From Thioalkalivibrio sp. XN8 (GTDB taxonomy: Bacteria; Pseudomonadota; Gammaproteobacteria; Steroidobacterales; XN24): a DNA stretch of 64,000 nucleotides. A program made the translations under genes and the position numbers. The stretch is taken from contig NZ_JAALFH010000050.1 of the NCBI RefSeq assembly GCF_011058255.1, positions 62,001-126,000 of the forward strand, written 5' to 3'. Under the pieces are notes generated by a model. That model had not been told where the DNA came from. It worked only from the letters and a program-made list of their open reading frames with translations, and searched no databases. The stretch's first letter is position 1; each line of letters begins with the position of its first letter. Shown in pieces: positions 1-64,000 of this stretch.

Positions 1-71
1 GGTGAAGATGGGGCGCCAGGCCCGGCGCACCCGGCGCACAGCAGCACGGTGAGGAGCCAGGCCGGCCTCAT
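1..71 (-). CDS. N-terminus of a possible lipoprotein, cut by the window edge
   Basis: Only the first 23 codons are visible, starting MRPAWLLTVLLCAGC. This is a short basic start, a hydrophobic stretch and a Cys at about residue 15 preceded by Ala-Gly, which resembles a lipoprotein signal although the -3 residue is Cys rather than the usual Leu. Its ATG overlaps the stop of the Trm112-like gene (ATGA), so it would be translationally coupled to it and the last visible gene of the zinc-importer operon. The rest lies outside the window, so the function is unknown. It could also be an ordinary Sec-exported protein. Confidence 0.5.
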   Translation of the reverse strand, partial: MRPAWLLTVLLCAGCAGPGAPSS

Positions 72-322
72 TCGGCAGCCGGAGTGATCGCCTCGTCGGC
101 CAGCATGATGGGGATGCCGTCGTGCACCGGGTAGATGCGGGCGCCATCCTCGGTCTCGAGCGCCTCGCTGAGCGGCGCCTCGACCTTGCGGCCGTCGGCG
201 TGCTTGAGTTCGCCGGCCTCGATGGCGGCGTTCAGTTCCCGCAGCCGGTCGCGGCTGGCCACGTGCACCGCTTCCCGGCTCACGGGGCAGCGCAGGATTT
301 CAACGAGCTTGCGATCGATCAT
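68..322 (-). CDS. Trm112-like protein (YcaR/UPF0434 type)
   Basis: An 84-residue protein. The N-terminus MIDRKLVEILRCPV and the C-terminal pattern YPVHDGIPIMLADEA are the two conserved ends of the bacterial Trm112/YcaR family. Eukaryotic Trm112 is a small zinc-binding partner that activates methyltransferases; the bacterial role is not settled. Only one Cys (residue 12) remains, so a full zinc site is unlikely. At 84 residues it is longer than the usual 60 or so, because of an insert around residues 25-55. It lies 19 bp after znuB on the same strand, so it is probably co-transcribed with the zinc importer. Confidence 0.85.
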   Translation of the reverse strand: MIDRKLVEILRCPVSREAVHVASRDRLRELNAAIEAGELKHADGRKVEAPLSEALETEDGARIYPVHDGIPIMLADEAITPAAE

Positions 323-341
323 GCTTGGTCTCCGCTTGGGT

Positions 342-1154
342 TCAGCGTGCGCCGCGCCGGAAGAACGCGGCCGCGAGATAGCTCAGCCCGGCGAGCAGGA
401 TGATAACCGGTCCGGAAGGCAGGTCCGGGGCGTAGGACAGCGCCAGCCCGCCAGCAGTGAAGGCCATGCCCAGCAGCACGGCGATGCCCATCATGGCGGC
501 GAGGGAATTGATGAAGCGCCCGGCGATGGCGGCCGGCAGGGTCATCAGCGCGATGACCAGGATCAGGCCGACCACCTGGATCAGCATCACCACCGTCAGC
601 GCCACCAGCACCAGCAGCAGCAGGTAATAGCGCTCGACGTGCAGCCCGCGCACGCGCGCGAACTCGGGGTCGAAGCACACGGCGAGGAACTGGCGGTAGA
701 ACAGCCCGACCAGGGCGATGATCACCAGGTCCAGGGCGAGGATCAGCCTGATGTCGCTGCTCGACATCATCAGCAGGTTGCCGAACAGGTAGCCCATCAG
801 GTCCACGCTGTAGCCCGGTGTGCGGGCGATGAACAGGATGCCGATCGCCATGCCCAGCGCCCAGATGGCGGAAATGGCGGTGTCCTCGCGTTCGGCGAAG
901 CGCAGCTTCACCCAGCCGATGATCAGCGCCGCGATCACGGCGGCCACCAGTGCGCCGATGATCGGCTCGGCGCCGAAATACCAGGCGATGCCCATGCCGC
1001 CCAGCACGGCATGCGCGATGGCGCCGGCCAGCAGGCTGATCCGCTGCACCACCACGTAGCTGCCGACGATGCCGCAGCCGATCACGGCCAGCAGCCCGCC
1101 CGCCAGCGCGCGCTGCAGGAAGTCGTGCTCGACCAGGGCGGCGAAGAACTCCAT
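342..1154 (-). CDS. znuB: Zinc/manganese ABC transporter permease, ZnuB type
   Basis: A membrane protein of about 270 residues made almost wholly of hydrophobic helices. It has the family pattern of the ABC-3 permeases, such as the N-terminal helix ending GSYVVVQR and the region GAIAHAVLGGMG that meets the ATPase. It forms the inner-membrane channel of a zinc importer. The ATG at 1154 shares one base with the znuC stop (TGATG). A GTG one codon upstream is the alternative start. The gene order znuA-znuC-znuB on one strand supports the assignment; manganese as substrate cannot be excluded from sequence alone. Confidence 0.9.
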   Translation of the reverse strand: MEFFAALVEHDFLQRALAGGLLAVIGCGIVGSYVVVQRISLLAGAIAHAVLGGMGIAWYFGAEPIIGALVAAVIAALIIGWVKLRFAEREDTAISAIWALGMAIGILFIARTPGYSVDLMGYLFGNLLMMSSSDIRLILALDLVIIALVGLFYRQFLAVCFDPEFARVRGLHVERYYLLLLVLVALTVVMLIQVVGLILVIALMTLPAAIAGRFINSLAAMMGIAVLLGMAFTAGGLALSYAPDLPSGPVIILLAGLSYLAAAFFRRGAR

Positions 1155-1921
1155 CACTTCACGTCCCGGCGCGAGTGGCCGTGCCCGTGTTCGTGCGCAT
1201 GCTCGTGCTGCACGGCTCGGACGGGGTGGCCGTAGAGCTCGTTCATCACCTCGCCGCTCAGCTCGGCGGTGCCGTGGCAGATCAGGGTGCGGTTGATGCA
1301 GGCGACGCGATGGACGAAATCGGTGACGAAGCCGACGTCGTGCGACACCAGCACCACTGCCATCCGGTCGCTGAGCCGGCCGAGCAGGGTGAACATGTCC
1401 TCCTCGGCGCGCTGGTCGAGGTTCGAGGTCGGCTCGTCGAGCAGCAGCAGGCGCGGCTCGGCGGCCAGCGCGCGCGCGATCAGCACCCGCTGCAGCTCGC
1501 CGCCTGACAGGGCCCGGATCGGGCGCTCCGCCAGCCCGTCGAGCTCGGTTTCCTCGATGGCGCGCGCGGCGGCCGCCCGGTCGGCGGCATTCCAGCGCAG
1601 GCGTGAGCCGCTGCCGATCCGGCCGAGCAGCACCGCCTGGGCGACGGTGATGGGAAAGTCGCGGGAGAAATGGGCGAACTGGGGGACATAGCCGATCTCG
1701 TCGCGGGCCTCGTGCGGCGGGCGGCCGAATACCCGGACCTGGCCCCGGCCAGGCTTAAGCAGGCCGGCGGCGAGCTTGAGCAGGGTGCTCTTGCCACCGC
1801 CGTTCGGGCCGATCAGGCCGATGACTTCGTGTTCGCCGATCTCGAGATCGACATCCTGCACCACGTCGGGCCCATCGCCGAAAGCGAAACTGACGCCCTT
1901 GAAGGACAGCGCGGTCGTCAC
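1154..1921 (-). CDS. znuC: Zinc ABC transporter ATP-binding protein, ZnuC type
   Basis: A 255-residue ABC ATPase that powers zinc import. It shows Walker [10 protein letters not shown] (38-46), the signature LSGGE (138-142) and Walker B LLLLDE followed by PTSNLD (158-169). The C-terminal 20 residues carry a His-rich tail ([11 protein letters not shown]), common in zinc-handling proteins and perhaps a metal buffer or sensor. It starts with GTG inside the end of znuA (GTGA overlap) and ends at the start of znuB, so the three genes should be translated together. Confidence 0.93.
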
Positions 1922-2817
1922 GGCGCTGCCTCCGGGGCCAGCGCCTCGGCCACGCGGATCGAGACTTCCCGGAGGTTCTCGATGTAGTCCAGCGCCAGCG
2001 GGTCGGCTTCGACGATCTCGGCGCCGAGCGCGTCGGCGACCGCGCGGGCGGTCCGCTGGCTGAACTGCCGCTGCACGAACACGGCGCGCGCATCCGTCTC
2101 GCGGCCGAGCTCGATCAGTTCGGCCAGCCCGCGCGGGCCGGGCTCCCGGCCGCCGATCTCGATCGGCAGCTGCTGCAGGCCGTAGGCGTCGGCGAAATAG
2201 CCCCAGGAGGGGTGAAAAACGATGAAGGCCTGGCCGCGCACGGGCGCCAGCCGGGCCGCGATCTCCTCGTGCAGCTCGAGCAGCTCTTGCTGCAGGGTGT
2301 CGCTGCGGGCCCGGTAGCCGTCCGCGCCGGCCGGGTCCAGGCGCGCCAGCGTGTCGGCGATGGTTGCCGCCATGCGGGCCGCCAGCCGCGGGTCGGTCCA
2401 GGTGTGCGGGTCCGGCATCCCGGCATGGCCATGATCGTGATCATGGCCGTGCCCGAGGCTGGCCCAGCTCTGCTCGACCTGCCGGCGCTGCAGGCCCGCG
2501 GCGAGATCGACCACCTCGAGCTCCGGCCGGTCGCGGGTGATCCGCTCCCGCCAGACTTGCTCGAAATGCACGCCGAGCGTGAACCAGACCTGTCCGTCGT
2601 CCAGCGCTGCCAGCGTGGCGGGGCCGGGCGAATAGGTTGCCGGGTTGTCGCCCGGCTGGACCAGCGTGAGGATATCCGCGCGGGGACCGGCGACGCGCTC
2701 CACCAGGAACTGCTCGGGGAGGATGCTGACCACCACCTGCAGCGGCGCCTCCTCCGCCCGCAACGAACCGGGCAGGGCCAGCAGGGCATAGAGCAGGAAA
2801 AGGAGCTTGCCGGGCAT
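1918..2817 (-). CDS. znuA: Periplasmic zinc-binding protein, ZnuA type
   Basis: A 299-residue cluster-9 solute-binding protein with a signal peptide ([21 protein letters not shown]). A His/Asp-rich loop lies at about 121-131 ([10 protein letters not shown]), followed by PHTWTDPRL (137-145), the usual metal-ligand region. The N-terminal ligand motif, normally PHxYxP, reads NPATYSP here, so the first His is replaced. It delivers zinc (or Mn) to ZnuBC. I chose the ATG at 2817; a GTG directly before it also fits. A TAGAAT hexamer lies six bases upstream of the ATG, which suggests a leaderless or very short 5' end. Confidence 0.9.
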
Positions 2818-2829
2818 CACGCTATTCTA
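2818..2829 (-). promoter_or_regulatory. -10 element just upstream of znuA
   Basis: The minus strand reads TAGAAT (2829-2824), then six bases, then the znuA ATG. No Zur-like palindrome is obvious nearby. If this is the active -10, transcription starts at or next to the start codon. Confidence 0.4.
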
Positions 2830-2895
2830 CCCTGCAGCCGGCAGCCCGGGCCCCCGGGCATCCGGTACAATGCGCGCCCCCGACTGGAGTGCCAC

Positions 2896-3717
2896 ATGAG
2901 CGCCGTGCCCGAACTGTCCGCCACCGCCCGCCGCCTGGAGTCGCGCCTGCGCACGCAGGTGGGCCGGGCGATCGAGGACTACGGCATGATCGTGGCGGGG
3001 GATCGCGTCATGGTGTGCCTGTCGGGCGGCAAGGACAGCTACGCCATGCTCAGCCTGCTGCTGGCGCTGCAGCGGGCCGCGCCGGTGTCGTTCGAGCTGG
3101 TGGCGGTGAACCTGGACCAGAAACAGCCGGGGTTTCCGGCGCACGTGCTGCCCGACTATCTCGCTGCGCTGGGCGTGCCGTTCCACGTCCTCGAGCAGGA
3201 CACCTACAGCGTGGTGAAACGGGTGATCCCCGAGGGCAAGACCACCTGCGGCCTGTGCTCGCGGCTCCGGCGCGGCGCCCTCTACACCTTCGCGGCGGAG
3301 CAGGGCTTCACCAAGATCGCGCTGGGCCACCATCTGGACGACATCATCGAGACGCTGTTCCTGAACCTGTTTTTCGGCGGCAGCCTGAAGGCCATGCCGC
3401 CGAAGCTGAAGAGCGACGACGGCCGCAACGTGGTGATCCGCCCGCTGGCCTATTGCCGCGAGCGCGAGCTGGCGCGCTACGCGACGGCGAAGGATTTCCC
3501 GCTCATCCCCTGCAACCTGTGCGGCAGCCAGGAGAACCTGCAGCGCAAGGAGATCAAGGCCATGCTGGCGGCCTGGGAACAGGCCAACCCGCGCCGCATC
3601 GAGTCGATCGCCGCGGCGCTCAGGAACGTGGCGCCCTCGCAGCTGATGGATCCGGGCCTGTTCGATTTCGCCTCGCTCGCGGGCCTGCCGGCTGCCGGCA
3701 AGGACGGCGCGGCATGA
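2896..3717 (+). CDS. ttcA: tRNA 2-thiocytidine(32) synthetase TtcA
   Basis: A 273-residue PP-loop ATPase that thiolates C32 in some tRNAs. The PP-loop SGGKDS is at 43-48. The Fe-S ligands typical of TtcA are present: CGLC at 118-121 and a third Cys in PCNLCGSQ (206). The length matches the family. I chose the ATG at 2896, after GGAGTGCCAC, because the protein aligns with known TtcA N-termini from there; the open frame runs further upstream without coding signal. A TACAAT hexamer about 25 bases upstream is a plausible -10. It is divergent from znuA and convergent with the RRM gene. Confidence 0.95.
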
Positions 3718-3772
3718 AAGGAACCCTGGCCGCCCGTGTCACGAGGCGGCGGGTTCGCTGAGGTGCGACGCG

Positions 3773-3792
3773 GGAGGCCCGGGCGGGCCTCC
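3773..3792. terminator. GC-rich hairpin between convergent genes
   Basis: GGAGGCCC, a four-base loop GGGC, then GGGCCTCC: a perfect 8-bp stem between the 3' ends of ttcA and the RRM gene. There is no strong T-tract, but its place between two convergent genes suits a shared terminator. Confidence 0.5.
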
Positions 3793-3799
3793 GGTGCGA

Positions 3800-4063
3800 T
3801 CAGAACCGCGGGGGCCGGGGCGCCCGCGGGCGAGCCTCGTTGATCTTCAGCGCACGACCGCCCATCTGGTGGCCCTCGAGGGCCTTGATGGCGTTGTCCG
3901 CTCCCTCATCGGCCATGTCGACGAAGGCAAAGCCGCGCGGCCGCCCGGTCTCGCGGTCGGTGATGATCTTCACCGACTCCACATCGCCAAAGGGAGAAAA
4001 GAGGCCGCGCACTTCTTCTTCAGTGGCGGAGAAGGGCAGGTTGCCCACGTAGATCGACTTCAT
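3800..4063 (-). CDS. RNA-binding protein with one RRM domain
   Basis: An 87-residue single RNA-recognition-motif protein. RNP2 is IYVGNL (4-9) and RNP1 is RGFAFVDM (43-50), both with the aromatic residues that stack on RNA bases. A short Arg/Pro-rich tail (ARPRAPRPPRF) replaces the Gly-rich tail of cyanobacterial Rbp proteins. Such small RRM proteins are often cold- or stress-linked in bacteria; nothing here shows its regulation. It stands alone, convergent with ttcA. Confidence 0.92.
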   Translation of the reverse strand: MKSIYVGNLPFSATEEEVRGLFSPFGDVESVKIITDRETGRPRGFAFVDMADEGADNAIKALEGHQMGGRALKINEARPRAPRPPRF

Positions 4064-4171
4064 CTGGACAGGCTCTCAGGATGCTAGGGTTACCGGCCGC
4101 CATCCGGCGGCACTGTGCCAAAGCATACGACAGCAGGACGAAGCCGCAAAGCGCCGCCTGCGCCCGGCGCT

Positions 4172-6715
4172 TCAGGCCGGCCTGGGCCCGTCCTCTTGCT
4201 GCGCCGCCGCATCGCTCGCCGCGGCCGCGGCGCCCTCTTCCCCGTCGCCGACCGGCCGCGCCTGCACGGCGCCGATACGGGCCACGGCCGCGGAATCCAC
4301 GGAGCGGAGGTGCAGGTCGCGCTGCGGGAAGGGAATCTCGATGCCGGCGGCGTAGATCGCGTCGTGCACGGCGAGCGTCAGCTTGCTCTTGGTGCTCAGG
4401 TACTCGTCGAAGTTGTCGGTCCAGGCGCGCAGCGAGAAATCCAGCGAGCTGTCGCCGAAGCCGAGGAACAGGGCGTTCGGCGCGGGATCCTCGAGCAGGT
4501 TCGGGCTCCGCCGCACGACCTCCAGCAGGAGCTCGAGCACCTGGTGCGGATTCGTGCCGTAGGCCACGCCGACCAGGATCTCGATGCGCCGCCGCTGGTC
4601 CGACAAGGTCCAGTTGGTTACCTCGTTGGCAATGAGGTTGGCGTTGGGCACGATCACCTCGGCGCCGTCGAAGGTCCGCACCGTGCTGGAGCGCACGCCG
4701 ATGCGCGAGACCTGGCCGAACATCGTGCCGAATTCCACCGTGTCGCCGGACTGCACCGGCCGTTCGAAGGCGAGGATCAGGCCGGACACGAAATTGTTGA
4801 CCACGTTCTGCAGGCCGAAGCCGATGCCGACCGAGAGGGCGCCGACGATCAGCGCCAGCCGGTCCAGCTGGAATCCCGCCGCGGCCACGGCAAGCAGCAC
4901 GGCGATGCCGATGATGGTGTAGTTCACCAGCATCGAGATCGTGGCCGGGACCCCGCGCGGCAGCGTCACGCGCGGGAACACGTCCGTCTGCAGCACGAAG
5001 CGGACCAGGCGCGACAACAGCAGGCCGAGCCAGATCGCCAGCGCGAAGCCGAGAATGTCCCCGAGCGAAATCTGGACCGAGCCGATCGTGGCGTTGCTGA
5101 ACAGCACGACATTCAGCCACTCGCCCAGCGTGTCCTCCAGGCGAAAGGCCCGCGCGCATGTAACCAGCCAGGTTACGAGCGCAGCCAGCGGCAGGACGCG
5201 CATCAGCCAGCGGTCCACCGCGGCCTCGTGCCAGCGCACCAGGTTGAGCCGCCGCACCGGCCCGGTCTGGAGCAGGGCGATGATGGTGGCGCGCGCCACC
5301 GTCACGCCGGCGAACAGCACCAGGCTCACCAGCGCCATGGTGATCACGCCGTTGGTCAACAGGCTGGCAAGGCCGACCAGGCCGGCGATGTTGCCGAGAA
5401 TGGCCACGCCCAGCACCACCACCGAGGCCCGGCCGGCGAAGCGCGCCGCGCGCCACCATGGCCCCGCGTCCAGGCGGCCGCCGACGCCGCTGGGCCGGAA
5501 CACCAAGACGACGATGGCGGCGGTGGCCGCCGCGAGCAACAACAGGGCGAGCCGCTGGAACTCCGGCCCCGGGCTCAGCAGGCTGCTCAGGCGGACCAGC
5601 ACGTACAGCACTGCCACGGCGTAGATCGGCAGCCGCAAGGGCGACGCGACCACCACCTGCATCACCCGCAACAGCGGCAGCAGCAACAGCACCGCGAACA
5701 GCTCGTCCAGCGACTGCGGGGCGTTCGGATAGAACCAACCGGCCGCGAGGATGGCGAGCAACAGGGCCGCCGCCACCGGCTGCCGGAAGACCCGCAGGTC
5801 GTCCTCCAACTGTGGTTTGTGCTCGATCCAGCGATTGACCCGGCGGGAAAGCATGGCGAAGGCGCCCAGCAGGATCAGCAGCAGCAGGACATGGGCAATG
5901 ACGCCGCCCCGTTCAGCGGCGAGATACTCGATGACCGAGGCCCACTCCTGTGCCCAGGCGGCCCGGGAGACCGAGAAATCGGGTATTGCCGCCTCGATCT
6001 GCCACAACGGCGGCAGGTCGGCCCGGAACAGCTCCTCCCTGGCCTGCGCCAGCAGCGTATCCACCTCGGCGGCCTGCTCGTCCAGCAGCGAGACCCACGC
6101 GCTGATCGTGGTCTGCAGTTCCAGCACCGCGTCCTGCCGGTTGGACAGGTCGTCCCGGGTAGCGCGCAGGAGCGCCTGCACCTCGGTAATGCTGCGCGAA
6201 AGTTCCGCCGGTACCGAGCGGTCGCCCAGCTCGGTCCGGGTGAGTTCCCAGGAGGCCAGGGCGCGGGCCACGCCGGCGGCGCTCTCGGCGAGCTGGTTGC
6301 TGCGCCGGTTCAGTTGCAGTTGCCACCCGGCGATCGTGCTCCGCAGCGCGCGGAGCTGCTCCCGCTCGCGCTCCAGGCTGCGCAGGTCGGCGGAGCTCGC
6401 CCGCTCGGCCGGCGTGCTCTGCCCCAGGGCGTCGAGCCGGGGCCGGAGCGCATCGGCCTGCCGGCGGACCTGTTCGATATCCTCGCTCAGGCGGGCGGTC
6501 TCGCCGGCCCGGCGCGCCAGCGCCCGCGACCGCTCCAGCTCCAGCGGGACCTGCTCGAGGGCGAAGGCCGCCGGCTCCTGGGGCTGCTCCGGCTGCGCCG
6601 ACGCCGCCGCCGGGGGCGTTTCCGCCGGGCGGGGCGGCACCAGCTGGGCCTGCGCCGTGGACGCTGCCAGGAAGCCGGCTATCAGTAGCCCCAGTGTCGC
6701 CAGGGTGGAACGCAT
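4172..6715 (-). CDS. Large MscS-family mechanosensitive channel
   Basis: A protein of about 847 residues. It has a signal peptide (MRSTLATLGLLIAGFLAASTAQA) and a periplasmic helical domain to about residue 260, rich in Glu/Arg coiled-coil sequence. Around ten membrane helices follow, then the MscS core at about 540-790 (LIVGALSVGIGFGLQNVVNNFVSG is the pore helix and first beta region). The C-terminus is a low-complexity Ala/Glu tail. The build resembles MscK/YbiO-type channels that release solutes on hypo-osmotic shock. I chose the ATG at 6715, with AAGGA upstream and a clean signal peptide; a TTG seven codons earlier is less likely. It is transcribed alone, divergent from the SDR gene. Confidence 0.9.
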   Translation of the reverse strand: MRSTLATLGLLIAGFLAASTAQAQLVPPRPAETPPAAASAQPEQPQEPAAFALEQVPLELERSRALARRAGETARLSEDIEQVRRQADALRPRLDALGQSTPAERASSADLRSLEREREQLRALRSTIAGWQLQLNRRSNQLAESAAGVARALASWELTRTELGDRSVPAELSRSITEVQALLRATRDDLSNRQDAVLELQTTISAWVSLLDEQAAEVDTLLAQAREELFRADLPPLWQIEAAIPDFSVSRAAWAQEWASVIEYLAAERGGVIAHVLLLLILLGAFAMLSRRVNRWIEHKPQLEDDLRVFRQPVAAALLLAILAAGWFYPNAPQSLDELFAVLLLLPLLRVMQVVVASPLRLPIYAVAVLYVLVRLSSLLSPGPEFQRLALLLLAAATAAIVVLVFRPSGVGGRLDAGPWWRAARFAGRASVVVLGVAILGNIAGLVGLASLLTNGVITMALVSLVLFAGVTVARATIIALLQTGPVRRLNLVRWHEAAVDRWLMRVLPLAALVTWLVTCARAFRLEDTLGEWLNVVLFSNATIGSVQISLGDILGFALAIWLGLLLSRLVRFVLQTDVFPRVTLPRGVPATISMLVNYTIIGIAVLLAVAAAGFQLDRLALIVGALSVGIGFGLQNVVNNFVSGLILAFERPVQSGDTVEFGTMFGQVSRIGVRSSTVRTFDGAEVIVPNANLIANEVTNWTLSDQRRRIEILVGVAYGTNPHQVLELLLEVVRRSPNLLEDPAPNALFLGFGDSSLDFSLRAWTDNFDEYLSTKSKLTLAVHDAIYAAGIEIPFPQRDLHLRSVDSAAVARIGAVQARPVGDGEEGAAAAASDAAAQQEDGPRPA

Positions 6716-6839
6716 CTCGTCACAAGTCCTTAACAATTGCTCGCCAGGTTATCGCTCCGACCCGTGCCGTCGCTGACATCCGAAGCCGCGCCGGCCGCGA
6801 AAACCTCTCTGAACGCTGCCGACAATCCTACTCCTTTCC

Positions 6840-7634
6840 ATGGCCGACGCCTCCCACTGCACCCCTGCGCTCGCCCGTTTCGAGCGGCCCGTCACCGCCC
6901 TCGTCTCCGGTGCGAGCCGCGGGATCGGCCTGGCTTTCGTGCGCCGCCTGCTCGCCGAAGACGGGTTGCGCCGGGTCTGGGCCGGCTGCCGCCGGCCGGA
7001 GCAGGCAGCCGAGCTGCAGGCGCTCGCGCGCGAAGACGAACGCGTTCGTCTGCTTGTCCTGGACGTGACCGACGAGGGTGTCCTGGCGACCGCCGCGCGG
7101 GTCATGGCGGAGGAAGCGGAGCCCCTCGATCTCGTCATCAATTGTGCGGGGTTGCTCCACGCGCCCGGCGGCCCGCAGCCGGAGCGGCGCCTGGCCGACA
7201 TTCGCGCCGACTGGCTGGCGGAATCCTTCGCGGTGAACGGCGCCGGGCCGCTGTTGCTGGCAAAGCATGTCGAGGGGCTGCTGCCGCGACGCGAGCGTGC
7301 GGTCTTCGCCAGCCTTTCCGCCCGGGTCGGCAGCATCGGAGACAACCGGCTGGGCGGCTGGTACGCCTACCGGGGGGCGAAAGCCGCGCAGAACATGTTC
7401 CTCAAGACGCTCGCCATCGAGCTGGCGCGCCGGTCGCGGGGGATCGTCTGCGTGGCCCTGCACCCGGGCACTACCGACACCGGCCTGTCGGCGCCCTTCC
7501 AGGGCGGCGTCCCGCCGGAGAAGCTGTTCAGCGTAGAGCGGGCCGCGGAGCAGCTGCTGCGGGTGATCGACGGCCTGGGCCCCCGCGACAACGGCGGTTT
7601 TTTCGCCTGGAACGGGGAACGCATTCCCTGGTAG
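6840..7634 (+). CDS. Short-chain dehydrogenase/reductase, C-factor-like
   Basis: A 264-residue SDR. The Rossmann motif GASRGIG is at 24-30, NCAG at 101-104, a catalytic Ser near 160 and YRGAK (Tyr177, Lys181). The pattern RGAKAAQNMFLKTLAIEL and the late HPGTTDTGLS match the CsgA/C-factor-like SDRs, an NAD(P)-dependent group of unknown substrate. It is a single gene, divergent from the MscS channel and convergent with the arm-domain miniprotein. Confidence 0.88.
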   Translation: MADASHCTPALARFERPVTALVSGASRGIGLAFVRRLLAEDGLRRVWAGCRRPEQAAELQALAREDERVRLLVLDVTDEGVLATAARVMAEEAEPLDLVINCAGLLHAPGGPQPERRLADIRADWLAESFAVNGAGPLLLAKHVEGLLPRRERAVFASLSARVGSIGDNRLGGWYAYRGAKAAQNMFLKTLAIELARRSRGIVCVALHPGTTDTGLSAPFQGGVPPEKLFSVERAAEQLLRVIDGLGPRDNGGFFAWNGERIPW

Positions 7635-7638
7635 CGAC

Positions 7639-8025
7639 CTAGCCGAGGAGCCAGACCAGCAGCAGCCCGAGTGCGGCCGCGAAGCCCATGCCGAGCGCGA
7701 CCGCGAGGTACGGCCGCCCTTCGACGATGGCCGCCAGGAGGCTGCGCCGGCCGGCGGCGCCGGTGGGTTCGCCGTAACGGGCCAGCTCCGTCTCCGCCGC
7801 CAGGACCCGCCGCGCCTGGTCCGCCGCTTCCAGCGCGCCTTCGACCGTCATCTCGGGAAACAGCCCGAGGGTGCGGCGCCGCAGGAAGCCGTCCACGGTG
7901 TAAGTCAGCACCCAGCACTTGGTGCCGTTGGGAAACACCGAGAACAGCAGGCCGTCTTCGACGCTGGTGTCGTAGCGCCGGGCCTGCGGTGGCAGGTCGC
8001 GGCAGTGATCGTCCGTGAGTCGCAT
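7639..8025 (-). CDS. Integrase arm-type domain fused to a membrane helix
   Basis: A 128-residue protein. Residues 1-75 look like the N-terminal arm DNA-binding domain of phage integrases (DUF4102 type): LTDDHCRDLPP, then VEDGLLFSVFPNGTKCWVLTY, then RRRTLGLFPEMTVEGAL. There is no core-binding or catalytic domain. A spacer of about 30 residues is followed by a single C-terminal hydrophobic helix (about 106-127) ending LLLVWLLG. It could be a membrane-tethered DNA- or RNA-binding protein; I know of no function. It is divergent from the hydrolase gene. The start is the ATG at 8025. Confidence 0.7.
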   Translation of the reverse strand: MRLTDDHCRDLPPQARRYDTSVEDGLLFSVFPNGTKCWVLTYTVDGFLRRRTLGLFPEMTVEGALEAADQARRVLAAETELARYGEPTGAAGRRSLLAAIVEGRPYLAVALGMGFAAALGLLLVWLLG

Positions 8026-8076
8026 CGGTAGTCCCTGGCAATGGCATGGCGTCGAGTCGATTATTATGCAGGGACC

Positions 8077-9477
8077 ATGGACTACGACAACGCACGGCGA
8101 CCCGAACCCTGGCTGCTGGCCCTCGCCGGCCTGGCCTGGCTCGGCTATGGCGCGGATAGCGGGCTGGCGGGCCTGCTCGCCGCGGCGCTGCCGGGCGCGC
8201 TGTTGCTGGCGGGCGCCGTCGGAACGCTGTTTTTCCCCGGCGACCGGCTGATCTCCCGTACGGCGGCCATCGGCGCGCTGCTCGGGCTGGTGTTCGCGGT
8301 GCTGATGTTCCTGTTTGCGCCGCTGGCGGCCCTGCTGCTGGGCGCCCTGTCGGCGCTGGGCGGCCTGGCGGCCGGGCGGCTGGCGGACGAGGACCTGGCA
8401 CCGCCGGCGGGCTACGAGACGCCGCCCCTGGACGCTGCCCTGGCGGCCGAGATTGCGTTCGACGAGTCGGTGGTCGGCATCCTCGGCGCCTCGATGGGCG
8501 TCTATAACCGCTCGATCCAGGCGCGGGTGGGCCGGGAACTGGACGAGACGCTGGACTGGCTGCGCGCCCGTGGCTGGACGGAGGCGCCGGCCGGCTTCCA
8601 CGAGGATCCGCCGCCGCTGGGGCCGGTGGCCATCGGCTCGGCGCGTACCGCCGGGCTCGACTACGAGGTGCTGCGCTTCGACAGCGAGTTCGAGCCACGC
8701 GCCGGGGCGCCCGGCCGCGACCGCTGGCTGGCGGCTGTCAACAACCGCCAGGCCGAGCTGCGCATCGTCCGCTCCCCGGGCAGCCGCGACTGGCTGATCT
8801 GCATCCATGGCCTGGCCATGGGCCGGACCTGGTTCGACCTGCGGGCGATGGGCGCCGGCTGGCTGCACCGCCTGGGCGTGAACCTGGCCTTCCCGGTGCT
8901 GCCCCTGCACGGCTCGAGGTCCAACGGGATAATGAGCGGCGCCGGTTTCGTCGTCGGCGATGTCGCGAATACGCTGCACGCCCTGACCCAGACGGTTTGG
9001 GACGTCCGACGCGCCATCGGCTGGCTGCGGGAGGGGGGCGCGGAGCGGATCGGTGTTTCGGGCCTGTCGCTGGGCGGTTACTCGACCGCGCTGGTGGCTT
9101 CGCTGGAAGACGGCCTGGACTGCGCCATCGCCGGCATTCCGCCAGCGGAGCTTGGCGAGCTCACCCTCTACCACGCCACCGGCCGGGCATTACGGCTGGC
9201 GGAGGCGGAGAACATCACGCCCGAGCGCATCAGCGCGGCCCTGCGGCCGGTATCGCCGCTGGCGCTGCAGCCGCGCGTGCCGCTCGAGCGCCGCTTCATG
9301 TTCGGCGGGCTGGCCGATCGCTTCGTGCCGCCCTCCCAGGTCGAGACGCTCTGGCACCATTGGGAGCGGCCGGAGATTCACTGGTACCCGGGCGGTCACC
9401 TCGGCTTCCGCTTCCACTCCAGCGTGCGCGGATTCGTCCGCGAGGCGCTGCAGCGGACGGTGCTGGCCGGCCGCTGA
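8077..9477 (+). CDS. Alpha/beta hydrolase with N-terminal membrane segments
   Basis: A 466-residue protein. Several hydrophobic helices fill the first 110 residues, followed by an alpha/beta-hydrolase domain. That domain shows the lid-side pattern WLICIHGLAMGR, the nucleophile elbow GLSLGG and a late His in GGHLGF. The substrate is unknown; esterase or lipase-like chemistry is the family default. The ATG at 8077 has AGGGA five bases before it, and TATTAT (8062-8067) may be the -10. The UbiB-like kinase follows after 11 bp, so the two are probably an operon. Confidence 0.8.
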   Translation: MDYDNARRPEPWLLALAGLAWLGYGADSGLAGLLAAALPGALLLAGAVGTLFFPGDRLISRTAAIGALLGLVFAVLMFLFAPLAALLLGALSALGGLAAGRLADEDLAPPAGYETPPLDAALAAEIAFDESVVGILGASMGVYNRSIQARVGRELDETLDWLRARGWTEAPAGFHEDPPPLGPVAIGSARTAGLDYEVLRFDSEFEPRAGAPGRDRWLAAVNNRQAELRIVRSPGSRDWLICIHGLAMGRTWFDLRAMGAGWLHRLGVNLAFPVLPLHGSRSNGIMSGAGFVVGDVANTLHALTQTVWDVRRAIGWLREGGAERIGVSGLSLGGYSTALVASLEDGLDCAIAGIPPAELGELTLYHATGRALRLAEAENITPERISAALRPVSPLALQPRVPLERRFMFGGLADRFVPPSQVETLWHHWERPEIHWYPGGHLGFRFHSSVRGFVREALQRTVLAGR

Positions 9478-9488
9478 GGAAGGAAAGA

Positions 9489-10841
9489 ATGAACGCCGCC
9501 ACCGAAGCACTGGAACTCACTGTCAAGGGCGCGCTGCGGCTGGGCCAGACGGGCCGCGTGCTGGCCGGGACCGGCGTGGGCTGGCTGCTCGGCGACCGCC
9601 CGCCGACCCCGCAGCTGGCGCGCCGCACCTTCGAGCGCCTCGGCGCGACTTACATCAAGCTCGGCCAGTTCATCGCCAGCTCGCCGTCCATGTTCCCGGA
9701 CGACTGGGTGGAGGAGTTCCAGCATTGCCTGGACCGCACCACGCCGCTGCCCTGGAAGACCGTCCGCCGGGCGCTGCAGGAAGAACTCGGCAAGAAGCTG
9801 GAGTCGGAGTTCCTGTGGGTCGACCCGGAACCGCTGGCTGCGGCCTCGATCGCGCAGGTGCATGCGGCGCGGTTGAAGACGGGCGAGGACGTGGTGCTGA
9901 AGGTCCGCAAGCCCGGCGTGGAGAAAGTCATCCGCACCGACCTGAACCTGCTGCACCTGGTGGCGAAGGTGATCGAGCGCGTCACGCCGGGGGCGGCGCA
10001 CGCCTCGCTGGCGGCCATCGTAGAGGAGATCCAGGGCTCGATGATGGAGGAGTGCGACTTCGTCCGGGAGGCCGCCAACATCGAAGCCTTCCGCCAGTAC
10101 CTCGACGAGACCCTCAACGACCTCGCCGTGGCGCCGCGCGTCTACCCGGAGCTGAGCACGGCGCGGGTGCTGACCATGGAGCGCTTCTTCGGCGCGTCGC
10201 TGACTGACCCGGTGGCGCTGAAGCGCTGCACCGATGATCCCGAGGGGTTGCTCGTGACGGCGCTGAACACCTGGTTCGGCAGCCTGATGCACTGCCGGAC
10301 CTTCCACGCCGACCTGCATGCCGGGAATCTCATGGCGCTGCGCGACGGCCGCATCGGCTTCATCGACTTCGGTATCGTCGGCCGCATCCGCGAGGAGACC
10401 TGGAAGGCCATGTTCGCCCTCGCCGACGGCCTGCCGCGCGGCGACTTCAAGGTAGTGGCCGAAGGCCTGGCGGTGATGGGCGCGACGAAGGAGGGCGTGG
10501 ACACGGCGGCCCTCGCGGCCGACCTCGAGGCGCTGTTCCGCCGGCTCGAGCTGGCGCCGGGCGCGGCCGCGCAGCCGGTCGACCGTGGCGGCGGCTACGC
10601 TGCTCGCGGCGACGACGACTGGGGCGCGGTGTACCCGGAGGAGGCGCCGGACGACGACGACCTCAACCGCGCGCTGATGGACCTGGTGCGGGTCGGCCGC
10701 CGCCACGGTATCCGCTTCCCGCGCGAGTTCACGCTGCTGGTGAAGCAGTTCCTCTACTTCGACCGGTACATCCGCATGCTGGCGCCGGGCATGGCGCTGT
10801 TCGGCGACGACCGGCTGACCGGGTTGCCCGGGCCGGGCTGA
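9489..10841 (+). CDS. ABC1/UbiB-family (AarF-like) atypical kinase
   Basis: A 450-residue member of the ABC1 family. It has the KxGQ motif KLGQ (57-60), the Ala-rich AAAS loop (117-120) that replaces the usual Gly-rich loop, a Lys in VVLKVRKP, HADLHAGN and FIDFG. UbiB/COQ8 proteins support ubiquinone synthesis through ATPase activity. This one lacks the C-terminal TM pair of true UbiB and sits outside a ubi cluster, so it is probably a paralogue. It is co-directional with, and 11 bp after, the membrane hydrolase. Confidence 0.88.
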   Translation: MNAATEALELTVKGALRLGQTGRVLAGTGVGWLLGDRPPTPQLARRTFERLGATYIKLGQFIASSPSMFPDDWVEEFQHCLDRTTPLPWKTVRRALQEELGKKLESEFLWVDPEPLAAASIAQVHAARLKTGEDVVLKVRKPGVEKVIRTDLNLLHLVAKVIERVTPGAAHASLAAIVEEIQGSMMEECDFVREAANIEAFRQYLDETLNDLAVAPRVYPELSTARVLTMERFFGASLTDPVALKRCTDDPEGLLVTALNTWFGSLMHCRTFHADLHAGNLMALRDGRIGFIDFGIVGRIREETWKAMFALADGLPRGDFKVVAEGLAVMGATKEGVDTAALAADLEALFRRLELAPGAAAQPVDRGGGYAARGDDDWGAVYPEEAPDDDDLNRALMDLVRVGRRHGIRFPREFTLLVKQFLYFDRYIRMLAPGMALFGDDRLTGLPGPG

Positions 10842-10926
10842 AGCCGCCCTCGACAGTTCCAGCGGGTTTCCCACGACTCCACGGCTCGATGCGGGCTGCC
10901 TCCGGGGCGCAATGACCGGGGGTGTT

Positions 10927-11006
10927 GAAATGTTTTGCGTAAAGAGTATTATGTTTACCGTTATATTTGTTACGTCATACATTAATATCAACTGTGGGTT
11001 TCGAGC
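10927..11006 (+). promoter_or_regulatory. AT-rich promoter island before the HTH gene
   Basis: About 70 bases of strongly AT-rich DNA in a very GC-rich neighbourhood. It holds several -10-like strings and an inverted repeat GTAAA (10939-10943) / TTTAC (10954-10958), which could be an operator for the HTH protein encoded just downstream. No clear -35/-10 pair can be chosen. Confidence 0.45.
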
Positions 11007-11243
11007 ATGAGCATTCGCATCAACCTCGATGTCGAGCTGGCGAAGAAGAAGATGTCGCTGACCGAGCTGTCGCAGCGCGTAGGTATCTCCATGACGAATC
11101 TCTCGCTGCTCAAGACCGGCAAGGTCAAGGCCATCCGCTTCAGCACCCTCGAGGCGATTTGCCGGGCGCTCGAGTGCCAGCCCGGCGACCTGCTCGAATT
11201 CGTGCCCGACGACGCCAGAGGAGACGAACGGAATGAAGACTGA
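11007..11243 (+). CDS. Small Cro/C1-type HTH regulator
   Basis: A 78-residue single-domain Xre-type protein. The helix-turn-helix is KMSLTELSQRVGISMTNLSLLKTG (about 15-38), followed by FSTLEAICRALECQPGDLLEF, the typical last helices. It resembles the YozG class of mini-repressors, which are usually paired with a membrane protein gene. The reading frame overlaps the next gene by 11 bp. It probably controls its own AT-rich promoter. Confidence 0.88.
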   Translation: MSIRINLDVELAKKKMSLTELSQRVGISMTNLSLLKTGKVKAIRFSTLEAICRALECQPGDLLEFVPDDARGDERNED

Positions 11244-11841
11244 ACACGCGTTGCCCGGCTACCTGGCCGTGGCCCTGGCCCTGCTGTTCCCCGTGTACTG
11301 GGTCTCGGTCCTCGGCGCCGGCGGGGAGTCCCTGTTCGAGACCATCCGCGACGACGTCATGCGGCTCAACGGCTGGGACGCGCTCTTCGTCCTGATCGGG
11401 GCGATCGAGATCTACCTCTACCTCAGCCTGCGCAAGATTCTCGCGCAGCGCCTGAACACGGCTCTGCCTGCGGTGCTGTTGCTGATGATGGCTATCGTCG
11501 TCGGCGTGTTCCACGCGACCGTGCTGTTCGACCTGGCCTTTGCGGCCGGCCCGGAATTCGACCCGGCTACGGCGGAGCAACTGGTGCTCGCCAGCATGGT
11601 GGTCGGTATCGCCGGGCTGTTCGTTTATGCCGTGCTGGCGCTGGTGCTGTCGATCACCCTGCTGCGCGCGAGCGCCGAGTCGCCCACCTTGCTGAAGGTG
11701 TTCGCGATCCTGCTGCTGGCCTGCTGCGTGTTGCAGTTCACTATCGTCTTCGGCTTCATCAACCTGGCGCTGTTCCCGGTTGCGCTGCTGGTCCTGGCCG
11801 CGTTCTTCCTGCGCGGCGAACATGCGGTCGAAGTCGTGTGA
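11233..11841 (+). CDS. Polytopic membrane protein paired with the HTH regulator
   Basis: A 202-residue protein with about five hydrophobic helices (starts near residues 10, 48, 75, 115, 150 and 175) and no recognised catalytic motif. The start ATG lies inside the end of the HTH gene, preceded by GGAGACGAACGG. HTH/integral-membrane pairs like this (for example the YozG/DUF2975 type) are common, but I cannot place this protein in that family with certainty. The function is unknown. Confidence 0.75.
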   Translation: MKTEHALPGYLAVALALLFPVYWVSVLGAGGESLFETIRDDVMRLNGWDALFVLIGAIEIYLYLSLRKILAQRLNTALPAVLLLMMAIVVGVFHATVLFDLAFAAGPEFDPATAEQLVLASMVVGIAGLFVYAVLALVLSITLLRASAESPTLLKVFAILLLACCVLQFTIVFGFINLALFPVALLVLAAFFLRGEHAVEVV

Positions 11842-11856
11842 ACGCTGGCATGCGCG

Positions 11857-12564
11857 CTAGTTCGAGCCTTCCTGCAGCCAGCGCGAGAGGTATCCGGCGA
11901 TCAACGCGCCCACGATCGGCGCGAGCCAGAACAACCACAGCTGCGGCACCGCGCCGGCATCGGCGAAGAAGGCCACGCCGGTGGACCGGGCGGGATTCAC
12001 CGAGGTGTTGGTCACGGGGATGCTGACCAGGTGGATCAGGGTCAGGCACAGGCCGATCGCAAGCGGGGCAAAGCCGGCCGGGGCGGCCTTGCTGGTGACC
12101 CCGATGATCACCAGCAGGAAGAACAGCGTCATGACGACCTCGGTCAGGAACGCAGCGCCCAGGCCGTAGCCGCCCGGCGAGCGCTCGCCATAGCCGTTGC
12201 TGGCGAACCCGCCGATCTCCACGCCCGCCTTGCCGGTGGCAATGAGATACAGCACCAGACCCGCGGCCAGGCCGCCGACGACCTGCGCTGCGAGGTAGGG
12301 CCCGAGGTCCTTGCCGGGGAAGCGGCCCGCCGCCCACAAGCCGCAGCTGACGGCCGGGTTGAAGTGTCCGCCGGAGATATGGCCGACGGCGTAAGCCATG
12401 GTGAGTACGGTCAGGCCGAAGGCCAGCGACACGCCGACCAGTCCGATGCCCAACGGGTTGCCGTCGCCGCCGAACTGCGCCGCGAGCACGGCGCTGCCGC
12501 AGCCGCCGAGTACCAACCAGAACGTGCCGAGGAACTCGGCACCCAAACGCTTGCTCATTTCCAT
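11857..12564 (-). CDS. aqpZ: Aquaporin Z, water channel
   Basis: A 235-residue MIP-family channel very close to E. coli AqpZ, including [27 protein letters not shown] and [14 protein letters not shown]. Both NPA boxes are intact (69-71, 190-192). The selectivity filter Phe49, His178, Thr187, Arg193 is that of a water-specific channel rather than a glycerol facilitator. AAGGGA lies nine bases before the ATG at 12564. It has its own upstream gap of about 160 bp and appears monocistronic. Confidence 0.96.
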
Positions 12565-12727
12565 GACTGGTTTTCCCTTGTTATTGCTTATTGCCGCCAC
12601 GGTCGCGGCCGATCATGCCCGGGCCGATCTCATGGTCTTTCCGACTGGCCTCGGCGGAGCATAAGCTAAAACGGCTTGATTGCAGACTGGTTGCTGGCAT
12701 TGGTTGCACTGCAATACAGCATGGCAC

Positions 12728-13642
12728 TCAGAACTTCGCCCGCACCCGCGCCCCAGTGATCGGGCGGCGGCGGCTTTCGCGCCAGATGATGAGCGCGTTG
12801 GAGGCGATCACGATGGCGGCACCGGCCAGCACGTGCGGCAGCGGCCAGTCGTTCCAGATCAGCCAGCCGAACAGGGTGGCCCAGACGATGCCGCTGTAGT
12901 TGAACACTGTAACCACCGCCGCCGGCGCATTGCGGAAGGCGGTGGACAAGAGCCACTGCGCCGCGGCGCCGGAGAGCCCCACGCCGAACAGCAGCGGTAT
13001 TTCGGCGAGCGTCGGCGTCACGGCGACGAAGGGCAGCGGCAGGGCGGTCACCAGCGTGCCGATCACCATAAAATAGAAGGTCACGGTCTCGGGGCTCTCG
13101 TAGCGGCCGAGGTAGCGCAGCACCACCTGCAGCGTGGCGTGCATCAGCGCGGCGACCAGCGCCACCGCTACGCCCAGCATGTACACGTTGCCCGTCGGGC
13201 TGGCCATGACCGCCACGCCGGCAAAGCCGATCACCACCGCCGACCAGCGCCAGGGCCCGACCTTCTCGCCGAGCACGAACACGCCGAGCACCGGCAGGAA
13301 CAGCGAGGCCGTGAACAGCAGCACCGTGGTCTCGGCCATGGGCATGAGCGAGAAGGCGAGGAAAGTGGTCATCAGCGAGACCGCGCCCAGCACCGCGCGC
13401 AGCCCGACCAGCGACGGCTTGCTGCGGATCACCAGGATCTCGCGCCGGCCGAGCACGAAGACCATGAACAGGAAGGGCAGGCTGGCGATCAGGTTGCGGT
13501 AGAAGGCGATCTCGATGACGGAATGGTTTTCGCTCAACAGCTTGGCGAACACATTCATCACCGTGAACATGAAGAAGGCCCCGAGCGCGGCGAGCATGCC
13601 GCGGACGATGTGTTCCCGGTGAGCGAGGGGTTCGGAATTCAT
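12728..13642 (-). CDS. EamA/DMT-family transporter
   Basis: A 304-residue protein with ten predicted helices in two EamA repeats (about 15-145 and 155-290). It is an inner-membrane drug/metabolite transporter of unknown substrate, likely an exporter. The start MNSEPLAHREH at 13642 lies just before the first helix. It follows the DUF6231 gene by 13 bp on the same strand. Confidence 0.88.
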   Translation of the reverse strand: MNSEPLAHREHIVRGMLAALGAFFMFTVMNVFAKLLSENHSVIEIAFYRNLIASLPFLFMVFVLGRREILVIRSKPSLVGLRAVLGAVSLMTTFLAFSLMPMAETTVLLFTASLFLPVLGVFVLGEKVGPWRWSAVVIGFAGVAVMASPTGNVYMLGVAVALVAALMHATLQVVLRYLGRYESPETVTFYFMVIGTLVTALPLPFVAVTPTLAEIPLLFGVGLSGAAAQWLLSTAFRNAPAAVVTVFNYSGIVWATLFGWLIWNDWPLPHVLAGAAIVIASNALIIWRESRRRPITGARVRAKF

Positions 13643-13655
13643 GATTCCCGTTACG

Positions 13656-14105
13656 CTACCAGCGGAAGCGGTCGAAGTTGTGCGGGTTGGCCCAGTCCTC
13701 GGGGTTGTTCCAGCGCCGCTCCGGGTTGTAGCGGTCGAGGTCGTAGCGCCAGGCGACGCGGCCGTCGGCCAGGTGCTCGAAAGGGGCCAGCGCCAGCGCC
13801 AGCAGCGCGTCGTGCCCAAGTGAGGCCCGCGCCGGGTCCGCCAGCAGCAGGAAGCGGCTGGTGTGCAGGTTCTTCAGCCGCCCCAGCACGGCCTCGGCGT
13901 CCGCGGCCTCGATCTCCTCGAGCAGCCCCGACACGATGGCGAAGTCGAAGCGGCCGACCGCTTCCAGCTTCCGGGGCGCCTCGGTGGCCGCAACGCGGGT
14001 CACCTCGGCTGCTGTCTCCGGCGCCGCATCCCCGATCACCAGCACGCTCGCCGGCGCGTACTCGGCCAGCAGCGCCGCGATACAGTCTTCGGCGGACACC
14101 GTCAC
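13656..14105 (-). CDS. DUF6231-like protein, methyltransferase-fold remnant
   Basis: A 149-residue protein resembling DUF6231, known to me mainly from Pseudomonas-like bacteria. The N-terminal VLVIGDAAPE and the later FDFAIVSGLLEEI recall motif I and motif II of SAM-dependent methyltransferases, but the Gly-rich SAM loop is not intact. The C-terminus (WRYDLDRYNPERRWNNPEDW) is rich in Trp, Tyr and Asn. No function is known. It sits between the DUF819 and EamA genes on the same strand. Confidence 0.65.
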   Translation of the reverse strand: MTVSAEDCIAALLAEYAPASVLVIGDAAPETAAEVTRVAATEAPRKLEAVGRFDFAIVSGLLEEIEAADAEAVLGRLKNLHTSRFLLLADPARASLGHDALLALALAPFEHLADGRVAWRYDLDRYNPERRWNNPEDWANPHNFDRFRW

Positions 14106-14118
14106 CAGCCGCGCATCC

Positions 14119-15369
14119 TCACCCGGCCGCGATCACGCGCAGGATCTGCCCGCACAGCCAGGCGCCGTAGGTGCCGACGGCATAGCCCAGCACGGCCAGC
14201 AGCACGCCGACCGGCGCCAGCGAGGGATGAAAGGCCGAGGCCACGACCGGCGCCGACGCCGCGCCGCCGACATTGGCCTGGCTGCCGACCGCGAGGTAGA
14301 ACAGCGGCGCCTTGATCAGCTTGCCGACGATCAACAGCAGCGCGGCGTGGAAGCCGATCCAGATCATGCCCACCGCAAACAGCCCCGGGTTGGACAGCAC
14401 GGCGGTGATGTCCATCTGCATGCCGATGCTGGCGACCAGGATATAGAGGAAGGCCGAGCCCACGGTCGAGGCGCCGGCGCCCTCGAGCTTGCGCGCCGGG
14501 GTGAAGGACAGTATCAGCCCGCCGGTGGTGGCGATCACCACCAGCCAGAAAAAGCCGCTGGTAAGGCTGAAGCGGTCCAGTCCCGGCGCGGTGGCGGCGA
14601 TCCAGGGCGCGAGCGTGTCGGCGCCCATGTGCGCCACGGCGGTGACGCCGAAGCCGATGGCGGCAAGGAACATCAGGTCCGCGAGGCGCGGGATGCGCGC
14701 GTGCTGGGCGTGGTACAGCTCGATGCGACGCTTCAGGTCCTCGATGGCCGTGGTGTCGGCGCCGGTGCGGGCGTCGATCTCCTTCGCCCGCGAGGCGAAG
14801 AACAGCAGGATGGCCAGCCACACGCTGGCGCACAGCACGTCCACCGCGATCATCTGGCCGAACAGGTTGTCGCCGACGTCGAACACTTCTTTCATGGCCG
14901 CCTGGTTGGCGCCGCCGCCGATCCAGCTCCCCGCAATGGTGGTCATGCCCCGCCACACGGCGTCCGGGCCGTCGCCGCCCACGGTCTCGGGCGAGATCGC
15001 GCCGACCACCAGCAGCGCCAGCGGGCCGCCGACGATGATGCCGAAGGTGCCGGTGAAGAACATGATCACGGCCTTGTTGCCGAGGCGCGCCACCGCCGGC
15101 AGGTCGATGGACAAGGTGAGCAGCACCAGGCAGGCGGGCAACAGGTAGCGCGAGGCCACGTAGTAGAGATTCGAGGCCTTGCCGTCGATGATGCCGAAGG
15201 TGTTCAGCAGCGAGGGCAGGAAGTAGCACAACAGCAGCGCCGGCACATAGGTGTAGAAGCGCTGGAAGAAGGGGATGCGGCTCTGCTGGGTCCAGAACAC
15301 CCCGCCGAGGATCAGGGCCAGCAGCCCGAGCACGACGGCGTCGTTGGTGATCAGTGGTCCGTCCGACAT
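14119..15369 (-). CDS. DUF819 family membrane protein
   Basis: A 416-residue protein of about 11 helices with the family patterns GSWIGGGANQAAMKE and QANVGGAASAPVVASAFHPSLAPVGVLLAVLGYAVGTY cut by membrane spans. DUF819 (YjcL-like) proteins look like secondary transporters with an inverted repeat, but no substrate is established. Translation starts at ATG 15369 after GAGGGGGAAGCG. It is divergent from the flavin oxidoreductase gene. Confidence 0.85.
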   Translation of the reverse strand: MSDGPLITNDAVVLGLLALILGGVFWTQQSRIPFFQRFYTYVPALLLCYFLPSLLNTFGIIDGKASNLYYVASRYLLPACLVLLTLSIDLPAVARLGNKAVIMFFTGTFGIIVGGPLALLVVGAISPETVGGDGPDAVWRGMTTIAGSWIGGGANQAAMKEVFDVGDNLFGQMIAVDVLCASVWLAILLFFASRAKEIDARTGADTTAIEDLKRRIELYHAQHARIPRLADLMFLAAIGFGVTAVAHMGADTLAPWIAATAPGLDRFSLTSGFFWLVVIATTGGLILSFTPARKLEGAGASTVGSAFLYILVASIGMQMDITAVLSNPGLFAVGMIWIGFHAALLLIVGKLIKAPLFYLAVGSQANVGGAASAPVVASAFHPSLAPVGVLLAVLGYAVGTYGAWLCGQILRVIAAG

Positions 15370-15472
15370 CGCTTCCCCCTCGAGCGCGTGGTCGGGCGAT
15401 TCTACCTGAGCCATGCCACGGGAGGCCCCGGCGCGGTATGCTGCAGGCCGCCTGCGCGACGAGACCGAACCC

Positions 15473-16756
15473 ATGCCCGAACTCGCCGATGCCCTGCGCC
15501 TGCCCTGCGGCGCCACCCTGCCGAACCGGATCGCCAAGGCCGCCATGACCGAGGGCCTGGCGGCGGCCGACGACCAGGCCAACCAGCGCCATGCGCGGCT
15601 CTACCGGCGCTGGGCCGCCGGCGGGGCGGGACTCCTGGTTACGGGCAACGTGATGGTGGACCGGCGCTGGCTGGAGCGGCCGGGCAACGTGGTCATCGAG
15701 GACCGCCATGGCTGGAGCGAGCTCGCCGCCTGGGCCAAGGCCGGCACCGCGGCCGGCAACCACCTGTGGATGCAGATCAGCCATCCGGGCCGGCAGTGCT
15801 CGCGCATGAGCTCCTCGCAGCCGGTCTCGGCCTCGACCGAGGGCCTGGACCTGCTCGGGCTGTTCGCCCGCCCGCGGGCGCTCACGGGGGAGGAGATCCA
15901 GGACGTCATCCAGCGCTTCGCCACCACCGCGGCAATCGCGCGCGAAACCGGCTTCACCGGCGTGCAGGTGCATTCCGCGCACGGCTACCTGCTGGCCCAG
16001 TTCCTCTCGCCGGTGACCAACAAGCGCGAGGACGAGTGGGGCGGGCCGCTGGAGAACCGCGCGCGGCTGCTGCTGGAGATCGTGCGCGCCACGCGTCGGG
16101 CAGTGGGCGACGACTTCCCCGTCGGGGTGAAGCTCAACAGCGCGGACTTCCAGAAGGGCGGCTTCGACCTGCCGGACTGCGTGCAGGTGGCGCGCTGGCT
16201 GGCGGCGGAAAAGATCGACCTGCTGGAAGTCTCCGGCGGCACCTACGAGCAGCCGAAGCTGTTCGGTTACCAGGGCCGCGCAGAGACGGCCGCCGAGCCG
16301 CAGCGTGCCAGCACCCGCCGGCGCGAGGCCTACTTTCTCGAGTACGCGCGCGAGATTCGCGCCGCCTATCCGCTGCCGATGATGGTCACGGGCGGCTTCC
16401 GCACCCGCGCGGCCATGGCCGAGGCGCTGGCCGGGGACGAGCTGGACGTGATCGGGCTGGGCCGGCCGGTGTGCATCGACCCGGACCTGCCGGGCCGCCT
16501 CGCCGCCGGCACGGTCGAGGCCGCGACGCCGCCACCGGCGCTGCGTTTCGGCCGGGCCCGCTGGGCCGGGCCGGCCAGCCCGCTGATGCTCTTGAAGTTC
16601 ATGAACGTGCAGGGCGAGATGGCCTGGTACTACCGCCAGATCCTGCGCCTGGCCGACGGGCTGCCGCCCGACCCGTCCATCAGCATCGGCGCGGCGCTGG
16701 CCGCTCATGCCCGCGACGAGTTCCGGCTTTCACGCGCCCGGGCCCGGCGCGGTTAG
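15473..16756 (+). CDS. NADH:flavin oxidoreductase, Old Yellow Enzyme family
   Basis: A 427-residue TIM-barrel flavoprotein. Visible motifs are LPNRIAKAAMTEG near the N-terminus, WMQISHPGRQ, the active-site stretch VQVHSAHGYLLAQFLSP, NKREDEWGG and MVTGGFRT. It probably binds FMN and reduces activated alkenes with NAD(P)H; the physiological substrate is unknown. There is no C-terminal Fe-S/FAD extension as in 2,4-dienoyl-CoA reductase. I chose the ATG at 15473 because the family begins there. Confidence 0.9.
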   Translation: MPELADALRLPCGATLPNRIAKAAMTEGLAAADDQANQRHARLYRRWAAGGAGLLVTGNVMVDRRWLERPGNVVIEDRHGWSELAAWAKAGTAAGNHLWMQISHPGRQCSRMSSSQPVSASTEGLDLLGLFARPRALTGEEIQDVIQRFATTAAIARETGFTGVQVHSAHGYLLAQFLSPVTNKREDEWGGPLENRARLLLEIVRATRRAVGDDFPVGVKLNSADFQKGGFDLPDCVQVARWLAAEKIDLLEVSGGTYEQPKLFGYQGRAETAAEPQRASTRRREAYFLEYAREIRAAYPLPMMVTGGFRTRAAMAEALAGDELDVIGLGRPVCIDPDLPGRLAAGTVEAATPPPALRFGRARWAGPASPLMLLKFMNVQGEMAWYYRQILRLADGLPPDPSISIGAALAAHARDEFRLSRARARRG

Positions 16757-16793
16757 AATGCGCCCAACAACCAGGTTCGCGCCGGAGTGACGG

Positions 16794-17231
16794 ATGAGCA
16801 ACGAAGACAACGGCAGCAAAGACAAGCTGAGCGCCGAGATGAAGGCGATCATGCAGCGCTACCAGTCGCTGGGCGACGTGCCCGGCGGGGCCGCGGGGCA
16901 GGCCGAGCACGGCAAGCTGAAGTTCCAGCTGGAGAAGCCGCCGGCAGAAGAGGACCAGCGCGACCAGGAGGTGATCGACCGCGAGTTCCGCGGCGTGGTC
17001 GACAAGTTCATTGCCCTGGCCAACGAGGAAATCGAGACCGTCAAGCGGGAGCACGTCAGCATGGCGCTGCTCTACGCTGCGGCGCGGTTCAATTCATTCG
17101 TGGTCGCGGCCCATGCCGGCAGCCTGGACAAGTTCCGCGCCGACCGCCCGACCGCAACGAAGTTCTTCAAAAGCGAATACGAGCGGATGCTGCAGGAGAA
17201 TCTCCAGGACTATGAGCGCGTCTTCAAGTAA
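16794..17231 (+). CDS. DUF3144 family protein
   Basis: A 145-residue protein. The second half (DKFIALANEEIE, ALLYAAARFNSFVVAA, SEYERMLQENLQDYERVF) matches DUF3144, a short helical domain common in gammaproteobacteria without known function. The first 60 residues are charged and probably disordered. TAGAAT about 30 bases upstream is a likely -10. Confidence 0.8.
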   Translation: MSNEDNGSKDKLSAEMKAIMQRYQSLGDVPGGAAGQAEHGKLKFQLEKPPAEEDQRDQEVIDREFRGVVDKFIALANEEIETVKREHVSMALLYAAARFNSFVVAAHAGSLDKFRADRPTATKFFKSEYERMLQENLQDYERVFK

Positions 17232-17243
17232 GCGCAGCGGCGC

Positions 17244-19979
17244 CTAGCGCGGGCGTCCGTCGGCGTCCAGCACCACGACCTCGCCGAGGTCCAGCGCGCG
17301 CACCTGGGGCTCGATCTGCGCCAGGTCGCCGACCACCACCCAGGTCAGGGCGTCCGCGTCCAGCGCCCGGGCCGCCGCACGCACCTCCGCAAGGCTCATG
17401 GTCTCGATGCGCTGCTGCTCGCGGACCACGTGATCGTCCGGCCAGCCGTAGCGCACGATCTCGCTGACCGCGCCGAGCACCGCCGAGGCGGTCTCATAGC
17501 GGCCGGGCAGGCTGCGAACCCGGTTGGCGCGAATCTTCTCCAGCTCCTCGGGTTCGGCGGGGCGGTCGCCGGTGAAGGCCTCGATCTCCGCAATCAGTTC
17601 GCGCATCGAGTCGCCGGTGCGCGCGATATCCACCGGGGCCGACAGGATCCAGGGCCGCTGGCCCTCGGTGTCCGACGCCGAGCTGCGCACGCCGTAGGAC
17701 CACCCCTTGTCCTCGCGCAGGTTCATGTTGATGCGCGAGGTGAAGGTGCCGCCGAAGATGCCGTTGGCGAGGTCGAACTCGAGCGAGTCTTCGTCAGCTG
17801 CAGGGGCCACCAGCAGGCCGGCGAGGATGTTCGCTTGCGGCGAGCCCGGCTGGTCGACCAGGTAGATGCGGGGACGGTCGGGCCGCGCCACCGTGGTGAC
17901 GTTCTTCGCCGGCCGCGGCGTCGCGGGGGCTTCCCAGCCGCCGAAGTGCTTCTCCAGCAAGGGCACGATCTCTTCCATGGAGATGTCGCCGACGACGATG
18001 AAGCGGGCGTTGTCCGGCCGCAGCCAGTCGCGGTGGAAAGCCACCAGGTCGTCACGAGTGAGGCTGGCGATAGCCTCCTCGGTGCCGCTGCCCGTGAAGG
18101 GGATGGCGTAGGCATGGCCCGCGCCGTAGAGCAGCGGCGGGAGCAGGCGGTAGGCGACGCTCTGCGGCCGGGTCTTTTCCTGGGCGATGCCTGCCAGCCA
18201 CTGGCGCCGCACGCGCTCGATTTCGTCCTCGCCGAAGCGGGGCCGCAGCGCCACGTCGGCGAACAGCGCCAGGGAGGGATCGAGCCGGTCCCGCAGGGCG
18301 CTGAGATACACCGTGGCGGAGTCGAGGCCGGCGCCGGCGCCGATCATCGCGCCTTCCGACTCGATGGCGGCCGCCAGCTCCAGCGCGCCACGCTTGCCGG
18401 CGCCCTCGTCGAGCATGCTCATGGTGAAGCTGGCGGTGCCGAGCTTGCGGCCGACGTCGGCGGCATAGCCGGCGTCGAAGGCCAGCTGCACCTGGACCAC
18501 CGGGATCTCGCGGCGCTCGGCCAGCACCACCTCGATGCCGTTCTTCAGCGTGGCGCGCTCGAGGCCGGGGAAAGTCACCTGCGGGAACTCGTCGACCTGC
18601 GGCACGCCCTGGCTGCGGTCCACGTCGGTGGCGACGGTCGCGTGCGGCGGGAACGGCAGGATGGTCAGGGTGTGGTCGCCCTGGCCGAGGCGCTGGCGGG
18701 CGGCGCCTCGCACGTCCGCGGCGCTGGCTGACTCGATGCGCTCGGCGCTGGCGCGGAAGCAGCCCGGGTCGCCGGTGTAGACGGCACAGCCGGCGAGCAC
18801 GTCGGACTTGCCGCCGAAGCCGCCCACGCGCTCCACGCCGCGGACGAAGTTGGCGCGGAAACGCGTCTTGGCCTGCGCCAGCTCGGCGCGGGTCGGCCCC
18901 TTGTCCAGGAACTTCGCGAGCTCCTCGTCGATGACCGCCTCGACCTGCGCCGGGTCGACGCCGTCCTTCACCGTGGCGACGATCATGAACATGCCGGAGA
19001 GCTCCAGCGGCATGGCGCTGGCGAAGACGTTGGAGACCAGCTGCTCCTCGTGGACCAGCCGGGCCTGCAGGCGCGAGGAGGGGCCGCCGCCGAGAATCTG
19101 GGCGGCCAGGGCCAGGTAGTCGGCCTCGGCGGTGCCGTAGTTGCCGATGTTCCAGGCGCGGTAGACCCGCGCCTGGGCCACGCGGTCGTGCATCACCTCG
19201 CGGGTCGACTCCGTGCGCGCCGCGACCCACTGCTCGGGGCGGCTCAGCGGGGGGCCGGCCGGGATGTCGCCGAAGTAGCGGGTGACTTTCTCCTTCGCGG
19301 TCGGCACGTCGATGTCCCCGGCCAGCACCAGCACGGCGTTGCTCGGGCCGTACCAGGTCTGGAACCAGTCCTTGACGTCGTCCAGCGTGGCGGCATCCAG
19401 GTCCTCCATCGAGCCGATGGGCATCCATGAGTAGGGGTGCCCCTGGGGGAAGCTGGCCTCGAACAGCCGCTCCCACGCCTGGCCGTAGGGCTGGCCGTAG
19501 CGCTGGCGTTTCTCGTTCTTCACCACGTCGCGCTGCTCGTCCAGTCGCTCCTGGGTGATGGCGCCCAGGAAATGGCCCATGCGGTCCGATTCCATCCACA
19601 GCGCCATGTCCAGCGCCGTGGTCGGCACGTTCTGGAAGTAGTTGGTGCGGTCGAAGCTGGTGGTGCCGTTCTGGCCGGTGGCGCCGACCTGCTCGAAGGG
19701 CTTGAAGTACTCGTCGTCGTAGTTCTCCGAGCCCTGGAACATCAGGTGCTCGAACAGGTGCGCGAAGCCGCTGCGGCCTTCGGGCTCGTTCTTCGAGCCG
19801 ACGTGGTACCAGACGTTCACGGCCACGATCGGCGCCTTGCGGTCGGTGTGGACGATCACGCGCAGACCGTTGTCCAGGGTGAACGCCTCGTAGGGAATGT
19901 CCACCGTGGCGCTGGCCGCGGCTGCCAGCGGCAGGGCGCAGCAGAGCACGGCCAAAAGGCCTCTGAGCCGTTGGATCAT
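17244..19979 (-). CDS. Secreted M16 (pitrilysin-like) zinc protease, two-domain fusion
   Basis: A 911-residue protein with a signal peptide (about 1-23). The inverted zinc motif HLFEH is at 74-78, with the third ligand Glu156 in VVKNE. Two M16 halves are fused: an active one (30-460) and an inactive one (475-890) that lacks HxxEH. Such periplasmic or secreted proteases degrade unfolded peptides. It follows the M3 peptidase gene on the same strand after a 63-bp gap with a strong hairpin, so the pair may be one peptide-degrading unit. Confidence 0.92.
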   Translation of the reverse strand: MIQRLRGLLAVLCCALPLAAAASATVDIPYEAFTLDNGLRVIVHTDRKAPIVAVNVWYHVGSKNEPEGRSGFAHLFEHLMFQGSENYDDEYFKPFEQVGATGQNGTTSFDRTNYFQNVPTTALDMALWMESDRMGHFLGAITQERLDEQRDVVKNEKRQRYGQPYGQAWERLFEASFPQGHPYSWMPIGSMEDLDAATLDDVKDWFQTWYGPSNAVLVLAGDIDVPTAKEKVTRYFGDIPAGPPLSRPEQWVAARTESTREVMHDRVAQARVYRAWNIGNYGTAEADYLALAAQILGGGPSSRLQARLVHEEQLVSNVFASAMPLELSGMFMIVATVKDGVDPAQVEAVIDEELAKFLDKGPTRAELAQAKTRFRANFVRGVERVGGFGGKSDVLAGCAVYTGDPGCFRASAERIESASAADVRGAARQRLGQGDHTLTILPFPPHATVATDVDRSQGVPQVDEFPQVTFPGLERATLKNGIEVVLAERREIPVVQVQLAFDAGYAADVGRKLGTASFTMSMLDEGAGKRGALELAAAIESEGAMIGAGAGLDSATVYLSALRDRLDPSLALFADVALRPRFGEDEIERVRRQWLAGIAQEKTRPQSVAYRLLPPLLYGAGHAYAIPFTGSGTEEAIASLTRDDLVAFHRDWLRPDNARFIVVGDISMEEIVPLLEKHFGGWEAPATPRPAKNVTTVARPDRPRIYLVDQPGSPQANILAGLLVAPAADEDSLEFDLANGIFGGTFTSRINMNLREDKGWSYGVRSSASDTEGQRPWILSAPVDIARTGDSMRELIAEIEAFTGDRPAEPEELEKIRANRVRSLPGRYETASAVLGAVSEIVRYGWPDDHVVREQQRIETMSLAEVRAAARALDADALTWVVVGDLAQIEPQVRALDLGEVVVLDADGRPR

Positions 19980-20004
19980 GGCAACTCTCTCTCTCGGCGA
20001 GGTG

Positions 20005-20034
20005 CCCGGGCGCCGCCGCGACGCGGCGCCCGGG
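20005..20034. terminator. 12-bp stem hairpin between the M3 and M16 genes
   Basis: CCCGGGCGCCGC and GCGGCGCCCGGG form a perfect 12-bp stem with a six-base loop. It lies just after the M3 stop codon on the minus strand and has no T-tract. It could attenuate transcription into the M16 gene or protect the upstream mRNA end. Confidence 0.5.
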
Positions 20035-20042
20035 ACCCCTGG

Positions 20043-22196
20043 TTATTCGCCGGAGCCGGCCGCGGTCAGGCCGCGGCGCTCCAGCAGGTGGCGGATCTCG
20101 GGATCACGGCCGGCGAAGTCGCGATAGAGCTCCATCGCGTCCTTGCTGCCGCCGCGCGCCAGCAGGCTGGCGCGGAAGTGCTCGCCGTTCTCGCGCGTCA
20201 TGCCGCCGTTTTCCTTGAACCAGGCCACGGCGTCGGCATCCAGCACTTCGCTCCAGATGTAGGAGTAATAGCCGGCCGAGTACCCGCCCATGATGTGGGA
20301 GAAGTAAGTACTGCGGTAGCGCGGCGGCACCGGGGCGAAGTCCATGCCGGTGTCGGCCAGTACCTGCTGCTCGAAGGCCACGGTGTCGGTCGGCACGTCG
20401 CCGGCCTTGCGCTGGTGCCAGGCCTGGTCGATCAGCGAGGCGGCCACGTACTCGGTGGTGCGGAAGCCCTCGTTGAACTTCTGCGCTTCCAGCGCCTTCT
20501 CCAGCATCTCCTTGGGCAGCAGTTCGCCGGTCTCGTAGTGGCGGGCGTAGTTGGCCAGCACGGTCGGCCAGTCGGCCCACATCTCGTAGACCTGCGAGGG
20601 GAACTCGACGAAGTCGCGCGGCACGCTGGTGCCGGAGAAACGCGGGTAACGCACGTCGGAGAACAGGCCGTGCACGGCGTGGCCGAACTCGTGGAACATC
20701 GTGACGACCTCGTCGAAGGTCATCAGGGTCGGCTCGCCCTCGGGCGGCTTCGGAATGTTCTGGTGGTTCGCCACCACGGCCTTGTTGCCCTCCAGGCCGT
20801 TCTGGGGGACATAGGCGTTCATCCAGGCGCCGCCGCGCTTGGAGTCACGCGCGTAGAAATCGCCGATGAAGATCCCGAGCGGCGTGCCGTCTTCCTCGAA
20901 CACTTCCCAGGCGCGGGCGTCGGGATGGTACAGCGGCAGGTCGGGGCGCGGCTTGAAGGTCAGGCCGAACACCTTGTTGGCGGCATAGAAGACACCGTTG
21001 TTGAGCACGCTCTCGAGCTCGAAATAGGCGCGCAGCTCGTTCGGGTCCAGGTCGTAGCGGGCCTGCTTCACCTGCTCGGCGTAGAAGTCCCAGTCCCAGG
21101 CCTGCAGCTCGAAGTCGCCGCCCTGGGCCTCGATCAGCGCCTGGATGTCGGCCGCTTCCTTGCGGGCGTTGGCGACTGCGGCCGGGGCCAGCCCGCCGAG
21201 CATCTCGTTCACGGCGTCCGGCGTGCCGGCCGTGGCGTTTTCCAGCACGAAGGCCGCGTGGTTCGGGTAGCCCAGCAGCGCGGCGCGCTCGGCGCGCAGC
21301 GCGGCGACACGAGCCACCACCGGGCGGTTGTCGTGTTCGTTGTCCCGCGCGCCGCGGTTCAGCGAGGCCTCGTGGATGCGCTGGCGCAGGGCGCGGTTGG
21401 TGAGCAGCGCGAGCGGCGGCTGCCCGGAAGTGTTCTGCAGCGAGATCAGGTACTTGCCCTCATGGCCGCGGGCGGTCGCCGCCTCGGCGGCGGCGCGAAT
21501 CTGGGCGTCGGAGAAGCCGTCCAGCTCCTCGGCGGTGTCCACGATCACCGCCGAGTCCAGGGTCTCGCGCAGCACGTTCTGGGCGAAGGTGGTGCCCAGC
21601 GAGGCGAGCTCGGCGTTGATGGCGCGCAGCTTGTCCTTGTCTTCCTCGGAGAGGCGGGCGCCGGCGCGCACGAAGTCGATGTAGTAGCGCTCCAGGAGGC
21701 GCAGCGACTCGGGGTCGAGGCCCAGTTCGGCGCGCTTGCCATGCAGCGCCTCGACCCGGGCGAACAGCGTCGGGTTGAGGAAGATGGCGTCGCGATGCGC
21801 CGCCAGCTGCGGCGACACGGTCTTCTGCACGTCCTGCATGGCCGGGTTGGTGTGGGCGGAGTTCAGGTTGAAGAACACGCGCGACACGCGGGCCAGGATC
21901 TCCCCGGTCTGCTCCATGGCGACGATGGTGTTCTCGAAGGTCGGCGCCTCGGGGTTGTTGGCGATGGCCTCGATCTCGGCCAGCTCCTCCGCCATGCCGC
22001 GCTCGAAGGCCGGCAGGTAATGCTCGTCGCGAATCTGGTCGAAGGGCGGCACCTGGTAGGGCAGCGCGCTCGCCGTGAAGAACGGGTTGGCGGCGGCGTC
22101 GGCCGCGGCCGGCTGCTCTGCGGCCAGCTGTGAGGCGTAGCCGCCGAACGCGGCGGCGGCGGCGAGAGCGAAGGGAAGCGCGAAACGTCGGCTCAT
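20043..22196 (-). CDS. M3-family metallopeptidase, Dcp-like
   Basis: A 717-residue peptidyl-dipeptidase-type enzyme with an N-terminal export signal. The zinc motif HEFGHAVHG is at about residue 500, with the family context TMFHEFGH. The C-terminal block SHIMGGYSAGYYSYIWSEV closes the active-site channel. Dcp enzymes remove dipeptides from short peptides. The start ATG 22196 precedes a clear hydrophobic signal stretch. It is divergent from the helicase gene. Confidence 0.93.
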   Translation of the reverse strand: MSRRFALPFALAAAAAFGGYASQLAAEQPAAADAAANPFFTASALPYQVPPFDQIRDEHYLPAFERGMAEELAEIEAIANNPEAPTFENTIVAMEQTGEILARVSRVFFNLNSAHTNPAMQDVQKTVSPQLAAHRDAIFLNPTLFARVEALHGKRAELGLDPESLRLLERYYIDFVRAGARLSEEDKDKLRAINAELASLGTTFAQNVLRETLDSAVIVDTAEELDGFSDAQIRAAAEAATARGHEGKYLISLQNTSGQPPLALLTNRALRQRIHEASLNRGARDNEHDNRPVVARVAALRAERAALLGYPNHAAFVLENATAGTPDAVNEMLGGLAPAAVANARKEAADIQALIEAQGGDFELQAWDWDFYAEQVKQARYDLDPNELRAYFELESVLNNGVFYAANKVFGLTFKPRPDLPLYHPDARAWEVFEEDGTPLGIFIGDFYARDSKRGGAWMNAYVPQNGLEGNKAVVANHQNIPKPPEGEPTLMTFDEVVTMFHEFGHAVHGLFSDVRYPRFSGTSVPRDFVEFPSQVYEMWADWPTVLANYARHYETGELLPKEMLEKALEAQKFNEGFRTTEYVAASLIDQAWHQRKAGDVPTDTVAFEQQVLADTGMDFAPVPPRYRSTYFSHIMGGYSAGYYSYIWSEVLDADAVAWFKENGGMTRENGEHFRASLLARGGSKDAMELYRDFAGRDPEIRHLLERRGLTAAGSGE

Positions 22197-22283
22197 GCGT
22201 GGTCTCCTGGAGTACTTCCGGGCCTTGATGCCCGGCGCTGAAAAACGGCCATTCTAACCGCTCGAGGCGGTATTTCCCTCTGT

Positions 22284-22289
22284 TATAGT
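22284..22289 (+). promoter_or_regulatory. -10 element seven bases before the helicase start
   Basis: TATAGT, then seven bases, then the ATG at 22297. There is no room for a Shine-Dalgarno sequence, so the transcript may be leaderless. Confidence 0.4.
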
Positions 22290-22296
22290 CGGCGGC

Positions 22297-24369
22297 ATGT
22301 CCCCTGCCGCCGTCCTCGAGGGCCTCAACGAGGCCCAGCGCCGCGCCGTGACCCATGGTGCGCCGGTGCGTCGCGGCAGCCCGCCAGGGGCAGGGCCGCT
22401 GCTGGTCATCGCGGGCGCCGGCACTGGCAAGACCATGACACTGGCGCACCGGGTCGGACACCTGGTGCTCGCCGGAGTTCCGCCCCAGCGGATCCTGCTG
22501 CTGACCTTCAGCCGCCGCGCGGCGCGGGAAATGACTCGCCGGGCGCGCCGGGTCGTGGGCCAGGCGCTGGCCGACCAGGGCCGCGGCGAGGCTGTGCACC
22601 TGCCCTGGGCGGGGACTTTCCACTCAGTGGCCAACCGGTTGCTGCGGGAATTCGCGCCGAACCTCGCGCTGGATGCGGGCTTCTCGGTGCTGGACCGGGG
22701 CGACGCCGCCGACCTGATGGACGTGGCGCGCCAGGAGCTCGGCCTCGCCGACGGCCGCCGGCGCTTCCCGCGCAAGGACACCTGCCTCGCCATTTACTCC
22801 CGCGTGGTCAATGCGCGGGCCGAGCTGGCGGACTGCCTCGAGGCGCACTGGCCCTGGTGCGGCGACTGGACCGACGAGCTGCGCACGCTGTTCGGGCGCT
22901 ACGTGGAACTCAAGCAGTCGGCCAGCCTGCTCGACTACGACGACCTGCTGTTGTGGTGGCACGCCCTGATGGAGCCGCCGGCGCTGGCGGCGGCCATCGG
23001 CGAGCGCTTCGATCATGTGCTGGTGGACGAGTACCAGGACACCAACCTGCTGCAGGCGGAGATCCTGCTGCGGCTGAAGCCCGAGGGCCGCGGCCTGACG
23101 GTGGTGGGCGACGACGCCCAGGGGATTTACTCCTTTCGCGCCGCCGAGGTGGAGAACATCCTGCGTTTTCCGGGGCAGTTCGAGCCGCCGGCGGCGATCG
23201 TCACGCTGGAGGAGAACTACCGCTCGGTGCAGCCGGTGCTGGATGCCGCCAACGCGCTGATGGCCGGCGCGGAGCGGCAGTTCCGCAAGGCGCTGCGCTC
23301 GGCCCGGCCGTCGGCGCAGAAGCCCTTCTATGTCACCGTGCCGGACGACGAGGCCCAGGCCGACTACGTGATCAATGCCATCCTCGTCGCCCGAGAAGCC
23401 GGCCAGCTGTTGCGCCAGCAGGCGGTACTGTTCCGCGCCAGCCACCACAGCGACCGGCTGGAGCTGGAACTGGTCCGGCGCAACATCCCCTTCGTGAAGT
23501 ACGGCGGGCTGAAGTTCCTCGAGGCGGCGCATGTGAAGGACCTGCTGGCGGTGCTGCGCTGGGCGGACAACCCGAAGAACCGTGTCGCCGCGTTCCGCTG
23601 CCTGCAGCTGCTGCCCGGGGTCGGACCGGCGCTGGCGGCCCGGGCCTTCGGCTGGCTGGAGTCGCACGGCTTCGAACCGCCGGCGCTCGGCGCGTGGCAG
23701 CCGCCGCCGGCGGCCGCGCCTTACTGGGCGGGCCTGGTGGCGCTGCTCGCGGAACCCGGCCCGGCCGCGGGCGACTGGCATGGGCAGGTCGGGCGGGCCC
23801 GGGAGTGGTACCGGCCGCAGCTGGAGCGGCTCTACGAGGAATGGCCGGTGCGCCTCGGCGACCTCGATGCGCTGGAGCAGATTGCCGGCAAGTTCGCCAC
23901 CCGCGAGCAGTTCCTGACGGAGCTGTCGCTCGACCCGCCGCAGGCCACCGGCGATCTCGCGGGCCCGCCGCTGCTGGACGAGGACTACCTGGTGCTTTCC
24001 ACCATCCACTCGGCGAAGGGCCAGGAATGGGACTCCGTGTACATCCTGAACGTGGCCGACGGCAATTTTCCCTCGGAGTTCGCCACCGGCAAGCCGGCGC
24101 TCATCGAAGAGGAGCGCCGGCTGCTGTACGTGGCCATGACCCGGGCGAAGTCGGACCTGCACCTGGTGGCGCCGTTGAAGTACTGGGTGCCGCAGCAGCC
24201 GCGGCACGGCGACCGGCACGTGTACGGCGCCCGCAGCCGCTTCATCGACGAGGCCATGATGGCCCGCCTGGAGCCGCGCTTTCACGGCCCGGCGGAGCCG
24301 GGCGCCGGCGGCGCCACGCGCCCCGGGGAAGTGATCGACGTGGCGGCGCGCATGCGCAACATGTGGTGA
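22297..24369 (+). CDS. UvrD/Rep-like ATP-dependent DNA helicase (SF1A)
   Basis: A 690-residue superfamily-1 helicase. It shows the Q-motif region LNEAQRRAV, Walker A GAGTGKT (40-46), motif Ia [13 protein letters not shown], Walker B with DEYQDTN, motif [14 protein letters not shown], motif IV ENYRS, motif [13 protein letters not shown] and motif [12 protein letters not shown]. All are intact, so it should translocate 3'-5'. It is shorter than UvrD and lacks its C-terminal tail. It heads a three-gene plus-strand run with the ROK kinase and a hydrolase. Confidence 0.92.
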
Positions 24370-24379
24370 GGAGCAGCAT

Positions 24380-25114
24380 ATGAACATCATCGGCATCGAC
24401 ATCGGCGGCTCGGGCATCAAGGGCGCGCCGGTGGACCTCGGAGCCGGGCGGCTGCTGACGGAGCGCCACAAGCTCCTGACCCCGCAGCCGGCGACGCCCG
24501 CTGCCGTGGCCGCGGCGGCGGCCGGGCTGGCGCGGGAGTTCCCGCCGGCGATCCGCTACGGGGTCGCGGTGCCCGCGGTGGTCAAGGATGGCGTGGCTCA
24601 TACCGCGGCCAACATCGACCCGGAGTGGGTCGGCTGCGACATCGGGCGCCTGTTCGCGGTCGCGCTGGGCGCTCCGGTGACGGTCCTCAACGACGCCGAT
24701 GCGGCCGGGCTGGCGGAAATGCGCTTCGGCGCCGGCCGGGACGAAGCCGGCACGGTGGTGATGCTCACCTTCGGCACCGGCATCGGCAGCGCGTTGTTCC
24801 TGGACGGGCGGCTGGTGCCCAACACCGAGTTCGGGCACATGGAAGTCAACGGCGCCGAGGCCGAGCACCGGGCCGCGGCGCAGCTGCGCAAGAGCCAGGG
24901 CCTGTCCTGGGACAAGTGGGCCGCGCGCGTGTCCGAGGTGCTGGTGGCGCTCGAGAATCTCGTCTGGCCTGACCTGTTCATCGTCGGCGGGGGCGTCAGC
25001 CGCAAGGCGGACAAGTTCATGCCCCTGCTGGAGTGCCGTACGCGCGTCGTCCCGGCCGCGCTGGGCAATGATGCGGGCATCGTCGGCGCCGCGCTCGCCG
25101 TGGCGGGGGACTGA
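24380..25114 (+). CDS. ppgK: ROK-family polyphosphate glucokinase-like protein
   Basis: A 244-residue sugar kinase. The phosphate motif [16 protein letters not shown] opens the protein, [15 protein letters not shown] and [11 protein letters not shown] follow, and EFGHMEVNG corresponds to the sugar-binding loop. The short length and the GSGIKGAPV start are like polyphosphate-dependent glucokinases, which use polyphosphate (and sometimes ATP) to phosphorylate glucose. The Cys-rich zinc motif of ROK repressors is absent. It lies 10 bp after the helicase gene. Confidence 0.85.
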
Positions 25115-25120
25115 AGCCGG

Positions 25121-25957
25121 GTGAAGGGCGTGGCTGCGGTGCTGGTGGTGGTGGCGGCGGTCTACGCCCTGCTGGTCGCCCTGCTGTGGGCGCGGCAGGA
25201 AAGCATGCTGTTCCTGCCCTCGATCCCCTCGCGCGAGCTGGTGGCCACGCCGGCGGCCCTCGGCCTCGAGTACGAAACCCTGGCGCTCGAGACCCGCGAC
25301 GGCGAGACCCTCCACGGCTGGTTCGTGCCCGCGCCCCGCGAGCGCGCGGTGCTGCTGTTTTTTCACGGCAATGCCGGGAACATCTCGCACCGGCTGGACT
25401 CGCTGCGCATTTTTCATACGCTCGGACTGTCCGTGCTGATGATCGATTACCGCGGCTACGGCCGCAGCACCGGCCGTCCGTCCGAACAGGGCACTTACGA
25501 GGATGCGCTCGCCGCCTGGCAGCACCTCGTCGACGGGCGCGGCATCGAGCCCGGCCGGATCATCCTGTTCGGCCGCTCGATGGGCGGCGCGGTCGCCACC
25601 TGGCTGGCGGCGCAACAGGCGCCCCGGGGGCTGATCGTCGAGTCCGTCTTCCGTTCCGTGCCGGACCTCGCCGCGGAGATCTACCCGTTCCTGCCGGTGC
25701 GCCTGCTGGCGCGTATCGACTATCCCGTCGAGGACCTGCTGGCTAGGGTGAACGCGCCGGTGCTGGTCGTCCACAGCCGCGACGACGAGATCATCCCGTT
25801 CAGCCACGGCGAGGCGCTGCATACGGCGGCCGGCCGCGAAGGCGAGTTGCTGGTGCTGGCCGGGGATCACAACACCGGTTTCCTGCTCGACGAGGCGCGC
25901 TACCGGGCCGGGCTGGACGCTTTCCTGGCCGGCCTCGGGCTCCCCGCGCCGCGCTGA
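25121..25957 (+). CDS. Membrane-anchored alpha/beta hydrolase (BEM46/YfhR-like)
   Basis: A 278-residue protein with one N-terminal membrane helix. The hydrolase domain shows the oxyanion loop [20 protein letters not shown], the nucleophile elbow GRSMGG, the acid in HSRDDEIIP and the final His in GDHNTGF. Substrates of this family are not established. It starts with GTG six bases after the ppgK stop. It ends directly against the convergent EEP gene, with no bases between the stops. Confidence 0.87.
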
Positions 25958-26668
25958 TCAGCCTGGATCCTGCGCCAGGTCCAGCTGCGCCACGACCGGC
26001 AGGTGATCCGAGGCGTCGCGCGCCAGCGGGCTGGCGTGGACCTCGAGACTGCGCAGGCAGCGGAGCGGCTTCACCCAGATCCGGTCGAGCGCAAACAGCG
26101 GCCGATGCGCCGGAAACGTCCGCGGCGCCGGGGTCGGGCCGAAGTGGGCATGCAGGCGGCGCAGCGGCCGCCCCCACATGAACCACTCGTTGAGGTCGCC
26201 CATCAGCACCGTCGGCCCGGGCACGCCGGGATCCATCGCCGACAACAGCGTGGTGATCTGTTGCCGTCGCTCGTAGGGCCTCAGGCCCAGGTGCGTGGCG
26301 AACACCTGCAGCGGGGCGCCCGGCGTATCCAGCAGCGCGTCCAGCGCGCCGCGGGGCTCCCGTCCGGGCGTGCTGAGATCGAGCCGGTGCAGTTCCAGTA
26401 CCGGGACGCGGGTCAGCAGCGCGTTGCCGTAATCACCGACCGGGCGGAGCATGGTGGCACCGGCAAGCGCGCGCATCCCGGTCAGTTCGGCCAGCAGCGA
26501 CAACACTTCGAGATCGCCGTGGTGGGACTCGACCTCCTGCAGCGCCACGACGTCGGCATCCAGCTCGCCGATCACCGCCGCGATGCGCTGCGGATCGCGC
26601 CTGCCGTCCCGCCCGACGCCGCTGTGGATGTTCCAGGTGGCCAGGCGCAGTTTGCCGTCGCTGCTCAT
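25958..26668 (-). CDS. Endonuclease/exonuclease/phosphatase (EEP) family protein
   Basis: A 236-residue protein with the EEP fold motifs LATWNIHSG, VVALQEVESH, FATHLGLRP, GDLNEW and SDHLPV. These are the metal-binding and catalytic residues of DNase I-like hydrolases. It overlaps the PLD-VTT gene by ATGA. In E. coli the EEP gene ybhP neighbours the cardiolipin synthase gene clsB, so a phospholipid-related phosphodiesterase role is more likely than DNA cleavage. That is inference from context. Confidence 0.87.
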   Translation of the reverse strand: MSSDGKLRLATWNIHSGVGRDGRRDPQRIAAVIGELDADVVALQEVESHHGDLEVLSLLAELTGMRALAGATMLRPVGDYGNALLTRVPVLELHRLDLSTPGREPRGALDALLDTPGAPLQVFATHLGLRPYERRQQITTLLSAMDPGVPGPTVLMGDLNEWFMWGRPLRRLHAHFGPTPAPRTFPAHRPLFALDRIWVKPLRCLRSLEVHASPLARDASDHLPVVAQLDLAQDPG

Positions 26669-28812
26669 TCCGCCGCTGAGCTGCCCTGCTTGCTGGCGCG
26701 GCGCCGGCGCAGTAAGCGCCGCAGCCAGGCCATGCCCACGACGATCACGATCACCGCCGCGCTGAGCAGGCCGAGAGTGACCGGCTGGGGGTCGCGCAGC
26801 GTCGCCAGGATCCGATCGATGAAGAGCGCGATGGCCGTGATCCCGGGCGCCATGCCGAGCACCGTGCCGAGCAGGTAGTCCCGCAACCGGATGTGGGTGG
26901 CTCCGGCCACCAGGTTGATGATCGTGAACGGCGCGACCGGAATGATCCGGACCGTCGTCACCGCCAGCACGCCGCGCCGGCCCAGCTCCCGGCTGAGCCG
27001 GTCGAGCCGGGAGCCGGCGATGCGGCGCACTGTGCCCCGGCCGAATACCGTGCCCAGCCAGTACGTGGCCATCGCGCCCAGGAGGCAGCCGAGGGCGGCG
27101 TACACGGCGCCCTCGAGGGGGCCGAAAACCAGGACCACCACTGCGATCATCAGGGTCACGGGGACCACCAGCAGCGTGCCGAGCAGGAACGCTCCCAGCA
27201 CGGCCAGCGGTGATGCCGGCAGGGTCTCGAGCATCTCTACGAACTGTTGCAGTCTCGCCGGCGACAGCCATTCGGCCAGGTCGGTCCAGCGCCAGGCGAT
27301 GGCCAGCCCGATGAAGAACGCCAGCAAGCCGCCCATCATCAGCATGCGCCCCACGCTGGAGGCCTGGGTCTCACCCGGCAGCAGGCGGGCGGCCAGCCGG
27401 GCGGGCTCGATGGGCCGCTCCGGGTCGATGATGTCGCCTTTCGGGATCATCACGTCCAGGCTCTCGGAGAGATGGGGTTCCAGCGTGGCCAGGCTCCGGC
27501 CCTCGCCGCGGAGCGACTCGATGGCGCCGACCAGCGAGCCGGTTTCCTTCTCTGCCTCCGCCACGCGTTCCGTATCGGTATCGAGATGCTCCGCCAGCAG
27601 GCGGCGGCGCAGTCCCGCGATGGCCCGGCTGATGCGTTGCTCGCCACGCGCTTCGAGCACCAGGTTGCACTCGGTGTCGAAGCCCATGGAACGGTTGTTG
27701 AGGTTGGCCGAGCCGATGGTCAGCAGTTCGTCGTCCATTACCAGCACCTTGGAGTGCAGGTTCAGGCGGTACTCGCTGGCGGGCCCGAGATCGGCGTAAT
27801 AACTGCCATAGCGCTCCGGCGGCGCGATGTCACGTAGGCGCCGGTGGAGGCGGGCGCGCATGACGCCGATGGTATAGGTCTCGAGCCAGCTGTTGTCGTC
27901 GCTGCGGGTCACCAGCGCGATCTCGGGACCGTCCTCCTCCCGCAGGCGTTCGGCCATTGCGTCGGCTATGGTCGCCGCGCTGAAATACTGGTTTTCGAGG
28001 TAGAGCTGGCGCCGCGTCGCCGCGATCGCGTCGAGGTGGAGCTGCTTGATCTCCTGTACTTCCGGCCAGTCCTCGTGTTCCGGCTCGGTGCGCGCAATGC
28101 CGACATCCACGTCCTCGAGGTCGGGCTCGAGGTCTGCCGGCCAGGGGTCGTCCGGCCGCGAGGCTTCGACAGGCTTGAGTTCGTTGCCGGTAGCGCGCCG
28201 CCAGCGTTCCCGCGCCAGGTCCCCCAGCGCGGCGGCGGCCGGCCCGTCGACAGCCATCTGCACGTCGTGAAAGGGGGGGCAGGGATCGCCCGAGGGATGC
28301 TTGCGCAGCGGGTCGTCCGGGCGGTGTGCCGGCGTGTCCCAGCGGCAGTGAGTCAGGTCCAGTCCGCCGACGAAGGCGATGGCGTCGTCCACCACCAGCA
28401 CCTTCTGGTGGTGCGAGGCGCCCACGGGATGGCAGCCGTCGAACTCGAACCGCACACGGCGATGCGAGCGCCAGCCCAGCTTGTAGCTCGGCAGGACCTC
28501 GCGATCGGGCGCATAGAGCATTGCGTAGTCCCAGTCGAGAATGTTGACCCGGAGCTTGCGCCGGCGCTTCACCAGCGCATTGAGGAACTCGCCAAGCGGC
28601 GCCGGCAGGCCGTCGTCGGCCCCGCCCGGCAACAGCTCCATGCGGCTGTCGATGTCCCAGGCCAGGATCAGGATGGAGCGCTGCGCCCGCGCCATCGCGG
28701 CGCGCGCGGCGGCGAAGTAGGCGGCGCCGTCGACGAGGAAAGAAACCCGGCCGGCGCGTTCGATCCGCCAGCAGTTCGTTCCGGGCCGCAGCAGCCCGAT
28801 CTCGCTTGACAT
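26665..28812 (-). CDS. Phospholipase D/cardiolipin synthase-like protein fused to a VTT (DedA-type) domain
   Basis: A 715-residue fusion. The N-terminal half holds two HKD sites: HHQKVLVVDD (134-143) with FVGGLDLTH, and LHSKVLVMDD with IGSANLNNRS near residue 355. The C-terminal part (about 500-695) is a VTT/SNARE-associated membrane domain of the TVP38/DedA type, with RIIPVAPFTIINLVAGATHI. The PLD half could transfer or hydrolyse phosphatidyl groups, and the VTT half may move lipids. It is co-transcribed with the EEP gene. A perfect TATAAT lies six bases before the ATG. Confidence 0.9.
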   Translation of the reverse strand: MSSEIGLLRPGTNCWRIERAGRVSFLVDGAAYFAAARAAMARAQRSILILAWDIDSRMELLPGGADDGLPAPLGEFLNALVKRRRKLRVNILDWDYAMLYAPDREVLPSYKLGWRSHRRVRFEFDGCHPVGASHHQKVLVVDDAIAFVGGLDLTHCRWDTPAHRPDDPLRKHPSGDPCPPFHDVQMAVDGPAAAALGDLARERWRRATGNELKPVEASRPDDPWPADLEPDLEDVDVGIARTEPEHEDWPEVQEIKQLHLDAIAATRRQLYLENQYFSAATIADAMAERLREEDGPEIALVTRSDDNSWLETYTIGVMRARLHRRLRDIAPPERYGSYYADLGPASEYRLNLHSKVLVMDDELLTIGSANLNNRSMGFDTECNLVLEARGEQRISRAIAGLRRRLLAEHLDTDTERVAEAEKETGSLVGAIESLRGEGRSLATLEPHLSESLDVMIPKGDIIDPERPIEPARLAARLLPGETQASSVGRMLMMGGLLAFFIGLAIAWRWTDLAEWLSPARLQQFVEMLETLPASPLAVLGAFLLGTLLVVPVTLMIAVVVLVFGPLEGAVYAALGCLLGAMATYWLGTVFGRGTVRRIAGSRLDRLSRELGRRGVLAVTTVRIIPVAPFTIINLVAGATHIRLRDYLLGTVLGMAPGITAIALFIDRILATLRDPQPVTLGLLSAAVIVIVVGMAWLRRLLRRRRASKQGSSAAE

Positions 28813-28818
28813 GCCCCA

Positions 28819-28824
28819 ATTATA
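28819..28824 (-). promoter_or_regulatory. Consensus -10 (TATAAT) six bases before the PLD-VTT start
   Basis: The minus strand reads TATAAT, TGGGGC, ATG. Transcription from this box would begin at the start codon, giving a leaderless mRNA. Confidence 0.5.
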
Positions 28825-28851
28825 GGTCCCCGGGTCCAGCCGAAAGCCCGC

Positions 28852-28881
28852 TTGCGTTTTTCAATGGTTGCAGAGTACTCT
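28852..28881 (+). promoter_or_regulatory. Sigma70-like promoter of the 28.9-31.1 kb operon
   Basis: TTGCGT (28852-28857), an 18-base spacer, then TACTCT (28876-28881), about 29 bases before the first gene. The stretch is AT-rich against its surroundings. Confidence 0.5.
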
Positions 28882-28909
28882 AAAAAACAGAGACAGACGG
28901 AGATGCCCC

Positions 28910-29470
28910 ATGGCCCAGTTCAGAGAAGACCTCGCTTACGTTCGCCGCATTGTCGAGGACAGCCGCGCGGCAATGAGAATCGATATGCTGCCCTTGCTGG
29001 TGTGGGGCGGGCTGACGGTGATCGGCGTCACCCTGGCGTATGCCTTCGACTCGGTGGACAGTCCCTGGTTGTGGGCGGTGCTGGTCGGCGTGGCCTGGCT
29101 CTATACGGCCCGCCGCGCTTCGAGCGGCCGGGCTGAGGCCAGGCTGTTCGCGCACCGGGTGCTAGGCACCACATGGTTCGCGGTACTGACGTCCATGACC
29201 CTGATCGGATTCGTAGGGGCTTTCTCGGGCGTCCTGCCGACCCAGGCCATCACGCCGGTGCTCGCCTCGCTGTTCGGCGTGGGCTACCTGGCAAGCGCCA
29301 TCCTGATAGACCGCCGGGCCCTGGCGTGGCTGGCGGCGAGCTGGTGGGTCGGCTCCGTGGCGCTGTTCTTCCTCCCGGGGGGACTGCGCCTGCTGGTATT
29401 CGGCCTCCTGGTAGCCGCGCTCCTGATGGTGCCGGCGCTGCTCATGCACCGAGGCACCCGGTCACGATGA
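28910..29470 (+). CDS. Integral membrane protein, first gene of a four-gene operon
   Basis: A 186-residue protein with a short charged N-terminus (AQFREDLAYVRRIVEDSR) followed by about six hydrophobic helices. There are no catalytic motifs. Start ATG 28910, with GGAG about eight bases upstream. Its stop overlaps the start of the winged-helix gene (ATGA), which points to a membrane protein/regulator pair. The function is unknown. Confidence 0.75.
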   Translation: MAQFREDLAYVRRIVEDSRAAMRIDMLPLLVWGGLTVIGVTLAYAFDSVDSPWLWAVLVGVAWLYTARRASSGRAEARLFAHRVLGTTWFAVLTSMTLIGFVGAFSGVLPTQAITPVLASLFGVGYLASAILIDRRALAWLAASWWVGSVALFFLPGGLRLLVFGLLVAALLMVPALLMHRGTRSR

Positions 29471-29778
29471 AGCGGAGTCACGATTACCGCCAGCTCGATC
29501 CGTTGCTGGTATCGCGCATCAGGCTGGCCGTGATGACGCTGCTGGCGACGGTCGCCCGGGCTGATTTCAGTTTCCTGCGCGACCAGATCGGCGCCAGCGA
29601 CGGCAATCTCGGGGCTCATATGCAGCGGCTGGTGGCCGCCGGCTACGTGGAAGAGAGCAAGCGCTTTATCGAGCGGAAACAGAACACGAGCTACCGTCTT
29701 TCCCGGCGTGGCCGGTCCGCCCTGGAGAGTCATCTCGCCCTGCTGCGGTCCCTTGTCGAACGGGACGATTCTTCATGA
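29467..29778 (+). CDS. Winged-helix transcriptional regulator
   Basis: A 103-residue single-domain protein. LDPLLVSRIRLAVMTLLATV, then ADFSFLRDQIGASDGNLGAHMQRL and GYVEESKRF match the small PF13601-type winged-helix family: recognition helix around DGNLGAHM, wing around QNTSYRLSRRGR. These regulators are usually encoded next to a membrane protein. ATGA overlaps at both ends tie it to its neighbours, so it may control this operon. Confidence 0.87.
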   Translation: MKRSHDYRQLDPLLVSRIRLAVMTLLATVARADFSFLRDQIGASDGNLGAHMQRLVAAGYVEESKRFIERKQNTSYRLSRRGRSALESHLALLRSLVERDDSS

Positions 29779-30242
29779 TCGGCACCGGCGCTGCGCTCGT
29801 TGGGCTGGTGCTGGCGGCGCTTCTCGCCGCCGAGCCGGCAGTGGTGCTCGACGACCAGTTCGGGCGGCGGTCCGCGGTGTTGCCGGTCACCGGCGCCCCC
29901 GCCGTCGTCGTCTACAGCGACGGCGCCGGTGCCATCGAAGCCGGTCCCTGGCTGAAGCGCCTGCGCAGAGGGTCGTGCCACGTCATCGAAGTGGCGAATC
30001 TCGTCGAGGTGCCCGCGATTGCGCGCCCTATCGTACGGCGCCGGTTTCGGGCCGCCAGTCGGGTGCTGCTCGACTGGCGGGGCGAACTGGCCAGTGTCCT
30101 GGGGTTCGTGTCCGGGCACGCCAACCTGTACCTGTTCGGCGCAGGCGGGCAGCTGCTGGTTCACTTTCACGCCGCGCAGGACGAGGCGGGACGCGCGTTG
30201 TTCGTGGGCCTGTTGCTGGAGGTCTGCGGCGTTGATGCTTGA
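29775..30242 (+). CDS. Exported protein, possibly thioredoxin-like, without CxxC
   Basis: A 155-residue protein with a short hydrophobic N-terminus (signal peptide or anchor, 1-20). The strands VVLDDQFGRR, APAVVVYSDGAG and NLYLFGAGGQLLVHFH recall a thioredoxin-type fold such as YtfJ. The expected CxxC is absent; the only Cys residues are isolated. It overlaps its neighbours on both sides (ATGA before, eight bases after). The role is unknown. Confidence 0.6.
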   Translation: MIGTGAALVGLVLAALLAAEPAVVLDDQFGRRSAVLPVTGAPAVVVYSDGAGAIEAGPWLKRLRRGSCHVIEVANLVEVPAIARPIVRRRFRAASRVLLDWRGELASVLGFVSGHANLYLFGAGGQLLVHFHAAQDEAGRALFVGLLLEVCGVDA

Positions 30243-31050
30243 GCGACGACCGCCGCGGACGGCGTTTGCGGGCGCCCTGGTCACCGAGCTCCATCGGCGC
30301 GGCCCGGGCTTGAGCCGCGTGGGCCTGGCTCACCTCGGGCTGTTTGCGGTCCTGCTCGTCTGCATGGTTTTCGACCCGCGGCAGGTCGCCGGCTTCAACG
30401 TCTGGCTGAAGCCTGCCAAGTTCGCGCTCTCCATCAGCGTCTATCTCCTCACGATGGCGTGGCTCATGGGCGAGATTCAACGGGCGCGGCGTGCAGCAGC
30501 GCTTCTGGCCGGGGTCATCATCGCCACGATGATCCTGGAACAAACCCTGATCACGATGCAGGCCGCGCGCGGCACGACCTCCCATTACAACAACGCCACG
30601 CCTTTCGACAGCGCCGTATTCAGCCTGATGGGGCTGGGAGTCGCTGCCAATTCGGCGGCGGCTTTGGGCGTGTTCCTTCTTTTCATGGCCGAGCGCCGAC
30701 CCGTGGTTACCGCTTATATCATGGGAATACGGCTCGGCCTGCTGATCTTCCTGCTGGGCAGCGTCCAGGGTTTCGTCATGATCGCCCACGGCGGGCATAC
30801 CGTCGGCGCGGCCGACGGCGGTCCCGGGATGCCCCTGGTCGGCTGGAGTTCCGTGGCGGGGGACCTGCGAGTCGCCCATTTCATCGGCATCCACGCCCTG
30901 CAGGTGCTGCCGATTCTGGGCCTGATCATTGACCGCTGGTCCGCGGATCCCCGCTTACGGGTCGGTGCGGCGCTGCTTGCCGCCGCAGCGTACCTCGGCG
31001 TCGGCCTGGCGGCCTTCGACTCTGCGGTGCGCGGTCGATCCTGGGCGTGA
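30235..31050 (+). CDS. Polytopic membrane protein with conserved NVWLKPAKFALSI segment
   Basis: A 271-residue protein with about seven hydrophobic helices. It carries a conserved-looking motif FNVWLKPAKFALSIS before the second helix, plus polar in-membrane stretches (MIAHGGHTVG, AHFIGIHALQ) with His residues that could bind a metal or haem. I have seen this motif in uncharacterised membrane proteins but know no function. The ATG at 30235 lies inside the previous gene. It is the last gene of the operon. Confidence 0.7.
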   Translation: MLERRPPRTAFAGALVTELHRRGPGLSRVGLAHLGLFAVLLVCMVFDPRQVAGFNVWLKPAKFALSISVYLLTMAWLMGEIQRARRAAALLAGVIIATMILEQTLITMQAARGTTSHYNNATPFDSAVFSLMGLGVAANSAAALGVFLLFMAERRPVVTAYIMGIRLGLLIFLLGSVQGFVMIAHGGHTVGAADGGPGMPLVGWSSVAGDLRVAHFIGIHALQVLPILGLIIDRWSADPRLRVGAALLAAAAYLGVGLAAFDSAVRGRSWA

Positions 31051-31091
31051 GCCACATCGCGCCGGCTCGCTGCGGCGGCCCGTGACCTCGC

Positions 31092-33224
31092 CTATTGCTC
31101 GCTCGGCCTGCCGACTCCCATCGCCCAGGCAAAAAACGCGTACAGCTCGGCGAACTCGTCGATCAGCAGGTGGCGCGGCTTGGCCCCGCCGGAGGCGTGG
31201 CCGGCCCGCGTCTCGGTGCGGAGCAGGATCGGGCGGTCACAGCCCTGGGCATGCTGCAGTGCGGCGGCGAACTTGTAGCTGTGCCAGGGCACGACGCGGT
31301 CGTCGAACTTGCCGGTATGGATGATGGTGGCCGGGAAACAGGTGCCCGGCCGGACGTTGTGCACCGGCGAGTACTCCAGCTGCGCCCGGAAGTCGGACTC
31401 GATCTCGGACAACCCGTAGTCGCCCATCCACGCCCGCGCATTGGCGCTCGGCGTGTGGTAGCGGAGCATGTCGAGCACGCCGACCGCCGGGCCCGCGGCG
31501 ATGAACAGGTCCGGCCGCTGCAGCATCACCGCGCCCACCAGCAGGCCGCCGTTGCTGCGGCCATAGACCGCCAGCTTCTCCGGCGAGGTCCAGCGCTCGG
31601 CGATCAGCCACTCGGCCGCAGCGATGAAGTCGTCGAACACGTTCTGCTTGCGTTCGCGCGTCCCGGCCGCGTGCCAGTCGGCGCCGTACTCGCCGCCGCC
31701 GCGCAGGTTGGCGATCGCCAGCACGCCGCCCATGTCCAGCCAGCCCAGCAGCCGCAGGTCCCAGCCCGGCAGCATGGATACGCTGAAGCCGCCATAGCCG
31801 TAGAGCATCGTGGGGTTCATGCCATCGAGCTCGACGCCCTCGCGGTGGACGATGAACATCGGCACGCGGGTGCCGTCCTTGCTGGGGTAGAACACCTGCC
31901 GGGTCACCAGCGTGTCGGTCTCCAGCGCCGTGCTCTTCTGGTAGAAGGGCATGACCGCGGCGTCCTCGACCTGGAAGCGCAGTACGCTGCCGGGATTGGT
32001 GAAGCTCTGGAACGAGAAGAAGGTCTCGGTCGACATGGGTGAGCCGACGAAGCCGGCGACCCGGCCGATGCCGGGCAGGCCCAGGGTCCGGCGATTGCTG
32101 CCGTCCAGCGCGAACAGGTCGACCCGGCTCTTGGCGTCCTCCAGGTAATGCACGATCAGCTGGTCGCCGACCAGCGAGACGCCTTCCATCGGCAGCGCCG
32201 ATTCCGGCACCACGTCGTGCCAGTGCGCCAGATCGTTGAGGTCGACCGCCACCACCCGGCCGCGCGGTGCGCCGATGTTGGTGGCGAGATACACCGTGTC
32301 GCCGATGGTGCCGAGATAGGAAGCCCGGCCGTCCCAGCTGTCGACCAGGCGGACGACTTCGGCGTCCTCTTCCTCCAGCGGCAGCAGGTAGATGCCGTTG
32401 GTACGGCTGTTCTCGTAGATGCTCAGCACCAGGTGCCGGCCGTCGGAGGACATGATGGCGAAGGGCGAGCGGGTCGGGTGGTCCGTCACGGCGAACACGT
32501 GGGTGTCTTCCGACTGCGGCGTGCCGATGGCATGGAACCAGATCTCGGCCTGCTGCTGGTCGTCCCACTCGCCGGCGTCGTTCTTCGGGTAGCGGGCGTA
32601 GTAGAAGCCGCTGCCGTCATGGCGCCAGGCCGCGCCGGTGAACTTGGTGCCCTCGAGCACTTCCGGCAGGTCCTCGCCGGTGGCCAGGTCGCGGACGCGC
32701 CAGATGGTCCAGTCCGAGCCGCCCACCGTGGCCGCCCAGGCCATGTGAGTCGCCTCGCGATTGACGCTCCAGCGCGCCAGCAGCGTGGTGCCGTCCTCGG
32801 ACAGCGTGGCCGGGTCGAGCACGACCTGCCACTCCGCGTCGGCGCCGGCGGCCACCATCAGCCGGCTCAGGGTCGCGGTGCCGTCGTTGTACTCGAAGAA
32901 GTACTTGCCGCCGTGGACGCGCGGCGTCGTCAGGCGCTCGGTGCGCCACAGCTCGTCGAGGCGCGCCCGGGTCCGCTCGAAGCCGGGCAGCGACTGCAGG
33001 AAAGCCGCGGAGTGGGCGTTCTGGGCCGCGATCCAGGCATCCAGGTCCGGCGTATCCAGGGCCTCCATCCAGCGGTAGGGGTCGGGCACCTCGACGCCGA
33101 AGTACTCGTCCACCTGGTCGACGCGCCGGGTCTCCGGATAGGCCGGGGCCGCCGGCTGCGGGCCCATGGAGCTGCAGCCCGCGAGCAGCAGCCCCAGGGC
33201 AAGAACGATGCCTTGCCTGAACAT
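31092..33224 (-). CDS. Prolyl oligopeptidase (S9A) lipoprotein
   Basis: A 710-residue serine peptidase with a lipoprotein signal (LGLLLAGC, Cys at about 17). An N-terminal beta-propeller is followed by the catalytic hydrolase domain. Ser lies in GRSNGG (about 556), Asp in KFDDRV (about 641) and His in RAGHASGG (about 677). It cleaves short peptides after proline and is probably anchored at the outer membrane facing the periplasm. The start is ATG 33224, chosen for the lipobox. It sits 32 bp after the acyl-CoA dehydrogenase gene. Confidence 0.93.
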   Translation of the reverse strand: MFRQGIVLALGLLLAGCSSMGPQPAAPAYPETRRVDQVDEYFGVEVPDPYRWMEALDTPDLDAWIAAQNAHSAAFLQSLPGFERTRARLDELWRTERLTTPRVHGGKYFFEYNDGTATLSRLMVAAGADAEWQVVLDPATLSEDGTTLLARWSVNREATHMAWAATVGGSDWTIWRVRDLATGEDLPEVLEGTKFTGAAWRHDGSGFYYARYPKNDAGEWDDQQQAEIWFHAIGTPQSEDTHVFAVTDHPTRSPFAIMSSDGRHLVLSIYENSRTNGIYLLPLEEEDAEVVRLVDSWDGRASYLGTIGDTVYLATNIGAPRGRVVAVDLNDLAHWHDVVPESALPMEGVSLVGDQLIVHYLEDAKSRVDLFALDGSNRRTLGLPGIGRVAGFVGSPMSTETFFSFQSFTNPGSVLRFQVEDAAVMPFYQKSTALETDTLVTRQVFYPSKDGTRVPMFIVHREGVELDGMNPTMLYGYGGFSVSMLPGWDLRLLGWLDMGGVLAIANLRGGGEYGADWHAAGTRERKQNVFDDFIAAAEWLIAERWTSPEKLAVYGRSNGGLLVGAVMLQRPDLFIAAGPAVGVLDMLRYHTPSANARAWMGDYGLSEIESDFRAQLEYSPVHNVRPGTCFPATIIHTGKFDDRVVPWHSYKFAAALQHAQGCDRPILLRTETRAGHASGGAKPRHLLIDEFAELYAFFAWAMGVGRPSEQ

Positions 33225-33256
33225 GTGTAGTCTCCGCGTTGGCTGGCGGCCGGCGT

Positions 33257-34414
33257 TCAGCGCAGGCCGGTTTCCTGGCGGGCGATGACCATCCGCTGGA
33301 TCTCGCTCGTGCCCTCGTAGATTTCCGTGATCTTGGCGTCGCGGAAGTAGCGCTCGATCGGCATTTCCTTGCTGTAGCCCATGCCGCCGTGGATCTGCAC
33401 CGCCGCGTGCGTGATGAACATCGCGGCCTCGGAGGCGAACAGCTTGGCGCAGGAGGACTCGGTGGTGTTGCGCAGGCCGGCCGCGGCCGCGACCTTCTTG
33501 TTCCAGGCCGCTTTCAGCGTCAGCAGGCGGGCGGCCTCGAGCCGCATCTTCATGTCGGCGACCTTGGCCTGGATCATCTGGAAGCTGCCGATCGGCGTGC
33601 CGAAGGCGTGGCGCTCGCGCACGTAGTCGAGGCTCGCCTCGTAGGCGGCGCGGGCGATGCCCACGGCCTGGGCGGCAATGCCGATCCGGCCGGCGTCGAG
33701 GATGCTCATGGCGATCTTGAAGCCGTCGCCCTCGTTGGCGATCCGGTCCTCCGCCGCGCAGCGGTAGTCGGCGAGCTCGATCTCGCAGGTGGCCGAGGCG
33801 CGGATGCCCAGCTTGGGCTCGGTCTTGCCGCGGTGGAAGCCTTCCTTCTCGGTGTCGATCATGAAGGCCGAGACGCCCTTCGGGCCGGCGTCCGGGTCGG
33901 TCATGGCGAACAGCAGGATGTACTTGGCGACGGGGCCGGAGGTGATCCAGGACTTCTTGCCGTTGATGACGTAGTGGTCGCCCTCGCGCACCGCCCGGGT
34001 ACGCATGTTGGCGGCGTCGGAGCCCGACTGCGGCTCGGTCAGGGCGTAGGCGGCGAAAACTTCGCCCGAGGCCACCGGCGTCACGTACTTCTGCTTCTGC
34101 GCCTCGGTGCCGTACTGCAGGATGCCGTTGCAATAGAGCGAGTTGTGCACCGAGATGATGGTCGAGTGGGCGGCATCGGCCGCGGCGATCTCTTCCATCA
34201 TCAGCGCGAAGCCGACCGCGTCCAGCGCCGAGCCGCCGTACTCTTCGGGCACCTCGACGCCCATGAAGCCCAGCTCGCCGGCGTTGCGCAGGGTTTCTTC
34301 CGGGAACTTCCCGCTGATGTCGAACTCGGCCGCGATGGGGGCGATCTCGCGCTGGGCGAAGTCGCGGGCGGCTTCCTGGATCATGAGCTGTTCTTCGGTA
34401 AACGAGAAGTCCAT
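33257..34414 (-). CDS. Acyl-CoA dehydrogenase
   Basis: A 385-residue flavoprotein starting MDFSFTEEQ. It shows AYALTEPQSGSDAANM and GKKSWITSG (FAD/substrate contacts) and the C-terminal IYEGTSEIQRMVIAR, in which the Glu of YEG is the expected catalytic base. The length and motifs fit short- or branched-chain acyl-CoA dehydrogenases that oxidise acyl-CoA with ETF as acceptor; chain length cannot be read. It is followed by the peptidase gene on the same strand. Confidence 0.93.
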   Translation of the reverse strand: MDFSFTEEQLMIQEAARDFAQREIAPIAAEFDISGKFPEETLRNAGELGFMGVEVPEEYGGSALDAVGFALMMEEIAAADAAHSTIISVHNSLYCNGILQYGTEAQKQKYVTPVASGEVFAAYALTEPQSGSDAANMRTRAVREGDHYVINGKKSWITSGPVAKYILLFAMTDPDAGPKGVSAFMIDTEKEGFHRGKTEPKLGIRASATCEIELADYRCAAEDRIANEGDGFKIAMSILDAGRIGIAAQAVGIARAAYEASLDYVRERHAFGTPIGSFQMIQAKVADMKMRLEAARLLTLKAAWNKKVAAAAGLRNTTESSCAKLFASEAAMFITHAAVQIHGGMGYSKEMPIERYFRDAKITEIYEGTSEIQRMVIARQETGLR

Positions 34415-34466
34415 TGCGGGTCTCCCGGGGGGTGCGCTTGGTAAGCCCGCAATTTTACCCCACCGT

Positions 34467-34747
34467 GGGTCGGACCGCGCACGGCTCCCCTCGCTCAAAA
34501 AGTTTCAATATCGCTCGGTGAGCCGTGCGCGTCCCGACCCGCTGCCGGGAAATCCCGCGGGCACTGGCCAGCGCCGCCCCGGAGACCGCATGTCGCTCGG
34601 CCCGGAACGCTTGCGGGCGGTCCCGGGGTCCTTGCGAGGCGCTGCTGGGTATACCCGTGGTGGCGCTGCAGTGGCCGGGACATGACAGGGGTCCCTCGAG
34701 CGGCATAAGAATTCCAAGCGAGGGGGACCCCTGTCATGGTCCGGCCA
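34467..34747. repeat. Pair of inverted hairpins, REPIN or RAYT-remnant-like
   Basis: The gap between the acyl-CoA dehydrogenase start and the greB stop (34415-34770) holds no gene but two hairpins. Hairpin A has arms 34467-34487 and 34520-34540 (19 of 21 pair). Hairpin B has arms 34672-34695 and 34724-34747 (22 of 24 pair, core CATGACAGGGGTCCC). Read inward from each end, both share CGGACC, then CCTCGCT, then CGCTCG, so they look like the same element in inverted orientation. On the minus strand, ATGTCCCGGCCACTG follows hairpin B and would encode MSRPL, like the start of REP-associated tyrosine transposases. The frame then loses any likeness to a transposase, which suggests a deletion remnant. 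Confidence 0.6.
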
Positions 34748-34770
34748 CGGACCGGTTCCCAGCCGGAGGT

Positions 34771-35277
34771 TCAGCCGGGACGCTCGTAGCTGACCTCGAG
34801 CAGCACCCAAGTCTTCCGCCCGGCCGCGACCTCCAGCGTGACCTCGTCCCCGGGGCTGCGCTTCATGAGCGCGCGCGCCAGCGGCGCGTCCATGCTGATG
34901 TACTCGGGCGCGTGGTCGAACTCGTCCGGGCCGACGATGCGAAAGCGCGCGACCGTGCCGGCCTCGTCCTCCGCCGTCACCCAGGCGCCGAAGAAGACCT
35001 GCTCGGTGCCGGCCGGGCTGCGGTCGACCACCTTGAGCACGGCCAGGCGCTTGCGCAGGAAGCGGATGCGCCGGTCGATGCCGCCGAGCTGCTTCTTGCG
35101 GTAGGTGTACTCGGCGTTCTCCGAGCGGTCCCCCTCGGCTGCGGCCGCGGCCAGCGCGCGGACTACCTCGGGACGCTCGACGCGCCACAGCCGATCGAGT
35201 TCCTCGCGCAGGCGGGCCGCGCCCTCCGGGGTGATATAGGGCGAGGAGGGCGGCGCGGGCGGCCGGTAGCGGCTCAT
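34771..35277 (-). CDS. greB: Transcription elongation factor GreB
   Basis: A 168-residue Gre factor. The N-terminal coiled coil ([25 protein letters not shown], continuing to [16 protein letters not shown]) carries the acidic tip residues, and the C-terminal FKBP-like domain has RIVGPDEF and [19 protein letters not shown]. The RKKQL in the coil and the RIVGPDEF strand are typical of GreB rather than GreA. It rescues stalled RNA polymerase by stimulating transcript cleavage. It overlaps the upstream winged-helix gene (ATGA). Confidence 0.93.
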
Positions 35278-35603
35278 GCCTCCGGCGCGGCGGTCACCGA
35301 GCGCAGCAGTTCGCCCACGGTGCAGTGGCGCTCCAGCGGGTGGCGCAGGGGCGCGTCGAGGTTCAGGTGGTAGTGGTTGCGCCGGCCGTGGCGCTCGCGC
35401 CGGACCACGCCGCCGGCCTCGAGTTCGGCCACGATCCGCTGCACGGCCCGCTCGGTGATGCCGACCTGCTGCGCGACTTCGCGCAGGACCTGGTCGGGAT
35501 TGCGGGCCAGGCACACCAGCACGTGGGTGTGATTGCTGAGGAAAGTCCAGCCGACCGCCTCGCCGGCAGGGGCGTTGCCAGCAGGGGGGTTGCTTCCGGC
35601 CAT
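35274..35603 (-). CDS. Winged-helix (MarR/ArsR-like) regulator upstream of greB
   Basis: About 109 residues. After a low-complexity Gly/Pro/Ala start, the wHTH core is [33 protein letters not shown], then [22 protein letters not shown] (wing). I chose ATG 35603; a GTG at 35624 would add seven residues. It is divergent from the isocitrate dehydrogenase gene and coupled to greB. A small palindrome lies in the intervening region and may be its operator. Confidence 0.82.
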
Positions 35604-35622
35604 GTTTTGCGTTTTACTATTC

Positions 35623-35638
35623 ACGAAACGTACTTCGT
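35623..35638. promoter_or_regulatory. Candidate operator between the wHTH and isocitrate dehydrogenase genes
   Basis: ACGAA, six bases, TTCGT: 5-bp perfect arms in a locally AT-rich divergent intergenic stretch. It is placed where a repressor could block either promoter. Confidence 0.35.
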
Positions 35639-35654
35639 ATATCAGGAGCCTTCA

Positions 35655-37154
35655 ATGTCTGCCGTCCTCGCGCCTCTCAGCCACGCCGCCCTGCCGCAGG
35701 CCCTGCCTGCCCGGACCATCGCCGTCGCGGCCGGCGACGGGATCGGCCCCGAGATCACGGCCGCCGTGCTCGGCGTCCTGGCTGCGGCCGATCCGACCCT
35801 CAGCTTCCAACAAGTCACCGTCGGGCTCAAGGCCTACCAGTCCGGCGCGAGTTCGGGCTTCGGGCCGGAAGCGCTCGATGCGGTCACCGGGCACGGGGTG
35901 ATCCTGAAGGGCCCGGTGATGACGCCCTCCGGCGGCGGCTACAAGAGCGTCAACGTCAGCTTCCGCAAGCTGCTCGGCCTCTACGCCAACGTCCGGCCCA
36001 GCATCGCTTACCACCCCTTCGTCACCGCCATGCATCCCGAGATGGACGTGGTGGTGATTCGCGAGAACGAGGAAGACACCTACGCCGGCATCGAGCACCG
36101 CCAGACGGACGAGGTCGTCCAGTGCCTGAAGCTGGTCACGCGCCCGGGCTGCGAGCGCATCTGCCGCTACGCCTTCGAGTACGCCCGCGCGCACGGCCGG
36201 CGCAAGGTCACCTGCATGACCAAGTCGAACATCATGAAGCTGACCGACGGGCTGTTCCAGCAGGTGTTCGAGGAGATCGCCCGCGACTACCCGGAGATCA
36301 AGGCCGAGCACATGATTATCGACATCGGCACGGCCCGCATGGCCGCGCGGCCCGGCGATTTCGACGTAGTCGTCACGCCCAACCTCTACGGGGACATCCT
36401 CTCCGACGTCGCCGCCGAGGTGTCCGGCTCGATCGGGCTGGCCGGCTCGGCCAATATCGGCCGCGACTGCGCCATGTTCGAGGCCGTGCACGGCTCGGCC
36501 CCCGACATCGCCGGCAAGAACATCGCCAACCCCTCAGGCCTGCTGCTGGCCGCGGTCATGATGCTGCGCCACCTCGGCCGCCACGAGCCGGCGACGCTGA
36601 TCCACAATGCCTGGCTGCGCACCCTCGAGGACGGCGTGCATACCGGCGACATCTTCCGCGCCGGCATCAGCAAGCGCCGGGTCGGCACCCAGGGCTTCGC
36701 CGAGGCGGTCATCGAGCGCCTCGGGCTGCGGCCGCGGCATTTCCCGGAGGTGGCCGAGGGCAACACGATGCCTGCCTTGCCGGCGACCGGGGCGGCCGCG
36801 CCCAGCCGGCCGCAGCGGAAAGAGCTGGTCGGCGTCGACGTGTTCCTGCACTGGGACGAGCAGGCGCGCGACCCGGCGGTGCTCGGGCGCCGGCTCGAGA
36901 CCCTGCGCACGGCCGGCCTCGGCTTCGAGCTGATCACCAACCGCGGCGTGAAGGTCTACCCCGGCGGCTGCCCGCAGACACTGCGCTCGGACCATTGGCG
37001 CTGCCGCTTCTCCGGTGACGGCTCGACGGTAGACCGGCGCGAGATCCCGGAGCTGCTGGTGCTGCTGGCCGAGGCGGGCTTCGACGTCGTCAAGACCGAG
37101 AACCTGTACGCCTTCGACGGTGAGCCGGGTTACTCCCGGGCGCAGGGGGGCTGA
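35655..37154 (+). CDS. icd: Isocitrate dehydrogenase with C-terminal extension (Thermus-type)
   Basis: A 499-residue beta-decarboxylating dehydrogenase. It has GDGIGPEI near the start, the substrate motif SVNVSFRKLLGLYANVRP, RENEEDTYAGIEH, the metal/substrate region NLYGDILSDVAAEVSGSIG and the cofactor loop EAVHGSAPDIAGKNIANP. The extra domain after about residue 360 (VGVDVFLHWDEQ to the end) is like that of the long Thermus/alphaproteobacterial isocitrate dehydrogenases of about 490 residues. It feeds the TCA cycle. AGGAG lies seven bases before the ATG. Homoisocitrate or isopropylmalate dehydrogenase is less likely because of the extension. Confidence 0.88.
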   Translation: MSAVLAPLSHAALPQALPARTIAVAAGDGIGPEITAAVLGVLAAADPTLSFQQVTVGLKAYQSGASSGFGPEALDAVTGHGVILKGPVMTPSGGGYKSVNVSFRKLLGLYANVRPSIAYHPFVTAMHPEMDVVVIRENEEDTYAGIEHRQTDEVVQCLKLVTRPGCERICRYAFEYARAHGRRKVTCMTKSNIMKLTDGLFQQVFEEIARDYPEIKAEHMIIDIGTARMAARPGDFDVVVTPNLYGDILSDVAAEVSGSIGLAGSANIGRDCAMFEAVHGSAPDIAGKNIANPSGLLLAAVMMLRHLGRHEPATLIHNAWLRTLEDGVHTGDIFRAGISKRRVGTQGFAEAVIERLGLRPRHFPEVAEGNTMPALPATGAAAPSRPQRKELVGVDVFLHWDEQARDPAVLGRRLETLRTAGLGFELITNRGVKVYPGGCPQTLRSDHWRCRFSGDGSTVDRREIPELLVLLAEAGFDVVKTENLYAFDGEPGYSRAQGG

Positions 37155-37178
37155 CCACGGGGGTTGCCTGTTCGAGGC

Positions 37179-39227
37179 TCAGTTTCCCCGGGGCGGCAGC
37201 GGCAGCCGAGGGTCCGCGTAGCCCAGGGCACGCAGTGCCTCGAGTGTCTCGCGCGCCTGGTCCTCGCGCCCCAGCCAGGCCGCCAGCCGGCAGAACAGGA
37301 CATCGTGGTCTATCCCTCGCGCCCCCCGGGGCGGCAGCGCGTCGAGGCCTGCCTGCCAGGCGCGGCTCGCGGCCGCATCGTCACCGGCCGCTGCCAGCGC
37401 AAGACCGAGCGTGTCCTGGACCATGATGGCAGTCACGCCCTCGGCCGCCAGCACAGGCCCGCCTGCCAGGAGAACCTCGCGGGCCTCTGTTGCCCCGGCT
37501 ACGGCCGCCCGCGTCCGTCCGGAGCGAAGATCGGCCATGGCCCGGACGCGGAGCGACATGGCCAGGCTGCGCCGGAACTCGACCGAGGTAGGTTCCTGCT
37601 CTACCAGGGCTCTATACCCCGCGATGGTCGCATCCAGTACCGCCTGGTCGGCTTCGCTCCCGCCTGTAACCATGTCAAGTTCCGCGACCTGGCGCTGGCT
37701 CTTAAGCTGGGACGAGCTCCAGCGGGCGTTAGTGGGGTCGTGCGCGACCAGGCTGTCCCGGATCGCCAGGGCTGCGGCCAGGCTTTCGCGCGCGGCCGCT
37801 ACTTCGCCGCGCCGCAGGCGCACGTCGGCGAGGAAGTAACTCATGGTGCCGACTTGTTCGTGATGCACGGGGCTCGCACTCAACCGGTGCGCGCGCTCCG
37901 CATAGTCCAGCCCTCCGGCAAAGGCGTTCTCCGCCTCAGTGAGCTGCCGCAGGTCGAGCAGGGTGGAGCCGGCCCAGGACCAGTTGTCGCTCATCAGCAT
38001 CAGCAGCTGGGTGTCTTCCGGGGCGGCATCGACCAGCGGCTGAGTCGTGGTGATCGCGTCCCGGAAAAACTGCAATGCAAGTTCCTGGTCGCCCTCCTGC
38101 CGTGCGATGGCGCCGAGGTTGCCGAGGGCGTAGGCCAGCTCCAGCCGGTAGTCCTCCTTGTCCGGGTCGCGCTCGAGGAGGGTGCGCGTGTGGGCCATGT
38201 AGGTCTGCATGGATTCCCCTGCGGCCGCCAGCCGGCCCCGCTCCCAGGCCACATAGCCGACCCAGAACTCGGCCTGGCCGAGCTCGAACAGGTACCGCTC
38301 CTGCGCCGGGTAGCCCTCATGCAGGGCCGCGGTGATGTCGCGCGACTCGCTGAAGGCGTCCAGCGCCTCCTCCAGCTGTCCCTGGTGGAAGCGGACTTCG
38401 CCGATCTGGCGCAGCGCCATGGCGCGCGCCAGGACCTCCTCTTCGCTGCCCTTGTCACCAAGCTCGGCGAAGTACTGCATGGCCTGCTCGCCGACGGCGT
38501 CCAGCATGTCGAGCTGGCCGAGCGGTTCCAGGCGCGCGCGCAGGTCGCCCAGCATGAACCCGATCAGGTTCTCGGCCTGTCCGCGGCGCAGCTCCGCTTC
38601 CTCGCGCGCCAGCTGGGCGTTGATGGCCAGGCCGATAGTGACCACTGCCACCACCGAGGCCAGCGCCGCCAAGCCCGAGGCGACCCGCAGGCGGCGTTGC
38701 TGGTCCCGCTGCCGCAGGGCGTCGACGCCCACGCCGAGCAGTCCGGCGGCAATCTTGAGCAGCGCCCCGCGGCGCCCGTCGGCCTGCTCGCGCGGGTCCG
38801 CGGCGAGGGGCTCGGGTAACGGGTCGCCGGCGTCGTCGCGGAGCAGCGCAGGCGGGAAGGCGCAGTCCGCGGCGGCCGGCTCCGGGCTGCCGGCGACCAT
38901 CAGGCACAGTACGGGCCGGTCCGGGGCCATGCGGCGAAACGACCGGATCTCCTCGTTGACCCACCGCGAGGCGGCGGCGGCCGGCGAGCAGATCACGACC
39001 AGGGCCTCGGCGCGCGCCAGCGCCGCGCGGATGGAATCGCCCAGGTCGCCGCTGGAGGCCAGCTCCTCGCGGTCCCGGAACACCGGATAGAGCCGTCGGG
39101 GCAGTTCCGGGCGTGCCGCCCGCAGGCGGCCGGGCACCCGGTATCGCTCCAGCCCGAGCTGGAGCCAGCCGGCCCAGGCCTCGTCGGCATGGCTGTAGCT
39201 GATGAAGGCGCGATACCGGTCAGACAT
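37179..39227 (-). CDS. TIR-TM-TPR protein (probable NADase partner of the SLOG protein)
   Basis: A 682-residue protein. Residues 4-120 are a TIR domain: YRAFISYSHADE (betaA), VFRDREELASSGDLGDSI (BB-loop region), ALVVICSPAAAASRWVNEEI. Glu93 in WVNEE lines up with the catalytic Glu of NAD-cleaving TIRs such as SARM1 (WVHKE). A single membrane helix follows at about 182-203, then the linker ENLIGFMLGDLRARLEPLG and a long TPR array (about 240-680). The TIR would face the cytoplasm and the TPRs the periplasm, unless the helix only packs in the protein. The ATG at 39227 has AGGAGG nine bases upstream. It lies 33 bp behind the SLOG gene. Defence or stress signalling by NAD breakdown is inferred. Confidence 0.88.
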   Translation of the reverse strand: MSDRYRAFISYSHADEAWAGWLQLGLERYRVPGRLRAARPELPRRLYPVFRDREELASSGDLGDSIRAALARAEALVVICSPAAAASRWVNEEIRSFRRMAPDRPVLCLMVAGSPEPAAADCAFPPALLRDDAGDPLPEPLAADPREQADGRRGALLKIAAGLLGVGVDALRQRDQQRRLRVASGLAALASVVAVVTIGLAINAQLAREEAELRRGQAENLIGFMLGDLRARLEPLGQLDMLDAVGEQAMQYFAELGDKGSEEEVLARAMALRQIGEVRFHQGQLEEALDAFSESRDITAALHEGYPAQERYLFELGQAEFWVGYVAWERGRLAAAGESMQTYMAHTRTLLERDPDKEDYRLELAYALGNLGAIARQEGDQELALQFFRDAITTTQPLVDAAPEDTQLLMLMSDNWSWAGSTLLDLRQLTEAENAFAGGLDYAERAHRLSASPVHHEQVGTMSYFLADVRLRRGEVAAARESLAAALAIRDSLVAHDPTNARWSSSQLKSQRQVAELDMVTGGSEADQAVLDATIAGYRALVEQEPTSVEFRRSLAMSLRVRAMADLRSGRTRAAVAGATEAREVLLAGGPVLAAEGVTAIMVQDTLGLALAAAGDDAAASRAWQAGLDALPPRGARGIDHDVLFCRLAAWLGREDQARETLEALRALGYADPRLPLPPRGN

Positions 39228-39260
39228 GCGCGACAACCTCCTGCATCCCGCCCCGCTGCG

Positions 39261-40979
39261 TCACAGCTTGCCGTGCTCGGGCGGTCGCTCGCGATGCATC
39301 AGGATCCACTCCGTATGCTCGTCCAGCGCGGCGTCGCCCAGCGCCCGCAGGATGCCGCGCCGCTCGGCGTCGTTGGTAGCGGAGTCCAGGCGCCGCCGGG
39401 CGTTCGAGAAGATGCGGTGCATGAAGCGATACTGCTTGACCAGTTCCTTGTCCGCCGAGCGGAAGGCGTAGGCCTCGCGCACCGCGGCGGCGAGCGTCAG
39501 CGCACCGACGGTGAAGAGCAGCACGTCGTGCCAGGTCTCCGGCAGCCATGCCGCGGTGACGGCGAGCACGGCGGCCACGCCGATACCGGTGCATAACGCG
39601 ATGCGCCCCATGCGCTCGGTCAGCACGTTGCGGTGCGAGCGCTGCAGTGCCCGGTTGGCGTAGTAGCCGATCTGGCCGCTGTCGGGACGGCCGATCCATT
39701 CGCGGATCGCGAACTCGACGCCATCCGGCGAGCGCGGCCGGATACCGTCGGGATCGGCATCGCTCTTGATGGCGGCGTTGCGCATGACGTGCCGGATCCA
39801 CGACAGTTCGACATCCTGCTTCTGCAGGAAGACGTCATGCGCGAACCGGCCGCCGCCCGGGCTCGAGAGGCCGGCCATGCTCCAGTACACCTGCACCCGC
39901 AGGCCCTCGGCGAGCGCCCGGTAGTCGAGGTAGCGCCGGTGCCAGGCGCCGCGCTCGGCCTGGCGGTGCAGGTAGACGCCGGCCGCGAACAGCGCGAGGA
40001 AGGCCCACAGCACGAAGCGCGCGGGGTACAGGTCCGAATAGAGGACGAAGGCGAGACCCATGAAGAAGCCGAGGGTGTAGAGCGTGCGCAGCGAGCGGCG
40101 GACCCGTTTCTGGTAGATGTTCGCCAGCCAGTCGGCCGCGATGAAGAGGTGATCCACGTGCTCCACGGCCGGCGGGAACGGCCGGTTCTCCAGCAGCGAC
40201 CGGCCATGGTGCTCGATGGAAGCGCGGTGTTGCAGGCATTCGCCGGCGAAGGACTCCATGTGCGTGAAGATGTTGCGGTAATGAGCGGGCAGGTCGCTGG
40301 TGCGCGGCTCGTCCGGGTCGTCCGTCAGCCAGCCGATCTCGCCCGGCACCCGCTCCTCGACCGGGCTGCCGTCCGGTTGGGCGCGTGAACAGGCGATGTG
40401 GTAGACGAGATCGTTCTCGTTGTCCGCGAGCAGGTCCTCGGGACCGACCTCGTCCGGGTCGGAGCCCGGCAGGTAACCGGTGATACGGTAGTTGACGATG
40501 TCCGCAGTCCCGCCGCGCAGTACCGGCGGCTTGCCGTCCCACAAGGCGACCAGCACCTGGCAGTGGCTGGCGATGAAGACGCCGGCCCCGGCATAGCGAC
40601 CCTCGCGGCCGGCCTCGGTGTCGGGCGGCGGCAGCCCGCGCACCGGAGCCAGCTCCATGACCTCGGAGCGCGCCAGCAACTGGTGGAACCTTTCGCGGGA
40701 GGCCGGCTCGATGAAATCCTTCTCGTACTCCGCCACCGGCATGGGCAGCACCGCCACCAGCGGGATCCCGCGCTCCAGGGCGACCTCGGCGAACAAGCGG
40801 TCGGCGCCTTCGGCCAGGGAGGAAAGCGCTTTCAGTGGCAGTCCCGGGAATTCCCTGCCGAGGTAATCCAGCAGTTCCGCGATCCGGGCTCGCAGCACGG
40901 GCAGCTCGACGTCCACCAGGTCTCGGTGGCCCGTCACGCCTATGGCCAGCGATATGGGCGGTCGCGGCTCGTCGCTCAA
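39261..40979 (-). CDS. SLOG-domain protein with two transmembrane pairs (SLATT-like)
   Basis: A 572-residue protein. Residues 9-170 look like a SLOG (LOG/DprA-type Rossmann) nucleotide-sensing domain: AIGVTGHRDL, SSLAEGADRLFAEVAL, PLVAVLPMPVAEYEKDF, VLVALWDGKPPVLRGGTADIV. Helices follow at about 300-316 and 321-338, then 459-478 and 485-501. After the first pair comes WHRRYLDYRALAEGLRVQVYW, like the helix after the TM pair of SLATT domains, which are predicted pore-forming effectors in SMODS/SLOG conflict systems. No catalytic motif is evident. It starts with TTG and is the first gene of a two-gene operon with the TIR protein. A Thoeris-like sensor/effector role is inference. Confidence 0.8.
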   Translation of the reverse strand: MSDEPRPPISLAIGVTGHRDLVDVELPVLRARIAELLDYLGREFPGLPLKALSSLAEGADRLFAEVALERGIPLVAVLPMPVAEYEKDFIEPASRERFHQLLARSEVMELAPVRGLPPPDTEAGREGRYAGAGVFIASHCQVLVALWDGKPPVLRGGTADIVNYRITGYLPGSDPDEVGPEDLLADNENDLVYHIACSRAQPDGSPVEERVPGEIGWLTDDPDEPRTSDLPAHYRNIFTHMESFAGECLQHRASIEHHGRSLLENRPFPPAVEHVDHLFIAADWLANIYQKRVRRSLRTLYTLGFFMGLAFVLYSDLYPARFVLWAFLALFAAGVYLHRQAERGAWHRRYLDYRALAEGLRVQVYWSMAGLSSPGGGRFAHDVFLQKQDVELSWIRHVMRNAAIKSDADPDGIRPRSPDGVEFAIREWIGRPDSGQIGYYANRALQRSHRNVLTERMGRIALCTGIGVAAVLAVTAAWLPETWHDVLLFTVGALTLAAAVREAYAFRSADKELVKQYRFMHRIFSNARRRLDSATNDAERRGILRALGDAALDEHTEWILMHRERPPEHGKL

Positions 40980-41114
40980 TGCCGGTATATCCCCGTTCGG
41001 CAGGCTTTGCCAACGCCCGAGGCTACCACGGGCCGCCCCCGGCGACGACGGTGGGGCTTGTCACAGGCCCGGTGGCATAATCACGACTCTTGCCCCCTTC
41101 CCAGGAGTCCCGCC

Positions 41115-42167
41115 ATGCCCCAGGTCAAAGCCTACGCCGCCCAGTCGCCGGACTCCGGTGTCGCTCCCTTCCCGATCCAGCGCCGCGCGCCGCGTCCCGA
41201 TGACGTGGTGATCGAGATCGAGTACTGCGGGGTCTGCCACAGCGACCTGCATACCGCTTACAACGACTGGGGCATTACGACGTATCCCATCGTCCCGGGG
41301 CACGAGATCGTCGGCACGGTGAAAGCGGTCGGCGAGGCCGTGACAGGCTTCAAGCCCGGCGACCGCGTCGGCGTCGGCTGCCTGGTGGATTCCTGCCGCG
41401 CCTGCGGCTCCTGCGAGCAGGGGCTCGAGCAGTACTGCGAGCAGGGCTGGGTCGGCACCTACAACGGCGTCGACCTCCACGACGGCACGCCGACCTACGG
41501 CGGCTATTCCGAACAGGTCGTGGTCAGCGACCGCTTCGTGCTGCGCATGCCGGAGGGGCTGGATCCCGCCGCCGCGGCGCCGCTGCTCTGCGCCGGAATC
41601 ACCACCTGGTCGCCGCTGAAGCATTTCGGTGTCGGCAAGGGTCATCGCATCGGCGTGGTCGGCATGGGCGGGCTCGGCCACATGGGCGTCAAGTTCGCCC
41701 GGGCGCTGGGCGCCGAGGTGACGGTCTTCACGCGCTCGGAGTCCAAGGTGGCCGAAGCGAAGCAGCAGGGCGCGCACCATGTCATCGTCTCGACCGACGC
41801 GAAGGCGATGGAGGCGGCGGCCGCGAGCTTCGACTTCATCCTCGACACCGTCCCGGTGCCGCATGACCTGAACCCCTACGTGAACGTGCTCAAGCGCGAC
41901 GGCACGCTCATCCTCGTCGGCCTGCTCGGTCCGGTGGAGCCGGCGCTGCACACCTTCCCGGTCGTGCTGGGACGCCGCCGCATCGCCGGCTCCCTGATCG
42001 GCGGCCTGCCGGAAACCCAGGAGATGCTCGATTTCTGCGGCGAGCACGGCATCACCTGCGACATCGAGATGCTCGACATCAAGAACATCAACCAGGCCTA
42101 CGAGCGCATGCAGCGCAGCGACGTGCGCTACCGCTTCGTCATCGACATGGCGACGCTGCAGGGCTGA
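41115..42167 (+). CDS. Zinc-dependent NADP alcohol dehydrogenase, CAD/YahK type
   Basis: A 350-residue medium-chain dehydrogenase. Catalytic zinc ligands sit in CGVCHSD and PGHE, and structural zinc ligands in CRACGSCEQGLEQYC. The cofactor loop is GMGGLGHMGVKFA, and the Ser/Arg pair after strand 2 (TRSES) suits NADP. It is close to YahK and cinnamyl-alcohol-type aldehyde reductases with broad aldehyde range. A clear AGGAG precedes the ATG. It is divergent from the SLOG gene. Confidence 0.92.
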   Translation: MPQVKAYAAQSPDSGVAPFPIQRRAPRPDDVVIEIEYCGVCHSDLHTAYNDWGITTYPIVPGHEIVGTVKAVGEAVTGFKPGDRVGVGCLVDSCRACGSCEQGLEQYCEQGWVGTYNGVDLHDGTPTYGGYSEQVVVSDRFVLRMPEGLDPAAAAPLLCAGITTWSPLKHFGVGKGHRIGVVGMGGLGHMGVKFARALGAEVTVFTRSESKVAEAKQQGAHHVIVSTDAKAMEAAAASFDFILDTVPVPHDLNPYVNVLKRDGTLILVGLLGPVEPALHTFPVVLGRRRIAGSLIGGLPETQEMLDFCGEHGITCDIEMLDIKNINQAYERMQRSDVRYRFVIDMATLQG

Positions 42168-42189
42168 TCATGGTGCGCCGGAGACGCGT

Positions 42190-42876
42190 GTGCACATCCT
42201 GATTCTCCTCGCCGTGCTCGCGGCCGTGGTGTTCGGCCCGTCGCTGTGGGTGAAGCGCGTCATGGAGAAGTACGCCAGTCCGGCGGACCGCTATGGCGGC
42301 ACGGGCGCCGAGCTGGCGCGCTTCCTGCTCAAGCGCGAGGGCGTCGAGGGCGTGCGCGTCGAGGAAACGGAGCAGGGCGATCATTACGACCCGGTCGAGA
42401 AGGTGGTGCGGCTCAGCCCGGACAACTTCCACGGCCGCTCGCTCACCGCCATCACGGTGGCGGCCCACGAGGTGGGCCACGCGGTGCAGGACCATACCGC
42501 CTACGGGCCGCTGCGGCTGCGCCACACCCTGGTGCTGCTGATGTCGCCGATGGAGCGGCTCGGCGCCGGCATCCTCATGGCGTCCCCCTTCATCGGCATG
42601 CTCACCCGGGCTCCCTCGCTGGGCCTGCTGATGCTGGTCGGCGGGCTGCTGACCCTGGCCACCTCGACCCTGGTGCATTTCGTGACGCTGCCGACCGAGG
42701 TCGACGCCAGCTTCGGCCGGGCGCTGCCGCTGCTGGAGAAGCACAACGTGCTGTACGAAGCCGACGCGCCGCATGCCGCGCGCATCCTGCGGGCGGCGGC
42801 CATGACCTATGTGGCGGCGTCGCTGATGAGCCTGCTCAACGTCGCCCGCTGGTGGGCGATCCTCATGCGCCGCTGA
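42190..42876 (+). CDS. YugP-type membrane zinc metallopeptidase
   Basis: A 228-residue protein of the Zn_peptidase_2 family. An N-terminal helix is followed by LSPDNFHGRSLTAITVAAHEVGHAVQ (HExxH at 93-97), then two or three further helices. LPTEVDASFGRAL after the second helix pair holds the likely third ligand Glu. The substrate is unknown. The GTG start at 42190 has GGAG six bases before it. It is convergent with the iron permease gene. Confidence 0.9.
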   Translation: MHILILLAVLAAVVFGPSLWVKRVMEKYASPADRYGGTGAELARFLLKREGVEGVRVEETEQGDHYDPVEKVVRLSPDNFHGRSLTAITVAAHEVGHAVQDHTAYGPLRLRHTLVLLMSPMERLGAGILMASPFIGMLTRAPSLGLLMLVGGLLTLATSTLVHFVTLPTEVDASFGRALPLLEKHNVLYEADAPHAARILRAAAMTYVAASLMSLLNVARWWAILMRR

Positions 42877-42891
42877 GCGGCCGCCGGGGGA

Positions 42892-44589
42892 TCAGCCGGT
42901 CGGAGCCGGGGTGGCCGGGGTATCCATGAGAATCCGGGCTTCGCTGCGCGCGCGCCGCTTGGCCGGCTTCGACACCTGGCGCGCCAGCAGGATCACCGGG
43001 ATCAGCCCGGCCACGACGATGGCCAGCGACGCCGTGGAGGCCTCGGCCAGGCGTTCGTCAGCAGCCAGCTTGTAGGCCTGCACCGCCAGGGTGTCGAAAT
43101 CGAAGGGGCGCAGGATCAGCGTCGCCGGCAGTTCCTTCATCACGTCGACGAAGACGATCAATCCGGCCGTCAGCAGGTTGACCCGCAGGATCGGCAGGTG
43201 CACCCGCCGCAGCGTGTGGCCCGGGCCGTCGCCCAGGGCCCGGGCGGCGTCGTCCATGGCCGGGGTGATGCGGGCCAGCCCGGCGTCCACGCTCTGCAGC
43301 GACACCGCCAGAAAGCGCACGAGGTAGGCGAACAGCAGGCCGAGGATGCCGCCCGTGAGCAGCAGGCCGGCCTCGATGCCGAACCAGGACGCGAGCAGCT
43401 CACGCAGGCCCCGGTCCGCCGCCGCCAGCGGAATGAGCACGCCGACGGCGATGACGGAACCGGGGATGGCGTAGCCGAGCCCGGCGAGGCGGTGCGCGCC
43501 CCGCATCAGGCGCCCCGGCTGCAGGCGCAGGCCGTAACCGACGATCACCGCCGCGGCGACCGCCACGACGGCACTGATGGCGGCCAGGCTGACGCTGTTC
43601 CACAGCAACCCCAGGTAGCGCGCCCCGAACTGGGCGTCGCCTGCCACCCAGCTTAGCCACCCCAGCCGCGCCGCCGGCAGCAGGAAGCCGAAGCCCAGCG
43701 GCACCATGCAAGCCAGCACCGCGAGCAGCGCGCGCCAGCCGCGCAGCTGGTAGGGCTTGTGCTGGGCAGCCGGCGCGCCGACCTGGTGGAAGCGCATGGC
43801 GCCCCGGTTCCAGCGCTCCAGCGCCACCAGGACGAGCACGAAGGCCAGCAGCACCGCCGACAGCTTGGCGGCCGAAACCGGGTCGCCGAGAGAGAACCAG
43901 GCGCGGTAGATGCCGGTGGTGAACACCGGCACGCCGAAGTAGGCCACGGTGCCGAAGTCGGCTAGCGTCTCCATCAGCGCCAGCAGCAGGCCCGCCACGA
44001 GCGCCGGCCGCGCCATCGGCAGGGCGACCTTGAAGAACGCGCCCCAGGGGCCGCAGCCCAGGGTCCGCGCCGCTTCCAGCACGCCGCTGGACTGCTGCAC
44101 GAAGGCGGCGCGCCCGAGCAGGTAGACGTAGGGATACAGCACCAGCGACAGCATCGCCACGGCGCCGCCCAGCGAGCGGATGGGCGGGAACCAGTAGTCG
44201 CGCGCCGACCAGCCGGTGAGCTCCCGGATCCAGGTCTGCACCGGGCCGGAGACCTGCAGCAGGTCGGTGTAGGTATAGGCGATGACGTAGGCGGGGAAGG
44301 CGAGCGGCAGCACCAGCGCCCATTCGAAGATCCGCCGGCCGGGGAAGCGGCAGACCGAGACCAGCCAGGCGGTGGTCAGGCCGAGGGCGATGACGCCGAG
44401 CGCCGTGCCGACGACCAGCAGCAGGGTATTGCGCAAATAATCCGGCAGCAGCACGTCGACGATATGCCGCCACGCGCCCTCGTCCGGCAGGAACACGTGC
44501 AGCGCCACCGTCAGCACGGGCAGGGCGACCAGCCCCGCCACGAGCAGCGCGGCGAGCGGCAGCGACAGCAGCCGTCGTCTACCGCTCAC
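42892..44589 (-). CDS. fbpB: Ferric iron ABC transporter permease, FbpB type
   Basis: A 565-residue protein with two fused permease halves, each with the EAA-type loop that contacts the ATPase: [21 protein letters not shown] (split by the inner turn) and [22 protein letters not shown]. About 12 helices. It is the second gene of the Fur-box operon and starts with GTG 15 bases after fbpA. The ATPase gene (fbpC) that should follow is absent; the next gene is convergent and unrelated. Confidence 0.92.
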
Positions 44590-44604
44590 CGCCTGGGATC
44601 CCGG

Positions 44605-45693
44605 CTACTTCCAGCCGGCGCGGTCGAGCGCGCGCTGCGCCTCGGCCTGGTTCTCGCCGTAGACGGTGGCGTCGACCGGGTCGACCTTGAACTCGCCGAG
44701 GGTCTCCAGCGCCGGGTTGTCCAGCGCTGCGCCTTCCACCACCGGGTACTCGTTGTTGCCGCGCGCGAAGAGCGTCTGGGCCTCGGGCGAGGCCAGGAAC
44801 TCGAGGAACCTCAGCGCCCCGGCGGCGTTCGGCGCGTTCGCCACGATGCCGGCGCCGGAGATGTTCACATGCGTGCCGCGCTCGTCCTGGTTGGGGAACA
44901 CCCAGCCCACGCGCTCGACCACGGCCTGGTCGGCCGGATCGTCGGACTTCATCAGCCGGGCGAAGTAATAGGTGTTGGCCAGGGCGATACCGCACTCGCC
45001 GGCTGCGACGGCGCGAATCTGGTCGGTGTCGCCGCCCTGCGGGTCACGCGCGAAGTTGGCGACGACGCCGCGAGCCCATTCCTCGGCCGCCTCGAGGCCG
45101 TGGGCTTCGATCAGCGAGGCCATCAGCGACAGGTTGTAGATGTTGCCGCCGGAGCGGATGCAGAGCTCGCCCTGCCAGCGCGGGTCGGCGAGATCCTCGT
45201 AGCGGGTGATCGCACCCGGCTCGATGCGGGTCTTGTCGTAGTAGATGATCCGGGCGCGAGTCGAGAAGCCGAACCACTTGCCCTCCGGGTGCCGCAGCTG
45301 CGGCGGGATGCGCTCCTCCAGGATGGGCGAGGAGACGGCCTGGAAAATGCCCGCCTGCTCGGCACGCCAGAGACGGCCGGCATCGACGGTGAACAGGATG
45401 TCGGCGGGCGAGGCGTCGCCCTCCTGGAGAATCCGCTCGATCAGCGCGTCGTCCTTGCCCTCGATGCGCTGCACGCGGATGCCGGTGGCGTCCGTGAAGG
45501 CCTGGTACAGGTCCTCGTCGCTCTGGTAATGGCGCGCCGAGTAGATGTTGATGACGCCGGCATCGGCCGGCGCCTCGGCCGGAGCCTGGGCCTGGGTCCC
45601 GGGAGTGCCCTCCCGGCTGCAGCCATACAGCGCCAGCGCGGCCAGCGTGACGGCGAGAACCGGACCGGAAAGATCGCGGAAGCGGAGGGACAT
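44605..45693 (-). CDS. fbpA: Ferric iron-binding protein, FbpA/FutA type
   Basis: A 362-residue solute-binding protein with a lipoprotein-like signal (Cys25 after ALYG). [19 protein letters not shown] near residue 50 and [14 protein letters not shown] near the C-terminal third give the His and paired Tyr ligands of Fe(III)-binding proteins. It hands iron to the FbpB permease. AGGAG lies five to six bases before the ATG. It is controlled by a Fur-box promoter. Confidence 0.92.
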
Positions 45694-45729
45694 GGTGACT
45701 CCTGCAAGTCTCAGGTGAAATGGCCCTTC

Positions 45730-45758
45730 AGAATAATGCGAATCGTTCGCATTAACAA
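45730..45758 (-). promoter_or_regulatory. fbpA promoter with Fur box in the spacer
   Basis: On the minus strand TTGTTA (45758-45753), a 17-base spacer and TATTCT (45735-45730). The spacer is nearly filled by a palindrome (45734-45754) with 9-bp arms TAATGCGAA and TTCGCATTA around TCG. It follows the 7-1-7 layout of Fur boxes (TGCGAAT-C-GTTCGCA). Fur-Fe would block both promoter elements. The site also lies upstream of the divergent lipA gene. Confidence 0.8.
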
Positions 45759-45804
45759 GCCGCCGGCTCCCGGTTCGGGTGAGCCCGTGCGAGAATTGCG
45801 CGCC

Positions 45805-46809
45805 ATGGACACCAACTTCAAGGGCATCCCCATCGTGCAGCCGGCTCGCGTCCCCAGCGGGGCCAAGTTCCGCACCGAGCAGGGCTTTGCCGCGATCAAG
45901 AACGGCGTGAAGCAGAACCCGCGCGCCGAGGCCGCGCCGCACGGGCGCAAGCCGCCGTGGCTGCGGGCCAAGATGCCGAGCGGCGAGCGCTTCGCCAGGG
46001 TGAAGCAGAACGTGCGCGAGCACCGCCTGGCCACGGTGTGCGAGGAATCGATGTGCCCGAACATCGGCGAGTGCTGGAACAACGGCACCGCGACGCTGAT
46101 GATCATGGGCTCGGTCTGCACCCGCGCCTGCCGGTTCTGTGCGGTGGATACCGGCAACCCGCGCGGCTGGCTGGATGCCGAGGAGCCGGCCAACTCGGCG
46201 CGCTCGGTGCAGCTGATGGGCCTGCGCTACGTGGTCATCACCAGCGTGGACCGTGATGACCTCGACGATGGCGGCGCGGCGCACTATGCCGCCTGCGTGC
46301 GCGAGATCAAGGCGCTCAATCCGGACACGGCGGTCGAGGCGCTGACGCCGGATTTCCGCGGTGACCTGGCCGCGATCGAGACGGTGGTGGACTCGGGGCT
46401 CGAGGTCTACGCCCAAAACCTCGAGACGGTGCGGCGACTGACCCACCCGGTGCGCGACCCGCGCGCCGGCTACGAGCAGACCCTCGACGTGCTGGAGCAC
46501 GCCAAGCGCCACCGGCCCGAGGTGCTGACCAAGACCAGCCTGATGCTCGGCCTCGGGGAGACCGAGGCCGAGATCCTCGAGACGCTCGAGGACCTCAAGG
46601 CGCGCAACGTGGATATCGTGACCTTCGGCCAGTACCTGCGGCCGACTGCGAACCACCTGCCGGTGGAGCGCTTCGTCACGCCCGAGGAGTTCGCCGAGTA
46701 CCGCCGCATCGGGCTGGAGATGGGCTTCCTCGAGGTCGTGTCCGGGCCGCTGGTCCGCTCCAGCTATCGCGCCGACCGGGTGTTCGAGCAGAACAACGTC
46801 GGGTTGTGA
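45805..46809 (+). CDS. lipA: Lipoyl synthase LipA
   Basis: A 334-residue radical SAM enzyme that inserts sulfur into octanoyl groups on lipoyl domains. The auxiliary cluster Cys are 79, 84 and 90 ([12 protein letters not shown]). The radical SAM Cys are 105, 109 and 112 (CTRACRFC). The C-terminal RSSYRAD supplies the Ser ligand of the auxiliary cluster. The N-terminus ([16 protein letters not shown]) is typical of proteobacterial LipA. It is not adjacent to lipB here. Confidence 0.95.
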
Positions 46810-46824
46810 CGGTGGCTGGGGCCA

Positions 46825-46903
46825 CGCGCCGCAGATGAGCGTTTTCGGGGCGCTCGCGCACGTCCTGTGCGCGAGCGCCCCGAAAACGCCCATTCTGCGT
46901 CGC
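46825..46903. terminator. Long perfect hairpin between lipA and the radical SAM gene
   Basis: Arms 46839-46860 and 46868-46889 pair perfectly over 22 bases around a seven-base loop. Outside them, CGCAGA and TCTGCG extend the pairing with a few mismatches to about 30 bp. There is no T-tract. It could be a terminator for lipA, an mRNA-end stabiliser or a palindromic repeat. Confidence 0.6.
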
Positions 46904-46947
46904 GCGGCCCGAGACACCCCGCCATGTCTGAGCCGAAGGGAAACTCG

Positions 46948-48012
46948 ATGGCTCGCGGTGCCTTTAAAGGCCGCGGCGCAGTCTCGAACCCGCAGGGGCG
47001 CTTCGAGCGCGTCGGGCGCGAGGCGGTGGACGACGGCTGGTTCCCGGACCCGGAGGACGAACCCGGCCGGCCGGCGACGACGGTGACGGAGGAGCGGGCG
47101 CGCAGCATCGTCTCGCGCAACCAGTCGCCCGACATTCCCTTCGACGCCTCCATCAATCCCTACCGCGGCTGCGAGCACGGCTGCGTGTACTGCTACGCGC
47201 GGCCCAGCCACGCTTACCTCGACCTCTCGCCCGGGCTGGACTTCGAAACCAGGCTCTATGCCAAGACCAACGCCGCCGAGCTGTTGCGCGCCACGCTGTG
47301 CAAGCGCGGCTACCAGCCGACGCCCATCAACCTCGGCGCCAACACCGATCCCTACCAGCCGATCGAGAAGCATTACCGGGTGACGCGCGAGCTGCTCGGG
47401 GTGCTGGCCGAGGCGCGCCATCCCTGCACGATCATCACCAAGAGCGCGATGGTCGAGCGCGACCTCGACCTGCTTACCGCCATGGCGCGCGACGGGCTGG
47501 TGGCGGTGCTGGTCTCGGTCACCAGCCTCGACAACCGGCTGGCGGCAAAACTCGAACCGCGGACCTCGGCGCCGGCGCGGCGATTGCGGGCCATCGCCAG
47601 CCTGGCGGCGGCCGGCGTGCCCGTCGGCGTGCTGGTCTCGCCGGTGATTCCGGCCGTGACCGACGTCGACCTGGAGCAGATCCTGGCGCAGGCCGCCGCG
47701 GCCGGCGCCAAGCGCGCCAGCTACGCCCTGCTGCGGTTGCCGCACGAGGTCGCACCGCTGTTCCGCGAATGGCTGGACGAGCACCTGCCGGAGCGGGCAG
47801 GCCACGTCATGAGCCTGGTGCGGCAGATGCGCGGCGGGCGCGACAACGACAGCCGCTTCGGCGTGCGGCTGCGCGGCGAGGGTGTGTTCGCCGAGCTGAT
47901 CGCCCGGCGCTTCAAGGTGGCGGTGCGGCGCCACGGGCTCAACCAGGGCGAGGGGTTTGGCCTGCGCAGCGACCTCTTTCGCGCGCCGGTGCCGCAGGGG
48001 GAGTTGTTCTGA
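46948..48012 (+). CDS. PA0069-family radical SAM protein
   Basis: A 354-residue protein. MARGAFKGRGAVSNPQGRFE is the conserved start of this family, and the radical SAM motif CEHGCVYC lies at 75-82. It is a distant relative of spore photoproduct lyase-type proteins; no reaction is proven. I chose ATG 46948, which has AAGGGA seven bases before it; ATG 46924 is an in-frame alternative. The arrangement after lipA is separated by the large hairpin, so co-transcription is doubtful. Confidence 0.9.
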   Translation: MARGAFKGRGAVSNPQGRFERVGREAVDDGWFPDPEDEPGRPATTVTEERARSIVSRNQSPDIPFDASINPYRGCEHGCVYCYARPSHAYLDLSPGLDFETRLYAKTNAAELLRATLCKRGYQPTPINLGANTDPYQPIEKHYRVTRELLGVLAEARHPCTIITKSAMVERDLDLLTAMARDGLVAVLVSVTSLDNRLAAKLEPRTSAPARRLRAIASLAAAGVPVGVLVSPVIPAVTDVDLEQILAQAAAAGAKRASYALLRLPHEVAPLFREWLDEHLPERAGHVMSLVRQMRGGRDNDSRFGVRLRGEGVFAELIARRFKVAVRRHGLNQGEGFGLRSDLFRAPVPQGELF

Positions 48013-48113
48013 TCGGCCTCGACCGGCGCGACGAGCGACTGGGTCGCGACCTGGAGTTCGAAGTCATGATCGACCGCTTCGACGATTCATCGTCTTGCGG
48101 AGAATGATGCCTG

Positions 48114-49289
48114 TCAAAGCGGCTCGGTCCCTGCCGCAAGAATGGCCATGTATTCCCGATACGCGAACACTCGATCTCGTCGTTTACCCGTGACCTCGCT
48201 GAGGATCCCGAGATCGACCAGGTGGCCGACCGACTTGCGCACGGTTGGCGTCGAAATGGACAAGGAACGCGAAGCCGCTGCCACAGAAGTAATCGGATGG
48301 GCCTGCATGAACTGGTGCACCTGAAGCGCCGAACCGGCAGGACGGCCCAGCCCTTGGATCATCGCCCTGTCGCGCTCGAACAAGGCGAGGATGTCGCCCG
48401 CCGTAGCGGCGGCCTGTTCCGCTGTTTGCCTTACGCCGTCAAGGAAGAACTCGAGCCAATACTCCCAGTCGCCATCTGTCCGGACCCGCTGCAGCGCTTC
48501 GTAGTAGTCTTGCCGCCGCGTCTTGAAGTACAGGCTCAGGTAGAGAACAGGCTCTCGCAATGCGCCTTCGGCAACCAGCAGGAGCGTGATCAGCAGGCGC
48601 CCGAGGCGTCCATTTCCGTCGAGAAACGGATGGATGGTCTCGAACTGGACGTGCACCATCGCTGTACGCACGAGCAGCGGCATCCGATCGGCGTGGTTGT
48701 GAATGTACTTCTCGAGGGCGCTCATCTGCTCGGCAACCAGCTCGTACGGCGGGGGCACGTACCTGGCGTTGGCCGGCCGCGTCCCGCCGAGCCAGTTCTG
48801 CGAACGCCGAAACTCTCCGGGCTGCTTCGCACTGCCGCGGCCGCCGCGGAGCAGCACCCCGTGCAGCTCGCGGATGAGGCGATTCGACATCGGCAGTCCC
48901 TCGCGCATTCGGTCGATGCCCAGCTGCATCGCCGCGACGTAGTTCGATACTTCTTCGACATCGTCGATCGGGACGCCGGGGACTTCGTCGCTCTCGAACA
49001 GCAGCAGGTCGGACAGCGAGGACTGCGTGCCCTCGATCTGGGCCGATAGCAGGGCTTCCTTGCGGACATACATGTAAAGGAACAGTGGCGTATCCGGGAG
49101 AATCGAGGTCACGCCGTCCAGCCGCCCCAGTGCCCGGTTCGCGGCCTCCAGCTTGGGGTAAAGGCCTTCCAGGCGAACGGGGGGATTCGGCGGCAGAGGC
49201 GGCGGCACGTAGGCCCGAACCTCCTCGCCTGCGACGGTGGTCGATGCGTAGCGGCCAATCCGGTTGGATCGTTGCTTAGCCGAAGCCAC
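48114..49289 (-). CDS. Fic-domain protein with N-terminal inhibitory motif and winged helix
   Basis: A 391-residue class II Fic protein. Residues 82-87 (SAQIEG) are the self-inhibitory (S/T)xxxE(G/N) helix. The flap region is around GEFRRSQNWLGG (158-169), and the full catalytic motif is HPFLDGNGRLGR (220-231). So it should AMPylate (or otherwise modify) target proteins when relieved. Residues about 310-380 form a winged-helix domain (VAAASRSLSISTPTVRKSVGHL). GTG start. The repeat-rich promoter upstream suggests autoregulation by the winged helix. No antitoxin gene is adjacent. Confidence 0.93.
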   Translation of the reverse strand: MASAKQRSNRIGRYASTTVAGEEVRAYVPPPLPPNPPVRLEGLYPKLEAANRALGRLDGVTSILPDTPLFLYMYVRKEALLSAQIEGTQSSLSDLLLFESDEVPGVPIDDVEEVSNYVAAMQLGIDRMREGLPMSNRLIRELHGVLLRGGRGSAKQPGEFRRSQNWLGGTRPANARYVPPPYELVAEQMSALEKYIHNHADRMPLLVRTAMVHVQFETIHPFLDGNGRLGRLLITLLLVAEGALREPVLYLSLYFKTRRQDYYEALQRVRTDGDWEYWLEFFLDGVRQTAEQAAATAGDILALFERDRAMIQGLGRPAGSALQVHQFMQAHPITSVAAASRSLSISTPTVRKSVGHLVDLGILSEVTGKRRDRVFAYREYMAILAAGTEPL

Positions 49290-49355
49290 TGAGAAAGGAT
49301 CCTTGCTTAGCCCTGACTGCTAAGAAAGGATAAGCTCGCTCCCTTTCTTAGTCAA
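49271..49355 (-). promoter_or_regulatory. Fic promoter with repeated CTAAG-type operator sites
   Basis: On the minus strand TTGACT (49355-49350), a 17-base spacer and TATCCT (49332-49327). An inverted repeat CTAAGAAAGG (49320-49329) / CCTTTCTTAG (49342-49351) covers the core promoter. The composite TTGCTTAGCC...CTRAGAAAGGAT occurs twice in direct orientation (from about 49272 and 49302), the first copy reaching into the fic coding start. This is a strong candidate for cooperative autorepression. Confidence 0.65.
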
Positions 49356-49361
49356 ATGGGT

Positions 49362-50396
49362 TCAAGTCGCGGCTGGGGTTTCCTCGAACCCCTCCAGGAA
49401 CTCCGCCACGTTCGCGCCGATGGTCTCCACCGCGTAGCCGCCCTCCATGACGACCACGGTGGGCAGCCCGAGTGCGCCGATGCGTCGGGCCATGCGGCGG
49501 TAGTCGGCGGTCTGCAGCTTGAAACTCGAAATCGGGTCGCCATCCCAGGTATCCACGCCGAGCGAGACCACCAGCGCGCCCGGTTCCTGCTCCCCGATCC
49601 GCGCCAGCGCGGTCTCCAGCGCCGGCAGGTAGCGCGGCCAGTCGGTGCCCTTGGGCAGCGGCAGGTTGAGGTGGGTGCCGCCCTCGGTCTCGTCCGCATG
49701 GCCGAGGAAGAAGGGGAAACAGAAGCTCGGGTCGGCGTGCAGCGAGACGGTGAAGACGTCGGGCCGGCCGGCGAAGATCTGCTGCGTGCCGTTGCCATGG
49801 TGGTAGTCCACGTCGAGCACGGCCACCCGCTCGACTCCGGCGTCGCGGAAGCCTTGGGCCGAGATCGCGGCGCCGTTCAGGAAACAGTAACCGCCGAAGA
49901 AGCGCGAGCCCGCGTGGTGGCCGGGCGGGCGCGCCAGGGCGAAGGCGGCCCGCGCGCCGGCACTGACCCGGCGGCGTGCGGTGTCGGCGGCCTGCGCGGC
50001 GGAGTAGGCGGCCGCCCAGGTGCCGGCAGTGACCGGCGTGCCGGCGTCGAAAGACCAGTAACCCAGCCGGCCGTCGATGCGGGTCGGCTCGCGGTCTTCG
50101 CGCATCCCCGGCGCGCGCCAGCTCAGCGGCAGGGCGTCGTGTGCCGGGCCGTGCGCGGCGACCCACTCGTCCCAGGCGCACTGCAGGAAGGTGACATAAG
50201 CCGGGTCGTGCACGGCGACGAGCGGGTCCAGCCCGTGATCCTCCGGCTCGACCGGCGCCGGAAAGCCCCGCCGGGCCAGCTCTTCGAGAACGGCGTCGAG
50301 GCGTCCCGGGTGCTCGTAGACCGGCACCAGGCGGCCGTCGGTCAGCTCGGCCTGCCCGTGCTGGCGGCGATGTGCGGGGCTGAAGACGATGTCCAT
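49362..50396 (-). CDS. Histone-deacetylase-like amidohydrolase (acetylpolyamine type)
   Basis: A 344-residue zinc deacetylase. ARPPGHHAG gives the catalytic His pair, LDVDYHHGNG and GVDTWDGDP give the zinc ligands, and GGYCFLNGAA is the family loop. The C-terminal MEGGYAVETIGANV is also conserved. The closest type is acetylpolyamine amidohydrolase, which deacetylates polyamines or other small acetylated substrates; this is not certain. I chose ATG 50396, where the family starts (MDIVFSPAHRR). It lies just upstream of the fic promoter region on the same strand. Confidence 0.92.
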   Translation of the reverse strand: MDIVFSPAHRRQHGQAELTDGRLVPVYEHPGRLDAVLEELARRGFPAPVEPEDHGLDPLVAVHDPAYVTFLQCAWDEWVAAHGPAHDALPLSWRAPGMREDREPTRIDGRLGYWSFDAGTPVTAGTWAAAYSAAQAADTARRRVSAGARAAFALARPPGHHAGSRFFGGYCFLNGAAISAQGFRDAGVERVAVLDVDYHHGNGTQQIFAGRPDVFTVSLHADPSFCFPFFLGHADETEGGTHLNLPLPKGTDWPRYLPALETALARIGEQEPGALVVSLGVDTWDGDPISSFKLQTADYRRMARRIGALGLPTVVVMEGGYAVETIGANVAEFLEGFEETPAAT

Positions 50397-50485
50397 TGCT
50401 TGTTCTCGTCGTGGCAGGAGGCCCGGCGGCGCAGCGGGCTGCGCTACCATAGCGCGCAACCTGACCACCCGGAAGTGAGGCCGCC

Positions 50486-51478
50486 GTGACCGAGGCCCTG
50501 ATCGAATACGGACTGTTCTTCGCCAAGACCGTCACCCTGGCGGCCGCCATCCTGTTCGTGGCCGCGGCGCTGGTGAACCTGCAACGGCGCACCCGCGAGT
50601 CGGAAGGCATGAAGGTCACCGACCTGAAGAAGCGCCTGCGCCAGGCTGCCGACGGGCTGCGCGGCGCGCTGCTGCCGAAGGCCGAACGCAAGAAGCTGGC
50701 CAAGCAACGCAAGCAGGAGGCCAAGGCGGAGCAGGACCAGCCGCGCAAGCGCGTGTTCGTGCTGGATTTCCGCGGCGACATCCGCGCCAGCGCGACGGCT
50801 TCGTTGCGCGAGGAAGTCAACGCCGTGCTGGCCGTGGCCGAGGAAGGCGACCAGGTGCTGCTGCGGCTGGAGAACGCCGGCGGCCTGGTGCACGAGCACG
50901 GCCTGGCGGCATCGCAGCTGGTGCGCCTGCGCGAGCGCGGCATCCCGCTGGTCGCGGCCGTGGACAAGGTCGCGGCCAGCGGCGGCTATCTCATGGCCTG
51001 CGTCGCCGACCGCGTCATCGCGGCGCCCTTCGCCATCGTCGGTTCCATCGGCGTGCTGGCCCAGGTGCCTAACTTCCGCCGCTGGCTGGACGAGCGCGGC
51101 ATCAGCGTCGAGCAGGTCAAGGCCGGCCGCTACAAGCGGACGGTCAGCATGTTCGGCGAGGTCACGGACGAGGACCGCGCCAAGCTGCGCGAGGAACTGG
51201 AAGAAGTGCACACCCTGTTCCGGGAGATGGTAGGGCGCTACCGGCCGTCGCTCGATCTCGAGCGCGTCGCCACCGGCGAGTACTGGTACGGCACGCGGGC
51301 GCTCGAGCTCGGCCTGGTGGACGAGATCGGCACCAGCGACGACTGGCTGCTCAAGGCGGTCGAGGAAGCAGACGCCTGGAAGGTCGAGTGGCGCGGCCAC
51401 AAGCGGTTCATGGACAAGCTCGCCGCCGCCATGGAAGAGGGCGGGCTGGGCTTGGCGGCCCTGCTGCGCCGGAACTGA
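50486..51478 (+). CDS. sohB: Inner-membrane protease SohB (S49)
   Basis: A 330-residue signal-peptide-peptidase-like protease. An N-terminal membrane helix (12-31) and a charged Lys/Glu linker (65-88) precede the S49 domain. The Ser nucleophile is Ser165 in AASGGYLM and the general-base Lys is Lys217 in RYKR. SohB digests signal peptides or peptide remnants at the membrane. GTG start. TACCAT about 35 bases upstream may be the -10. Confidence 0.92.
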   Translation: MTEALIEYGLFFAKTVTLAAAILFVAAALVNLQRRTRESEGMKVTDLKKRLRQAADGLRGALLPKAERKKLAKQRKQEAKAEQDQPRKRVFVLDFRGDIRASATASLREEVNAVLAVAEEGDQVLLRLENAGGLVHEHGLAASQLVRLRERGIPLVAAVDKVAASGGYLMACVADRVIAAPFAIVGSIGVLAQVPNFRRWLDERGISVEQVKAGRYKRTVSMFGEVTDEDRAKLREELEEVHTLFREMVGRYRPSLDLERVATGEYWYGTRALELGLVDEIGTSDDWLLKAVEEADAWKVEWRGHKRFMDKLAAAMEEGGLGLAALLRRN

Positions 51479-51496
51479 GCCGGCGCGGGAGATTCG

Positions 51497-52330
51497 CTAC
51501 CAGATCTTGGACGCGATGGCGCGGTCGCGCAGGCCGTCCGGCAGCCGCGTCAGCAGCTTCAGGGCCTTGGCGTCCTTCCCCACCAGGTAGCGGTTCTTCG
51601 GGTTGGAGTCTTCGAGCGCCTCGGTGACGACCTCGGCCAGCGCCTCCGGCGGCAGGCCGCCCGGCTTGGCGTTCAGCTTCTCCAGCAGCCGCACCAGCGG
51701 CGCGTAGAGTTCGCGCAGCGCGGACTTGGCAGCGTCCTCGCGCGCGGCTTCGTCGCGCTGGGCGCCCTTGTCCCAGATCGGGGTCTTGACGCCTCCCGGC
51801 TCGACCGCGACGACCTTGATGCCGAAGGGGCTGAGCTCGAGCCGCAGCGAGTCGGTGATCGCCTCGACCGCATGCTTCGAGGCCGCGTACACGCTGACGC
51901 CCGGCATGGCGATCAGGCCCGAGATGGAGCTGATGTTGACGATCCGGCCCCGGGAGGCCCGCAGCAGCGGCAAGCAGGCCTGCGTGAGGAGCAGCAGCCC
52001 GGTGACGTTGACGGCGAAGGTCTGGTGGACCTGCTTCGGCTCCATCAGCTCCAGCGGGCCGCCGATGTAGACGCCGGCGTTGTTGACCAGCGCGTCCAGC
52101 GTGCCGTCGCCGGCGCCGTGGATGTGCTCGAGCGCCGCGGCGATCGAATCCTCCCTGGCGACGTCCAGCAACAGGGGCTCCAGCGCGCCGCCCGCCTCGG
52201 CCACCAGCGCGTCGGCATCCGCCTGCTTGCGCACGCCGGCGAAGACGTGCCAGCCGCGCTCTGCGAGACGCAGCGCAGTGCTCCGCCCGATACCCGTGGA
52301 CGACCCGGTGACGAGAACTTTCTTGCTCAT
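51497..52330 (-). CDS. Short-chain dehydrogenase/reductase
   Basis: A 277-residue classical SDR. GSSTGIG (9-15), NNAG, the catalytic Ser in ISSISG and YAASK are all present. The C-terminal extension ([29 protein letters not shown] cut by a loop) is typical of YbbO/17beta-HSD-like reductases of lipids or steroids; the substrate is unknown. It overlaps the Calx-beta gene by ATGA, an unusual partner. Confidence 0.9.
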
Positions 52331-53799
52331 GTCAGCCCCTTTCGCCGCTGCCGGTGGCGAAGATTCAGGCCCCCCGCCAGTAGCAGCAGGACGGCTGCGC
52401 TGGTGGCCAGCGGGTAGGTGACGGCGAACACCACTGGCGTCAGCAGGGCGCGGGTGAGCGCCCGCAGCGCCTCATGGCGGCCGATGAACTCGGCGACCGG
52501 CGGCGAGTGCCGGTAATACAGCGCGACAAACGCCCGGCCGGGCGCGTTGGTCATCAGGGCCCGGTCGCGGAAGTCTCGCAGCGTGGCGACGTGCGGATCC
52601 ATCCAGCTGCCCCAGGCCGCGGTGGCGATGAAGCAGTTGCAGAAGCCCCGGCAGGTCTCGCCCGGGTCGTCGTCCTCGATGGTTACGATGGCGACGCGGC
52701 TTTCAGGATCGATGCCGGCCAGCGCCGAGGCGTTGGTGAGCGCGACCTGGAAGCTGCGCCGCGGCCGGCTGTCGTCGGGGTCGTCGATGAGCTCGACCTC
52801 GAAGGTCTGCCGGGTCACACCGGCGGCGAACTCCAGCGTGCCGCCGGCGGCGACATAGTCGCGGCCGGCCACCGCGGCACTCCCGGTGCTGCTGCCGTCG
52901 ACCGTGATCCAGTTGACCGAGGCCGTGCCAGTGCTGCCGCGGTTGCGGTCCACGGTGAAGGTCACGGTGCCGTCGGCCTCCTGGACCTCGGGCGTGCTGG
53001 TGAAGATGGCGAACTCGCCGGCCCGGTCGGCGGCCGGCTCCTCGATCACGACCAGCGGCCCAAGGCCGGTGAAGGCGGCGCGGTCGTCCGGCTCCGCCTC
53101 GGCCAGCACCACCGTGAGCGTGCGCGGGAAGGTCGGCTGCGACCGGCCGATGGTGGACAGGAGCAACTGCTGCTCGGTCTGGTCGGCTGCGAACTCCACC
53201 GTGGTGGTCAGGTCGGTGAAGTCGATGCCCAGGCCGGCGGTGCCGGGCACGCCCAGCAGCAGCGCGGACACCACCTGCTGGTCGAGCCCGTCCCGGGCCA
53301 CGTCGATGGCCAGCTCGCTGCCCGCCGTGACCCGCCGCACGGCCGTCCCCGGCAGGCTCAGCGCGGCGTCCGGGCTTTCGTCGTCCTCGATCTGGAGCAG
53401 CAGCGTGGACTCCCGGGCCAGGGTCGCGGAACTCGGGTTGGCGAGCGTGAGGACGGCGTAGCGCGTCCCGTTCACGCCGCTGTTCTGCACCGTTTCCAGG
53501 GTGGCACGCCCGAACAGCTCGCCCGCCGGGATACGAATGACCCCGAGCGGCAGGTCGATCGTGAAGTCCGTGCCGATCGCCGCGGTGCCGCCGAGACTGA
53601 CGTTGAGGACGACCGTGGCTTCCGCGCTGGTGTCGCCGCTGCGCACCACCGTGATGTCGGCGCTCTGGCCCTCGACCAGGTTCAGCCGGGGCTGGATGAA
53701 CTCGAGCACGCCCGAGGCCTGGGCGGCTGGAACCCCCGCCAGCAGCAGTGACAGCAGGGCCGGCACGAGGCGCGGGCGGCGTGGGCGATGCGTCGGCAT
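52327..53799 (-). CDS. Calx-beta repeat protein with CFI-box C-terminal domain
   Basis: A 490-residue exported protein. After the signal peptide (to about residue 29) come Calx-beta repeats. The clearest have [17 protein letters not shown] and [28 protein letters not shown], each ending in an acidic IEDDD/IEDDE calcium-binding strand. Near residue 387 a [12 protein letters not shown] box starts the CFI-box C-terminal region, and the protein ends with a TM helix and RHRQRRKG, like a sorting tail. It is probably surface-exposed with Ca-dependent folding. ATG 53799 has GGAG nine bases upstream. Confidence 0.87.
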
Positions 53800-53933
53800 C
53801 GGCAGGTTCTCCGGTTGATCTGTTCCGGCTCTCATGATGCTGCCGCGCCCCGGCGACCGCAAATCCCCCGGGGCCCGCCGCGGCCGCCGGCCGCCGTGAT
53901 AAAGTTGCGGGTCCGCTATCCAGGGGCCGGAGG

Positions 53934-54779
53934 ATGAACGCCGAATCCGATGCAGTCAGGGACCAGGGCGCCCAGGCAGGTTCGAGCCCGGTCCCGCCCA
54001 AGCCGCCGGAGCAGGTCCGGCTACAGCTCGAACGCTCCATCGCGCGCCTGCGCGATCCTGAGCTGCCGCCTGCCTGGGTGGTCCACGAGGTGCGCAAGGA
54101 CCTGAAGCGGGCGCGGGCGCTGCTGCGCCTTTGCGACGGCGCCCTGCCCACCCGCCGGGCCGAGAAGCGCTGTGGCGCCGCGGCCCGGGAACTGGCGCAC
54201 CTGCGGGATGCCGATGCCGCCGAGGAGACCGTGGCGCGGCTTCGTCCCCGCGCCGACGCCGCCGAGCTGGCGGCGCTCGACCATCTCAGCACCGTCATCG
54301 CGGCGCAGCGCCCGCTGGGGCCGGAATCGCGCGGCTTGCCGCGGTCGCTGGCGCAGCGCGTCGCCGACGAGCTGCAGGACATCAGCGCCGAGGTCGAGAG
54401 CTGGTCGTTCCAGGACGTGACCCCCGCGATGCTGGATGCCGGCCTCGCGGCCAGCCGGGCCGCCAGCGCGCGCGCCTACCGGCGCGCTGCCGCCGACCAC
54501 CGGGTCGAGCGCTTCCACGATTTCCGCAAGGCGGTCAAGCGCGAGCTCTACCAGCGCGAGCTATCCGGCCGCCCGCTCGAGCGCATGGAGCGCGCGACCC
54601 TGAAGAAGCTGGCCGACGTGCTGGGCGAGCTCCAGGATCTCGACGTGCTGCGCGGCATCCTGCGCGAACGGCGCCTGTGGCGCGGGCCGGCGAAGCGGCT
54701 GACGCGGCGCACCGCGCGGGAGCTGAAGGCCAGGGCCCTGCGGCTCGGCCAGGGACGTTACCGGAGGCCGTCATCCTGA
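53934..54779 (+). CDS. CHAD-domain protein
   Basis: A 281-residue helical protein. Two CHAD half-repeats are visible: [17 protein letters not shown] (around 48-64) with [12 protein letters not shown], and [17 protein letters not shown] with [12 protein letters not shown]. Conserved His/Arg/Lys residues on these helices bind polyphosphate in CHAD proteins. The usual CYTH partner is not fused and not nearby. A GGAGG precedes the ATG. Confidence 0.9.
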
Positions 54780-54816
54780 GGCTGTCCCGCAGCTCCGCGG
54801 CTTGCCGCGGCGCCTC

Positions 54817-55491
54817 ATGATCCCCCTGCGCGACGAAAACCCGGTCAGCATCGTCCCGTTGGTCAGCTGGGGCCTGATCGCGGCGTGCGTCGGGATCTTC
54901 GTGTTCCAGGTGTCGCTCGGCGCCGAGGGCTTCAACCGCCTCATCTTCGGTCTCGGCGTGATCCCGGCGGTGCTGCTGGGGCACGCCCACCTGCCGCCGG
55001 AGCTCGAGCTGGTGCCGCCGCTGGTGACGGTGTTCAGCTCGATGTTCCTGCACGGCGGCTGGCTGCATCTCGCGGGGAACATGCTGTATCTCTGGATTTT
55101 CGCCGACAACATCGAGGACCGCATGGGCCCCGCGCGGTTCCTGCTGTTCTACCTGGCCTGCGGCGCCGGCGCAGTCTTTGCCCAGGCGCTGCCCGCGCCG
55201 CAGAGCATCGTGCCGATGGTCGGCGCCTCCGGCGCGATCTCCGGCGTGCTCGGGGCGTACCTGCTGCTGTTTCCGCGGGCGCGCGTGCTGGTGCTGGTGC
55301 CCTTCGGCTTCGTGCTCCAGGTGATCCGCTTGCCGGCGGTCTGGGTGCTGGGCCTCTGGTTCCTGGTCCAGCTGTTGTCGTCGCTGGCGGCGCCCGCGGC
55401 CGAGGGCGGCGTGGCGTTCCGCGCCCATCTCGGCGGCTTCATTGCGGGCCTGCTGCTGACGCCGCTGTTCCTGCGCCGGAGCGCCCGTTGA
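54817..55491 (+). CDS. Rhomboid-family intramembrane serine protease
   Basis: A 224-residue protein with six helices. HGGWLHLAGNMLYLWIFAD is the family L1/helix 2 region. The catalytic Ser138 lies in GASGAISG, and the catalytic His204 lies in AHLGGFIAG. It cuts TM segments of unknown substrates. ATG 54817 was chosen; a TTG at 54802 is also in frame. The next gene starts with TTG across its stop codon. Confidence 0.92.
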   Translation: MIPLRDENPVSIVPLVSWGLIAACVGIFVFQVSLGAEGFNRLIFGLGVIPAVLLGHAHLPPELELVPPLVTVFSSMFLHGGWLHLAGNMLYLWIFADNIEDRMGPARFLLFYLACGAGAVFAQALPAPQSIVPMVGASGAISGVLGAYLLLFPRARVLVLVPFGFVLQVIRLPAVWVLGLWFLVQLLSSLAAPAAEGGVAFRAHLGGFIAGLLLTPLFLRRSAR

Positions 55492-56429
55492 ACGCCGGCG
55501 AGCAGGGCCTGCGGCAGGGCCTGCTGGAATGGACGCTGCTGCTCCTGCTGGTGGCCCTCTGGGGCAGCGCTTTCCTGCTGGTGCGGGTGGCGCTGGACGC
55601 CTTTACCCCGGCGGCGGTGACCGCGGGCCGCCTGCTGGTGGGGGCCGGGGTGATGCTCCTCGTGCTGCTGCTGTCCGGCCGCCGCGTGCCGGCATCGGCG
55701 CGGGTCTGGGCCTTTTTTCTCGCCATCGCGGTGATCGGCAACGCGCTGCCCTTCTTTCTCATCGCCTGGGGCCAGGTGTCGATTCCCTCGGGGCTGACCG
55801 GCATCCTGATGGCCGTGATGCCGCTGGTGGTGCTGCTGCTGGCGCACTTCTTCGTGGCAGGCGAACAGCTCACCGGCCGCCGCGTGGCCGGTTTCCTGCT
55901 GGGCTTCCTGGGCGTCGTGGCCCTGACCGGGCCGGAGGCGGCGGCCGCGCTGCGCGGCCGCGATGCCGCCCTGCTCAGCCAGCTGGCGGTGCTGGGCGGC
56001 GCGGTGTGCTACGGGATCGCGGCCATCGTCGCCCGGCGCGGGCCGCGGTTGCATCCGGTGGTCGTGGCGGCGCCGGTCCTGTCGGTTGGGGCCATCCTGA
56101 CGGGGCTGTGGCTTGCGGCCGGCGGCGCGCTGGACGGGGCCGACGCCGTGACGCACCAGCCGGTGACGCTGTGGCCCGCGCTGGCCATGGCGGCGCTCGG
56201 CGCCCTCTCGACGGGACTCGCCACGGTGGTGTATTTCACCCTGGTGCATCGCGCCGGCCCCACCTTCCTGTCGCTGATCAACTACCTCATCCCGGTATGG
56301 GCCGTGGTGCTCGGCGCGCTGGCCCTCGGCGAGCGGCTGCCCCCGCGGGCCTTCGCCGCGCTGGGCCTGATCCTCGCCGGCGTGGTCATCGCCCGCGGGC
56401 AGTCGCGACGCGGGAGCGCGACGGCATGA
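55488..56429 (+). CDS. EamA/DMT-family transporter
   Basis: A 313-residue ten-helix transporter of two EamA repeats (WGSAFLLVRVALDAFTP and LINYLIPVWAVVLGALALGERLPP are characteristic). The start is probably TTG 55488, overlapping the rhomboid stop (TTGA) and preceded by GGAG six bases upstream. The substrate is unknown. It overlaps the FAD oxidoreductase gene by ATGA. Confidence 0.85.
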   Translation: MNAGEQGLRQGLLEWTLLLLLVALWGSAFLLVRVALDAFTPAAVTAGRLLVGAGVMLLVLLLSGRRVPASARVWAFFLAIAVIGNALPFFLIAWGQVSIPSGLTGILMAVMPLVVLLLAHFFVAGEQLTGRRVAGFLLGFLGVVALTGPEAAAALRGRDAALLSQLAVLGGAVCYGIAAIVARRGPRLHPVVVAAPVLSVGAILTGLWLAAGGALDGADAVTHQPVTLWPALAMAALGALSTGLATVVYFTLVHRAGPTFLSLINYLIPVWAVVLGALALGERLPPRAFAALGLILAGVVIARGQSRRGSATA

Positions 56430-57523
56430 GGATCGTGGTGGTGGGCGGCGGTTATGCCGGGCTGGCCTGCCTGGCGCGGCTGGCCCGGGTCCTGCCCGAC
56501 GCCGAGCGCCACCTGGTCGATCCGGGCCGCTGGCATCTGCGCCGGACGCTCCTGCACGAAACCCTGCGGCGGCCGCTGGCGGACCTCCACGCCGGCTTCG
56601 GCCCGATCGCCCGGCGCTGGGATTTTCGTCACCACGCCGTGGCCGTGCGCTGGGACATGGCACTCCTGCGGCGCTGGTCGCAGCAGGGACGGCTCAGGCT
56701 CGGCCGGAAGGACCTCGAGTTCGATGCCCTGGTGCTCGCCACCGGGCTGCCGGGGCCGAAGCGTCCGCGGAGCCGCAGCAAGACGCCGCCGGTGCCGCTG
56801 GAGAGCCTGGCCACCGGCGCCGGCATCCGGGCCTACCGGCAGCTGGCGGCGAATCCCGGGCCGGCGTGGGTGGTCGGGGCCGGCGCCAGCGGGCTGCAAT
56901 GCGTGTTCGAACTGGCGGCGGCGCGCGAGCGCGGCGCGCCGCTCGGCCTGGTCGAGGCCTCCGGGACCATTCTCCCGGCCGAGCCGGCCCGGCTGCGGCG
57001 CGTGGTCTGGCGCCGGCTGGAGCGGCTCGGCGTCGACGTGCGCCTGGATACCCGTTACCAGGGCGCCGGGCGCGGGCGCATCCGCCTGCTCGGGCCGGAC
57101 GGCGCCGAATCGCTGCCGGCGGGCGGCGTGCTGCTGTGTACCGGCCCGACGGCCCGCCCGGTGGATGCCGATGCGGCGGGCCGGGTCCTGCATCGCGGCC
57201 GGGCCCTGCCCGGGATCTTCGCCGCCGGCGACTGTGCCCGCTGGCGCGACGTGCCCTTCGACGCGGCCACGGCGCAGACGGCGGTGCGCAAGGGCCGCCA
57301 CGTGGCCGAGAGTGTCGCGCGGGTGCTGGCCGGCGATGAGCCGGAAGCCTGGGACGCGCAGCAGCTGGGCTACTTCCTGAGCCTGGGGCCGGGCGACGCC
57401 GTCGGCTGGCTGTTCTCGCGCGCAGCGATGGTGAAGGGGCTGCCGGCCGTCGCAGCGCGGGAGGCCATCGAGGCGCGCTGGGACCTGCTGCTCGCCGGCG
57501 TCGACAGCTTCGGCGCCCTGTGA
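56426..57523 (+). CDS. FAD-dependent pyridine nucleotide oxidoreductase, NDH-2-like
   Basis: A 365-residue two-dinucleotide-fold flavoprotein. The FAD motif GGGYAGLACLARL is at 7-19, the NAD(P) motif GAGASGLQCVFEL near 150, and the C-terminal FAD contact is GIFAAGDCARW. The layout is like NADH:quinone oxidoreductase type 2 (Ndh) and sulfide:quinone-type enzymes. No redox Cys pair is seen, so NDH-2-like is favoured. It is the last gene of the rhomboid-EamA-oxidoreductase run. Confidence 0.85.
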   Translation: MRIVVVGGGYAGLACLARLARVLPDAERHLVDPGRWHLRRTLLHETLRRPLADLHAGFGPIARRWDFRHHAVAVRWDMALLRRWSQQGRLRLGRKDLEFDALVLATGLPGPKRPRSRSKTPPVPLESLATGAGIRAYRQLAANPGPAWVVGAGASGLQCVFELAAARERGAPLGLVEASGTILPAEPARLRRVVWRRLERLGVDVRLDTRYQGAGRGRIRLLGPDGAESLPAGGVLLCTGPTARPVDADAAGRVLHRGRALPGIFAAGDCARWRDVPFDAATAQTAVRKGRHVAESVARVLAGDEPEAWDAQQLGYFLSLGPGDAVGWLFSRAAMVKGLPAVAAREAIEARWDLLLAGVDSFGAL

Positions 57524-57527
57524 CGCC

Positions 57528-58619
57528 TCAGGTCTCCGGGTCGAGAGGCTGGAAGGGCGTTTCGAAGTAGCGGTGGAAGGGCGAGGGTAGTTCACGGTAG
57601 TCGAGGGCGCGCGCCGCCGGCGGCATCGGCTGGCCGTTGTAGGTATTCCAGAAGACCACGTTTTGCCCCGCCAGACGGCCGGCGTGCAGGTCGGCCAGCA
57701 GCGCGGCGAACGCCTTGCCGGTGTAAGTGCCCTCCAGGCCCACGCCGAAGGCGGTGCGCGCCTCGCGCAGCGCGGCCATCGCCTCGGGCGTGAAGCGGGC
57801 GTAGCCGGGCCCAATGAACTCGTGCCGGACTTCCAGCAGGTCCGGCTCCAGGGGCCGGAGGGGAAAGCGCGGGTCGGCGCGATGCAGCAGGCGGGCGGCG
57901 CCGTGGTAGAGGGCGCGGAAGCGCGCCGGGCTGGCGATGTCCGCGCGCACCACGCGCACCAGCTGGAGCCGAGTGGGCAGGCCGGCCGCGGCCAGCCCCA
58001 GCGCCAGCCCGGCCGCCGTGCCCATGGTGCCGAGCGCGAGATAGATCACGTCGGGCGCGGGCATCAGCCCCGCCCGGACCTGCGCCGCCAGCTCGAGCCC
58101 GGCATTGACGAAGCCGACGGCCCCGAGGGGCGAGGAGCCGCCGCCGGGTATGCGGTACGACGCCTGGCCCGGACCGCCGAGCTCGAGTGCCCGGGCCGCG
58201 CTCCGGGCCGCGGCCTCGGTAGGGCAATGGACGTGTTGCGCGCCGGCCCAGCGGCCCAGCAGCAGGTTGCGCCCGACGAAGGAGGAGTTGCTCTGCGGCG
58301 TCAGCAGCAGCCGTGCTTCGAGCCCGAGGGCAGCGGCGTAGACGGCGGTCGCGAGCGCATGGTTGGAACCGGCGACGCCAAAGGTGAACACGCGCTCGTG
58401 GCCGTGCCGGAGCGCGTCCGCCAGCAGGAACTCCAGCTTGCGCACCTTGTTGCCGCCGTAGGGCGCAGCGCAGCGATCGTCGCGCTTGAGCCACAGGCTG
58501 GCGCAGGCTTCACCGGCGAAGCTCGCCTCGGCCTGCTGCACCGGCGTCGGCCAGTGTCCGAGCGGTCGCCACGGCAGCGAGTCGGCGAGACGGGGATAAC
58601 GGGTGAACAGTTCCAGCAT
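57528..58619 (-). CDS. PLP-dependent D-cysteine desulfhydrase/ACC deaminase family enzyme
   Basis: A 363-residue fold-type II PLP enzyme. WLKRDDRCAAPYGGNKVRKLE carries the PLP Lys58, with GVAGSNHALATAVYAAALGL and LALGTMGTAAGLALGL (phosphate-binding loop) following. The family includes D-cysteine desulfhydrase, ACC deaminase and cysteate lyase; the exact substrate is unclear. Its start is ATG 58619, two bases after the small gene upstream. Confidence 0.88.
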   Translation of the reverse strand: MLELFTRYPRLADSLPWRPLGHWPTPVQQAEASFAGEACASLWLKRDDRCAAPYGGNKVRKLEFLLADALRHGHERVFTFGVAGSNHALATAVYAAALGLEARLLLTPQSNSSFVGRNLLLGRWAGAQHVHCPTEAAARSAARALELGGPGQASYRIPGGGSSPLGAVGFVNAGLELAAQVRAGLMPAPDVIYLALGTMGTAAGLALGLAAAGLPTRLQLVRVVRADIASPARFRALYHGAARLLHRADPRFPLRPLEPDLLEVRHEFIGPGYARFTPEAMAALREARTAFGVGLEGTYTGKAFAALLADLHAGRLAGQNVVFWNTYNGQPMPPAARALDYRELPSPFHRYFETPFQPLDPET

Positions 58620-58621
58620 TG

Positions 58622-58831
58622 CTAGGCCTCGCCGTGGTCCGCGCCCTGGCCCGCGGCGCGGGCGCGCAGGCGCCGGGCCTCGGCCAGCAGGAATTCCTCG
58701 TCGCGTGGCGACAGGTCGAACCGGCGGCACGCTTCCTCGATGGCGGCGTTGTCGTGCCGGCCCTCGGCCGAGAGCCAGCGCAGGGCGTCGCGCAGTCCCT
58801 GCCCGGGAGGCTTGCTGCCGTGTCGTTCCAT
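58622..58831 (-). CDS. Small hypothetical protein in operon with the PLP enzyme
   Basis: A 69-residue helical, charged protein (LRDALRWLSAEGRHDNAAIEEACRRFDLSP cut by a loop). I do not recognise a family. It is two bases from the PLP enzyme gene and divergent from the glutaredoxin-DUF3429 gene. ATG 58831 has GGAG ten bases upstream. Confidence 0.6.
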   Translation of the reverse strand: MERHGSKPPGQGLRDALRWLSAEGRHDNAAIEEACRRFDLSPRDEEFLLAEARRLRARAAGQGADHGEA

Positions 58832-58913
58832 GTCGTTCCCGCTCCTCGGCCGTGCGCGGCATCGGCTATTATCATCGCAGGATTGGGTCTCGAGGCGCAG
58901 GAGCAGGAGCTGC

Positions 58914-59624
58914 ATGAGCGGTAGGGAGCATCTGGATGCATTGCGGCAGGACGCCGCCAGCGCCCCGGTCGTGCTGTTCGTCTCGCGCCTGACCGACGTG
59001 CGCGAGCTGCTGCGGCGGCTCGACGAGCTGGAGCTCCAGTACCGCATCGTCACGATGTCGATGCGCGACGGCGACGCGCGCACCCGCTTCCATGTGCTGG
59101 AGGAATGGACCGGCCACCATACGCTGCCGCAGGTCTTCCTCGACGGCCGCTTCATCGGCGGGCCGACCGAGCTGCTGGCTCATCCCCGGCTCGCCGGCGG
59201 CATCCCCCGCGCCGGCCAGTGGCTGGGCTACGCGGGCCTGGTGCCCTTCGTCGCGGCGCTGGCGGGCTTCTTGCTCAGCGACGCCGCCCGCCAGCAGTAC
59301 TTCGCCGAGCAGTTCCTGGCCTATGGCGCGGTCATCCTCTCCTTCGTCGGCGCGGTGCACTGGGGCCTGGCGCTGGCCACCGGACGGCTGCGGATCATGC
59401 GCCTGGCGCTGAGCATCCTGCCGGCGCTGCTCGCCTGGGCGGCCCTGCTGCTGCCGGCCGCGCCGGCGGCCTGGCTGCTGCTGCTCGGCTTTGCCGGCCT
59501 GCGGGCCTGGGAGGCGAGCGGGCCGGTGGCCGAGACCCTGCCGCCCTGGTACCGCCAGCTGCGCACCCGCCTGACCGGCGCCGTCGGCCTGCTCGTGCTG
59601 GTGTTCGCGCTGGCGGCCGCGTGA
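58914..59624 (+). CDS. Cysteine-free glutaredoxin-like domain fused to DUF3429
   Basis: A 236-residue protein. Residues 1-95 have a glutaredoxin fold signature: APVVLFVSRLTDVRELL (where CxxC/CxxS should be), LPQVFLDGRFIGGPTELL (the TVP and GG glutathione-binding motifs). There is no Cys anywhere in the protein, so it cannot do thiol redox chemistry. Residues 100-200 are DUF3429, a four-helix membrane domain (GYAGLVPFVAALAGFL, QFLAYGAVILSFVGAVHWGLAL). The Grx part may bind glutathione or act as a scaffold; this is inference. TATTAT about 40 bases upstream is a possible -10. Confidence 0.82.
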   Translation: MSGREHLDALRQDAASAPVVLFVSRLTDVRELLRRLDELELQYRIVTMSMRDGDARTRFHVLEEWTGHHTLPQVFLDGRFIGGPTELLAHPRLAGGIPRAGQWLGYAGLVPFVAALAGFLLSDAARQQYFAEQFLAYGAVILSFVGAVHWGLALATGRLRIMRLALSILPALLAWAALLLPAAPAAWLLLLGFAGLRAWEASGPVAETLPPWYRQLRTRLTGAVGLLVLVFALAAA

Positions 59625-59681
59625 CCGTACTGATAGCCTTCGCGTCCATGGCGGCATGCCGCCGCTGCAGTGGAGTCCGGC

Positions 59682-61259
59682 ATGGCTGATGGGCTCGCTC
59701 CGGGGATGCTCGTGGAGGAATTCCCGGGGCGCGAGACGCCGCTCGAGATCTTTCCCGACGGTGCCACCGCCTTCATCGGCGCGGCGCGCCGCGGTCCGCT
59801 CGACACCGCCATCGCCGTCGACAGCCACGCCGCCTACGAGCGGATTTTCAGCATCGCCGGCGCCGAGTCCCCCCTCGATCGCTGCGTTGCCGATTTCTTC
59901 CATGCCGGCGGGCAGCGGGCCGTGGTCGTGCGCGTGGCCAACGAGGCGCGCGCGTGCACCATCCGGTTGCCGGGCAGCGAGGGCGTGCTGGTGCTGGAGG
60001 CGCTCAGCCCGGGCGACTCGGAGTACCTGCGCGCGTCCGTGGACTACGACCAGGTCGCGCCCTCCGACACGTTCACCTTCAACCTGGTGCTGCAGCGGCT
60101 CCGTGCGCCGGCCTCGGAGCGCGTGGTGGAGCAGGAGATCTATCCGCGGGTGTCGGTGCAGCCCGGGGCGGAGCGCTACGTCGCCGACGTGTTGCTGGAG
60201 TCCCGCCTGGTGCGGGCGCGCTTGCCCACCCCGCCGACCCGGCCGCGGCCGACCGTCAGTACCGCACCCGGCTATCCCGTGAGCTGGGCGGTGGCCGGGG
60301 ACGACGGCGCGGACGGGCGGGCGGTCACAGACTACGACCTGGTCGGCTCGTCCGCCCGCGGCACCGGGCTGTTCGCACTCGATGGCGCCGGGCCGCTCGA
60401 CTTCGTTTGCCTGCCGCCGGCGCCGGACGGGCGCGAGCCGGGGCCGGCGCTGCTGCTGGCGGCGCTGCGCTACTGCCGGCGCCGCCATGCCATGCTGCTG
60501 CTCGAGGCGCTCCCCGGCGCCAATGACGCAGACCAGGCGCTGGCTTGGCTGCACGGCCTGAACATCGCGGGCGAAAACGTCGCCGCCGTGTTTCCGCGGC
60601 TGGCGGGGCAGGGGAAAGCCAGGGAGCGCTCGGCCCTGGGCGCGGTCGCCGGGGCGCTGACGCGCACGACGACCGACGAGGAGCCGGCGCTGGGCAGCGG
60701 TTTCCGGCCCACGCACGAGCTGCCCGCTGCCCAGCAGCAGCGGCTGCTGGCCGCCGGGCTGAACCTGATCAGGCGCGGCCCGGGCGGCCGCGTCGTCGTC
60801 GCCGGCGGCCGCACCCTGGCTGCTGCCGACTGCCGCGTCCCGGCCTGGCGCTCCCTGGCGGCACGCCGGCTGGGCCTGATGATCGAGCGCACGGTGCTGC
60901 ACGGGACGCGCTGGGTCGTGTTCGAGCCCGCCGGGTCCGACCTCGTGGCGCGCCTGCGGACGCAGCTGGGCACCTGGTTCGAGTCGCTGCGTTTTGCCGG
61001 CCGCCTGGCCGGCGATCCCGGCGAGGCCTGGTTCGTGGACGTGGACGACGTGGCTGGTCCCGACCGGCGGTCGCGGGTCGAGTTCACCTTCGGCTTCGCG
61101 CCGCGCCGGCCGCGGGATTTCGTCATCTATCGCGTGGTCCAGGGCCTGGACGGCGGACGGCTGGCGCAGGTCTCGGCCGAGCGCTGGGCGATCGCGCGGC
61201 CGCGCTGCCAGGCGCCGCCGCCGGGCGCGCTGTCCCCGGGGACGCGGGAAGCCGGTTGA
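59682..61259 (+). CDS. Orphan phage tail sheath-like protein
   Basis: A 525-residue protein. The opening GMLVEEFPG and AFIGAARRGPLDTAIAV match the N-terminal strand and first domain of contractile tail sheath proteins. The C-terminal part LGLMIERTVLHGTRWVVFEPAGSDLVARLRTQ with AWFVDVDDV matches the sheath C-terminal domain. No tube, baseplate, spike or chaperone gene is nearby, so it is not part of a visible phage, R-pyocin, T6SS or eCIS cluster. ATG 59682 has GGAG seven bases upstream. The gene is coupled to the GGCT-like gene. Confidence 0.8.
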   Translation: MADGLAPGMLVEEFPGRETPLEIFPDGATAFIGAARRGPLDTAIAVDSHAAYERIFSIAGAESPLDRCVADFFHAGGQRAVVVRVANEARACTIRLPGSEGVLVLEALSPGDSEYLRASVDYDQVAPSDTFTFNLVLQRLRAPASERVVEQEIYPRVSVQPGAERYVADVLLESRLVRARLPTPPTRPRPTVSTAPGYPVSWAVAGDDGADGRAVTDYDLVGSSARGTGLFALDGAGPLDFVCLPPAPDGREPGPALLLAALRYCRRRHAMLLLEALPGANDADQALAWLHGLNIAGENVAAVFPRLAGQGKARERSALGAVAGALTRTTTDEEPALGSGFRPTHELPAAQQQRLLAAGLNLIRRGPGGRVVVAGGRTLAAADCRVPAWRSLAARRLGLMIERTVLHGTRWVVFEPAGSDLVARLRTQLGTWFESLRFAGRLAGDPGEAWFVDVDDVAGPDRRSRVEFTFGFAPRRPRDFVIYRVVQGLDGGRLAQVSAERWAIARPRCQAPPPGALSPGTREAG

Positions 61260-61786
61260 GCGGGGCGGAGGGGCACGTCCTCTTTTTCGCTTATGGCGCC
61301 AACGTGCATCCGGGCTGGCTGCGCCGGCGGGTGCCGGCGGCGCGACTGCAGGGTCCCGCCTTCCTGCCCGGCTATCGGCTGGCCTTCCGCAAGCGCGGGC
61401 GCGATGGCGCGGCCCGCTCGGACGCCTGCCCGAGCACGGAGCCCGGCGCCGCGCTGCCGGGCGCGCTGTACGAATTGCCCGCCGGGGCGCTGGAGCGCCT
61501 CGGGGCGGCGGGCGCCGGCTACGACGTGGACGAAGTGGAGGTGCTCACGGCGTCGGGGCCGCGCCGGGCCCTGGTCTTCCGCGCCGCGCCCGCGGAACTG
61601 GCCCCGGACCTGTTGCCCTGGGACTGGTACGTGGCGCTGATCCGGCGCGGCGCGGAATTGCTGGAGCTGCCGGCCGGCCACCAGCGCTGGCTGGCGTCGG
61701 TGCCGGTGCAGGTGGATGCGGACGAGGCCCGGTCGGGCGCGGCGCGGCGCGTGCTCGCCGCCGACGAGGCGGCGGAGCAAGGCTAG
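61256..61786 (+). CDS. Gamma-glutamylcyclotransferase-like protein
   Basis: A 176-residue protein with the GGCT/AIG2 opening FAYGANVHPGWLRRRVP (YGxN substrate loop) and LPGYRLAFRKRG, followed by GALYELPAGALERL. The acidic catalytic residue usually follows in the mid-region. GGCTs cyclise gamma-glutamyl groups to 5-oxoproline; whether this one does is unproven. It starts with TTG inside the sheath stop (TTGA) and overlaps the next convergent gene by four bases. The 5-oxoprolinase gene sits downstream. Confidence 0.78.
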   Translation: MSGAEGHVLFFAYGANVHPGWLRRRVPAARLQGPAFLPGYRLAFRKRGRDGAARSDACPSTEPGAALPGALYELPAGALERLGAAGAGYDVDEVEVLTASGPRRALVFRAAPAELAPDLLPWDWYVALIRRGAELLELPAGHQRWLASVPVQVDADEARSGAARRVLAADEAAEQG

Positions 61787-62094
61787 CCCTGGCGGGTCAG
61801 GTCCTCATGCTGCTGGTGGCGGGCGCGGCAGCGGGCGTACTCCTGGCGGATCGCCGCATCGAGTGATTCCGCCGCCGCCTCGACGCCGTGGGCATGGGCG
61901 ATGAGCAGCAGCGCGTCCTGCAGGAAGTCCGGGTAATCGGCGATCGCCTCGCAGAACTCGCTCAGCAGCTCGCGCTCGATGCGGCCGACCGAGTCCGAAA
62001 CGTCTGCCACCAGTACGGGATGCTGGCGCAGGATGGTCTGCCAGACGGCGTACGGATCCCAGTGCTCGCAGCCGTCCCAAGTACTTCTTTCCAC
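61783..62094 (-). CDS. Hypothetical acidic helical protein
   Basis: A 103-residue protein beginning MERSTWDGCEHWDPYAVWQTIL, rich in acidic residues and helices, with no family I recognise. GTG start 62094 lies next to a GGAG-like sequence. It is convergent with the GGCT-like gene and co-directional with, downstream of, the hydantoinase gene. Confidence 0.55.
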   Translation of the reverse strand: MERSTWDGCEHWDPYAVWQTILRQHPVLVADVSDSVGRIERELLSEFCEAIADYPDFLQDALLLIAHAHGVEAAAESLDAAIRQEYARCRARHQQHEDLTRQG

Positions 62095-62138
62095 GCTCCG
62101 ATGATAAATCCGGGGTCACCGGCGGAGCGTGACTTGCC

Positions 62139-64000
62139 TCACGAACGGGGCGCGAAACCGCCGCCGCCCGGGGTCCGTATTTCCAGCTGGTCGCCGGGCT
62201 CCAGCATGGCGGCCGCGGTGCCGGCCAGCGTTTCCACCCGGCCGTCGCTCCGCAGGATCCGGTTGCGCCCCGGGGCGCCGTCCGCGCCGCCCGCCAGCCC
62301 GAAGGGCGCCACGACGCGGCGGTTGGCGATGATGGCTGCGGCCATGGGTTCGTTGAAACGCAGGCGGCGCACCACGCCGTCGCCGCCGTGCCAGCGGCCG
62401 GCGCCGCCCGAGCCCCGCCGCACGCCGAATTCTTCCACCCGCACCGGGTGGCGCAGCTCCAGGATCTCCGGGTCCGTTAGCCGGCTGTTGGTCATGTGGG
62501 TATGGACGGCGGAGGCGCCGTCGAAGCCGGGGCCTGCGCCCGCGCCGCCGCACAGCGTCTCGTAGTACTGGTGGCCGGCATTGCCGAAGCTCAGGTTGTT
62601 CATCGTCCCCTGGGAGGCGGCGACGACGCCCAGCGCCCCGAACAGCGCGTCCACCACGCACTGCGAGGTTTCCACGTTGCCGCCGGCGACCGCGGCGGGC
62701 CAGCCCGGGTTCAGCAGGCTGCCCGCCGGGATCACCAGCTCGAGCGGCTCCAGGCAGCCCTCGTTCAGCGGGATGTCGCGCCGGACCAGGCAGCGGAACA
62801 CGTACAGCACCGCCGCGCGACATACCGCCGCCGGGGCATTGAGGTTGCCGGCCGCCTGCGGCGAGGTGCCGCTGAAGTCGATCACTGCCCGGCGCCGCTG
62901 CCGGTCGATCCGGATCGCCACCCGCACCGTCTCGCCCCCGTCCATGCGCCAGCTGAACTCGCCGTCGGCCAGCGTGCCCAGGGCCTCGGCCACGGCCTCG
63001 GCCGCGTTGCGCTGGATGTGGCCCATGTAGGCGTTGACGACCTCGGCGCCGAACTCGGCCAGCATCTTCTCGAGCCCGGCGATCCCGCGCCGGTTGGCCG
63101 CCAGCTGCGCGCCGAGGTCGGCGAGGTTCTGGGCCGGGTTGCGCGCCGGCCAGCGGCCGCTGCCGAGCAACGCCAGCACCGCGGCCTCGTCCAGCCGTCC
63201 TCCGCGCACCAGCCGCTGGGCCCGGATGAGCACGCCTTCCTCGTCGACGTGCCGGCTGTCGGCCGGCATCGAGCCGGGCGTGCGACCGCCGATGTCGGCG
63301 TGGTGCGCCCGCGAGGCGACGTAGAGCGCGGGGCGGTCGCCGGCGCCGAAGAACGGCGTCACGACCGTGATGTCCGGCAGATGGGTGCCGCCCTCGTAGG
63401 GATCGTTCAGCACGAAGCTGTCCCCCGGCGCCATGTCGGCGGCGAAGCGCGCCATCACGGCGCGCACGCTCTCGCCCATGGAGCCCAGGTGCACCGGCAT
63501 GTGCGGCGCATTGGCGACCAGCCCGCCGGCCGGGTCGAACACCGCACAGGAGTAGTCCAGTCGCTCCTTGATGTTCACCGAGCTGGCGGTGTTCTGCAGC
63601 ACCGCGCCCATCTCCTCGGCGACATGCATGAAACGGTTGTTGAATACCTCCAGCAGGACTGGATCGACCCGCGTCGAAACCTTGCGTCGCGCCCGCCGGG
63701 CGGCGCGCTCGAGCAGCAGGTTGCCGTGCCGATCCACCCGGGCCTCCCAGCCCGGCGCGACCCAGGTCGTCGCGTTGCGTTCCGGCACCAGCGCGGGGCC
63801 CGGCAGGCGCTCGCCGGGCGCGAGCGTGCTGCGCGCCACCAGCGGCACGTCCTGCCAGCTGCCGCCGACCCAGGCGCGGCCGCTGCCGCGCGACCCGGCG
63901 GTGTCGGGCTCCGGGGCGCCTTCCGGCTCGCCGCCGCCGCCGCGGGCCTCCGCTTCCACCGACTCCAGCACCAGCGCCTGGGTGGGCACGAAGCCGAAGC
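62139..64000 (-). CDS. 5-oxoprolinase/hydantoinase (HyuA-HyuB fusion), 5' end outside the window
   Basis: About 620 residues are visible and the frame is still open at the window edge. The first 100 or so ([33 protein letters not shown] cut by a loop) are the end of a HyuA-like ATP-dependent half. From about 105 ([21 protein letters not shown]) a full HyuB domain follows, with [31 protein letters not shown] and the C-terminal [14 protein letters not shown]. The fused order is that of OPLAH-type 5-oxoprolinases of about 1200 residues, which convert 5-oxoproline to glutamate with ATP. Confidence 0.9.

Follow-up and report, generated by a model that had tools for sequence, protein, structure and literature searches.

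Why is a gene for a contractile sheath protein kept on its own among ordinary cellular genes? The question is raised by a locus near the end of the stretch of DNA that we analyzed (64,000 nucleotides of the Thioalkalivibrio sp. XN8 genome, hereafter the window), for which the original prediction had described a 525-residue sheath with both N- and C-terminal signatures, translationally coupled to a GGCT-like gene:

59682..61259, + strand: orphan sheath gene of the eCIS type, 525 aa, ATG start (profile, PDB and fold matches; orthologues).
61256..61786, + strand: GGCT/AIG2-like gene, 176 aa, whose TTG start lies in the sheath stop (TTGA) (ORF, profile).

The sheath ORF has an SD-like GGAG upstream, and the TTGA overlap with the second ORF was seen as predicted (61256, four bases).

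Judged from homology and predicted fold, the product of this gene is a full-length homologue of contractile sheaths. The window protein matched PHROG 23, "tail sheath" (E 5e-17, residues 5-444), and, when searched alone, gave weak matches below the cut-offs to Pfam DUF2586 and Phage_sheath_1C. A profile of its family searched against the PDB placed the Streptomyces coelicolor CIS sheath at the top (8bky/8bl4, E 7e-91, residues 1-506), followed by other eCIS, pyocin and phage sheaths. The AF2 model was built on a 12-row alignment, and its modest confidence (pLDDT 61) is due to the shallowness of that alignment; its top Foldseek and VIA matches were all sheaths, with VIA Z scores of 23.6 and 23.3 for the best (9gtp: Z 23.6, rmsd 3.9 Å, 318 residues aligned). 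The structure prediction, with sheaths only at the top, ruled against a non-sheath fold. No signal peptide was visible in the sequence and the product is probably cytoplasmic. A DGxDGxxLTDYD motif is conserved in the orphan sheath; because motifs like it occur in ordinary sheaths, its reading as a calcium loop was dropped.

Genome-wide profile searches of the window's own genome, which is 100% complete and has the sheath gene in single copy, identified no PF04984 (Phage_sheath_1) match, no T4-gp19-type tube gene, no Baseplate_J and no gp25-like protein. Among type VI markers the gp25 profile alone was searched, and the gp25/TssE family was absent from this genome. The original prediction had found no tube or baseplate gene near the sheath, and these searches extended that finding to the whole genome; a tail cluster elsewhere, named beforehand as the outcome that speaks against an orphan, was looked for and not found. 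The neighbors of the sampled orphan loci included no tail genes, and those identified were ordinary cellular genes.

The same picture was obtained across the orphan-bearing genomes. The tube family PF06841 was detected in 6 of 85 and, where both positions were listed, the tube gene and the orphan sheath sat on different contigs. Baseplate_J was found in one of 13 genomes and gp25 in one of 19. The reading most directly affected by these counts is that the orphan is a subunit of a scattered contractile system, with its tube and baseplate encoded elsewhere or too diverged to be recognized. Diverged genes can escape HMM searches, and a tube gene does occur in the six genomes above. However, the same tube model had a match in 6/6 genomes of other orders with a full-length sheath homologue, so the tube search works; baseplate and gp25 genes are missing too, the latter also from single-contig genomes, and constraint has been relaxed in the domain that meets the tube and the neighboring subunits (see below). 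We consider a scattered system improbable. As a separate observation, real CIS loci were also encountered in two members of the order, at L051:2758-9284 (genome G014) and L052:7687-13053 (G012), in which two sheath genes are interleaved with T4-gp19-type tube genes; G012 carries its two-sheath CIS locus as well as an orphan.

A sheath match was present in 232 of the 296 sampled genomes of the order and in 57 of 68 genera, nearly all with one copy; the 232 include a few other sheaths (e.g., in G014 and G021), such that the orphans proper number approximately 230. One genome, G643, had two orphan-type matches of near-equal score (C1:2004-3350 and C360:2719-4077), a case of either duplication or contamination (6%). 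In a phylum sample of 398 genomes there was no strong match beyond the window's own genome, and the three weaker matches were all outside the order. A scan of named genomes with the single window protein returned one relative, L054 (CP070671.1). The full-length homologues inspected outside the order but within the same class (L064-L071) had an adjoining tube gene and, where the contig extends, T4-type baseplate, Pvc16_N and eCIS_core genes too. These single-sheath eCIS operons, from other orders of the class, encode sheaths with ~30-37% identity to the orphans over most of their length. The source of the orphan sheath is an eCIS and not a phage tail in general.

In the sheath tree, seven of the eight families having at least two sampled members formed their own clades, a pattern that fits mostly vertical inheritance; the exception was family f4, which was split over two neighboring branches or mixed with f11. 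All orphans fell on one side of a branch whose support was low (15) because family f5 sits on a long branch, and with that support a single domestication event for all orphans is a tentative reading. A second, separate lone sheath was found in family f7 (L050:8188-9708; G026:C3:385205-386695), between acyltransferase and zinc-dehydrogenase genes in a genome without a T4-gp19 tube. It groups with the eCIS sheaths, and its placement among the orphans was rejected (AU p 0.0009); this case suggests that there may have been more than one orphaning event.

Nearly all orphan matches are intact open frames. Their dN/dS (NG86) was ~0.07-0.16 between closely related species and 0.12-0.30 between more distant ones, which are rough values since dS near 1 is saturated, and overlapped the range of the neighboring enzymes. 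Descent mostly along family lines, together with purifying selection, argues for an eCIS sheath that was domesticated long ago and is not in decay. A functionless remnant in slow decay would account for the loss of the rest of the machine and for a wall domain that evolves fast, but it is difficult to reconcile with frames intact nearly throughout, dN/dS well below 1, persistence in ~230 genomes and an outer domain under strong constraint, and we judge it very improbable. The original prediction of a "domesticated remnant" was therefore right in its first word and not in its second, given the purifying selection and the ~230 genomes, and its proposal of a sheath kept alone in a housekeeping setting was borne out by the machine-less genomes and the order-wide distribution.

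If the sheath has been domesticated, which of its parts are still maintained? Four parts of the protein are relevant here:

59682..59771, + strand: residues 1-30, N-terminal strand plus linker, part of the mesh in true sheaths; drifted in sequence.
59952..60221, + strand: residues 91-180, outer domain; among the slowest parts in orphans, the fastest in eCIS sheaths.
60582..61151, + strand: residues 301-490, C-terminal region of the wall and handshake; evolves slowly in eCIS sheaths and fastest of all in orphans.
61152..61256, + strand: residues 491-525, C-terminal extension past the end of eCIS sheaths (alignment, model).

In known sheaths the N-terminal arm and C-terminal parts knit the mesh and form the wall around the tube (PMC8195476, PMC10066040). 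The closest structural reference is Cis2, the sheath of the S. coelicolor cytoplasmic CIS (eCIS subtype IId, PDB 8bky/8bl4), whose wall is formed by domains 1 and 2 and whose domain 3 is a flexible surface element (PMC10066040). The orphan is homologous to Cis2 over its full length, is likewise a single-protein, three-domain sheath of ~530 aa, and aligns with it gap-free in the arm and linker, whereas Cis2 acts as one component of a full machine that also has a tube, a baseplate and a cap. Judged from the alignment and the model, residues 91-180 of the orphan would be the counterpart of the flexible domain 3.

Region tree lengths, computed within each group on fixed topologies, revealed opposite patterns. 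In the eCIS sheaths, a small comparison group (n = 14), the tree length was 2.41 for residues 301-490 versus 10.02 for residues 91-300; in the orphans the values were 24.68 and 15.69, respectively. The relative rate of the N-terminal arm rose from 0.14 in eCIS sheaths to 0.97 in orphans, that of residues 391-440 from 0.29 to 1.45 and that of residues 441-490 from 0.46 to 1.56, while that of residues 91-180 fell from 1.92 to 0.76. Six random subsets of 14 orphans all had middle/C-terminal ratios of 0.63-0.69, the window's own family alone had the same inverted rates, and a separate set of phage-like sheaths (n = 8) had the canonical direction (1.23 and 0.83). The L064-L071 sheaths, unlike the orphans, have a strongly constrained arm and C-terminal domain. 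Together, these comparisons of substitution rates showed that constraint in the orphans has shifted away from the parts used in contraction and onto the outer domain. Faster change of the C-terminal domain reflects relaxed or altered constraint, and is not by itself proof of a new function. We see about an even chance that the orphan sheath uses its outer domain as the working surface.

Some features of the arm have been kept despite its drift. Counted from G8 to A30, a segment that includes the linker (positions 21-25 of the Streptomyces sheath, PMC10066040), 32 of 35 orphans and all 14 eCIS sheaths have 23 residues. In the N-terminal strand, G8 is present in 34/35 orphans and I21 in 30/35, and positions 9 and 11 are hydrophobic. 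The arm may therefore still serve self-association, and the kept linker length and fold could also be those of a sheath-like assembly with an unrecognized tube. At the other end, at least 26 residues follow F480 in all orphan families except f5, compared with 15 in eCIS sheaths; the L064-L071 sheaths lack the extension. The model of the window protein has an extra predicted strand at residues 493-501, and the extension could cap the sheet or replace the strand of a neighboring subunit.

These features bear on the possibility that the orphan polymerizes by itself, with no tube, and that the resulting polysheath or filament has a cytoskeletal, storage or scaffolding function. Tube-free self-assembly is known for sheath proteins: gp053 of phage FV3 forms recombinant polysheaths (PMC6357053), and these resemble the orphan in being a sheath protein without a tube, although they are products of artificial overexpression of a phage protein that natively pairs with a tube. 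The N-terminal strand pattern, the exact linker length and the sheath fold kept in orphans are consistent with such a structure. Conversely, the mesh-forming arm and C-terminal domain have largely lost their sequence constraint, part of the arm is missing in families f3 and f6, and the extra C-terminal tail of most orphans could cap the strand-exchange edge. On balance a polysheath or filament seems rather unlikely. The more general supposition that the orphan still makes oligomers or tubes of some kind has somewhat better prospects, although we would not put them at even.

Decay of the same interfaces is relevant to the suggestion, made in the original prediction, of an anti-phage decoy. We considered this in the wider form of a decoy or dominant-negative protein that would poison the assembly of incoming phage tails or of an enemy eCIS. 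The sheath fold and the probably cytoplasmic location would suit this role, but the interfaces needed for joining a foreign sheath are exactly those that have decayed. In addition, the gene has a fixed housekeeping position and mostly vertical inheritance, and no defense genes were seen adjoining it. Nothing further favored a decoy, which we regard as exceedingly improbable.

Could the genes around the sheath indicate its role? Beyond the GGCT-like gene, the following features of the window are of interest:

58914..59624, + strand: glutaredoxin-like and DUF3429 fusion, 58 bp before the sheath; next to the orphan in f2 and in one genus of f1.
61502..61504, + strand: Gly83 codon of the GGCT-like protein, at the position of the Glu of LDRIEG (alignment).
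62139..63989, - strand: fused hydantoinase/5-oxoprolinase-family protein, convergent, cut by the window end (neighbor annotation).

The window GGCT-like protein scored 15.9 bits against a family cut-off of 22.8, compared with 36-45 bits for co-located GGCT homologues; the assignment is thus weak for the window protein itself but clear for these relatives, through which it can be recognized. G000, G001 and G002, the three species sampled from the window's genus, have Gly in place of the Glu of LDRIEG (LGAAG), whereas co-located homologues from other genera retain the Glu. We take this glutamate to be the catalytic residue of the GGCT family, and the window copy is expected to be inactive as a cyclotransferase. 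A GGCT gene lies directly downstream of the sheath, overlapping it or within ~60 bp, only in families f1 and f4 and in a single genome of f15. The adjacency described in the original prediction was thus found in these genomes, but the pair is not a conserved unit across relatives, and since most orphan loci are without a GGCT gene, it cannot account for a sheath conserved throughout the order. As a candidate for main sheath partner, AIG2/GGCT was demoted on account of its restriction to three families and the loss of the presumed catalytic Glu in the window's genus.

A convergent fused hydantoinase/oxoprolinase-family gene is near the orphan in seven families. The adjacent GGCT genes and this recurring neighbor would fit a sheath that acts in gamma-glutamyl/5-oxoproline metabolism, for example as a scaffold, together with the GGCT-like protein and the 5-oxoprolinase-family enzyme. 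However, the scarcity of GGCT beside the orphans, the altered Glu position in the window's genus and the location of the oxoprolinase-family gene on the opposite strand make such a partnership a poor prospect.

Upstream of the sheath and on the same strand, families f2, f3, f7, f11 and f15 have a paralogue of an LdtE-like L,D-transpeptidase (YkuD; among others L033:11111-12253, L047:9830-10885 and L054:6733-7911). In a 39-genome sample, 12 sheath-lacking genomes had at most one full-length LdtE-like copy. A functional link is doubtful because the sheath-linked paralogue is missing from the window's own genus, and the proximity may represent only a shared ancestral position. Gene order does indicate that the neighborhood of the orphan sheath is old.

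The explanation we favor is domestication. An ancestor of the order would have possessed an eCIS whose sheath consisted of one protein only; this machine would then have been lost and the sheath gene retained at one chromosomal neighborhood, from which it would have passed on largely vertically to become a core gene with a new role. Its product probably now neither wraps a tube nor contracts. We infer a static protein, possibly self-associating through its N-terminal strand and length-kept linker, with the former outer domain presented to a host partner. We are highly confident that the orphan sheath is domesticated and outside any contractile machine, and reasonably confident of the domestication account as a whole, the demonstrated part of which comprises the orphan state, the homology, the distribution, the purifying selection and the shift of constraint. 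More tentative, and somewhat short of an even chance in our estimation, is the specific proposal of an order-wide host protein that forms a static tubeless assembly or scaffold with the former surface domain as its functional part.

The domestication of whole tails is well known from R-tailocins, eCIS and T6SS. We found no description of a lone sheath kept across an order in the open-access literature, and to our knowledge a lone order-wide sheath with inverted constraint is undescribed so far. Encapsulins, which are domesticated phage capsid proteins, offer a comparison, in that one structural protein of a phage-like machine has been retained as a host gene; they differ in that encapsulins keep their assembly interface and have known cargo, whereas the assembly parts of the orphan sheath have drifted. 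If the proposal of a static tubeless assembly is correct, the orphan sheath would be the tail-side counterpart of what encapsulins are for phage capsids. The set of orphans would make it possible to study the tube-independent abilities of a sheath protein, and would help to separate the parts of a sheath that are needed for contraction from those needed only for folding.
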